Source: an uncultured Eubacteriales bacterium
Lineage (GTDB): Bacteria; Bacillota; Clostridia; Peptostreptococcales; Anaerovoracaceae
Assembly (NCBI GenBank): GCA_900315895.1
Contig: ONAY01000015.1
Location: 1-35,094 of the forward strand
DNA length: 35,094 nt
Direction: 5' to 3'
The position numbers and the translations under genes were made by a program. The notes under the pieces were generated by a model, which made no database searches, was not told the DNA's origin, and worked only from the letters and a program-made list of their open reading frames with translations. Below, piece after piece: positions 1 to 35,094 of this stretch. The first letter of the stretch is position 1; every line of letters starts with the position of its first letter.

Positions 1-1074
1 ACACTGCCTGGGTTCGCAGTAGTATATGCTTGACCTGAAGTGTCCCTCCTGAAGGCTTGCTTCGAACAATTCAGGGTCCGCGAACTCACTTCCGTTATCT
101 GTCAGTATCAGAGGAAACAGTTCCTGAAACTTCTCAAGTCCCAGTCTCTCTTCCAGCTCATCAAAACTTCTGACCATTACCGCCATTTCCTTGGAGTCCT
201 TGAGAAAAGCTATCATCAGGCCGTTTTCACGCCACAAAAGCGTCTGCAGCACCTTGCCTCCCTTGATACCTTCCACGGTATCCATCTCTACTATGCGCTG
301 TCCGGCATGTCTTTCGATATGTTCAAGGAAGTCCTTGTATCTTCTTCCAAGTTTCTTCTTTGATAGCGCTCTTTTGTTCTTAGCGTCTTCCGATGCTTTT
401 CTGGGCTTGTATCTTACTGCTCTTCTAAGATCCATCTTTCTTGCATCAAGATATCCTTGCTCCACGTAGTTGTACAGGCTTCTTTCGCAGATGCTGATCT
501 CTTCCGAGTGGTTCCTCATGATATGCGTCAAAGGCTGCCCTTTACGTATCAATGGGCTTACCAGTGCGTCAAGTTCTGCCAGTTCTTCCTGCGTCATATC
601 TATCCCTTGCCTCGATATGCTCAGTTCCTCTCTGTACTCCTTTTGCGCATATTCTGCATTGTACAGATATTTATCGAACAGACAATCCTTAGAATGTTGG
701 CAGCTGTTACAGACATATGGTGGCTTGTCCTTTATCTGACATGGTTCATATACGAAGAACGGACACCTCTTGTTGCACTGAAGACATTCTCTGCACGGTA
801 TCCTGCATTTATGTCCCCGTGGCTTTTTGCATACATCCCTATGTCTGCAGGTATATCTGTGCTTGCAGTTGTTTGGCGTTAATCTAGTTGAAAGATAGCC
901 GTTTGATTTATGGGTCTGGTGATATCTGTGCTTTCTGATTTCCTTTGAAACTGTGTCCGCTGAACAGCCAATGATCATAGCGATCTCTTTGAAGTTTCGG
1001 TGTTCTCTCAATCCTTTCTGGATCTCATATCTGTCTTCCAGTGACAGATGTTTTCCTTTTTTTCTTTCCGGCAT
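1..1074 (-). CDS. IS30-family transposase, 3' end cut by window edge
   Basis: This cut-and-paste DDE transposase moves the surrounding element. An open frame of 358 codons runs from ATG at 1074 to base 1 without a stop. It starts MPERKKGKHLSLEDRYEIQ, and an N-terminal helix-turn-helix region includes KEIAMIIGCSADTVSKEIR, the typical IS30 layout. A Cys-rich stretch (about residues 70-130) follows, with repeated CxxC-like pairs. The first catalytic Asp is in IVEMDTVEG and the second in LTDNGSEF, and the family signature SIYYCEPRQ closes the visible part. The final catalytic Glu would lie beyond the edge. The start is supported by a purine-rich AGAGGAGA ribosome site directly upstream. The family is clear; whether this copy is intact cannot be told. 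Confidence 0.93.
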   Translation of the reverse strand, partial: MPERKKGKHLSLEDRYEIQKGLREHRNFKEIAMIIGCSADTVSKEIRKHRYHQTHKSNGYLSTRLTPNNCKHRYTCRHRDVCKKPRGHKCRIPCRECLQCNKRCPFFVYEPCQIKDKPPYVCNSCQHSKDCLFDKYLYNAEYAQKEYREELSISRQGIDMTQEELAELDALVSPLIRKGQPLTHIMRNHSEEISICERSLYNYVEQGYLDARKMDLRRAVRYKPRKASEDAKNKRALSKKKLGRRYKDFLEHIERHAGQRIVEMDTVEGIKGGKVLQTLLWRENGLMIAFLKDSKEMAVMVRSFDELEERLGLEKFQELFPLILTDNGSEFADPELFEASLQEGHFRSSIYYCEPRQC

Positions 1075-1180
1075 ATTCTCCTCTTTTCCCAGGAGGATAC
1101 ACCTCTATTCTAACACTAACTTCTTTGCAAGACTAAATTCTGTTTTAAAGGCTCCTAGCAGAAATTAAAATTTCAATCTA
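1..1180 (-). mobile_element. IS30-family insertion sequence, 5' part only
   Basis: The transposase gene runs off the left edge. Its upstream flank (1075-1180) is AT-rich and unlike the GC-rich neighbours. It contains short inverted repeats: a GAAATT/AATTTC pair near 1161-1174, and just outside it an 8-bp pair TAATAATT/AATTATTA at 1179-1186 and 1193-1200. The exact terminal inverted repeat and target duplication cannot be fixed because the other end is not in the window, so the outer boundary near 1180 is approximate. Confidence 0.75.
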
Positions 1181-1249
1181 ATAATTTTATAGAATTATTA
1201 CTAAAGTCCCTTTACCTTGATCCTAGTTGAATAAATTACATCTTTATTC

Positions 1250-2359
1250 TTACCACTTGTTGAACACCTTCTCCGCGAATCCCGGGAAGTCCTCGACCCC
1301 CACCTTGCTGCCGTCGTCCAGCACCACTTTGCCGGTAAAAAGTCCGAAGACCTGATGCTGGTCTGAGCACAGCACCTTGAAGTCCGTCTTGGCCGCCCTG
1401 TCGATGATTGGCTTGAAGGACATCTCGAAGCGTCCGTCATCGGAGGTTATTATCCAGGGGCTCATGAAGTCGTCCACTCTCTCCGCCGTCTCCACGGTCT
1501 TACCGGAAGGCATGCAGCAACCGCCACGGGTGGTATAGGTGCCATTCTTATCCGGGATGTCGAAGACCAGCCGTCCCAGCTTGTGGGCAACGCCGTCCAC
1601 GAAAACCATGTTCTCGCTGGCGGCGGAAGTGTCTCCAAAGCCGTAGCCGATGTTCCAGCCGAAGCGTCTGCCGTCAGGGAGCTTGCCCTGGGCTGCGCCC
1701 CAGTACCAGGTATTCTTGTAGGTCCAGACTCCTCTGCCCCAGTCAAGAAGGCCGAAGCTCTCGCCCTCTTTGAATTCGTAGCGGGTTCCCCCGTACTCCA
1801 CCCAGCCGGAAGCCGGCATGGCGATCTTTTTCTGGTTATAGTAGAAAGCCTTCTCGTTTCCGGGAAAAGGTGTTGCGATGACCATGCTGTCGTCCGGATC
1901 CTCTATGGGATCCAGCAAGGTGAACTCCCCACGGATCGGCTTACCCTGCCAAAACTTGTCCATCCTGAACTCCAGGATCCTTTTGTCGCCCACCCTGAGG
2001 AAGCTGATCTCGTGTGTTTTGCCCTTGGTGTGGACATCTCCCGTGTCAGAAGTGGGCGGGAGTTTTTTGCGGCCGCCCGTCATGAACTGCATGAATGATG
2101 TGGTGATCTGCCAGGGTTTCTCCGGATCCAGGATCAGAAGCGATACGCTGTCCAGCCCCATGTAGGAATTGTCGTCGATGGTGAGAGCCACCGCAAGGCC
2201 CGGCGCTGTCACCAGGTAGTAGTCCCACTCCTTGATGCGAAGCTTGGGGGCTTTGATGGCGCTACGGTCATAGTTTAAAATGAGGCTTCTGGCGTAGCCG
2301 GGCTCTGTGAGCCTGCCCTGCTCATCCAAAAGGGCGTGTCTTTCGGTAATTTCGTGCAT
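1250..2359 (-). CDS. DUF2804 family protein
   Basis: A 369-residue protein of the DUF2804 family, function unknown. It begins MHEITERHALLDEQGRLTEPGY and contains the family-like stretches LRIKEWDYYLV, SGWVEYGGTRYEF and FGLLDWGRGVW, with many aromatic residues of the kind seen in a beta-rich fold. There is no signal peptide or membrane segment. The frame is open 48 bases further upstream, but the start at 2359 has a perfect GGAGGT ribosome site five bases before it, so I chose that. It is the last gene of the ornithine operon, 57 bases after the racemase gene, with a small hairpin in the gap. Position suggests co-expression with ornithine fermentation, but nothing in the protein shows a role there. 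The gene ends about 70 bases before the IS30 element. Confidence 0.85.
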   Translation of the reverse strand: MHEITERHALLDEQGRLTEPGYARSLILNYDRSAIKAPKLRIKEWDYYLVTAPGLAVALTIDDNSYMGLDSVSLLILDPEKPWQITTSFMQFMTGGRKKLPPTSDTGDVHTKGKTHEISFLRVGDKRILEFRMDKFWQGKPIRGEFTLLDPIEDPDDSMVIATPFPGNEKAFYYNQKKIAMPASGWVEYGGTRYEFKEGESFGLLDWGRGVWTYKNTWYWGAAQGKLPDGRRFGWNIGYGFGDTSAASENMVFVDGVAHKLGRLVFDIPDKNGTYTTRGGCCMPSGKTVETAERVDDFMSPWIITSDDGRFEMSFKPIIDRAAKTDFKVLCSDQHQVFGLFTGKVVLDDGSKVGVEDFPGFAEKVFNKW

Positions 2360-2384
2360 GGTGTACCTCCCGCAAAACATACAA

Positions 2385-2405
2385 GGCCGAGGATGTCCCC
2401 CGGCC
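2385..2405 (-). other. small hairpin between racemase and DUF2804 genes
   Basis: A GGCCG arm (2385-2389) pairs with CGGCC (2401-2405) across an 11-base loop. No T-tract follows, so it is not a standard terminator. It may modulate read-through or transcript stability. Confidence 0.4.
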
Positions 2406-2416
2406 ATGCAAAACTA

Positions 2417-3571
2417 CTATCTTATATATGCTCTCTCCACGTACGGTGATGTGGCAGTGTGAAGGGCCGCGCCGTACTCCAGTTTGAAGGAGACCACGTC
2501 GCCCACCTTGTATTCCTTGTCAGACTTGGTCACGTCCAGGATCATGTGATCGGAGGATGCGCCAAGGATGTCGACCTTTGGATCCAGGGGGATCATACCG
2601 CCGATATCCGTGTCCTGCTTGCCGATTCCCACGATGGCTCTCTTGATGATGCCGCGATCTTCGTATTCAGGAACTTCGCCGAAAGCGTCCACGCCCACCT
2701 CGCCAATGGGGATGGAGGGTTTCTCCTTGAGCTCCACGATCTGAGCCTCCAGGATCAGCGCATCGTCAGTGGTTCCGGGAAGCTTGGTGAGATAAGCAGT
2801 ATCGTTTCCCATGAGGAAAGATTCGCCCAGCCTCAGGTTGTTCACGCCCTCAGGAAGCTTGTATGTATCCATGGTCTCTCCGGGAAGCAGTCCGCCCTGG
2901 CGGACGATCATCTCGGACTCAGGAAGTTCCCTGTTGAGAGCAAGGTATATGGATGAGGAGTTGCCGCCGGAGATGGTCTCAAGCTTGATGCCGAAGCGGT
3001 CCTCGATCTTGCGGGCGATATTGACCAGCCCGCCCAGATTGTCGGCCTTGGGAATGATCGCTCCATAGCAGGTCAGGTTCACGCCCAGACCGCAGAGCTT
3101 GATGTTCGGCATCTGAAGGATCTCCTCCACAGCCTCGAATATTTTGTCCTCGTACTGGAAGAACATGCCCTCCCTCAGGTCACCCATGTCGATCATGAGG
3201 AGGATGCCATGGACCTTGCCCTGGCGACCGGCCTCTTCATTGAGGAGCCTGATGGTGGACAGCTCCGAGTTCTGGCTCAGATCCACGTACTTCACCACTT
3301 CCTCGATCTCGCAGTGCATCGGGATCCTGAGGAGCATAGTCCTCTTGCCGTTCTCGTGAGCGATATCCGCAAAAGATTTAATGTTCTTCACCCTGGAATC
3401 CGCGATCAGATCCACCTGCGGATCAGCCGCAATGACCTTCACCATTTCCGGATCCGCACAAAGACATTTAGTAACGATGGCCAGAGAGCATCCGGCCCTC
3501 TTGGTGATACCGGCCACAGCCTTAAGATTCTGATCCAGTTTTCTAAGATCTATAACAAGCCTTGGATACAT
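2417..3571 (-). CDS. orr: ornithine racemase (PLP-dependent, alanine racemase-like fold)
   Basis: This enzyme interconverts L- and D-ornithine, supplying the D-isomer that the aminomutase needs. The 384-residue protein has the N-terminal PLP barrel of the alanine/ornithine racemase family. The cofactor Lys is K35 in AIVTKCLCAD, at the place where alanine racemases have VKANAYGHG. The stretch LLMIDMGDLREGMFF and the glycine-rich ISGGNSSS form other parts of the family's phosphate and substrate pocket. A C-terminal beta domain follows (SSDHMILDVTKSDKEYKVGDVVSFKLEYGA region). The start has GGAGGG just upstream. Its place in a cluster with all other ornithine genes makes ornithine, rather than alanine, the likely substrate. 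It sits downstream of a roughly 260-base hairpin, which may lower or uncouple its expression. Confidence 0.92.
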   Translation of the reverse strand: MYPRLVIDLRKLDQNLKAVAGITKRAGCSLAIVTKCLCADPEMVKVIAADPQVDLIADSRVKNIKSFADIAHENGKRTMLLRIPMHCEIEEVVKYVDLSQNSELSTIRLLNEEAGRQGKVHGILLMIDMGDLREGMFFQYEDKIFEAVEEILQMPNIKLCGLGVNLTCYGAIIPKADNLGGLVNIARKIEDRFGIKLETISGGNSSSIYLALNRELPESEMIVRQGGLLPGETMDTYKLPEGVNNLRLGESFLMGNDTAYLTKLPGTTDDALILEAQIVELKEKPSIPIGEVGVDAFGEVPEYEDRGIIKRAIVGIGKQDTDIGGMIPLDPKVDILGASSDHMILDVTKSDKEYKVGDVVSFKLEYGAALHTATSPYVERAYIR

Positions 3572-3602
3572 GATAAGTCCCTCCTATAATAAATCATCGC
3601 GC

Positions 3603-3864
3603 TTAAGAAACATTCTTTCAGCGGGCTTCCGCAGCGCCGGTACTTAGCGACCGACAAGCCGAAAAAATATTCCGGCTGCCAGAGGCAGCAGCGGTGCAAA
3701 GGCGGCAGGCACAGAGGCAACCTCGGTTGTCGATGGTGCTGCCGGTTTTGTTCCGCTGGGATCGCGGAGCGATCCGGAATAATTTTTCGCAAAAGCGCAG
3801 GCGGAGCTTAGCACCGCTGCGCGAGGACTGAGCGAGAGCGCCCCGCTGAACGAATCGTTTCTTA
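3603..3864. repeat. long imperfect hairpin element A
   Basis: The whole gap between the glmL-like gene and orr folds back on itself. The outer arms, beginning TTAAGAAAC at 3603 and ending GTTTCTTAA at 3864, match at about 23 of 25 positions. Inner segments also pair: CGCAGCGCCGGTACTTAGC (from 3630) with GCTTAGCACCGCTGCG (from 3817), CCGAAAAAATATTCCGG (3659-3675) with CCGGAATAATTTTTCG (3774-3789), and AGCAGCGG with CCGCTGG near the centre. The 3' arm includes the stop codon of the glmL-like gene. No protein family is recognisable in it. It shares a 16-base core with hairpin B at 5696-5833. It could be a small non-autonomous (MITE-like) element or an mRNA-stability or attenuation structure. Confidence 0.75.
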
Positions 3865-5649
3865 ATAATCCGTATTTCTCCACTTACAGTGCTTCCTGAA
3901 ACATGTTTTGCACTGCCTGTTGCAGTCCGAGCGAGCCTCGTCACAGGGATCGTCAGAGCCGCTGGACTCGATGGCCTTGGAATAAGCCTCACTGGCAGCT
4001 TCCGTTTCCCCTTCGTTGGACACATAATCGTGAGCCCTCACCATGGAACGGTCGTTCATGAGAGTTTCGCGCTTAGCAGCCTCATACTCTTCCCTGGATG
4101 CGCCGCCGATCTTTTCCTTAAGAGACGCGCGGTACTCCGTCATGTCGTATCCCATGGCCTCCATCTCGTCGATGTGATGCATGAGCTCCTCCTGCTTGGC
4201 GTCCGAAGCCTTGGCCATGGCCTGGAGTTCCCTGATCAGGGAATCTTTTCTGGTCTTGTCCACTCTCTCGTGGAGCTCCATGCCCAGGGACTGGCCCAGA
4301 AGCTTGATGGCCCCCTCTCTGTGAGTCTTGGAAAGGACTCCCAGGGATGCCATGATGTAGTCGTTATCCTGCAGGATCTTCACCGCATCGGAGGGATAGA
4401 GCTTCATGCCCGTCTCGTTGTCCCCTGGGATCAGAGCCATGATGTCCTTGCCGTGGGGCAGTCTGGTCAGAGCTCCGCCGGTTCCCACGATGTACTTGAT
4501 CTGGGTAAGGTCCTTGCCTTCAGCCACGGTGGACCTGCCCGACGGGCCGTAGACGTAGCGGATGGACCCCGCATGTCTCTCCACCGCGCGGAGAGTTGCT
4601 TCCTTGCAAAGCCTCTCAACAAGCTTGAACTCATCCTCGTTCTTAGGGATGGCCACATAGGTCTCCAAAGTCTTGTCCAGGTCGATCATCAGCTTCTCTT
4701 CGCACTCTTTCCTGAGCTTTTCCTCACCGATGGACTCGATGACCTTGTAACGGTTCACGTATAGTCCCAGGTCTCCTTCCACCGTTCTCTTGGCCTTAGG
4801 CTCGGGTGCCACCAGAACTCTGGATACCGCGTCGGAGTCCTCGGACACCGAGTGAACGTCGGTGGTGGCTCCGCCTACGTCGATGGTCATCACCTCTCCC
4901 AGGCAGTCGTACAAAAGCTTCGTGCACTCCATTACCGCTCCCGGTGTGGGGATGATGGGTCCGTTGACCATGTCTCTCACGTGCTCCATCCCGGGCGCCT
5001 TGGTGATGTTGTCCTCGAAGGCCGCCTGTATGACCTTTCGGCAGGGTTCCACATTAAGCTGGTCTATCTTGGGGTAAACGTTGTCCACCAGGTAGAGTTC
5101 CTGGCCGCTCTCCTCATCGAAGATCAGCTTCATCTCCTCCTGGTTCTCTATGTTTCCGGCATATACGACGGGGATGTGAAGCCCCATGGAGCGTATCATC
5201 TCAGCGTTGTATATGGCCGTGTCTCTTTCTCCGTAATCCACGCCTCCTGCGATCAGGATCAGGTTGGGCTTGATCTCTTTGATCTTCTGGAGGTCAGTGC
5301 GTCTTAATCTTCCCACTGTAATATCATGGATGATGCCGCCTGCGCCCAGAGCAGCCTCACGGGCCGCCTTGGCCGTCATGTCGTATACGAGGCCGTGCAC
5401 GGTCATCTTCAGTCCGCCGGCAGCGGATGAAGTGGCCAGCATCTCATCATATTCCAGTGTGTCTATTCCCATCTTTTGCTTCAGGTCATCTATGGCTCCC
5501 TGAAGGCCCACTCTCACGTCCCCCTGGAGGACGGAGGTCGGCGCCTGACCCTGGGCCCAAAACACGGGCTTCTCGGTGTCAAGTCCGATGAATGCATTTA
5601 CTACTGTTGTCGTCGAGCCGATCTCGGCTACCAAAACGTCTACTTTCAT
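3862..5649 (-). CDS. GlmL/MutL-family ASKHA ATPase, probable aminomutase-associated factor
   Basis: A 595-residue protein of the family next to B12-dependent mutases (GlmL/MutL of glutamate mutase and the homologue in ornithine clusters). It has the actin/Hsp70-like ATP fold: phosphate loop 1 in AEIGSTTTVVNAF (residues 8-20), phosphate loop 2 in MTIDVGGATTDVHSV, and an adenosine motif in IVGTGGALTRLP. Relatives are thought to reactivate or chaperone the B12 enzyme; that role is inferred here. Databases often misname this family as DNA mismatch repair MutL, which is unrelated. I use ATG 5649 (MKVDVLVAEIG), preceded by AAGGAAAAGG; the frame is open upstream but that part is hydrophobic and non-homologous. 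The last 29 residues are unusual, with five Cys spaced C-x6-C-x3-C-x2-C-x4-C. Long hairpins lie on both sides of the gene. Confidence 0.88.
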   Translation of the reverse strand: MKVDVLVAEIGSTTTVVNAFIGLDTEKPVFWAQGQAPTSVLQGDVRVGLQGAIDDLKQKMGIDTLEYDEMLATSSAAGGLKMTVHGLVYDMTAKAAREAALGAGGIIHDITVGRLRRTDLQKIKEIKPNLILIAGGVDYGERDTAIYNAEMIRSMGLHIPVVYAGNIENQEEMKLIFDEESGQELYLVDNVYPKIDQLNVEPCRKVIQAAFEDNITKAPGMEHVRDMVNGPIIPTPGAVMECTKLLYDCLGEVMTIDVGGATTDVHSVSEDSDAVSRVLVAPEPKAKRTVEGDLGLYVNRYKVIESIGEEKLRKECEEKLMIDLDKTLETYVAIPKNEDEFKLVERLCKEATLRAVERHAGSIRYVYGPSGRSTVAEGKDLTQIKYIVGTGGALTRLPHGKDIMALIPGDNETGMKLYPSDAVKILQDNDYIMASLGVLSKTHREGAIKLLGQSLGMELHERVDKTRKDSLIRELQAMAKASDAKQEELMHHIDEMEAMGYDMTEYRASLKEKIGGASREEYEAAKRETLMNDRSMVRAHDYVSNEGETEAASEAYSKAIESSGSDDPCDEARSDCNRQCKTCFRKHCKWRNTDY

Positions 5650-5695
5650 ACCTTTTCCTTGTGTACATGATACGAACTGAAAGAAGATAAAAAGT

Positions 5696-5833
5696 AAGGG
5701 AACATGTATCGCGAAAGGCACTTTGGGATACCGGCTCTTAGCCACAGCCAAGGGCCAACGCCCTTGGCTGAGCTTAGAACCGCTGTTGGGCTCCCAAGTA
5801 GCGGGAGCGGCCTTAGCGATACATCGTTCCCTT
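5696..5833. repeat. long imperfect hairpin element B
   Basis: Between the oraE stop (5839) and the glmL-like start (5649) the DNA forms one long stem. AAGGGAAC-ATGTATCGC at the left end pairs with GCGATACATCGTTCCCTT at the right end. The inner part GGCTCTTAGCCACAGCC pairs with GGCTGAGCTTAGAACC, and CCAAGGG with CCCTTGG at the tip (about 5752-5767). The sequence GAGCTTAGAACCGCTG in its right arm nearly equals GAGCTTAGCACCGCTG in hairpin A, so the two look like members of one repeat family. There is no T-tract, hence it is not a classic terminator. Confidence 0.75.
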
Positions 5834-5838
5834 GGTAT

Positions 5839-8088
5839 TTAGTCTTGTTTCAGGTCTTCGGGTCTGAATCCGTGAGGAATTTCTCCTCTTCTTCTCTGTC
5901 TCTCCTGAGCCAGGAAGGTAGCTACGTCGATTCCGTGAGAGTTACGTCCGAATCCCATGTCGATACCTGTCTTCACAGCCTCTTCAGGAATAACCTGAGT
6001 TCCGCCTGCGCAGATGATGATCTTGTCTCTGATACCTTTTTCTACGGCCAGATCGTTGATCCTCTTCATGTTCTTGTAGTGGACGTTGTCGTGGGAAATG
6101 ATGGTGGAAGCCAGGATGGCCTGTGCGTTCTCCTCGATGCAGGCGTCTACGATCTTTTCCACCGGGACGGATGTTCCAAGGTATATGCACTCGATGCCCC
6201 ACTTCTCGATGCCGCCGTGCTTGATGTTGATGATCTCACGCATTCCTACGGAGTGCTCGTCATCACCTACTGTACCGCAGACGACCTTCATGTGTTCATG
6301 TCCCTCGAACTCTTCATAGAGTTCAGCGTCGCTCATTACATAGGGCTCAGGCGGGATCTCCAGGGTGGTGAGGTCGATATCGAAGTCGACCTTGCCCTTG
6401 ATCTCGATTCTTGTTCCCTCTGCCGGCTGGAGAACTTCGGCGGAAATAACTTCCGGGTTCACCAGGCCAAGCTTCTTGGCAAGCTCTGTTCCTGCTGCTT
6501 CAGCAACACGCTTCTCGCAGGGCAGGCAGAATACCAGCATGATGGTACGGTCTCCACACCACTCAACTTCGGGAGTGATCCACTTGCCGGTCCTGTATTT
6601 TGCGACAGCTTCAAGTCTCTTCTCTACGCAATCCTCGGGGTCAAGCTCGTCGATATAGACAATCTTGGAGTGATCCTCGAAGGTGCAGCCGCCGATGAGG
6701 GCTGACGGGTTCTCGGGATCTCCGCCGTACTGCTCAACGTTGTTGTATCCATAGTGAGCTGTAACGGGAGCCATGTAGTCTTCGTCTCTCTTGAAGATGA
6801 AGCCTGCGCCGAATCCTCCGTCGATCTTACGGGCGATACCGTCGCCGTTTCTCTCGGGATATTCGCCGGAGTCTACGAAGAAGCCGTCCTGAACGGCGTT
6901 GAAGTATCCGCCGACTTCAAGGATCTCTTCTACATAGAGGACTGCTCTTTCCTTCAGCTCTCTGGCCTTTTCTCTAAGAGGTCCATCCTTCTTGAGCTCT
7001 ATCATGTCCATGATTCCGTCGAGGCCGATCAGCGTCTGCTTGGCTGTATCTGTAGCTTCGATGTTGAAGATGTGCCAAGGAACGTTACGTCCTTCGTCGG
7101 GAGTGATGGTGGACTGGATGTCTACGGAGGTCAGCTTGGAAATGAACATGTTCATTACGTGAGTTACTGTAGCCTCTGTTGTGGAGCTCTGTACATACTT
7201 GGTGTTCTGCTGTGCTCTCATCTTGTATCTGCCGCAGAAGTCACGAAGAGCTACTGCGTAGGGCAGGTCGAGATACATGCAGGGTGCCGGTGTTGCCGAA
7301 GGCGGTACCGTTGAAAGTGAGATGAGATCAGGCGGAAGGCCTATCCTCTCGGAGAAGTATGAGTTGATGGCATGCTGCACGATGAGCTCGGGCATTACCT
7401 TCCATGCGTCACGGGCTGTAGCGTTAGCGTTGTGAGCTCCGTCGATCTGGAGCATGTTTGCCCATGCCATGATCTTCTTGGATTCGCAGGCGTCTACGAA
7501 GGATCTTACCATGTTGACGTCTCTGTAAAGAACGTTGTACTGGGGATCCTGGTGAGCACCGTTCATGCCCTCTTCTGCGAACATAACGGCGATGTCAGGT
7601 CCTGCAACTCCGGAAATATAGGAGTGATAGTTGATGGGACGGCCTACTTCGTCTTCGATCATGTCGATGGCTTTTCTCTGTGCCCTTACCTGCTTACGGG
7701 TAACGGGTACACCGCCGATTCCCTGAGGAGTACCTTCCATGAGGCCATCGATGTGGGACTGTCCCATGTGTCTGATTACCATCAGGTGGTCTGCGCCGTG
7801 CCATGCTGCCATTCTCATACGACGAACGTCGTCCTCGAATCTGCCGGATGCGATCTCGGTAGTGATTACCGGCATCGGCTGCGGGTCGATATTATCAAGG
7901 AACTTAGCCGGAGGAAGAGGAACGGAGTTCTTCAGGTCCTTGGAAAGTTCATGATAGTCAAACTGATATCTGTGCTGGTTGGGGTCTTTCTCTCTCCATG
8001 TCCAGCCGCGGCGTCTGGGCTCATATTTGTCAAGGTCTTTGAGGAGCTCTACGACGTCAAGTTTCTCGTTGGGTTTCAATACTTGCAT
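5839..8088 (-). CDS. oraE: D-ornithine 4,5-aminomutase, large subunit (B12- and PLP-binding)
   Basis: With OraS it moves the terminal amino group of D-ornithine to C4, giving 2,4-diaminopentanoate, using adenosylcobalamin and PLP. The 749-residue protein starts MQVLKPNEKLDVVELL, with a GGAGG site inside the end of oraS; the frame continues upstream but overlaps oraS. The N-terminal two thirds form the TIM-barrel catalytic part. The C-terminal cobalamin domain has DxHxxG at D610-H612-G615 (GDDEHSVGM), where the His is the lower cobalt ligand. Lys623 in NIKHGG lies 11 residues after that His, the same spacing as the known H618/K629 pair of the Clostridium sticklandii enzyme, so K623 should carry PLP. 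It is separated from oraS by one base and followed by hairpin B. Confidence 0.97.
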   Translation of the reverse strand: MQVLKPNEKLDVVELLKDLDKYEPRRRGWTWREKDPNQHRYQFDYHELSKDLKNSVPLPPAKFLDNIDPQPMPVITTEIASGRFEDDVRRMRMAAWHGADHLMVIRHMGQSHIDGLMEGTPQGIGGVPVTRKQVRAQRKAIDMIEDEVGRPINYHSYISGVAGPDIAVMFAEEGMNGAHQDPQYNVLYRDVNMVRSFVDACESKKIMAWANMLQIDGAHNANATARDAWKVMPELIVQHAINSYFSERIGLPPDLISLSTVPPSATPAPCMYLDLPYAVALRDFCGRYKMRAQQNTKYVQSSTTEATVTHVMNMFISKLTSVDIQSTITPDEGRNVPWHIFNIEATDTAKQTLIGLDGIMDMIELKKDGPLREKARELKERAVLYVEEILEVGGYFNAVQDGFFVDSGEYPERNGDGIARKIDGGFGAGFIFKRDEDYMAPVTAHYGYNNVEQYGGDPENPSALIGGCTFEDHSKIVYIDELDPEDCVEKRLEAVAKYRTGKWITPEVEWCGDRTIMLVFCLPCEKRVAEAAGTELAKKLGLVNPEVISAEVLQPAEGTRIEIKGKVDFDIDLTTLEIPPEPYVMSDAELYEEFEGHEHMKVVCGTVGDDEHSVGMREIINIKHGGIEKWGIECIYLGTSVPVEKIVDACIEENAQAILASTIISHDNVHYKNMKRINDLAVEKGIRDKIIICAGGTQVIPEEAVKTGIDMGFGRNSHGIDVATFLAQERQRRRGEIPHGFRPEDLKQD

Positions 8089-8089
8089 C

Positions 8090-8452
8090 TTACTTACCTC
8101 CCTTGAAAGCTGCCACGACCTTGTCCCATCCCTCGCCCTCAGCGAGCTTGATGGAAGCGTCACGGATCGAAATGTTCTCTAACTTCGATAACTTGTATAC
8201 GCAGTGGCCTGCGCCCTTGCCCATGAGGCCGTGATCCATGCAGTGGTTCACGATCTTCTGGGTATCCAGCGAAGATACGCCCATCCTCATAAGGACAGCA
8301 CGCTCAACGGAAGGAGTGGTGTTCTCGTAGCCAAGCTTGAGAAGCGGCTCGTCCACCTGTCTGATCAGGTCCCAGAATCTGTCATAGAGTTCCTGATCCG
8401 TAAGATCCTTCAGATGCTGATGTCTTACTTCAAAATCGTCTTCTCTTTTCAT
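8090..8452 (-). CDS. oraS: D-ornithine 4,5-aminomutase, small subunit
   Basis: A 120-residue protein, the size expected for OraS (about 121 residues in Clostridium sticklandii). It forms a heterodimeric unit with OraE and is needed for aminomutase activity. It begins MKREDDFEVRHQHLKDLTD. The start at 8452 is set by an AAGGAGA site nine bases upstream; the longer open frame upstream has no such site and runs through the intercistronic hairpin. The protein is mainly helical, with the stretches LYDRFWDLIRQVDEPLLKLG and CMDHGLMGKGAGHCVYKLS. The stop lies one base before the oraE start, and the oraE ribosome site is inside the last codons, so translation is probably coupled and subunit output matched. 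Confidence 0.96.
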   Translation of the reverse strand: MKREDDFEVRHQHLKDLTDQELYDRFWDLIRQVDEPLLKLGYENTTPSVERAVLMRMGVSSLDTQKIVNHCMDHGLMGKGAGHCVYKLSKLENISIRDASIKLAEGEGWDKVVAAFKGGK

Positions 8453-8494
8453 CCTAAATTTCTCCTTAATGTGTGGTGAAAACTGATAAGTCGG

Positions 8495-8532
8495 GGACGG
8501 GCGGCGCAAAAGATCTTTTGCGCCCCCTGTCC
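8495..8532 (-). other. intercistronic hairpin with perfect 22-bp palindrome
   Basis: The gap between ortB and oraS contains a perfect palindrome at 8503-8524 (arms GGCGCAAAAGA and its complement), extended by GGACGGG / CCCTGTCC flanks with small bulges. There is no U-tract on the minus strand, so it is not an obvious terminator. It probably acts as a stability or partial attenuation element that separates the thiolase genes from the aminomutase genes. Confidence 0.6.
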
Positions 8533-8548
8533 TCTGTGGTCCATCATA

Positions 8549-9967
8549 TTACAGTCCAAGAGTTTCCTTTACGAAGGCAATGTCGGTCTTTGTCTCGTCT
8601 GCCAGATACTGGAAGTCTTCCGGTGTAAGGTTCTCGAGAGCAACTCCTGATTTCTGCACTGCCTTCTTGATCCTGGAACGTCTGAAGTGATCCAGGTCAG
8701 CTACTTTGTGCTTGATGTAGCTGGGGTCCTTAGGAAGTATGATGTTGACACCCGGCTTGTCCTCTTCCTGAGGATTGCCGAAGTGGATGTCGATACCGTT
8801 CTCTCTTGCGAATGCAAGCTGAGGCTGGATGTGCTTGCCTGCTCCTGTGTACTCTGTCTCGGAAACTACGAGGATAGCGTCCTCGGGCATCTCCTGAGCC
8901 AGGGAGAAGGCTGCTGTAAGAGCTGTGTTGCCTGCAGGGCCTCTCTCAAGACCTTCCAGGTTGGCCAGCATCTCTGTCATGTAGAGGAACTCGCCCTGTG
9001 TAACTGTGACGTACTTGTCCATGTAGCGAAGAGGTCTTGCTGCTGAACGGGGAACGTCGGAGTGGTCGGGATCTGTTGCATAGGGAACGCCGAATCCGGT
9101 GTGTCCTGTGGTGCAGGACTTACGGTTGAAGTCAACGTCGGATGCCATTGAAAGTCCTGTAAGGTCGATGGATGCTGCGTATACCTTGGTATCCTTGCAG
9201 CCTGCCTTAAGCAGTCCTCTGGCTGTACCTGTGACCATTCCGCCGCCGGCGTTGGTGCATACTACCAGGTCCGGATCTCTTCCCAGCATCTCTCTGCACT
9301 GCATCGCGATCTCATAGCCGAGAGTCTCGATACCGGAGATGCCGTAGGGTGAGTAAAGGGAAGCATTGAAGAATCCTGTATCTTCAAGTACGGAAAGTGT
9401 GGTGTAGAAAAGCTCGGGGCCTACTGTGAGCTGGATAACTTCAGCTCCGAAGGCTTCGCACTTTCTGGCCTTCTCAACGATCTCAGGCTGGCCGACTCCC
9501 TTGGAATCGTAGCACTCCTGAACGATGATGCACTCAAGTCCCTGCATTGCAGCCTGGGAAGCAACGGCAGCGCCGTAGTTTCCGGAGGTAGCTGCTACAA
9601 CGCCCTTGTAGCCAAGCTTCTTGGCGTGAGCGCAAGCGCAGGCAGCACGTCTGTCCTTGAAGGAGCCGGAAGCGTTGGCAGCCTCGTCCTTGACGAAGAT
9701 CCTGGCGCCGTAACCCGGCTTAGCATACTTTCTTGCAAACGCTGTGATGTTTCTCAGTTCGAGAAGGGGTGTGTTGCCTACCCCTGTTCTGGACTGGATC
9801 CTGTTGATCTCGTCCAGAGTGTAGTTGGTAGCCTTCATCAGAGCTTCATAATCGAAAGCAACTGATCCGGACTCAAAGGGTGTGTAGTCCAGGCCCAGGG
9901 CTTCCTTCATGATGTCATTGCCTCTTGCCATCACGGAATCATAATCTTTTGGTAAATTCACTGCCAT
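8549..9967 (-). CDS. ortB: 2-amino-4-oxopentanoate thiolase, PLP-binding subunit OrtB
   Basis: With OrtA it cleaves 2-amino-4-ketopentanoate with CoA to D-alanine and acetyl-CoA, the last step of the oxidative ornithine pathway. The 472-residue protein has a fold-type II PLP domain like threonine synthase. The Schiff-base Lys is K104 in NASGSFKDRRA, the cofactor phosphate contacts are in ATSGNYGAAV and in CTNAGGGMVTGTARG, and a conserved GNTALTAAFS stretch follows. It starts MAVNLPKDYDSVMARGND, and its ATG overlaps the stop of ortA by one base (TAATG), a usual sign of translational coupling and equal subunit supply. The match to the ornithine cluster rather than threonine synthesis is supported by the adjacent ortA and ord. 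Confidence 0.95.
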   Translation of the reverse strand: MAVNLPKDYDSVMARGNDIMKEALGLDYTPFESGSVAFDYEALMKATNYTLDEINRIQSRTGVGNTPLLELRNITAFARKYAKPGYGARIFVKDEAANASGSFKDRRAACACAHAKKLGYKGVVAATSGNYGAAVASQAAMQGLECIIVQECYDSKGVGQPEIVEKARKCEAFGAEVIQLTVGPELFYTTLSVLEDTGFFNASLYSPYGISGIETLGYEIAMQCREMLGRDPDLVVCTNAGGGMVTGTARGLLKAGCKDTKVYAASIDLTGLSMASDVDFNRKSCTTGHTGFGVPYATDPDHSDVPRSAARPLRYMDKYVTVTQGEFLYMTEMLANLEGLERGPAGNTALTAAFSLAQEMPEDAILVVSETEYTGAGKHIQPQLAFARENGIDIHFGNPQEEDKPGVNIILPKDPSYIKHKVADLDHFRRSRIKKAVQKSGVALENLTPEDFQYLADETKTDIAFVKETLGL

Positions 9968-10269
9968 TATTTGTCACCTCCGTGAAGGATCTCTCTCAGC
10001 TGACGGTCGATCTCGATGATCTCGGGAACGAAGTCGCCATAGCTGTGAGTGTAATGAGGTCTCTCTTCGAAAAGGGTGCCCTTCTCAAGACGTCCTGCTG
10101 CTGTGAGAACGGTCACTTCGTCGCCGATCTCAGCGGAGTCTTCCTGTAAAAAACCTTTGGTCCACATCTGAAGATCTGAAGCTCTTGTGTCGTCAGGAAG
10201 CTTTCCTGTACGCTGTTCGGATCTGAGAACGATGTTGTGGATGCGGACCCAATCTCCTTTTTTAGCCAT
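9967..10269 (-). CDS. ortA: 2-amino-4-oxopentanoate thiolase, small subunit OrtA
   Basis: A 100-residue partner of OrtB. It begins MAKKGDWVRIHNIVLRSEQR, with an AGGAGA site seven bases before the ATG. The compact, beta-rich sequence (GDWVRI, GDEVTVLTAAGR, ending in FVPEIIEIDRQLREIL) fits the small OrtA family, which has a barrel-like fold. It has no catalytic motif of its own; the PLP site is in OrtB. The gene is separated from ord by 85 bases containing a strong GC-rich hairpin and overlaps ortB by one base. The assignment rests on sequence character, size and position. Confidence 0.93.
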   Translation of the reverse strand: MAKKGDWVRIHNIVLRSEQRTGKLPDDTRASDLQMWTKGFLQEDSAEIGDEVTVLTAAGRLEKGTLFEERPHYTHSYGDFVPEIIEIDRQLREILHGGDK

Positions 10270-10300
10270 TATTATTTCTCCTAAAAATCGGGTTATTGCA

Positions 10301-10340
10301 GGCGGGCTCCGGCACGGTCACCCGCGCCGGACGCCGGCCC
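10301..10340 (-). other. GC-rich hairpin between ord and ortA
   Basis: The core stem TCCGGC (10308-10313) pairs with GCCGGA (10326-10331). It is extended inward by CGG/CCG and outward by GC-rich arms (GGCGGGC with a GCCGGCC-like partner). It is followed on the transcript by unpaired sequence without a U-tract, so it is unlikely to be a strong terminator. It may shield the ord 3' end or adjust ortA expression. Confidence 0.55.
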
Positions 10341-10354
10341 TAAGTTCACATTTC

Positions 10355-11416
10355 TTATTTTACGATCTTCTTGTCTTCCTTGATGAAGTTTCTGAAGTCG
10401 CCCATGATTGCATGGGGTACGGGGATGTCGATCATGGTTACGAGACCGGGATCTGCATTGATAATGTGAGGAATGCAGTTCATGATCATAGCCATTGTTC
10501 CGATTCCGCCTTCGATCTCAGGCTTGTTGGCCATATTTACCGGAGGAACTGAATCGAGGATGACATAGTCTCCTGTGTCGATTCCAACCTGCTCAGGTTC
10601 GATCTGCTGCGGGTGATCCATGTCGATCTTTCTGACTCCGTCGATGTCTACCCAGCCCTTCATTGCAACGCCTGCAACGTTACCTGCAGCTGCAAATCCG
10701 TAGGGGGACTTTCTGTCAACGTCTGTTACGATGGGCTCCATGTCCTGACCGAACTTATCCCACTTCCAGCCAAGAGCGTCGCACATCATCTTTGTAGACT
10801 CTGCGAATCCAACGTGACCGGCCATTGTTCCGTCTGCTTTCCTCTTGTTGAACTCGTCTACTGTGATGCCGATTCCCTGCTCTTCCATAACAGCGGGTCC
10901 GAAGGGTGAAAGGGAGTTAACTCTTCTTGATGTGATGTGGTTGACTTCCTCGCAAGCAGCGGTCCAAAGGATGACCAGAAGGTCCATGATGAGACCGGGG
11001 TTGATGCCTGTTCCCATAACGGAAACGCCGTTCTTCTTTGCGCACTCGTCAAGCTTCTTGGCAAGCTCAGGCTCCTGTGCCTGAGGATAAGCCATCTCTT
11101 CTGCGGAAGTGATGACGTTGATGCCTCTCTCCATGACGAATACCAGCTTGTCATAAACGTCTCTTGTGAAGGAGTTGGTGCAAACTACTACGACGTCTGC
11201 TGAACCCGGCTTGATGACTTCCTCGGGTGTTCCAACGATGACTTCTTCTCTGTCACCTCTCTGGATCCCGGGAACTACTTCCCATAAGCTCTTGCCAAGC
11301 TTGGCTCCGATGTCGATAGCTCCGACGATGTCTACGCCCTGCTTCTTAGCAAGCATCTTGCCGATTCCGCCGCCCATAGCGCCTAATCCCCAAAGGATAA
11401 CTTTAACGTTTTCCAT
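10355..11416 (-). CDS. ord: 2,4-diaminopentanoate dehydrogenase
   Basis: It oxidatively deaminates (2R,4S)-2,4-diaminopentanoate to 2-amino-4-ketopentanoate with NAD(P)+, linking the aminomutase to the thiolase. The 353-residue protein has an N-terminal Rossmann fold with GLGAMGGGIGK at residues 10-20, then VVVVCTNSFTRD and NVITSAEEMAYP as in dihydrodipicolinate-reductase-like dehydrogenases, and a GTGINPGLIMD stretch at the domain border. It is the first gene of the operon. The start has GGAGG eight bases upstream; curiously the leader reads ATGTAATG, a start-stop codon pair overlapping the true ATG. A -24/-12 promoter lies 81-95 bases upstream of the start, and the leader has a small ACACC-ATTC-GGTGT hairpin (11458-11471). 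Confidence 0.96.
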   Translation of the reverse strand: MENVKVILWGLGAMGGGIGKMLAKKQGVDIVGAIDIGAKLGKSLWEVVPGIQRGDREEVIVGTPEEVIKPGSADVVVVCTNSFTRDVYDKLVFVMERGINVITSAEEMAYPQAQEPELAKKLDECAKKNGVSVMGTGINPGLIMDLLVILWTAACEEVNHITSRRVNSLSPFGPAVMEEQGIGITVDEFNKRKADGTMAGHVGFAESTKMMCDALGWKWDKFGQDMEPIVTDVDRKSPYGFAAAGNVAGVAMKGWVDIDGVRKIDMDHPQQIEPEQVGIDTGDYVILDSVPPVNMANKPEIEGGIGTMAMIMNCIPHIINADPGLVTMIDIPVPHAIMGDFRNFIKEDKKIVK

Positions 11417-11496
11417 TACATATTCCTCCTCAATTTTATTGAAAACGATGTACTTAACACCGAATGGTGTCAGGTTTTATTGCGTTATATTAAGAC

Positions 11497-11511
11497 GCAA
11501 GTTCTGTGCCA
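11497..11511 (-). promoter_or_regulatory. sigma-54 (-24/-12) promoter of the ornithine operon
   Basis: On the minus strand the sequence is TGGCACAGAACTTGC, which matches the consensus TGGCAC-N5-TTGC at every fixed position with GG and GC ten bases apart. Transcription should start near 11485, giving a leader of about 70 bases before ord. The adjacent gene encodes a sigma-54-type activator, and two palindromes lie 150-185 bp upstream. Confidence 0.9.
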
Positions 11512-11565
11512 CAGGCGGTTAATAATAATGTATACATAAAGGCGTGTTTTTTGGCATTTCGGCAC

Positions 11566-11613
11566 AAAAAATCCCGGTTTTTACCCAATTCTTTAGGCAA
11601 AACCCGGGATTTT
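11566..11613 (-). terminator. rho-independent terminator after the activator gene
   Basis: On the minus strand AAAATCCCGGGTTTT pairs with AAAAACCGGGATTTT around a 16-base loop and runs into a T-tract. It can also work from the other strand. It lies between the activator stop (11721) and the ord promoter, insulating the sigma-54 promoter. Confidence 0.8.
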
Positions 11614-11655
11614 ATCTGATTGTTCGCGTTGCACCCTCCGTTCTTCGGCCGCACC

Positions 11656-11672
11656 GTGCAAATTAATTTGCG
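11656..11672. promoter_or_regulatory. candidate activator (enhancer) site 1 for the ord promoter
   Basis: A perfect 14-bp palindrome GCAAATTAATTTGC (11658-11671), flanked by GT on the left. The half-sites GCAAA and TTTGC are four bases apart, as in two other copies. It lies about 160 bp upstream of the -24/-12 promoter, the usual distance for sigma-54 activators. Binding is inferred. Confidence 0.6.
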
Positions 11673-11678
11673 ATTTCT

Positions 11679-11696
11679 GTGCAAAATATTTTGCGC
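11679..11696. promoter_or_regulatory. candidate activator (enhancer) site 2 for the ord promoter
   Basis: GTGCAAAATATTTTGCGC contains the perfect palindrome GCAAAATATTTTGC (11681-11694). Its half-site spacing is the same as site 1, and its centre is 23 bp from the centre of site 1, about two helical turns, which suits cooperative binding. Confidence 0.6.
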
Positions 11697-11720
11697 CGCC
11701 GTCAAACCACAGCCATTTCC

Positions 11721-13112
11721 CTACCTTATATCATACTTCTTGAGCTTGTGCTGAAGGGTCTGGCGCTTGAGGGACAGGGCTTCAGCAGCCTTGGATATGT
11801 TGCCCCTGGCCCTGACCATCTCGTCGGCTATGATCTGCTTCTCCACGGAGCTTAAGTACTTGTCCAGGGGCAGGTTCCTGTCGTAGGGTATCACGTTTTC
11901 CGGAGACGCCCCGCCGGATTCCGGCATGAACAGATGTCTCTCCGTCAGCACGTGCTCGTCGTCCGCCATGGACACAGCCTGCTCGATGACGTTCTCCAGC
12001 TCCCTGACGTTTCCGGGATAGTCGTAGGCCTTGAGTTTCCTGGCCGCAGCGTCCGACAGCATCCAGAGCTGCTTGTTGTAGCGGCGGTTGTACTTGTCCA
12101 GGAATTTCTCCGACAAAAGCTCTATGTCGTCCGCCCTCTCCCGAAGGGGAGGAATGGAAATGTTGATGACGTTCAGCCTGTAATACAGGTCCTTTCTGAG
12201 GAGGCCTTTGGATATCAGCTCCGCAGGGGTCTCGTTTACGGTGGCGATGATCCTCACATCGATGGGGATGTCCCTGGAGCCGCCCACTCGCCTGATGTAG
12301 GACTCCTGCAGGACCCTCAAAAGCTTGGACTGAAGGTCGTAGGGCATGGCGGATATCTCGTCCAGCAGGATGGTACCGCCGTTGGCCTGCTCGAAAAGTC
12401 CTGCCCTGTCCACCGCTCCCGTGAAAGCGCCCTTGGATGTTCCGAAAAGTATGCCTTCCAGAAGGCTCTCCGGGATGGCCGCGCAGTTCTGGGCCAGGAA
12501 GGGCTTCCCCGCCCGGGACCCGTCGTTATGTATGCTCTGGGCTATGAGCTCCTTGCCTGTACCGGTCTCCCCATAGATGAACACCGACGCGTCGTTTATG
12601 GCCGCCTTGCGGGCCCTCTTCAGCACCTCCAGGAACCTCTCATTCTCTCCGAAAATATCGCTGAAGGTATATTTCATGATCTCAGGGCCCTTGATGGGCA
12701 CGTGCTCCATCTTTCCCTCCTGGATCTCCAAAAGGGAATCCGAGACCCTCCTGAGGTCAGTAATATTCTTGGAAACTTCCACGGCTGCCACCGTCCGGCC
12801 CTCCACAACCACAGGAATGGTGGTATTTTGGGTGGTTATCTCCTTGCCGTAGAGGTTCTTGTAGGTCTGCTGGGCGTTCTTCGTGGCCTGATCCCTGATG
12901 AGGGCCCGGTATATGGTACTCTCACCCTGTTCGAAATCCGGGAAAGCTTCGTGGAACTTCTTCCCAAGCACGTCCCTGACATGGACCTTTTCGGTGCCGG
13001 CCATGGCCTTGTTGTAGTGGATGCCCACGCCCTCCCGGTCCACGATGTATACGCCTTCGTCCAGGAGCTCTATGAGCTCGTCCACAAGGACTTTGTATTC
13101 TTCCGCGTTCAT
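11721..13112 (-). CDS. sigma-54-dependent activator, PAS-AAA+-Fis (RocR type)
   Basis: A 463-residue enhancer-binding protein that should activate the adjacent -24/-12 promoter. Residues 1-120 form a PAS-like sensor (GVYIVDREGVGIHYNKAMAG). The AAA+ domain has Walker A GETGTGKE (181-188), the sigma-54 contact loop GAFTGA (228-233), Walker B GTILLDE (246-252) and the arginine-finger stretch LRKDLYYRLN. The C-terminus is a Fis-type helix-turn-helix (about 430-460, GNISKAAEALSLKRQTLQHKL). RocR of Bacillus has the same layout and responds to ornithine or citrulline; ornithine-related sensing here is inferred from location. The gene is transcribed toward the operon, ends in a terminator, and has its own promoter with a palindrome like the enhancer sites. 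Confidence 0.93.
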   Translation of the reverse strand: MNAEEYKVLVDELIELLDEGVYIVDREGVGIHYNKAMAGTEKVHVRDVLGKKFHEAFPDFEQGESTIYRALIRDQATKNAQQTYKNLYGKEITTQNTTIPVVVEGRTVAAVEVSKNITDLRRVSDSLLEIQEGKMEHVPIKGPEIMKYTFSDIFGENERFLEVLKRARKAAINDASVFIYGETGTGKELIAQSIHNDGSRAGKPFLAQNCAAIPESLLEGILFGTSKGAFTGAVDRAGLFEQANGGTILLDEISAMPYDLQSKLLRVLQESYIRRVGGSRDIPIDVRIIATVNETPAELISKGLLRKDLYYRLNVINISIPPLRERADDIELLSEKFLDKYNRRYNKQLWMLSDAAARKLKAYDYPGNVRELENVIEQAVSMADDEHVLTERHLFMPESGGASPENVIPYDRNLPLDKYLSSVEKQIIADEMVRARGNISKAAEALSLKRQTLQHKLKKYDIR

Positions 13113-13133
13113 AATATATGTCCTCCGTCTCCA

Positions 13134-13155
13134 TGATTATACCACGGTGCAAAAT
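13134..13155 (-). promoter_or_regulatory. extended -10 promoter of the activator gene
   Basis: On the minus strand TGGTATAAT (the -10 is TATAAT at 13134-13139) has the extended TGn motif. The -35 region is poor (TGCAAA at 16-base spacing, about 13156-13161) and falls within the palindrome 13146-13165. The start point would be near 13127, just before the GGAGG ribosome site. Confidence 0.6.
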
Positions 13156-13165
13156 AATTTGCACC
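13146..13165. promoter_or_regulatory. palindrome overlapping activator promoter, possible autoregulatory site
   Basis: It has perfect 8-base arms GGTGCAAA and TTTGCACC separated by ATAA. Half-sites and spacing match the two palindromes at 11656-11696. It covers the -35 region of the activator promoter, so binding would most simply repress the activator's own transcription. This is an inference from position. Confidence 0.55.
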
Positions 13166-13312
13166 ACATATTTCACGGATGCGGCCCCAATAAATTTTAG
13201 TACTGTGCTCTGTTCATTCCCCGGTCTCTATGGTAAAATATCCCAGTACAGGCAGTCTCAGGCCCGGACCCCGGTCCACGGCCTTGCGGCCGCCAAAGGA
13301 AAGGTTAGTTAA

Positions 13313-13636
13313 ATGAGAATAAGAAGAGACAAAAACGATTTTGAAGAAGACGAGATCGTCCTCATTGCGGACGTATCCGATTCACTGGCCCACCCACTCA
13401 GGGTGAAGATGCTCAAATACATAATGAAGGCCAATCTGGACCTTCGGGGAGTCTGCACCAAGGACCTGGTGGAGGAGTTCGGCTACGCCCAGGCCACCGT
13501 GTCCCAGCACATGAAGAAACTGATACAGTCCGGGCTTGTAGAAGTCCGTCACGAGCATAAATTCAACTACTACTACGTGAACTTCGGCCTTTTCGTGCGT
13601 TACGCCGACCTGGCCAAACGCTTCACTATGGAATAG
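13313..13636 (+). CDS. ArsR-family winged-helix transcriptional regulator
   Basis: A 107-residue DNA-binding protein. The winged helix is clear: SDSLAHPLRVKMLKYIM forms the first helices, CTKDLVEEFGYAQATVSQHM the helix-turn-helix with the recognition helix AQATVSQHMKKLIQSGL, and VEVRHEHKFNYYYVN the wing. The only Cys is in RGVCTKD, so the classic metal-sensing CxC motif of ArsR/SmtB is missing; the signal is probably not a thiophilic metal. A GGAAAGG ribosome site lies nine bases upstream of the ATG. It heads a plus-strand set with the EamA transporter, a membrane protein and the HD protein, and may regulate that set. It is divergent from the sigma-54 activator, with about 200 bases between them. 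Confidence 0.88.
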   Translation: MRIRRDKNDFEEDEIVLIADVSDSLAHPLRVKMLKYIMKANLDLRGVCTKDLVEEFGYAQATVSQHMKKLIQSGLVEVRHEHKFNYYYVNFGLFVRYADLAKRFTME

Positions 13637-13651
13637 GGGCGGCGCGCTAAG

Positions 13652-14578
13652 ATGCGCGGCGCGACAGGCGAAATGAACAACGTAACGAAGGGTTACATCT
13701 GCACACTGACCTACGGTGCCCTTCTGGGGCTCATCGGATTTTTCACCACCACCCTGGGGAACATGGGGCTCACCTCATTCCAGATCAACTTCCAAAGGTT
13801 CCTGGTCACCGTTATATCCATCGGGATCTACCTTTTGATCACCCGGGGGAAGGATGGGTTCAAGATCGACCTTAAGGGCTTCGCCCTCTGCGCCTTCCTG
13901 GGGATCCTGGGGGATGTGATCATGGCCTACTGCTACGTGGAGGCCATCGCAAGCCTGGGCATGGGGATCGCGGTGGTGATACTTTACACCGCCCCGGTGT
14001 TCAGCACCATCCTGGCAAGGATCTTCCTCGGAACTCCCTTCAACCGCTTTAAAGCCATTGCCCTGGTTCTGAACCTTCTGGGCTGCTTCCTGGCGGTCAC
14101 CGGAGGCAAGGCCTCCCTGGGCGGACTCCCTACCTACGGAATCGCCATCGGGTTCCTCTGCAGCTTTTTCTTCGCAGTGAACATCATGGTTAGCCAGGTG
14201 GCTACCGACGGCAGAGACCCCATAACCATTTGCTTTTACACCTTCCTGGTGGGAGTCACCTGCCTGCTGTTCATAGTTCAGCCCTGGTCAGCAGGCCCTG
14301 AGATCTGGGCTCCAAAGGTCCTGATGGTCAGCATCCCCTACGGACTGATCGAAGGGGCCATCGGGTATGTTTTGTACTATACCGGCATCAAACTGGTCCA
14401 GGATCCCGCCAAGGTCAACGTCTTAAGTTCCATAGAGGTGGCCACGGCGGCCATCTTCGGCATCCTTGTATACAATGAACCCCACAGCCCTCTCCGGTTC
14501 GTGGGAATGGCACTGATCCTGGTATCCATGTGGTTCGTTGGACGGACCCCCAAGGATCCCAGGCTTGAAGCCCGTTAA
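13652..14578 (+). CDS. EamA/DMT-family transporter
   Basis: A 308-residue inner-membrane protein with about ten hydrophobic helices in two EamA repeats, the drug/metabolite transporter layout. The first repeat includes ICTLTYGALLGLIGFFTTTL and GMGIAVVILYTAPVFSTILA, a typical end-of-repeat signature. The second ends with VLSSIEVATAAIFGILVYNE, the conserved pre-terminal helix. Relatives export amino acids or small metabolites; the substrate cannot be read from the sequence. Two starts are possible: 13652, with a distant AGGGG, or 13673 (MNNVTKGYICT), with a nearer but weak AGGCGA. The GC-rich inverted sequence between them (GGCGCGC / GCGCGGCGCG) slightly favours the later one. It follows the regulator by 15-36 bases. 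Confidence 0.87.
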   Translation: MRGATGEMNNVTKGYICTLTYGALLGLIGFFTTTLGNMGLTSFQINFQRFLVTVISIGIYLLITRGKDGFKIDLKGFALCAFLGILGDVIMAYCYVEAIASLGMGIAVVILYTAPVFSTILARIFLGTPFNRFKAIALVLNLLGCFLAVTGGKASLGGLPTYGIAIGFLCSFFFAVNIMVSQVATDGRDPITICFYTFLVGVTCLLFIVQPWSAGPEIWAPKVLMVSIPYGLIEGAIGYVLYYTGIKLVQDPAKVNVLSSIEVATAAIFGILVYNEPHSPLRFVGMALILVSMWFVGRTPKDPRLEAR

Positions 14579-14617
14579 CCATTGCTCAGATTAAGCTTTA
14601 GCAGATTGGAGCAAAAC

Positions 14618-15472
14618 ATGGACGAAAACATCAACACCCCAAAAGCACTTCCCGGCGACTCCGGTCAGGGAAACAGCAGCAGAAAAACCATCGTGATCCT
14701 TCTGGTGATCGTTCTCATCGCCTCGGTGCTCTTCGGGCTCCTGGCCGCCTCCAAGGTGGATATGTACAAGACGACCATCGAAAGGCTGGATGAGAGCCGC
14801 AACACCGTGACCCAGCTCATGGCTTCGGCCACTGCTGCGTCAGCTCTTCTCACCCTGATCCCGGGAGACGTGGCCACCCCCATCGCCGAGAAGCTGGCCG
14901 ACGTGGCAGGCGACTTTATCATAGTTCTCTGCGCCATATACGCGGAGAAATTCATGCTCACCATCCTCGGCGCCCTGGCCTTCGTAGTGCTGATCCCCGC
15001 AGGCTGCATCTCCAAGCTTCTGGCCCTCTTCAGGCGCGACGGCAACTGGGGAAGGATCGGGACCAAGCTCATTGCCACCGGCATCGCCGTGGCCCTTCTG
15101 GTTCCTGTCAGCGCCTGGGTCTCCGGCACCATAAGGGACAACTACGGCCCCGCCATCGACCAGACCATCCAGGCCGCTCAGGACGCTTCTGAGGAAGTTC
15201 AGGAGGAGGCTGAGACCTATGAGGGAGACTCTGCCACCGAAAAGAGCGACAACTGGTTCCAGAACCTTTTCAACTCCGCCGAAGAAAAGCTTAACGGCGT
15301 CACAGAGAAATTCCAGCAGATCCTGAACAACATGATGGAAGCCTTCGCTGTGCTCATAGTGACCACCTGCATCATACCCATTCTGGTGCTGGTAGCTTTC
15401 CTGTGGCTGGTGAAGACCGCCCTCAACGTGGACATGAACCTAAGACTTCCCATGCCCAGGAAGAGACTTTAG
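14618..15472 (+). CDS. uncharacterised multi-pass membrane protein
   Basis: A 284-residue protein that I do not recognise. It has a polar N-terminus of about 20 residues, a first membrane helix (TIVILLVIVLIASVLFGLL), a second membrane region (FIIVLCAIYAEK to LALFRRDG), a third helix (LIATGIAVALLVPVSAWV), then an acidic, Glu-rich soluble stretch of about 70 residues (EEVQEEAETYEGD region), and a last helix (VLIVTTCIIPILVLVAFLWLV). The start at 14618 is supported by TTGGAG six bases upstream; an in-frame ATG at 14582 has no such site. It is probably co-transcribed with the EamA transporter and the HD protein. Confidence 0.75.
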   Translation: MDENINTPKALPGDSGQGNSSRKTIVILLVIVLIASVLFGLLAASKVDMYKTTIERLDESRNTVTQLMASATAASALLTLIPGDVATPIAEKLADVAGDFIIVLCAIYAEKFMLTILGALAFVVLIPAGCISKLLALFRRDGNWGRIGTKLIATGIAVALLVPVSAWVSGTIRDNYGPAIDQTIQAAQDASEEVQEEAETYEGDSATEKSDNWFQNLFNSAEEKLNGVTEKFQQILNNMMEAFAVLIVTTCIIPILVLVAFLWLVKTALNVDMNLRLPMPRKRL

Positions 15473-15529
15473 GACGCCGGACATACTAAGCCGCCAAGAT
15501 ACACCTGATATTCCCGGGAGGAACGCCAG

Positions 15530-16186
15530 ATGAAATACGAAGATCTAACCAAGAACAAAGAAGTTCTCGAATACTATAACCGGGCCTGCATCATTCTGGA
15601 CGCACTGGGCTATACCGACCACTCCACCGCCCACACAACCCTGGTGGCAAAGCGGGCCGCGGACATACTGGAGGCTTTCGGCTACAGCCAGAAAGAGATC
15701 GAGCTGGTAAAGATAGCCGGCTTCTTGCACGATATCGGTAACGCTCTGAACAGGCATCATCACGCAGAGTACGGTGCCCTGCTGGCCAACGAGATCCTCA
15801 AGGAGACGGATTTGTCCATTGAAGACCGCGTCCGCATCGTCTCCGCCATAGCCAACCACGACGAGTCCGACGGCGTGGCAGCGGACCCCGTATCTGCCGC
15901 CTTGATCATCGCAGATAAGACCGACGTGCGGAGGACCCGCGTGCGCCAGACGGACCCCATGCAGTTCGACATCCATGACCGCGTGAACCACGCTGTCACT
16001 GAAACCCGGCTCAGATGCGGCAAGGAGGAAAAGAGAATAACCCTCTACCTCACTATCGATGAAAGCATCTGCACCATGTACGAATACTTCGACATCTTCC
16101 TGGAGCGCATGACCATGTGCTCCCACGCAGCAAGAGTCTTGGACGCCACCTTCTCCCTTAAGGTGAACGGCCAGAGAGTGCTGTAA
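15530..16186 (+). CDS. HD-domain metal-dependent phosphohydrolase
   Basis: A 218-residue soluble protein with an HD domain. The metal-binding His residues are in YTDHSTAH (residues 29-35) and the HD pair is H67-D68 in AGFLHDIGNALNRHHHAEYGA, with further candidates in SAIANHDESDG and IIADKTDVRR. The family hydrolyses phosphate esters of nucleotides or similar molecules; the substrate is not evident. A GGGAGGA site precedes the ATG. It is the last gene of the plus-strand set and is followed about 30 bases later by a strong terminator. Confidence 0.87.
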   Translation: MKYEDLTKNKEVLEYYNRACIILDALGYTDHSTAHTTLVAKRAADILEAFGYSQKEIELVKIAGFLHDIGNALNRHHHAEYGALLANEILKETDLSIEDRVRIVSAIANHDESDGVAADPVSAALIIADKTDVRRTRVRQTDPMQFDIHDRVNHAVTETRLRCGKEEKRITLYLTIDESICTMYEYFDIFLERMTMCSHAARVLDATFSLKVNGQRVL

Positions 16187-16217
16187 AAGCTTACTTGAAT
16201 CGAATGAATTTGATCGT

Positions 16218-16250
16218 AGCCACCGGCCCAGCCGGTGGCTTTTGTTTTTT
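16218..16250 (+). terminator. rho-independent terminator after HD gene
   Basis: The perfect 10-bp stem AGCCACCGGC / GCCGGTGGCT with a CCA loop is followed by TTTGTTTTTT. It closes the plus-strand operon. Confidence 0.93.
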
Positions 16251-16490
16251 CCGTCGCTCTCATATGCCGTATTGTTATTGTTGTGACGATTTATGAGCAA
16301 AACACTCGTTTCTGGCCCCTATTGACGAGCAAACTCCATAAAATACATCATTTTGCTCATGAATTGTTTCCAACTCAAGAACATTTCTAGAGCAATAGGT
16401 TTGTCTAATAACTCACTTTCCACTTGATGACTGTTTTTTGCCCTAAACGGGGACCTTCGTTGCACACTGGACCGGCTCATAAGCCGCAAC
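16251..16490. other. AT-rich intergenic stretch, no recognised gene
   Basis: These 240 bases are clearly richer in A/T than the surrounding genes. They hold a perfect inverted pair ATGAGCAAAA (16292-16301) and TTTTGCTCAT (16351-16360). A 63-codon frame on the minus strand spans part of it, but its ATG sits in the neighbouring terminator hairpin and has no ribosome site. It may be a remnant of a mobile or foreign segment; nothing more can be supported. Confidence 0.4.
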
Positions 16491-16530
16491 AAAAGAGGCG
16501 TAGCCCACATGGGCTACGCCTTACTTTTCT
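16491..16530 (-). terminator. terminator after the sugar-isomerase gene (bidirectional)
   Basis: The stem GGCGTAGCCC / GGGCTACGCC with an ACAT loop has A-rich sequence on the left (T-tract on the minus transcript) and TTACTTTTCTTTTC on the right. It closes the minus-strand sugar operon seven bases or so after the stop codon and could also stop plus-strand transcripts. Confidence 0.85.
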
Positions 16531-16536
16531 TTTCAT

Positions 16537-18015
16537 TTAGAACGGATTCTCCCCGGGGTATCTCATGCCGGCGGGCTGGTTGAAGTCGATCTCGGATACG
16601 GGTACGCCCAGAAGCTTGAAGACCTCATAGAGGGTTTTGCCGTAATGGCCGAAGGCCACCGCGCCATGGTGCGGGAAGTGCTTTTCCAGGAGCACGTGGC
16701 GGTAGAATCTGCCCATCTCCGGGAAGGCGAACACACCTGTGCCGCCATAGGAGCGTGTTGCCACCGGAAGGACCTCGCCTTCTGCGATGTACGCGCTGAT
16801 GCCTCCCTCGGCTGTGCCCTGGAGACGGTAGAGAGTCACGTCGCCGGGAACAAGGTCGCCTTCCATGGTGCCCTTGGTCACCGTCAGCGGCAGGTTGCGG
16901 CTCATGATCCTCTGGTTGCACATGGTGCGTGTCTGGAGTCTGGAGGAGCAGGTGTTGCCGCAGTGGAAGCACATTACTGTGTCGGACTGCTTGTAGTCAT
17001 ACTTGCCCTTGATGGACTCCTCGTACATGTCGCGGGGGATGGAGTTGTTGATGTCAAGGATGGTGACAGCGTCACCGGAGATCACCTGGCCGATGTACTC
17101 GGAGATGGCTCCGTAGATGTCCACTTCGCAGCCTACGGGGATGCCGGAGCCTGCGATGCGGGAGTTCACGTAGCAGGGCACGAAGCCGAATTCGGACTGG
17201 AATGCGGGCCAGCACTTGGTGGTGAGCACCACATATTTGCGGGCACCCTTGTGCTGCTCAGCCCAGTCTCTTAAGGTCAGCTCGTACTGAGCCAGTTTGG
17301 GCAGGATGTCGGGGATCAGGTTGCCTGCACCCAGTTCCGCCGCCATGTCGGCCACGACTGCGTCGATCCTCTCATCGCCTGCGTGCTTCAGATATGAATC
17401 ATAAAGGTCCATCTCGGAGTTTTCCTCAACTTCTACGCCCAGATCGAAGATCTGCTTGATGGGAGCGTTGCAGGTCAGGAAGTCGTAGGGGCGGGGTCCG
17501 AAGGAGATGAGCTTCAGATCCTTCAGAGCCACCAGTGCCTTGGCAATGGGTACGAACTCGTTGATCCTGTCAGCCAGTTCCTCCGCGGTTCCCACGGGGC
17601 GCTCCGGGATGTATGCCTTGACGCCTCTCATGTTCAGGTTGTAGCTTGCGCTCAAGAGGCCGCAGAGAGCGTCTCCTCTTCCGTCCAGAAGGTCCTGCTG
17701 TGACTCTTCAGCCGCCGCCACGTACATGGAGGGGCCTCCGAACTGCTTGGCAAGCATGGTCTCCGGAATCTCCGGGCCGAAGTTGCCCAGGAAAACGCAG
17801 AGCGCATTGCATCCGGCCCCCTTCACGTTCTCCAGAGCCTTCATCATGTCGATCTCGCTCTCGATGATGGTCGGACATACGTAGAGTTCGCTTGCGTCGT
17901 ACTTGGCGGCGTAGGCCTTGGCCAGCGCTTCCCTCCTGGATTCCGACAGAGACGCAGGGAAGCAGTCGCGGGAAACGGTCACGAGACCGATCTTGATCTG
18001 AGGTACATTATTCAT
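16537..18015 (-). CDS. L-fucose/L-arabinose isomerase family protein
   Basis: A 492-residue member of the ketol-isomerase family that includes fucose and arabinose isomerases (COG2407 type). It starts MNNVPQIKIGLVTVSRDCFP with the expected N-terminal Rossmann-like domain (ALCVFLGNFGPEIPETMLA), then a central domain (LTTKCWPAFQSEFGFVPCYVNSR) and a C-terminal domain (VMCFHCGNTCSS, PHHGAVAFGHYGKTLYEVF). Such enzymes convert an aldose to a ketose using a divalent metal; some relatives act on sulfo- or deoxysugars, so the substrate is open. AAGGAGAA lies just before the ATG. It shares an operon with a PfkB kinase, consistent with isomerise-then-phosphorylate sugar breakdown. A terminator follows. 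Confidence 0.85.
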   Translation of the reverse strand: MNNVPQIKIGLVTVSRDCFPASLSESRREALAKAYAAKYDASELYVCPTIIESEIDMMKALENVKGAGCNALCVFLGNFGPEIPETMLAKQFGGPSMYVAAAEESQQDLLDGRGDALCGLLSASYNLNMRGVKAYIPERPVGTAEELADRINEFVPIAKALVALKDLKLISFGPRPYDFLTCNAPIKQIFDLGVEVEENSEMDLYDSYLKHAGDERIDAVVADMAAELGAGNLIPDILPKLAQYELTLRDWAEQHKGARKYVVLTTKCWPAFQSEFGFVPCYVNSRIAGSGIPVGCEVDIYGAISEYIGQVISGDAVTILDINNSIPRDMYEESIKGKYDYKQSDTVMCFHCGNTCSSRLQTRTMCNQRIMSRNLPLTVTKGTMEGDLVPGDVTLYRLQGTAEGGISAYIAEGEVLPVATRSYGGTGVFAFPEMGRFYRHVLLEKHFPHHGAVAFGHYGKTLYEVFKLLGVPVSEIDFNQPAGMRYPGENPF

Positions 18016-18079
18016 TCGATATTCTCCTTAAAATTAGTATTTTTATTATTTGGGTCGTCAAATGGCGCAAAAGATCCGC

Positions 18080-18367
18080 CTAGGGTCTGTCTTCTTCGGA
18101 CCTCTTGGCAGCACCCACAATGGCTTTGATCACCGCCACCAATACCACGATCACCGTTATTACAAACAGCAAAATAAACGCGACAAAGGTTATTGCTGGG
18201 AATGGATGTCCCTCGCCGGATCCCGCAGGATAAGCCGCCGCATCAGCCGCCAGGGCCGCGATCAGCGCCAGCACATCCACCAAGAGCATTATGGGGATAG
18301 CCAGCAGGCTCCTCCAGGGGGACTTTCTTTTCTTTTTTTCGTCATCGACGTAATACTGCTTAGCCAT
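18080..18367 (-). CDS. small two-helix membrane protein, unknown
   Basis: A 95-residue protein with a positively charged start (MAKQYYVDDEKKKRKSPWR), a first membrane helix (LLAIPIMLLVDVLALIAALA), a short outer loop with AAAYPAGSGEGHPFP, a second helix (FVAFILLFVITVIVVLVAVI) and a charged tail. No family is recognised. The ATG lies 12 bases after the kinase stop and has no clear ribosome site, so translation may be coupled to the kinase gene. It lies between kinase and isomerase in the same operon, but a role in sugar handling is only a guess. Confidence 0.65.
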   Translation of the reverse strand: MAKQYYVDDEKKKRKSPWRSLLAIPIMLLVDVLALIAALAADAAAYPAGSGEGHPFPAITFVAFILLFVITVIVVLVAVIKAIVGAAKRSEEDRP

Positions 18368-18379
18368 GGATGTTTTGCG

Positions 18380-19345
18380 CTATAGGCCGCAGGCCTTCAC
18401 TTCTTCAAGGGTGGGATAGGAGCTGATGGTGCCTCTCTTCTGAACGCTGAGTGCGCAAAATACGTTGGCGAAGGAGATGCACTCCTTGAGCTGTTCGTTG
18501 GTCAGGCTATCCAGGGTGTCCGGTGTCATTCCCATCTCTGCCAGCTTGTACAAGAAGGCTCCGATGGAACCGTCGCCTGCTCCTGTGGTATCCACCACTT
18601 CCACCTTTCTTGCGGGGTCCTCGGCATAGGCCGTCTTTGTGAAAGCCTTCATGCCCTTGTCGCCCATGGTGTAGAGCAAAATCTTCACACCGCGGTCGAA
18701 GAACATCTGCTTGGCGATGTTCACGTTGGCGGAAGCTGTGATGAATTCAAGCTCATCATCGGAGACTTTGAGGATGTCGGTGCCGGGGATGAATTCCCAG
18801 ATGGCTTTGCGAAGGGCCGCCAGGTCGTCCCAGAGGGTGAACCGAAGATTCGGGTCGAAGCTGATGATGGCTCCGTTCTCCTTTGCGAGGTCGATGGCTC
18901 TCCTGTGGGCCTTTTTCATGGGGAAGTCCCCCAGAGAGACCGACCCGAATTGCAGTGCGAAGCAGTCTTTGAACCACTTGGGCTCCACTTTCTCAGGCTG
19001 GAACAACATGTCCGCCCCGGGCTTCCTGTAGAAGTCGAACTCGCGGCCGCCGTCGTACTTAAGAGATATGAATGCCAGAGAAGTCTTGGCCTCCCTGGTG
19101 CGGCATATCATACTTGTATCTATGCCGTAGCCGCCGAAGGATTCTACGATCTTGTCGCCGAAGGGATCGTCACCCACCTGGGTGATGACGCCCGCCGGGC
19201 CGCCCAGTCTGGCGTAGGCGCCGCTGACGTCCGCCGGAGCGCCGCTGGCATTGGGATAGAACGCTTCCACGTCCTTAATTGCATATGCTTTTTCGCTTGG
19301 GGCCATGTCTACGATGGCTTCTCCAATAGAGAGTAGTCTTTTCAT
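18380..19345 (-). CDS. PfkB-family carbohydrate kinase, fructokinase-like
   Basis: A 321-residue ribokinase-fold sugar kinase. It starts MKRLLSIGEAIVDMAPSEKAY, has the N-terminal substrate region NASGAPADVSGAYARLGGPA, the aromatic-basic lid stretch YDGGREFDFYRKPGADMLF, and the C-terminal PfkB signature VDTTGAGDGSIGAFLYKL with the catalytic base D258. The substrate is likely a ketose such as fructose or the product of the neighbouring isomerase. The start at 19345 has GGAGG five bases upstream; the frame is open further up into the terminator, which is not used. It is the first gene of the kinase-small membrane protein-isomerase operon, transcribed from a promoter that overlaps the upstream terminator. 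Confidence 0.9.
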   Translation of the reverse strand: MKRLLSIGEAIVDMAPSEKAYAIKDVEAFYPNASGAPADVSGAYARLGGPAGVITQVGDDPFGDKIVESFGGYGIDTSMICRTREAKTSLAFISLKYDGGREFDFYRKPGADMLFQPEKVEPKWFKDCFALQFGSVSLGDFPMKKAHRRAIDLAKENGAIISFDPNLRFTLWDDLAALRKAIWEFIPGTDILKVSDDELEFITASANVNIAKQMFFDRGVKILLYTMGDKGMKAFTKTAYAEDPARKVEVVDTTGAGDGSIGAFLYKLAEMGMTPDTLDSLTNEQLKECISFANVFCALSVQKRGTISSYPTLEEVKACGL

Positions 19346-19363
19346 GAGGACCTCCTGTTCGGT

Positions 19364-19400
19364 CAAAAAAATAGCTCCGCTATATTGTAACATAGCGGAG
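19364..19400 (-). terminator. rho-independent terminator of the atp operon/HAD gene
   Basis: The perfect stem CTCCGCTAT / ATAGCGGAG (19375-19383 and 19392-19400) has an 8-base loop and is followed on the minus strand by CTATTTTTTTG. It lies 28 bases after the HAD stop. Confidence 0.9.
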
Positions 19401-19412
19401 GTGTATTGTCCA
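19384..19412 (-). promoter_or_regulatory. sigma-A promoter of the sugar operon, nested in a terminator
   Basis: On the minus strand the -35 is TGGACA (19407-19412), the spacer 17 bases and the -10 TACAAT (19384-19389). The -10 is in the loop of the terminator hairpin, and the start point (about 19377) is within its second arm, so the new transcript does not contain the complete hairpin. Confidence 0.7.
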
Positions 19413-19428
19413 AAGGTTGTTGCAGAGT

Positions 19429-20238
19429 CTATTCCACTCCCGGGATCAGCTTTCTTACCGCTTCGTTGAAGCCCTGGTCGCGGGTGCCTTCCGTGATCAT
19501 GTCAGCCTCTTCTTTCACTGCGTCTACGGCGTTCTGAACCGCCACAGCCGTGCCTGCCGCCCGAAGGAGGGGCAGGTCGTTGGTGTTGTCGCCGAAGGCG
19601 GCTATCTGGCTGCGCCTTACTTTCAGATATTTTGCCAGCATATTCAAAGCGTAGCCCTTATTGACGCCCTGGGGCATTATCTCGATGATGTAGCTTTCGG
19701 ACTGAGCCATGTAGATCCTGGACCCCAGTCTTTTGCTCAGTTCTTCCATGTGGCGGGGAACTTCCTCGGAATCGCAGGACACAAGGAGCTTAGGAGTCTC
19801 AAAATATTCCACGCTGAGTAGGTCGCCCACTTCTTTGTATTCGGTATACCTGAGGTCCGGGTCCGGATGGATGTCTGTGCGGAGGTTTTCCACCATTATC
19901 ACTCCCCGGTCGTAGCCCTGAACGTAAAGGTCCTCCTCGTGGGCATACTCCACTATGGCGCGGAAGGTCTCCTCGTCCAGGTGATTTTCGTAGATCACCT
20001 GATCCTCTCCGTCCTCCCCGGGGGCGATGATCAGCCCGCCGTTGTAGCAGATGGCAAAATATGGCAGCCCTATGGATGCCCCTACGCCTTTCACGGAATT
20101 TATGGATCTGCCGGAGGACAGGGCAAGCTTGACCCCGCGGGCCTCTGCGGAAGCCAGGATCTTCCTGGTCTCGTCTGTTACCAGACCGTTTGGATCCAGC
20201 ATGGTGTTGTCCAGATCTGTTGCGATAAGTTTAATCAT
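19429..20238 (-). CDS. Cof-type HAD-superfamily phosphatase
   Basis: A 269-residue hydrolase that dephosphorylates small phosphorylated metabolites. Motif I is IATDLDNTMLDPNG with nucleophile D8 and acid/base D10, motif II is in KLALSSGRS, and the late motif is AAFGDNTNDLPLLRAAG. A cap domain of the Cof (C2B) type lies between. The start at 20238 has GAAAGGAAA upstream; the frame runs on upstream through the preceding gene but that part is not homologous. It is the last gene before the terminator and follows the ATP synthase genes and a membrane protein. No functional link to ATP synthesis is evident. Confidence 0.9.
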   Translation of the reverse strand: MIKLIATDLDNTMLDPNGLVTDETRKILASAEARGVKLALSSGRSINSVKGVGASIGLPYFAICYNGGLIIAPGEDGEDQVIYENHLDEETFRAIVEYAHEEDLYVQGYDRGVIMVENLRTDIHPDPDLRYTEYKEVGDLLSVEYFETPKLLVSCDSEEVPRHMEELSKRLGSRIYMAQSESYIIEIMPQGVNKGYALNMLAKYLKVRRSQIAAFGDNTNDLPLLRAAGTAVAVQNAVDAVKEEADMITEGTRDQGFNEAVRKLIPGVE

Positions 20239-20261
20239 GGCATTTCCTTTCGGGCTCGGCT

Positions 20262-20813
20262 TTAACCCAGGGCAAGAGTTATCAGGTCGATGAGCATAAC
20301 GATCGCCATGATAACCAGCACGATTATGTAGAAGTACATGATCATCTGCCTGGTGCGCAAAGCATTGGGCTTTCTCGGATGGTGGAATGCAAACATGGCC
20401 TCGGTAGGCACCGCCTCCTGGAGTTCCTTCAGAGGCTTGTTCCACAGAAGCATGGCTTCCGCAGGAGTCTTTCCCTCGAGGATGATGGCCTCCTGTAAAT
20501 AGTACGCTCTCTCGGCGAAATCCATGTGGCGGTCGAAAGCCGTGTACCATCTTTTGAGCAGGCCGTAGGCCATAGCTCCTGCCGCCAGGATTATGGCGTG
20601 CATGAGAAGAGATACCGTCTTGCCTGCGGCTCCGCCGAAGTTCAGAGTAAGGGTCGCCGCAGTCACCGCCAGGAAAATACTGGTGAAGGTGTATATCTCA
20701 CCTTCTATGTGTCTGGCATGGGCCAGGTTCTCCTTCATGATGTCTCCCAGATAGGGAAGGAAACTATCCTTGTCTGCCTTGGCGTATTTCAGTTTGAGTT
20801 CCTTCTCGTCCAT
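20262..20813 (-). CDS. uncharacterised membrane protein
   Basis: A 183-residue protein with a charged N-terminal region (MDEKELKLKYAKADKDSFLP), two close membrane helices (TFTSIFLAVTAATLTLNF; LLMHAIILAAGAMAYGLL), a cytoplasmic helix-rich middle (about residues 90-150), and a C-terminal membrane helix (FYIIVLVIMAIVMLIDLITLAL). No family is recognised. The ATG has an AGGGAGA site. It starts 18 bases after the atpC stop and is probably co-transcribed with the ATP synthase genes. Confidence 0.7.
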   Translation of the reverse strand: MDEKELKLKYAKADKDSFLPYLGDIMKENLAHARHIEGEIYTFTSIFLAVTAATLTLNFGGAAGKTVSLLMHAIILAAGAMAYGLLKRWYTAFDRHMDFAERAYYLQEAIILEGKTPAEAMLLWNKPLKELQEAVPTEAMFAFHHPRKPNALRTRQMIMYFYIIVLVIMAIVMLIDLITLALG

Positions 20814-20831
20814 GTTCTCTCCCTAAGGTCT

Positions 20832-21239
20832 TTACCTGTTTATCTTTGATACCTTCAGTCTTGAGGTGGCCCGGGCCAGCTGCCGCTGGGCCTCGGCATA
20901 AGTCCTTTTGCTCTTGTGCCGGACTATTTCCTCTCTGGCCTGTTCCGCCGCACGCTGGGCACGGTTTACATCTATCTCATCCGGATATTCTGCAGCGCCT
21001 ACCATCACCGTCACCACACCGTCCTTGACTATGACCATTCCGGCCGCCACGAAGGCGTGAGTATCCGCTCCGCCGGGGGTCCTGTAGGTCAGTTCCCCGG
21101 GGATGATACCCGCGATCATATTCATATGTTTTGCCTGGATCCCGTACATGCCTTCTGTGGTAGGCACGATCAGGGATTCTGCCTGTCCTTCGAAGAGATC
21201 TCTCTGGGCGGCCAGGATGTGAAGTTCGAATGTGTTCAT
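20832..21239 (-). CDS. atpC: ATP synthase F1 epsilon subunit
   Basis: The 135-residue epsilon subunit, part of the central rotor stalk; it couples rotation and can inhibit ATP hydrolysis. The N-terminal beta sandwich has FELHILAAQRDLFEGQAESLIVPTTEGMYG and GVVTVMVGAAEYPDEIDVNRA, typical of the family. The C-terminal two-helix region (AEQAREEIVRHKSKRTYAEAQRQLARA) is present. It follows atpD by 24 bases. No clear GGAGG precedes the ATG; the gap instead has a GCGCAAAAAATC stretch, seen in similar form at other junctions. Confidence 0.95.
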   Translation of the reverse strand: MNTFELHILAAQRDLFEGQAESLIVPTTEGMYGIQAKHMNMIAGIIPGELTYRTPGGADTHAFVAAGMVIVKDGVVTVMVGAAEYPDEIDVNRAQRAAEQAREEIVRHKSKRTYAEAQRQLARATSRLKVSKINR

Positions 21240-21263
21240 GGTCGTTCGCTGATTTTTTGCGCT

Positions 21264-22712
<1,449 letters not shown>

Positions 22713-23642
22713 CTATTTTCTCCGGGCCTCCTGCAGTTCTTTCGCTCTCTTCTGGCCTCTGAAGCCCGCCGAGATCTCGGTGATCTCCCGGGTGATGGCC
22801 CCCTGGCGCACGTGGTTGTACTCCAGGTTCAGGCTGCCCAGAAGCTCCTCGGCGTTGTCGTTGGCGGCGTCCATGGCGGTCATGCGGGCGCTCTGCTCGG
22901 AGCAAAAGCTTTCCACCATGGCACTGTAGATGAAGCCCTTGACGTAGCTGGGCACGATGGTCTCGAACACCGTCACCACGTCGGGCATGTACTCCGTGAT
23001 CTCGCTCAAGGACTTCTTCTCCTGAGTATCGAGGGCGTAGTCCTCTTTTGCGAAGGGCAAAAGCTCAATGCTCTGGGGCGCCCCTCCGGTCAGGCCGTTT
23101 CTGAAGGCGGTGTAAACTATGTACAGCTTCTGCACCCTGCCCTCGTTGAAATCGTCGATCACGTAGTCCCCGATCTCTCTGGCTCTATCCAGTGTGGGAT
23201 CCATGTTGGAGTAGTCGAAGCCTTCGTCCATGGAACTGTCGTGCTCCAGGTAGTAGTGCCTGCCGTACTCCCCTATGACATAGAGCTTGTGGGATCTGAT
23301 GTGCTCCTCTGTGATAAGCCTCTGCACTTCCTTGATCACGTTCTGGTTATAGGCTCCGCAAAGCCCCTTGTCCGCCGTGATCACCACGATCCCCACCGTT
23401 TCTTCCTGCTCGGGGGAGTCCACCGGGCGGCTTGCGATGAGATAATCCGTCTTCACGTCATCCGCCAGATGGATCATGCTCATCAGCTGCTCCTTGAGCA
23501 TCTCAAAGTAGGGCCTGGTCTGCTCCAGCTCCCTCTTGGCCTTGGTCACCTTGGTGGAGGAGATCAGGTACATGGCGTTGGTGATCTTTTGGGTATCACG
23601 CACGCTCTTTATTCTGTTTTTGATCTCTTTAGTGGTAGCCAT
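22713..23642 (-). CDS. atpG: ATP synthase F1 gamma subunit
   Basis: The rotor shaft, 309 residues, slightly longer than many bacterial gamma subunits. It has the N-terminal helix ATTKEIKNRIKSVRDTQKITNAM, the middle VVITADKGLCGAYNQNVI, and the C-terminal helix with RMTAMDAANDNAEEL and an RQGAITREITEISAG finish, all family hallmarks. It lies 21 bases after the alpha gene. Nothing unusual is seen. Confidence 0.97.
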   Translation of the reverse strand: MATTKEIKNRIKSVRDTQKITNAMYLISSTKVTKAKRELEQTRPYFEMLKEQLMSMIHLADDVKTDYLIASRPVDSPEQEETVGIVVITADKGLCGAYNQNVIKEVQRLITEEHIRSHKLYVIGEYGRHYYLEHDSSMDEGFDYSNMDPTLDRAREIGDYVIDDFNEGRVQKLYIVYTAFRNGLTGGAPQSIELLPFAKEDYALDTQEKKSLSEITEYMPDVVTVFETIVPSYVKGFIYSAMVESFCSEQSARMTAMDAANDNAEELLGSLNLEYNHVRQGAITREITEISAGFRGQKRAKELQEARRK

Positions 23643-23663
23643 TTCGCCTCCGGCTCACGGACT

Positions 23664-25415
23664 CTATTTTCTCTTCAAAAAATCTTTTGCGTACTCTTGG
23701 GCGACCTCGGTGATCTTGCCCTTAAGCTCGTCGGAAAGCACCTTTTCCCTGTCTATCTCCTGGCCGATCTCCGGATACTCCGTTTCGAACTTCTCAAGAA
23801 GCCCTTTGATAAAGGTCTGCACGTCGTCCAGTTCCACGTCCACCATGACGTGAGCCATGGCGGAAACCAGCATGATCACCTGCTGGTGATGGCTGTATGG
23901 GTGATACTGAGACTGTCTCAGCATCCTCATGAGTCCCTGACCGTAGATCAGCTGCTTCCTGGTCTGCTCGTCCAAATCCGAGGCGAACTGGCTGAAAACT
24001 TCCATCTCCCTGTACTGTGCAAGATCCAGCTTAAGGGTTCCAACCGCCTTCTTCATGGCCTTGGTCTGAGCGTCGCCGCCTACACGGGATACTGATATTC
24101 CCACGTTGATGGCCGGACGCTGGCCGGAGAAAAACAGCTCGCTCTCCAGGAAGATCTGTCCGTCGGTGATGGATATTATATTCGTCGGTATGTATGCGCT
24201 GACGTCGCCCGCCTGAGTTTCCACGATGGGCAGAGCCGTAATGGATCCTCCGCCGTACTCGTCGGCCATTCTGGCCGCTCTCTCCAGCAATCTGGAGTGG
24301 AGATAGAAGACGTCGCCCGGGAAAGCTTCTCTTCCGGGTGAACGGCCGAGAAGCAAGCTCATGGTCCTGTAGGCCACGGCGTGCTTGGAAAGGTCGTCGT
24401 AGACGATCAGCACGTCTTTTCCCTGGTGCATGAAGTACTCGGCCATGGCGCAGCCCGCATAGGGCGCGATGTACTGAAGCGGCGCGCTGTCGGAGGCAGA
24501 CGCGTCCACGATCACGGTGTACTCCATGGAGCCGTGTTTCTTCAGAGTCTCGGCGATCTGCACCACGGCGCTTGTCTTTTGTCCGATGGCAACGTATACG
24601 CAGATGCAGTTCTTGCCCTTCTGGTTGATGATGGCGTCCAGGGCGATGGCGGTCTTTCCGGTCTGACGGTCACCTATGATCAGCTCACGCTGACCGCGGC
24701 CGATGGGGAACATGGCGTCTATGGAAAGTATGCCCGTCTCAAGAGGCGTGTTCACCGGCTGTCTCTGGACGATGCCGGGCGCCTGGCTTTCCACGGGATA
24801 GTATCCGTCTTCCTTGATCTCTCCCAGGCCGTCTATGGGGACTCCCAGAGGGTCTACCACCCTGCCCAGGAATCCGTTTCCCACGGGTACGCCTGCGGTC
24901 TTGGCGGTGCGGTGCACGGAGCTTCCCTCGGAAACCTCTTCATCGCCATCAAAGAGGATGCAGCCTATCTCGTTTTGCCTGATATCCTGCACCATTCCGC
25001 GGGATCCGCCCTTGAAGACCAGAATCTCCCCGTAAGTGGCGTTTTCCAGCCCCTCCACGGTGGCGATGCCGTCTCCCACGCTGGTGACCACGCCGATCTC
25101 CTGGGCCAGAGCTTCCGGCGTCCAGGTGCGTATGGTCTCCTTGATCAGCGGGATAATGTTGCCGTTTCTGGTGGGTACCTTGACCAGGGTGTCCCTCAGC
25201 TGCTGGAAACGTCCGCCCACGGACCAGTCGTAGACCTCCTGGCCCACTTCAAGTCTGAATCCTCCGGGGAAGGCGTCTGATCTCTCCCAGCGAAAATCGC
25301 AGTCCTCGCCGTAGCGGGTCTTTATGAAATTCCTGAATCGTCTTTCCTGCTCCTCGTTGGGGGCGTCGGAAGAATAGAGGACGGCAGTCTTGCTCTGAAG
25401 GTCGTTACTGCTCAT
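23664..25415 (-). CDS. atpA: ATP synthase F1 alpha subunit with N-terminal delta-like domain (fusion)
   Basis: The 583-residue protein is about 80 residues longer than usual alpha. From about residue 85 it is normal alpha: GVVTSVGDGIATVEGLENATYGEI, P-loop GDRQTGKT (248-255), ALPIVETQAGDVSAYIPTN, FASDLDEQTRKQL. Residues 10-77 instead resemble the C-terminal domain of the delta/OSCP subunit: a helix EEQERRFRNFIKTRYG, then FPGGFRLEVGQEVYDWSVGG followed by RFQQLRDTL, equivalent to the delta GG-x-G-x-D-x-S-x-x-x-R-L-x-x-L pattern. A separate atpH gene, normally between atpF and atpA, is absent; this start overlaps the atpF end by 11 bases. So delta appears reduced to its b-binding half and tethered to alpha. 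Reading the extension as delta-like rests on motif pattern; a structure prediction would test it. Confidence 0.9.
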   Translation of the reverse strand: MSSNDLQSKTAVLYSSDAPNEEQERRFRNFIKTRYGEDCDFRWERSDAFPGGFRLEVGQEVYDWSVGGRFQQLRDTLVKVPTRNGNIIPLIKETIRTWTPEALAQEIGVVTSVGDGIATVEGLENATYGEILVFKGGSRGMVQDIRQNEIGCILFDGDEEVSEGSSVHRTAKTAGVPVGNGFLGRVVDPLGVPIDGLGEIKEDGYYPVESQAPGIVQRQPVNTPLETGILSIDAMFPIGRGQRELIIGDRQTGKTAIALDAIINQKGKNCICVYVAIGQKTSAVVQIAETLKKHGSMEYTVIVDASASDSAPLQYIAPYAGCAMAEYFMHQGKDVLIVYDDLSKHAVAYRTMSLLLGRSPGREAFPGDVFYLHSRLLERAARMADEYGGGSITALPIVETQAGDVSAYIPTNIISITDGQIFLESELFFSGQRPAINVGISVSRVGGDAQTKAMKKAVGTLKLDLAQYREMEVFSQFASDLDEQTRKQLIYGQGLMRMLRQSQYHPYSHHQQVIMLVSAMAHVMVDVELDDVQTFIKGLLEKFETEYPEIGQEIDREKVLSDELKGKITEVAQEYAKDFLKRK

Positions 25416-25908
25416 GCTTTGACCCCCTCTCTTCCGCCAGGTCCACCGCGTTCAGGAACTGATCGAAGGCCTCGCTGGAAGTGGCCTTGAGGGCCAGCTT
25501 TTCCGTAGCGTCGGCGACCATCTCGGAGATCTCGGTCTGAGCCTCCTCCATGATCCTTTCCTTCTCGCGGACAGCCTCGTCCTTTGCTTCCTTGATGATC
25601 CTCTCAGCCTCGTCTTTTGCGGCCTTGATCTGGGCTTCCCTGTTTTTCTCAATGTCCTGATGAGACTTCTGCTTCATCTGGCTGATCTCCGAATCGGCGT
25701 TGGCGATCTTCGAATCGTACAGAGCCTTGGTCTCCTCGGACTCTTTCAGGTTGGTTCTGGTTTCGTTGTCCAGATCCCTGTAGGTCTTGGCCCTCTTCTC
25801 CATAAAGTCTTTCACTGGCTTATACAGCAAAAAATACAGTATGGCGAACAGCAGCAGGAAGTTGAAAAGATGCAGGAATATTTGAGTGAAATTTAAACCT
25901 AAAGGCAT
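25405..25908 (-). CDS. atpF: ATP synthase F0 b subunit
   Basis: The peripheral stalk subunit, 167 residues. It has one N-terminal membrane helix (LFNFLLLFAILYFLLYKPVKDF, the usual P-V-K/R-x-F membrane exit), then a long charged coiled coil rich in K, E and A (residues about 30-145) and a short C-terminal part SSEAFDQFLNAVDLAEERG. GGAGG precedes the ATG. In normal enzymes its C-terminus binds the delta C-terminal domain; here that domain is on the alpha subunit, whose gene overlaps this one by 11 bases. Confidence 0.95.
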   Translation of the reverse strand: MPLGLNFTQIFLHLFNFLLLFAILYFLLYKPVKDFMEKRAKTYRDLDNETRTNLKESEETKALYDSKIANADSEISQMKQKSHQDIEKNREAQIKAAKDEAERIIKEAKDEAVREKERIMEEAQTEISEMVADATEKLALKATSSEAFDQFLNAVDLAEERGSKHEQ

Positions 25909-25921
25909 CTTTTACCTCCCT

Positions 25922-26275
25922 TTAGAGTACGAAGATGATAAGTATCGCTATGAGCAGAGCGTAGATGACAACTGTCTCGATGAATACCAGACCCAGCATG
26001 AAGACTGATCTGATCTTGCCGTCCGCCTCGGGCTGACGGGAGATGGCTTCAGCTGACTTGCTGGCGGTGAGGCCCATAGCCAGTGCGCCGCCGAATGCAG
26101 CGATGCCGATGGCGATGGCCGCGGGGAGACCTTTTGCCCCGGCTGCCGTTGTCTCAGCCACGTCGGCGTCCGTGTCGGCAAAGGCGAAGCTTGTGGCGCT
26201 CATGAAGCTCATGGCCAGTACTACGAATACGACGGCCAGCGCTAAGATGGATACGAATCTTAAGGTTTTGTTCAT
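25922..26275 (-). CDS. atpE: ATP synthase F0 c subunit with N-terminal signal-like extension
   Basis: The ring subunit, 117 residues, longer than the usual 75-90. The extra N-terminus is a hydrophobic helix (LRFVSILALAVVFVVLAMSF) with a possible signal-peptidase site after AFA at residue 33, which would leave about 84 residues. The mature hairpin is typical: GIAAFGGALAMGLTASKSAEAISRQPE as helix one and loop, LGLVFIETVVIYALLIAI as helix two, with ion-binding E100. The Gln of Na+-type c subunits is replaced by M67, while the residue after the Glu is Thr, so H+ coupling is more likely than Na+, but this is uncertain. Confidence 0.93.
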   Translation of the reverse strand: MNKTLRFVSILALAVVFVVLAMSFMSATSFAFADTDADVAETTAAGAKGLPAAIAIGIAAFGGALAMGLTASKSAEAISRQPEADGKIRSVFMLGLVFIETVVIYALLIAILIIFVL

Positions 26276-26294
26276 TTTGATTTTCCTCCGAAAT

Positions 26295-27149
26295 CTATGC
26301 AGTCTGTGACTTGGTTTTTTGCGCTTTGGCAGAAAGTTTACTGAGTTTTTTCTCCGAGGGCTCAGAGACCTCGCCGTAGAACAGGGCCACCAGCATCGTG
26401 AGCACGTAAGCCTGGATGAGCGCGTGCAGGCAGGTGAACAGCACGCCGATAATGACCGGCAGCACGTAGCTCAGGCCCATGTAATGGTAGACCAGTTCGG
26501 TGACGATGGCTCCCGACACCAGGGCTCCGAAAAGACGGAAGCTCATGGAGATGGGCAGGGAGAATTCCTTCAACGCTCCCCCGAGACCGCCTACGCCGTT
26601 GTTCAGGATTCCTCCCAGAACGATGAACAGGTATGAGGTGCAGCCCATCATGATGGCGCCGTTGACGTCGGAAAGTGGAGCCGGCAGGGCCACGGAATGG
26701 CCGCTGGTGGTCACCGCCTGAATGCCGAAAAGTTCAAACATGGTCCCCGCAAAGATGTAAAATCCCGCGGCGAAAACGTAGGCCCCAAGCAGTCTGTTCT
26801 TCCTGGGGCTGTTGGTCTCAGAAAGTCCGCTGAAGTACCCCACGAGCCACTCCAGGACCATCTGGAATTTGCCCGGCACCAGGGTGAACCTGGGTATCAC
26901 GAAGATCCTCACGATCAGGGCAAACACCGTCAGTATTCCCGTCACCGCGAAGCCTGCTATCAGTCCGGGGTTCACCTCCAGACCGAAAAGGTCTATCTTG
27001 TTGGTGTCGTGGATGACCGAGTCCCTGATCACCGTGACTACATCCTCTTCCTGGGTGTACGACCCGGCCGTCATGACGATCCCCGCCACCAGCAGCACGC
27101 CGATCACCCCGAAGATGATGGTCATTTTTCTCTGTTGTTTCTTGGTCAT
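26295..27149 (-). CDS. atpB: ATP synthase F0 a subunit
   Basis: The stator channel subunit, 284 residues. It has the essential Arg (R205) in SMSFRLFGALVSGAIV and five to six membrane helices, the first near MTIIFGVIGVLLVAGIVM and the last near LHALIQAYVLTMLVALFYG. The GLxxxxSPRKNR-type loop before the middle helices is present. I use ATG 27149, with GGAG eight bases upstream; a second in-frame ATG 18 bases earlier lacks a site. The C-terminus is a lysine-rich tail (EKKLSKLSAKAQKTKS). No atpI precedes it; instead a metallo-hydrolase gene ends 20 bases upstream. Confidence 0.95.
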   Translation of the reverse strand: MTKKQQRKMTIIFGVIGVLLVAGIVMTAGSYTQEEDVVTVIRDSVIHDTNKIDLFGLEVNPGLIAGFAVTGILTVFALIVRIFVIPRFTLVPGKFQMVLEWLVGYFSGLSETNSPRKNRLLGAYVFAAGFYIFAGTMFELFGIQAVTTSGHSVALPAPLSDVNGAIMMGCTSYLFIVLGGILNNGVGGLGGALKEFSLPISMSFRLFGALVSGAIVTELVYHYMGLSYVLPVIIGVLFTCLHALIQAYVLTMLVALFYGEVSEPSEKKLSKLSAKAQKTKSQTA

Positions 27150-27168
27150 AAGCTTATCTCCGATCATA

Positions 27169-27969
27169 TCAGACCGTGACGTACTCCGAGGAGTCGCCGC
27201 GCTTTATTACCCTAATTTCCAGGTCCCGCCCCACTGCGAAGCCTGCCTCTTCCACCCCGTTCTTCACCGTGATCATGGCCTGCTCTGGGGTGTTGTTCTC
27301 CTGGCTCAGATGGGCCAGGAAGATCTTTGGATGCCTGTCCCTCTTCAGTATCTCCACCACGGTGTGGGCGCAGGACTCGTTGGAAAGGTGCCCCACGTCC
27401 GACAGTATCCTCATCTTCAGCACGAAGGGATAGCTTCCGTAGAGCAAAATATTCCGCTCGTGGTTGGCCTCCAGTGCCAGGATGTCGCTGTCTTCGATGT
27501 TGTGGAGTATCTCATCCGATACGAACCCGGTATCCGTCACCACCGACACCTTCTTCCCTCCGGCCTCAAAGCTGTACTGGAAAGGTTCCTTTGCATCGTG
27601 GGAGACCCTGAAGGACCTGACCGTAAGGTCCGGTCCCACCTTCACCGCTTCTCCGTCCTCCATCTCGATCAGCCTCTCGTAGGGAAGGGGCGAGGCCTTC
27701 TTGACTATCTCGCTCAAGGTCCCGTGGGAAGCATAGAGGGGACAGTCCGTGTTCTTCATGGTGGTCTTCACTCCCTTTATGTGGTCAGAATGTTCGTGTG
27801 ATATGAAGATGGCATCTATATCTTTCAGTTCAAGACCTTGTCCCGCGAGAAGTGTTTTGATGGAACGGCAGCTGATCCCAAGATCCAGCAGGACCTTGGT
27901 CTTCTCCGTCCGGATCAGGTAACAGTTCCCTGAACTTCCGCTGGACAGGGCCATAAACCCTATGTTCAT
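27169..27969 (-). CDS. metallo-beta-lactamase-fold hydrolase, WalJ/YycJ-like
   Basis: A 266-residue enzyme of the metallo-beta-lactamase fold. It starts MNIGFMALSSGSSGNCYLIR, and the metal site HxHxDH is H58-E-H60-S-D62-H63 in ISHEHSDHIKG, followed by SHDAKEPFQYSFEAGGKKVSVVTDTG and LALEANHE and HLSNESCAHTV, which match the WalJ/YycJ family. In Bacillus the homologue is linked to the cell-wall two-component system and may act on nucleic acid; the substrate is not established. Unusually, it heads the ATP synthase operon and is transcribed from the sigma-A promoter at 28043-28071. No ribosome site stronger than AAGGAGTA is needed; that one is present. Confidence 0.9.
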   Translation of the reverse strand: MNIGFMALSSGSSGNCYLIRTEKTKVLLDLGISCRSIKTLLAGQGLELKDIDAIFISHEHSDHIKGVKTTMKNTDCPLYASHGTLSEIVKKASPLPYERLIEMEDGEAVKVGPDLTVRSFRVSHDAKEPFQYSFEAGGKKVSVVTDTGFVSDEILHNIEDSDILALEANHERNILLYGSYPFVLKMRILSDVGHLSNESCAHTVVEILKRDRHPKIFLAHLSQENNTPEQAMITVKNGVEEAGFAVGRDLEIRVIKRGDSSEYVTV

Positions 27970-27992
27970 AGGCTGGTATATACTCCTTATCC

Positions 27993-28023
27993 GTTGCCCC
28001 GGCTCACAAGGGGCTTCGGCAAC
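27993..28023 (-). other. hairpin in the leader of the atp operon
   Basis: GTTGCC (27993-27998) pairs with GGCAAC (28018-28023), with an inner CC/GG extension. On the minus transcript it lies just after the start point and is followed by the ribosome site of the metallo-hydrolase gene, not by a T-tract. It may stabilise the 5' end or adjust translation. Confidence 0.5.
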
Positions 28024-28042
28024 AGCTCTTTTGCAACATATT

Positions 28043-28071
28043 ATTGTATCACTCTTTCGGGATTATTTCAA
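28043..28071 (-). promoter_or_regulatory. sigma-A promoter of the metallo-hydrolase/ATP synthase operon
   Basis: On the minus strand the -35 is TTGAAA (28066-28071), the spacer 17 bases and the -10 TACAAT (28043-28048). It begins two bases after the stop of the upstream gene, with the start point expected near 28036 and a leader of about 67 bases. Confidence 0.85.
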
Positions 28072-28072
28072 A

Positions 28073-29341
28073 TTACTCCAGCATGGTCTGGATGATCTCT
28101 TTGTCGGTCTCGTGCATGCCCACTTTTCCGATGTATCCCACGGTGGAGATGGTCTGGTCGGTCTCTCCCTTCAGGATACCGGTGAAGGCCTGGTAGCTCT
28201 TGCCCTCCATGGCAAGGTAGTGGGCCATCATGGATGCGTCAAGAGATGTGGCGATCTTGGCTGCGCAGGATGCCTTGGCTCCGTCGCAGATGATTCCCGG
28301 GATATTCGCCAGAGTGTTCTCCACGGTATCCTTGATCTGCTCGATGGTGCCGCCGGCAAGATATGTGATGGCAGCTCCCGCAGCGCAGGACGCGCTCACC
28401 GCTCCGCAGAAGGCGCTGAGCTTACCGATGTACTCCTTCTGGTGTACCGTAAGCAGCCCCGAGAAGGCCAGTGCTCTGTAAAGCTTCTCCTGGGGCACAT
28501 AGTTCTCCCTGGCATATACGATGACAGGCACAGATGAAGCGATTCCCTGGTTGCCTGATCCGGAATTGATGATCACCGGCATATCGCAGCCCTCCATGCG
28601 GGCTTCAGATGCCGCTGCTGCGTAGGCTTTCATTCTGGTCAGTGTGCTCTCCGGGTAGGATGACTTGATGACCCTTCCTATTCCAAGGCCGTAGTCCCCT
28701 GCCATGCCTTCGTAGGCTATATCCATATTGCAGCGGATCTCCCGGTCCAAAAGATCTTTTATGAGGCTCAGGTCCACCGTATCTGCGAATTCCTTGATGT
28801 TATCTATGGAGAGGCCGCTTCTGTCGGCGCCCTGGCCGGACTTCATGTCCTGTTCCCCGGTGTAGATCACCTGGCCGTTCTTCGTGATCTGACTTATATT
28901 TGTATGGTCGTAGCGGATCTCCACGGATACGCTGTCCGGTCCTTCCGTCTCCTCAACTATGAAGTGAAGAGGTATGTCAGAATCCAGATAGTCCACGTCG
29001 CAGTGTCCTCCTGCGATGAAGGGCCTGACCCTTGATCTGGTGTCCTCCGTCACAGTCTCCAGCACCTCCATGCCGCGCTCCGGGTCTCCTCCCAGAGCAC
29101 CCAGGGACACGGCCGCTTCTATTCCGGTGAGTCCGCCGGAATTGGGTATCTGCACGCAGCGCACGTTTTTTATCATATTGCCGGAAGCCATGACCTTGAT
29201 GAACTCCGGGTCTCTGCCCAGGATCTCCCTTGCCTTGGCAGCCGCATAGGCCAGTGAAATGGGTTCTGTGCAGCCCATGGCAGGTATCATTTCCTCTTCA
29301 AGTATGGCAATAAAATCCTTCTTGATCTTATCTGTCAGCAT
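28073..29341 (-). CDS. L-cysteine desulfidase / UPF0597 (YhaM/CyuA-type) protein
   Basis: A 422-residue protein related to the serine dehydratase alpha family, of the type that releases sulfide, ammonia and pyruvate from L-cysteine using a 4Fe-4S cluster. It starts MLTDKIKKDFIAILEEEM; the candidate cluster Cys residues are C24 in MGCTEPIS and those in FCGAVSASCAAGAA and ICDGAKASCAAKIA. The glycine-rich INSGSGNQGIASSVPV region is a family signature. The start at 29341 has GGGAGGA seven bases upstream; the frame is open above it, but that part is read through the neighbouring gene. A relation to cysteine is by family; serine or another amino acid remains possible. Confidence 0.87.
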   Translation of the reverse strand: MLTDKIKKDFIAILEEEMIPAMGCTEPISLAYAAAKAREILGRDPEFIKVMASGNMIKNVRCVQIPNSGGLTGIEAAVSLGALGGDPERGMEVLETVTEDTRSRVRPFIAGGHCDVDYLDSDIPLHFIVEETEGPDSVSVEIRYDHTNISQITKNGQVIYTGEQDMKSGQGADRSGLSIDNIKEFADTVDLSLIKDLLDREIRCNMDIAYEGMAGDYGLGIGRVIKSSYPESTLTRMKAYAAAASEARMEGCDMPVIINSGSGNQGIASSVPVIVYARENYVPQEKLYRALAFSGLLTVHQKEYIGKLSAFCGAVSASCAAGAAITYLAGGTIEQIKDTVENTLANIPGIICDGAKASCAAKIATSLDASMMAHYLAMEGKSYQAFTGILKGETDQTISTVGYIGKVGMHETDKEIIQTMLE

Positions 29342-29397
29342 TCTATATCCTCCCGCTGTTCCTCTCGTTTTTTGCTCCTGAATTGCGGTCTCTAAGG

Positions 29398-30573
29398 CTA
29401 CCTGCCCATGACCTTTCTCACCACCGCAAGGCCTACCCTGTATGGAAGAGGCCTCAAGGTCCGGTCTGCCTTCTTCAGCTCCTCGATTATATGTATGTGC
29501 TGGGGGCAGTGCTTCTCGCACTTGCCGCAGCCTATGCACAGGCTGGCGAAGCCGGGGGTCTTGTGCATGCCCATGGATTTGGCAAAGTCAGACATGGCCG
29601 GTATCCGCCCGTCCGTGTAGACCTGATTGTAGTAGAAGAAGTTTCCCGGAATGTCCACACCCTGTGGGCAGGGCATGCAGTAGCGGCAGCCGGTGCAGCC
29701 CACCTTCTCCTTGGAACGGATCACGGAGAGGATCTCCCGGGTCACCTGCTTCTCTCGCTCTCCGAAGCTTCCCGCCTCCACTGAGGAGGCTATCCTCATG
29801 TTCTCGTCGATCATCTCGAAGGAGTTCATCCCGGAAAGCACGCAGGTCACCTGGGGCTGGTCCCAGAGCCAGCGAAGGGCAAGCTCCGCTGCGCTCCACC
29901 CCAGGCCGCTTTCTCTTAAGGGCCTGGCCGCAGCCTTTGGCAGGTTGGCAAGCCTTCCTCCCCTCAGGGGCTCCATAATGATCACCGGGATCCCACGGTC
30001 CGCGCAGGCCATGAGCCCCCGTCTTCCCGCCTGGGACTCCTCGTCCAGGTAGTTGTACTGAATCTGGGCAAAATCCCAGTCATAGGCATCCAGTATCTCG
30101 ATGAAGTCCTCGGTGTCTCCGTGGTAGGAGAACCCTACGCTTCCGATCTGTCCGGAATCCTTCTTCTCCCGGATCCAGTCCTCTATTCCTAAGTCCTTAA
30201 GCTTGTTCCACTCTCTGATGTCCGCAAGCATGTGCATCAGATAGTAGTCGATGTGATCTGTCCTTAAACGCTTCAGTTCCTCGTTGAATATCTTCTCCAC
30301 CGTATTGATGTTCCTCATCAGATACTGGGGAAGCTTGGTGGCGATGTAGACCTTGTCACGCACCTTGTTACGCTCCAGGATGCGTCCCAGGGCGTCCTCG
30401 CTTCCGGGATAGATGTAGGCCGTATCAAAATAGTTGACGCCGCCCTCGATGGCCCGCATGACCTCCCTCTCCGCCTTGGCCAGATCGATGATGCCTGCGG
30501 TCTTGGTGAAGCGCATGCAGCCGTATCCCAAAATGGAGATGTCCCGGCCCTGCCGGTCCTTTCTGTAATTCAT
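29398..30573 (-). CDS. aldo/keto reductase with C-terminal 2x[4Fe-4S] domain
   Basis: A 391-residue oxidoreductase. The N-terminal barrel has the aldo/keto reductase catalytic tetrad D50, Y55 (NYFDTAYIYPGSED), K80 (IATKLPQY) and H114 (YYLMHML). The C-terminal part carries two ferredoxin-like Cys motifs: CTGCRYCMPCPQG from residue 293 and CIGCGKCEKHCPQ from residue 346. Such fusions are common in anaerobes and probably shuttle electrons between NAD(P)H and a redox partner while reducing a carbonyl substrate, which is unknown. It lies between the RNase H gene (11 bases upstream) and the cysteine desulfidase-like gene (56 bases downstream). Confidence 0.9.
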   Translation of the reverse strand: MNYRKDRQGRDISILGYGCMRFTKTAGIIDLAKAEREVMRAIEGGVNYFDTAYIYPGSEDALGRILERNKVRDKVYIATKLPQYLMRNINTVEKIFNEELKRLRTDHIDYYLMHMLADIREWNKLKDLGIEDWIREKKDSGQIGSVGFSYHGDTEDFIEILDAYDWDFAQIQYNYLDEESQAGRRGLMACADRGIPVIIMEPLRGGRLANLPKAAARPLRESGLGWSAAELALRWLWDQPQVTCVLSGMNSFEMIDENMRIASSVEAGSFGEREKQVTREILSVIRSKEKVGCTGCRYCMPCPQGVDIPGNFFYYNQVYTDGRIPAMSDFAKSMGMHKTPGFASLCIGCGKCEKHCPQHIHIIEELKKADRTLRPLPYRVGLAVVRKVMGR

Positions 30574-30584
30574 ACGCCGATTTC

Positions 30585-31133
30585 CTATTTTCCTCTTATT
30601 TCGTCTATGCCGATGTTGGCCAGCTGGTCTGCCCTGTTATTCATCTCTGTGACGTGCAAAAAATCCCCGTAGCTGAAGTCCTGTCCGTTCATCTCTATGA
30701 ACTTCATGTACCTCTTCATCAGAGCCTCCTCGGAGGCTTTGAGGCTCACGTGGCCCTTTACTCTATAGAAGCTGATCTTTTGCCTGGATACTAGGTCTAT
30801 GAGCTCCTGCCACAGCTCCTTGTTTTCCACAGGCTCCTTCTTGGATGTCACCCAGCCGTTCTGCTGCCACTTGATGTACCATCCGTCCCTGAAGCAGTTC
30901 ATCACGTAGGAGGAATCAGAAAAGATGTCCAGTTCCAGTCCTTCCTTCTTCAGGGCCTTAAGAGCCTCTATGACAGCTGTGAGTTCCATGCGGTTATTGG
31001 TGGTGTTGGCCTCTCCTCCGTGAAGTTCCTTCCTCGTTTCTCCGAACTCCAGGATGGCTCCCCAGCCTCCCACATTGACCTCCTCCTGATTGTTGGAGCA
31101 GGCTCCGTCTGTATATATCTTAAGTTTTGACAT
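30585..31133 (-). CDS. rnhA: ribonuclease H family protein
   Basis: A 182-residue RNase H fold protein that degrades RNA in RNA-DNA hybrids. The four catalytic acids are visible: D9 in IYTDGACSNN, E50 in TNNRMELTAV, D73 in DIFSDSSYVMN and D169 in NNRADQLANIG. The strand-and-helix order is normal, but it is longer than the usual about 155 residues, with extra residues in the C-terminal part (SSLKASEEALMKRYMKF-type insertion at about residues 128-150). GGAGG lies four bases before the ATG; the open frame above it overlaps the upstream terminator and is not used. Confidence 0.9.
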   Translation of the reverse strand: MSKLKIYTDGACSNNQEEVNVGGWGAILEFGETRKELHGGEANTTNNRMELTAVIEALKALKKEGLELDIFSDSSYVMNCFRDGWYIKWQQNGWVTSKKEPVENKELWQELIDLVSRQKISFYRVKGHVSLKASEEALMKRYMKFIEMNGQDFSYGDFLHVTEMNNRADQLANIGIDEIRGK

Positions 31134-31145
31134 TGTTCCTCCAAT

Positions 31146-31182
31146 GAAAAAGGCCCCGGGACGGATCTTTTGCACCCGGGAA
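31146..31182 (-). terminator. rho-independent terminator after the RND permease gene
   Basis: On the minus strand CCCGGG (31175-31180) pairs with CCCGGG (31155-31160) around a 14-base loop that contains GCAAAAGATCCG, followed by GCCTTTTTC. It is modest in strength, so some read-through into rnhA is possible. Confidence 0.7.
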
Positions 31183-31190
31183 CAGACTCG

Positions 31191-34100
31191 TCATGTGATT
31201 ATGAGATCCGATATGTCTACGTCTTCTGCCTTTACGTAGGTAAACTTCTCCCCGTTCATGATGTCATAGATCACGGGCACCACTAAGAGGGTGAGAAGGG
31301 TGGCGTAGGTCAGTCCTCCGATGCACACCAGAGCCAGCGGCTGCATCATGTCTGTGCCGGCGGATTTGCCCATGGCCAGCATGATCAGTCCCAGGATGGT
31401 GGTGACCGAGGTCATGAGTACCGGCCTCATACGGGTGGCGCCTGCGGTGATGATGGCCGCCCGCTTGTTCATGCCGCGGGCACGGAGCTGGTTGATGTAG
31501 TCCACCAGAACGATTCCGTTGTTGACTACCACGCCGTTAAGTATGATCAGACCCATCATGGATACCACGGAAACTTCCTTGTTGAACAGGATCAAAGCGA
31601 GGAAGCCTCCGGTGAAAGCCAGGGGTATGGTGAACATTACGATGAATGGGGACTTGAAGCTCTGGAACTGGGCTACCATGATGAGGTACACCAGAAGGAT
31701 GCCCACCAGCATCATCTTGAACAGGTCTCTCATGGCTACCATGATGGTCTCGTTCTCGCCGCTGTACTCCATGCGGACGTTCTGAGGCAGCTTCAGCTGA
31801 TCGGTGGCATCCATGCACTTATCAGTGAGAAGGGTGATGTTGTATCCCTCCTCGGCTTCCGCAGTGACGGAAAGATAGGTCTCCTGATCCAGTCTCTGGA
31901 TCGACGGCAGGGCTTCCTTCTCCACCAGATTGCTTACGTCCTTGAGAAGCACGCCATCTGCCACCTCCAGTGACATGAGGTCGTCTAAGGTTATCTCTGT
32001 GCCCTCTCCCTTGGAGACAACTACGTCATAGGTATCTCCTCCTATGGTCAGGGTGGTAGCGGTCTGCTGGAATGTGACCTCCTGGGCCACCGCAGCATAG
32101 ACCTGGGCCACCGTCAGGCCATTCCTTATGGCCTTGGCCTTGTCTATGGTGAAGTGATATTCGGTCTCCGCATCGGTCAGGCCGTTATCCACGCTCTTGA
32201 CACCTTCCACCTGGGAAAGCTTGTCTCCCACCATCTTGGCAGTCCTGGTCAGAGCGTCATTGTCAGTGGAATACAGATTGATGGTAACGCCCCTGCCACC
32301 AAGAGCCGTAGTGTACTCTGTGATGGATGAGGTGGTGGTGATCTCCACCGTGCAAGGCAGACCCTTGGTCTTCTCCAGGATCTCCTCAGCTATCTCCTTG
32401 CTGGTGCGCTTGGTATCGTCCTCCAGCACTATGTAAAGGTCGGTGATGTTGTCCGCCGTATCTCCCAGGAAGGAGCCGTACTCGGAGTTTGTGGAAAGCA
32501 TGGCGCCGGCCACTCCTACTCCGTCCACATCTCCCGCTATCTTGAGCACCCGGTCAGAAGTCTCCGCCGTCTGCTGGATGGTGGCCTCTTCATCGTTCAT
32601 GGTGATGGTACCTGCCATCTGAGGTGTGGTCATGTCAGGCAGGAACACGAAGCCCCTGGAAAGAGCAGTCTGCACGCTGAATACCAAAAGGACCACCACG
32701 ACCACGCTTAAGAGCAGTTTGTGGTTAAGGTTCCAGTTGAGGAGCCTCTTGTAGCCTTCCAAAAGTTTTCCGGTGGCCTTGCCGCCCTTCTTGGGCTCTC
32801 CCTTCAGCATCCTGGATGCAAGGGCCGGAACCAGTGTGAGCGCGATCACGAGACTGGCAAGGAGCGAATATGTTATGGTAAGGGCCATGTCCTTGAACAG
32901 CTGCTTGGTAAGGCCCTGAACGAAGACTATGGGCGCGAATACGCAGACTGTGGTAAGGGTGGACGAGGTGATGGCCGCACCCACTTCTTTTGCGCCGGCC
33001 ACCGCGGAGCGAAGTCTGTCCACTCCCATGGTCCTCAGACGGTATATGTTCTCGATGACGACTATGGAGTTGTCCACCAGCATTCCTACGGATACCGCAA
33101 GTCCCGATAAGGAGATCAGGTTGATGGTGACTCCTGAGAAGTACATGAGTACCAGTGCGAAGGTCAAGCTGATGGGTATGCTGAGCAGGGTTATGAAGGT
33201 GGGTCTCAGGTCTCTTAGGAAGAGCAAAAGGACCAGTATGGCGAACAGCGCACCGAAGCCCAGGCTCTGAAGCAGGGCTTCAATGACCAGATAGATGTAG
33301 TCTCCCTGGTCCATGAGCACGCTGAACCTTAGCCCGTCGTACTTTTCCTCCAGTTCCCTGAATGTCTCCTTTAAGTTGTCGGAGGCTGCTGTGGTGGAGG
33401 AGTTGCTCTGCCGCATGAAGGTCAGAAGCACTCCTGTATTGCCGTTGATGGAAGCGTAGGAATCATCGGAGTTGTCTGACACGAAGACCTCCGCCACGTC
33501 GGACACGTGTATGTCTCCCAGACCTTCGATGTTGAAGAGGATCATGCTCTTGATCTCGTCAACTCCGGAGAGCTTGTCGCCTACGGATACGAGATATCTG
33601 GCCCCCTCCTCGTCCTGGATGTAACCTGCAGGCATGTCGAAGTTCTGGGCCATCAGTATCTGAGATATGGACTGAATGGTGATCATGCCCGGAAGGTCGG
33701 CCTGCTTGAGGGCCTCCTCCGCCTGCTGGTCAAGTTCCGCCAGAGCCTGGACCAGCTGCTGTCTGGTGGCCTGAAGCTGGGACTTGGCCACCGCCAGCTG
33801 TGTCTCCGCCTGATATATGGAATCTATTCCGTTGAATGCGGCGGAAATGGCTGAATTGATCTCACCTGAAGTGGGAATGGTAGGCAGGCTGATGTTTCCG
33901 ATCATATTAGAAAGATTCTGAAGAGTGGCCTGAAGTTCCGCAAGGGCAAGGCCCGTCTCTTCAGCAAAGGCTTCCAGATCCTCCTGGGTGGGCAGGTTAT
34001 CAAGATCCAGGTTTGCGAGGGCTTCTGCGATCTCGTTGGCAGACTGTGCCGCAGCATTGGCATATCCTTCGATGGTGGTGGCTATGCCCTGTGCAGCCTG

Positions 34101-34880
34101 CCCGGCCTGAGCGGCCTGTGCGTAAAGCTGGCTGATGGAGTTCTGTATCCCGCCTATGGCTGACTGCTTGGCAGCCTGTATCTGTCTGTTCTGAGCATCG
34201 ATCTGAGCCATGGCCGAATCCACCTGGGCTATGCCCGATTCGATCTGGGCTCTGGCTTCGGCGATCTTTTCATTGATGCTGGCGATCAGCTTGTTGTTCA
34301 GTTCTTCCACCTTGTCGGAATCGATCAGCACGTTGATCTGGGATTCCAGAAGTCCGCCGGCCCTGACGGATGCAACGCCGGTGGTCCCTTCCAGCGGGGT
34401 GGTCAGGGTCTGGGTGGTGAACTCCGAAAGTTCCTCAAGGTCGTAGCCCTCTCTGTCCACCGCAGCAACCATGATGGGTATCATGGTGGGATTCAGCTTC
34501 AGAATATAGGGCGCGCCTATGTTGTCCCCCCAGCTGCCTTCCACCAGGTCCACCTGCTGCAAAACATCCACCACCGCAGAGTCCATGGAGGTGCCGTTCT
34601 CGAACTCCATCATGACCAGTGAATAGCTGGGATTTGAAGAGGACATCAGAGTCTTCATGTTCTCCACTGTTGCCAGACTCTGCTCCAAAGGTTTAGTCAC
34701 CTCTTCCTGGACCTCCTCGGGAGTGGCTCCAGGATAGGTGGTCATTATCATCACATAGGGAAGATCTATGGACGGCAAAAGATCCGGGGTCAGCCTCCCG
34801 AAGGAGACAACGCCCAGAGCTATCACCACTATGACCGATACGATTATCGTAAGGGGTTTTTTAACGCTGTACTTCGTCAT
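31191..34880 (-). CDS. RND-superfamily efflux permease with coiled-coil insertion
   Basis: A 1229-residue membrane transporter of the HAE-1/AcrB-like RND type. It starts MTKYSVKKPLTIIVSVIVVI, has the periplasm-side domain, then TM4-like FLRDLRPTFITLLSIPISLTFAL and VSVGMLVDNSIVVIENIYRLR (the proton-relay region), and a mirrored second half ending in ILNGVVVNNGIVLVDYINQLR and TSVTTILGLIMLAMG. Unlike AcrB (about 1050), an insertion of about 200 residues (roughly 188-400) rich in A, Q, I and E forms a long coiled coil (IASINEKIAEARAQIESGIA, QLQATRQQLVQALAELDQQA). No membrane-fusion protein gene is adjacent. No ribosome site is visible; the ATG is kept by homology. Confidence 0.92.
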   Translation of the reverse strand: MTKYSVKKPLTIIVSVIVVIALGVVSFGRLTPDLLPSIDLPYVMIMTTYPGATPEEVQEEVTKPLEQSLATVENMKTLMSSSNPSYSLVMMEFENGTSMDSAVVDVLQQVDLVEGSWGDNIGAPYILKLNPTMIPIMVAAVDREGYDLEELSEFTTQTLTTPLEGTTGVASVRAGGLLESQINVLIDSDKVEELNNKLIASINEKIAEARAQIESGIAQVDSAMAQIDAQNRQIQAAKQSAIGGIQNSISQLYAQAAQAGQAAQGIATTIEGYANAAAQSANEIAEALANLDLDNLPTQEDLEAFAEETGLALAELQATLQNLSNMIGNISLPTIPTSGEINSAISAAFNGIDSIYQAETQLAVAKSQLQATRQQLVQALAELDQQAEEALKQADLPGMITIQSISQILMAQNFDMPAGYIQDEEGARYLVSVGDKLSGVDEIKSMILFNIEGLGDIHVSDVAEVFVSDNSDDSYASINGNTGVLLTFMRQSNSSTTAASDNLKETFRELEEKYDGLRFSVLMDQGDYIYLVIEALLQSLGFGALFAILVLLLFLRDLRPTFITLLSIPISLTFALVLMYFSGVTINLISLSGLAVSVGMLVDNSIVVIENIYRLRTMGVDRLRSAVAGAKEVGAAITSSTLTTVCVFAPIVFVQGLTKQLFKDMALTITYSLLASLVIALTLVPALASRMLKGEPKKGGKATGKLLEGYKRLLNWNLNHKLLLSVVVVVLLVFSVQTALSRGFVFLPDMTTPQMAGTITMNDEEATIQQTAETSDRVLKIAGDVDGVGVAGAMLSTNSEYGSFLGDTADNITDLYIVLEDDTKRTSKEIAEEILEKTKGLPCTVEITTTSSITEYTTALGGRGVTINLYSTDNDALTRTAKMVGDKLSQVEGVKSVDNGLTDAETEYHFTIDKAKAIRNGLTVAQVYAAVAQEVTFQQTATTLTIGGDTYDVVVSKGEGTEITLDDLMSLEVADGVLLKDVSNLVEKEALPSIQRLDQETYLSVTAEAEEGYNITLLTDKCMDATDQLKLPQNVRMEYSGENETIMVAMRDLFKMMLVGILLVYLIMVAQFQSFKSPFIVMFTIPLAFTGGFLALILFNKEVSVVSMMGLIILNGVVVNNGIVLVDYINQLRARGMNKRAAIITAGATRMRPVLMTSVTTILGLIMLAMGKSAGTDMMQPLALVCIGGLTYATLLTLLVVPVIYDIMNGEKFTYVKAEDVDISDLIIT

Positions 34881-34906
34881 GTATTAGTTGCGATTATTAT
34901 GTTACG

Positions 34907-34922
34907 TGCCGTAAAAACGGCA
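34907..34922 (-). other. small hairpin in the leader of the RND gene
   Basis: The perfect arms TGCCGT / ACGGCA with a 4-base loop lie between the sigma-A promoter and the ATG of the permease, about 26 bases before it. It may replace or modulate ribosome recruitment, since no Shine-Dalgarno is visible. Confidence 0.5.
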
Positions 34923-34948
34923 TATTGCCCCAATATTACCGATTGTAT

Positions 34949-34978
34949 ATTATACCATTTAATACAAGGGGTATTCAA
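34949..34978 (-). promoter_or_regulatory. sigma-A promoter of the RND permease gene
   Basis: On the minus strand the -35 is TTGAAT (34973-34978), the spacer 18 bases and the -10 TATAAT (34949-34954), a perfect -10 hexamer. The start point is expected near 34942, with a leader of about 60 bases. Confidence 0.85.
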
Positions 34979-34979
34979 C

Positions 34980-34998
34980 AAAAAAAGACAGGCCCCGG
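34980..34998 (-). terminator. right half of an interrupted terminator
   Basis: On the minus strand CACCGGGGCCTGTC is followed by seven T residues, the look of the second arm and T-tract of a terminator. Its partner arm (GACAGGCCCCGGTG) is not present in the window; the IS3-family end begins directly at the loop side. The terminator of an upstream gene was probably split by the insertion. Confidence 0.45.
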
Positions 34999-35094
34999 TG
35001 AACTGACCCCAAAAGGTTAGACAAAATACGGGCAAACATTTAAGCAACTTTAGAGGATTGGATCCTGTATTGAACAGGGCTCAGTCCTCTTAGT
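34999..35094 (-). mobile_element. IS3-family insertion sequence, right end only
   Basis: The sequence starts TGAACTGACCCCAAAAGG and continues TTAGACA, the typical terminal inverted repeat of IS3-family (IS150-like) elements, with TG as the outermost bases. The rest of the element runs beyond the window. Confidence 0.85.
35040..35094 (-). CDS. IS3-family transposase orfB, last codons only
   Basis: The final 17 codons read LRGLSPVQYRIQSSKVA followed by TAA at 35040-35042. The LxGLSPxQYR ending is characteristic of the IS3/IS150 orfB integrase C-terminus. The rest lies outside the window. It is too short for a functional statement about this copy. Confidence 0.85.
   Translation of the reverse strand, partial: LRGLSPVQYRIQSSKVA

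Follow-up and report, generated by a model that had tools for sequence, protein, structure and literature searches.

The window analysed here, a stretch of DNA of 35,094 nucleotides, carries an F-type ATP synthase operon with the gene order a-c-b-alpha-gamma-beta-epsilon, devoid of atpH and with intergenic gaps of at most 24 bases (Table 1). The gene order is ordinary, atpB and atpF are each present in a single copy, and atpF encodes the sole b subunit above the Pfam cut-off in the host genome. The atpA product scores 738.6 bits against TIGR00962 (cut-off 484.45), which places it among F-type alpha subunits. An alignment of alpha cores, for which 40 of 50 candidate sequences were taken, indicates that GDRQTGK, which we take to be the alpha P-loop, and SRVGG, presumably an alpha motif, are invariant or nearly so. 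A sequence-only reading of this DNA had proposed that alpha is about 80 residues too long at its N-terminus. Indeed, 59 of the 60 best of 68 PDB matches align from residue 84 or beyond, and the lone sequence among these 60 that aligns earlier is the engineered fusion 9jc1. The ORF coordinates likewise bear out that no atpH lies between atpF and atpA, which overlap by 11 bases, and the interval originally singled out, 25185-25415, corresponds to residues 1-77 of the fused alpha.

Table 1. Position of the fused alpha gene, its parts and the surrounding atp genes in the window.
Feature	Position	Strand	Size or evidence
atpC, epsilon	20832-21239	-	PF02823, PF00401
atpD, beta, 478 aa from GTG; relatives begin at residue 17	21264-22700	-	TIGR01039
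atpG, gamma	22713-23642	-	PF00231
atpA, fused alpha ORF	23664-25415	-	583 aa
Alpha core, residues 108-583 and stop	23664-25094	-	TIGR00962; GDRQTGK, SRVGG conserved
Retained alpha N-terminal helix region, residues 87-107 (NIIPLIKETIRTW...)	25095-25157	-	Conserved in relatives' alignment
Linker, fused alpha residues 78-86	25158-25184	-	
Delta/OSCP C-terminal domain (CTD), residues 9-77 of fused alpha	25185-25391	-	PF00213, hhalign
Fused alpha residues 1-8, ATG start; 11-base overlap with atpF end	25392-25415	-	
Shine-Dalgarno-like AGAGGGGG, 7 bases ahead of the atpA ATG	25423-25430	-	Read from sequence
atpF, subunit b, 167 aa	25405-25908	-	PF00430
atpE, subunit c, 117 aa; signal-peptide-like N-terminus (by eye)	25922-26275	-	PF00137
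atpB, subunit a, 290 aa; extra N-terminal hydrophobic stretch (by eye)	26295-27167	-	PF00119

The N-terminal extension corresponds to the C-terminal domain (CTD) of the delta/OSCP subunit and to no other part of it. In the whole fused alpha, PF00213 matches residues 9-77 with profile positions 103-172 of 172 (23.2 bits, cut-off 22.3), and the score is 26.8 bits when the first 108 residues are submitted alone. The alignment of 27 fused CTDs was compared by hhalign with that of 38 canonical deltas from relatives (38 of 46 taken), giving a probability of 99.15 and an E-value of 3.7e-19, with a match that spans delta 101-181 only. PF00213 also matches all 49 fused N-regions submitted to Pfam, which were taken from 52 references; eight sequences with an alpha start beyond residue 105 stood outside the 52. 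The hhalign probability and the 49 Pfam matches rule out a chance resemblance. Within the host genus the CTD is under purifying selection, with a mean dN/dS of 0.13 (16 usable of 21 pairs), compared with 0.09 for the alpha core (21 pairs) and 0.06 for the alpha helix (14 pairs). The earlier assignment of residues 10-77 to the delta C-terminal pattern is thus confirmed at the level of profiles, residues 9-77 of AtpA being a delta/OSCP CTD covalently joined to alpha.

No other portion of delta was detected. Pfam finds a delta N-terminal domain in none of the seven operon proteins, as the sequence-only reading had stated. A PF00213 scan of the whole host genome (86.9% complete, 56 contigs) at E <= 0.001 returned a single match, the fused CTD itself (25185-25400, profile 100-172), and nothing matching profile positions 1-99. 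A concealed atpH elsewhere, for which a genome-wide search had been suggested, is therefore rejected for the 86.9% of the genome at hand. Taken together, these comparisons support a delta that is cut down to its CTD and fused to alpha, with no other delta. The locus has the delta(deltaN)-alpha layout, in which the CTD stands ahead of alpha, the N-domain is missing and, in this 86.9% complete genome, a separate delta is lacking.

PF00006 detects five genes in the host genome: this alpha and its beta, the V-type A and B subunits, and Rho. Between codons 67 and 108 of the fused alpha there is no in-frame ATG, GTG or TTG, and the GTG codons 57 and 66 fall inside the CTD. Translation from the conventional alpha start, considered from the outset as an alternative, is rejected for the window, which has no start codon there; GTG 57 or 66 might still initiate within the CTD. 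As the genome shows a single F-type alpha gene, whose frame lacks a start codon around the usual alpha start, the CTD is probably present on every alpha, so that three CTDs per F1 are likely, to judge from the reading frame, unless the protein is cut or translation restarts. A start codon lies within 10 codons of the alpha start in 26 of 60 distinct fusions and is missing there from the other 34. The commonest place is a GTG coding the valine of KVP (9/60), and an ATG at +11, just past this valine, is common to five related fusions from f37, a second family of the same class.

The distribution of the fusion was established by profile match and frame length. The same layout, which the sequence-only reading had proposed to look for in relatives, is found in all seven genomes of the host genus and in 50 of the 349 genomes of the host family, the other 299 giving no fusion match. 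The family matches have E-values of 4.1e-25 or better and frames of 474-616 aa, some clipped by contig ends, and the ORFs were checked in 21 of the 50 genomes. In 49 of these 50, PF00213 finds no match besides the fused CTD; the exception, G009, has a separate canonical operon. Of 393 genomes sampled from the order (E <= 1e-12), 31 match, with one separate delta and 30 fusions that all belong to the host's own family. The class sample (391 genomes, E <= 1e-12) yields 24 matches besides the host's own, including 22 fusions from 12 families, whose loci were all checked in sequence; 12 of these 22 genomes also contain a canonical delta, and 10 show none. In the phylum sample (398 genomes, E <= 1e-10) there are six matches, namely one separate delta and five fusions, all from the host's class and with the host genome among them, a result that is no proof of absence elsewhere, Acidaminococcus fermentans being a reported case. 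Finally, a fusion-sized stop-free frame occurs in 62 of 299 genomes of f37 (about one per genus), 41 of these frames having 570-650 aa and 21 having 655-800 aa. A scan of named genomes gave 28 loci, including Mogibacterium sp., Candidatus Crickella caballi, a Roseburia sp. MAG, Tissierellia and other Clostridia; the CTD lies in the alpha ORF at 27 of them and is interrupted at L074. Among named genomes, the window is closest to Mogibacterium-like and other Clostridia MAGs, many of them of ruminant origin, and from the names at these loci we infer that the class is Clostridia.

Inspection by eye of window-like fusion operons revealed a long c subunit, of about 106-158 aa, that begins like a signal peptide. 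The a subunit is likewise long, has an additional hydrophobic stretch at its N-terminus and mostly shows RLFGA or RLFGS in place of the RLFGN of other a subunits. By the same inspection, the f37 operons L127, L129, L131, L132, L134 and L135 are without those c and a features. At L032:7469-7945 (G001), the c ORF diverges from its relatives past about residue 89, as if frame-shifted, perhaps owing to an assembly error.

In addition to CTD-only fusions, f37 contains fusions of an almost entire delta. All 21 long frames (L179-L197, L129 and L131) were examined: in 20 of them alpha is preceded by an almost complete delta, and the remaining one is a b-delta-alpha chain. The 16 short frames examined out of 41 (L198-L213) carry the CTD only. 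In an alpha tree with SH-aLRT supports, from which duplicate loci of one genome were omitted, 60 rows fall in one set (SH-aLRT 98) made up of 52 CTD-only, two tandem and two full-length fusions and four unfused enzymes. In a quick alpha tree of 63 rows including more of f37, CTD-only and full-length fusions are interleaved, with 11 label changes in all, the starred branches forcing at most two per label. A single origin of the CTD-only fusions is rejected on these quick trees, by the 11 label changes and by an AU test (p = 0.021) on a 44-row alpha and beta tree, calculated without L139, for which a wrong beta ORF had been taken, giving a very long branch. The full-length fusions L139 and L042 sit among unfused enzymes, L042 on a long branch, which argues that fusion probably arose more than once. 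The interleaving suggests that fusion came first and was followed by repeated loss of the N-domain, as expected if this domain becomes dispensable once fused; repeated loss after fusion is the simplest and the likely history, as far as these trees go. A partial delta also exists at L041:6671-7021, where a stand-alone delta of 116 aa matches only profile positions 85-171 (81.3 bits) next to an unfused alpha, the N-domain being largely lost without fusion.

Some loci carry longer chains. At L196/L214, in a genome that is 96% complete (G1352), a 778-aa ORF consists of b (PF00430, 65.0 bits), the delta CTD (29.1 bits) and alpha, within an operon of six genes, a-c-[b.deltaCTD.alpha]-gamma-beta-epsilon. 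This ORF is the sole ATP-synt_B match in that genome, which would imply three b chains per F1 unless the chain is cut or restarted; L196 has an ATG at codon 276, inside the alpha helix. At L140, from a genome that is 79% complete and forms a very long branch (G354), a 745-aa ORF combines a b-like N-terminus (28.4 bits, cut-off 28), the delta CTD (38.3 bits) and alpha. It is adjoined by a second b gene, and an ATG after GAAGGA is a possible start of free alpha. Two MAG contigs (L071 and L074) show two tandem units, each composed of the CTD and the alpha helix, ahead of alpha. No ATG, GTG or TTG is present at the beginning of the first unit in either, and L074 has a stop before alpha together with other breaks. 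The inclusion of the alpha helix in the repeat suggests that the CTD and the helix form one module. In the literature searched, no printed account was found of the full-length fusions, the tandem docks, the b-delta-alpha chains or the wide distribution.

Other unusual ORFs were observed in fusion operons. Gamma and beta are joined in one ORF of 786 aa at L120:7596-9956 (G656) and of 794 aa at L124:8115-10499 (G778), both in fusion operons and 79% identical to each other, with Pfam run on L120 only. An internal ATG (MDQK) lies near the beta start of both, with a purine-rich stretch upstream; such a rotor-stator fusion is mechanically odd unless it is cut or bypassed by internal initiation. At L118:6226-8142, a repeat of about 20 residues (MNEMSDNEFRSRVASATNG...) occurs three times at the start of the fused alpha ORF, ahead of the CTD.

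Several known systems resemble the window in one respect or another. V/A-type ATPases possess multiple peripheral stalks, which attach to the non-catalytic subunits, and their stalk proteins differ from the F-type ones; the host carries a separate V-type enzyme beside the fused F-type one. In mycobacteria, unlike in the window, delta is joined to b, and alpha remains a subunit of its own. This delta is part of a longer stator protein, with PDB chains of 445-448 aa named b-delta (see also PMC5709465). N-ATPases share with the window an operon without atpH, as described in PMC4154653. Membership of that group is rejected, since the window alpha scores 596.2 bits against TIGR03324 ('alternate F1F0' alpha), below the cut-off of 750.5, and the window has the order a-c-b-alpha-gamma-beta-epsilon and not beta-epsilon first. 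The b subunits at L045:5476-6240 and L044:2710-3507 (254 and 265 aa) score 22.4 and 26.4 bits against the delta CTD in their C-terminal part (cut-off 22.3); they belong to delta-less operons of N-ATPase-like order, with beta-epsilon first and alpha unfused.

In ordinary F-type enzymes, a single delta caps F1: its N-domain, on the threefold axis, holds the tips of alpha, and one b2 stalk is bound by its C-terminal domain. The closest counterpart of the window enzyme departs from this plan. A profile of ten fused N-regions has 9jc1 chain I as its best PDB match, and residues 11-539 of the fused alpha align on residues 6-538 of this chain. Entry 9JC1 is the delta(deltaN)-alpha FoF1 of Bacillus PS3 (Ueno et al., Nat Commun 2025, PMC12229609), in which delta residues 105-178 were placed ahead of alpha through a short linker, with the N-domain deleted and no separate delta. 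The paper reports up to three stalks and three a subunits, each b2 dimer having its own a subunit. The a and b contents were 2.2 and 1.8 times those of the wild type, and SDS-PAGE and the H+/ATP ratio both indicated about two stalks. The H+/ATP ratio was 5.8 vs 3.0 and pmf_eq was 68 vs 133 mV, ATP being made at a lower pmf, while proton pumping was below wild type; cryo-EM distributed the particles among 0, 1, 2 and 3 stalks as 15, 51, 26 and 8% (PMC12229609). In the ordinary enzyme, alpha residues 2-30 contact delta, and Ueno et al. conclude that the delta N-domain keeps the stalk number at one and that this number determines how many a subunits there are (PMC12229609). The delta-contacting part of alpha is retained in the window as the helix region of residues 87-107.

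The sequence-only reading knew of no described delta-alpha fusion without the delta N-domain. Such fusions are on record, PMC12229609 reporting, besides the engineered enzyme, a natural one without the delta N-domain, that of A. fermentans, and naming UniProt entries G4Q3K6 and A0A1I2C5T3. The layout has thus been known since 2025, and the window is a further natural case; the likeness to these three proteins is one of description alone. Our literature search, which returned best matches and covered few subscription journals, found natural delta-alpha fusions only in Ueno et al., who rate a multi-stalk structure in them as highly likely, pending verification, and state that no multiple-a FoF1 had been identified by then (PMC12229609). 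The engineered PS3 enzyme differs from that of the window in being man-made and deprived of the epsilon C-terminus, whereas in the window operon epsilon retains its two domains, and a, b and c are of the operon's own kinds.

By analogy with the engineered enzyme, a covalent bond in the window enzyme would replace the holding role of the lost delta N-domain, and each of the three alphas would carry one CTD and thereby offer three b-docking sites. Since no part on the axis would break the symmetry, two or even three b2 dimers could dock, each bringing an a subunit against the c-ring. Extra a subunits there would mean more ions per ATP, so that a lower ion-motive force would suffice for ATP synthesis. 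The absence of the N-domain together with a CTD on every alpha makes several stalks the default expectation, and we consider it rather probable, by this reasoning, that the peripheral stalks of the window enzyme number more than one and that its ion/ATP ratio is raised. The engineered PS3 enzyme gained both stalks and a subunits and doubled its H+/ATP ratio, and we infer that the natural enzyme would do likewise. The puzzle raised by the sequence-only reading, three b-binding sites for one b dimer, may dissolve in this way, as the engineered sites take up to three b2 (PMC12229609).

The main competing explanation is that a single stalk is retained, one CTD holding b2 at a time and the other two being passengers, so that the fusion would bring no more than one gene fewer and a delta firmly attached to F1. 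The persistence of full-length fusions in many genera, including 20 of the 21 long frames of f37, speaks for it: three N-domains could hardly share one axis, so idle domains appear to be tolerated and idle CTDs become possible. The operon, ordinary in order and with a and b in one copy each, also fits a single stalk, as do the 51% of engineered particles with one stalk and the statement that every ATP synthase to date has just one a subunit (both from PMC12229609). Against it, no recognised part is left to break the threefold symmetry, SDS-PAGE and H+/ATP put the engineered homologue at about two stalks (PMC12229609), and the b.deltaCTD.alpha ORFs would place three b chains on each F1. We regard a single stalk as unlikely, though by no means negligible.

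One stalk would also result if internal initiation or proteolysis supplied free alpha, giving an F1 with one fused and two plain subunits. The start codons within 10 codons of the alpha start in 26 of 60 fusions are compatible with this, as are their shared positions (the KVP-valine GTG in 9/60 and the +11 ATG in the five related f37 fusions), the ATG after GAAGGA in L140, the ATG in the helix of L196 and GTG 57 and 66 in the window CTD; the 34 fusions that have no such codon, and the window, which has none across codons 67-108, render a mixed F1 very improbable. Alternatively, an unrecognised protein encoded elsewhere could replace the axial N-domain and restore the single stalk. Many genomes are incomplete and a strongly diverged N-domain could escape PF00213, but 49 of the 50 fusion genomes of the family are without a PF00213 match beyond the fused CTD, and the gaps of at most 24 bases in the window operon offer no space for an extra gene; we give such a replacement hardly any credence.

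Should the multi-stalk reading apply beyond the window, F-type ATP synthases of this kind may be common in Clostridia, a proposal that we hold in even balance and that draws on the fusion itself, the repeated loss of the N-domain and the joining of b in at least two lineages. If it is true, the fused b would fix three stator arms per F1 by covalent bonds, and evolution could change the number of stator arms, hence the ion/ATP ratio, as a gear additional to c-ring size; how many a subunits there are could then set the ratio, just as the c-ring does. The window and its relatives, including the six-gene operon of G1352, provide many candidates for a natural multi-a FoF1. The host also encodes an Nqr/Rnf-family membrane subunit (PF03116) and a V-type ATPase. 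Anaerobes whose ion-motive force is low would be well served by a raised ion/ATP ratio.
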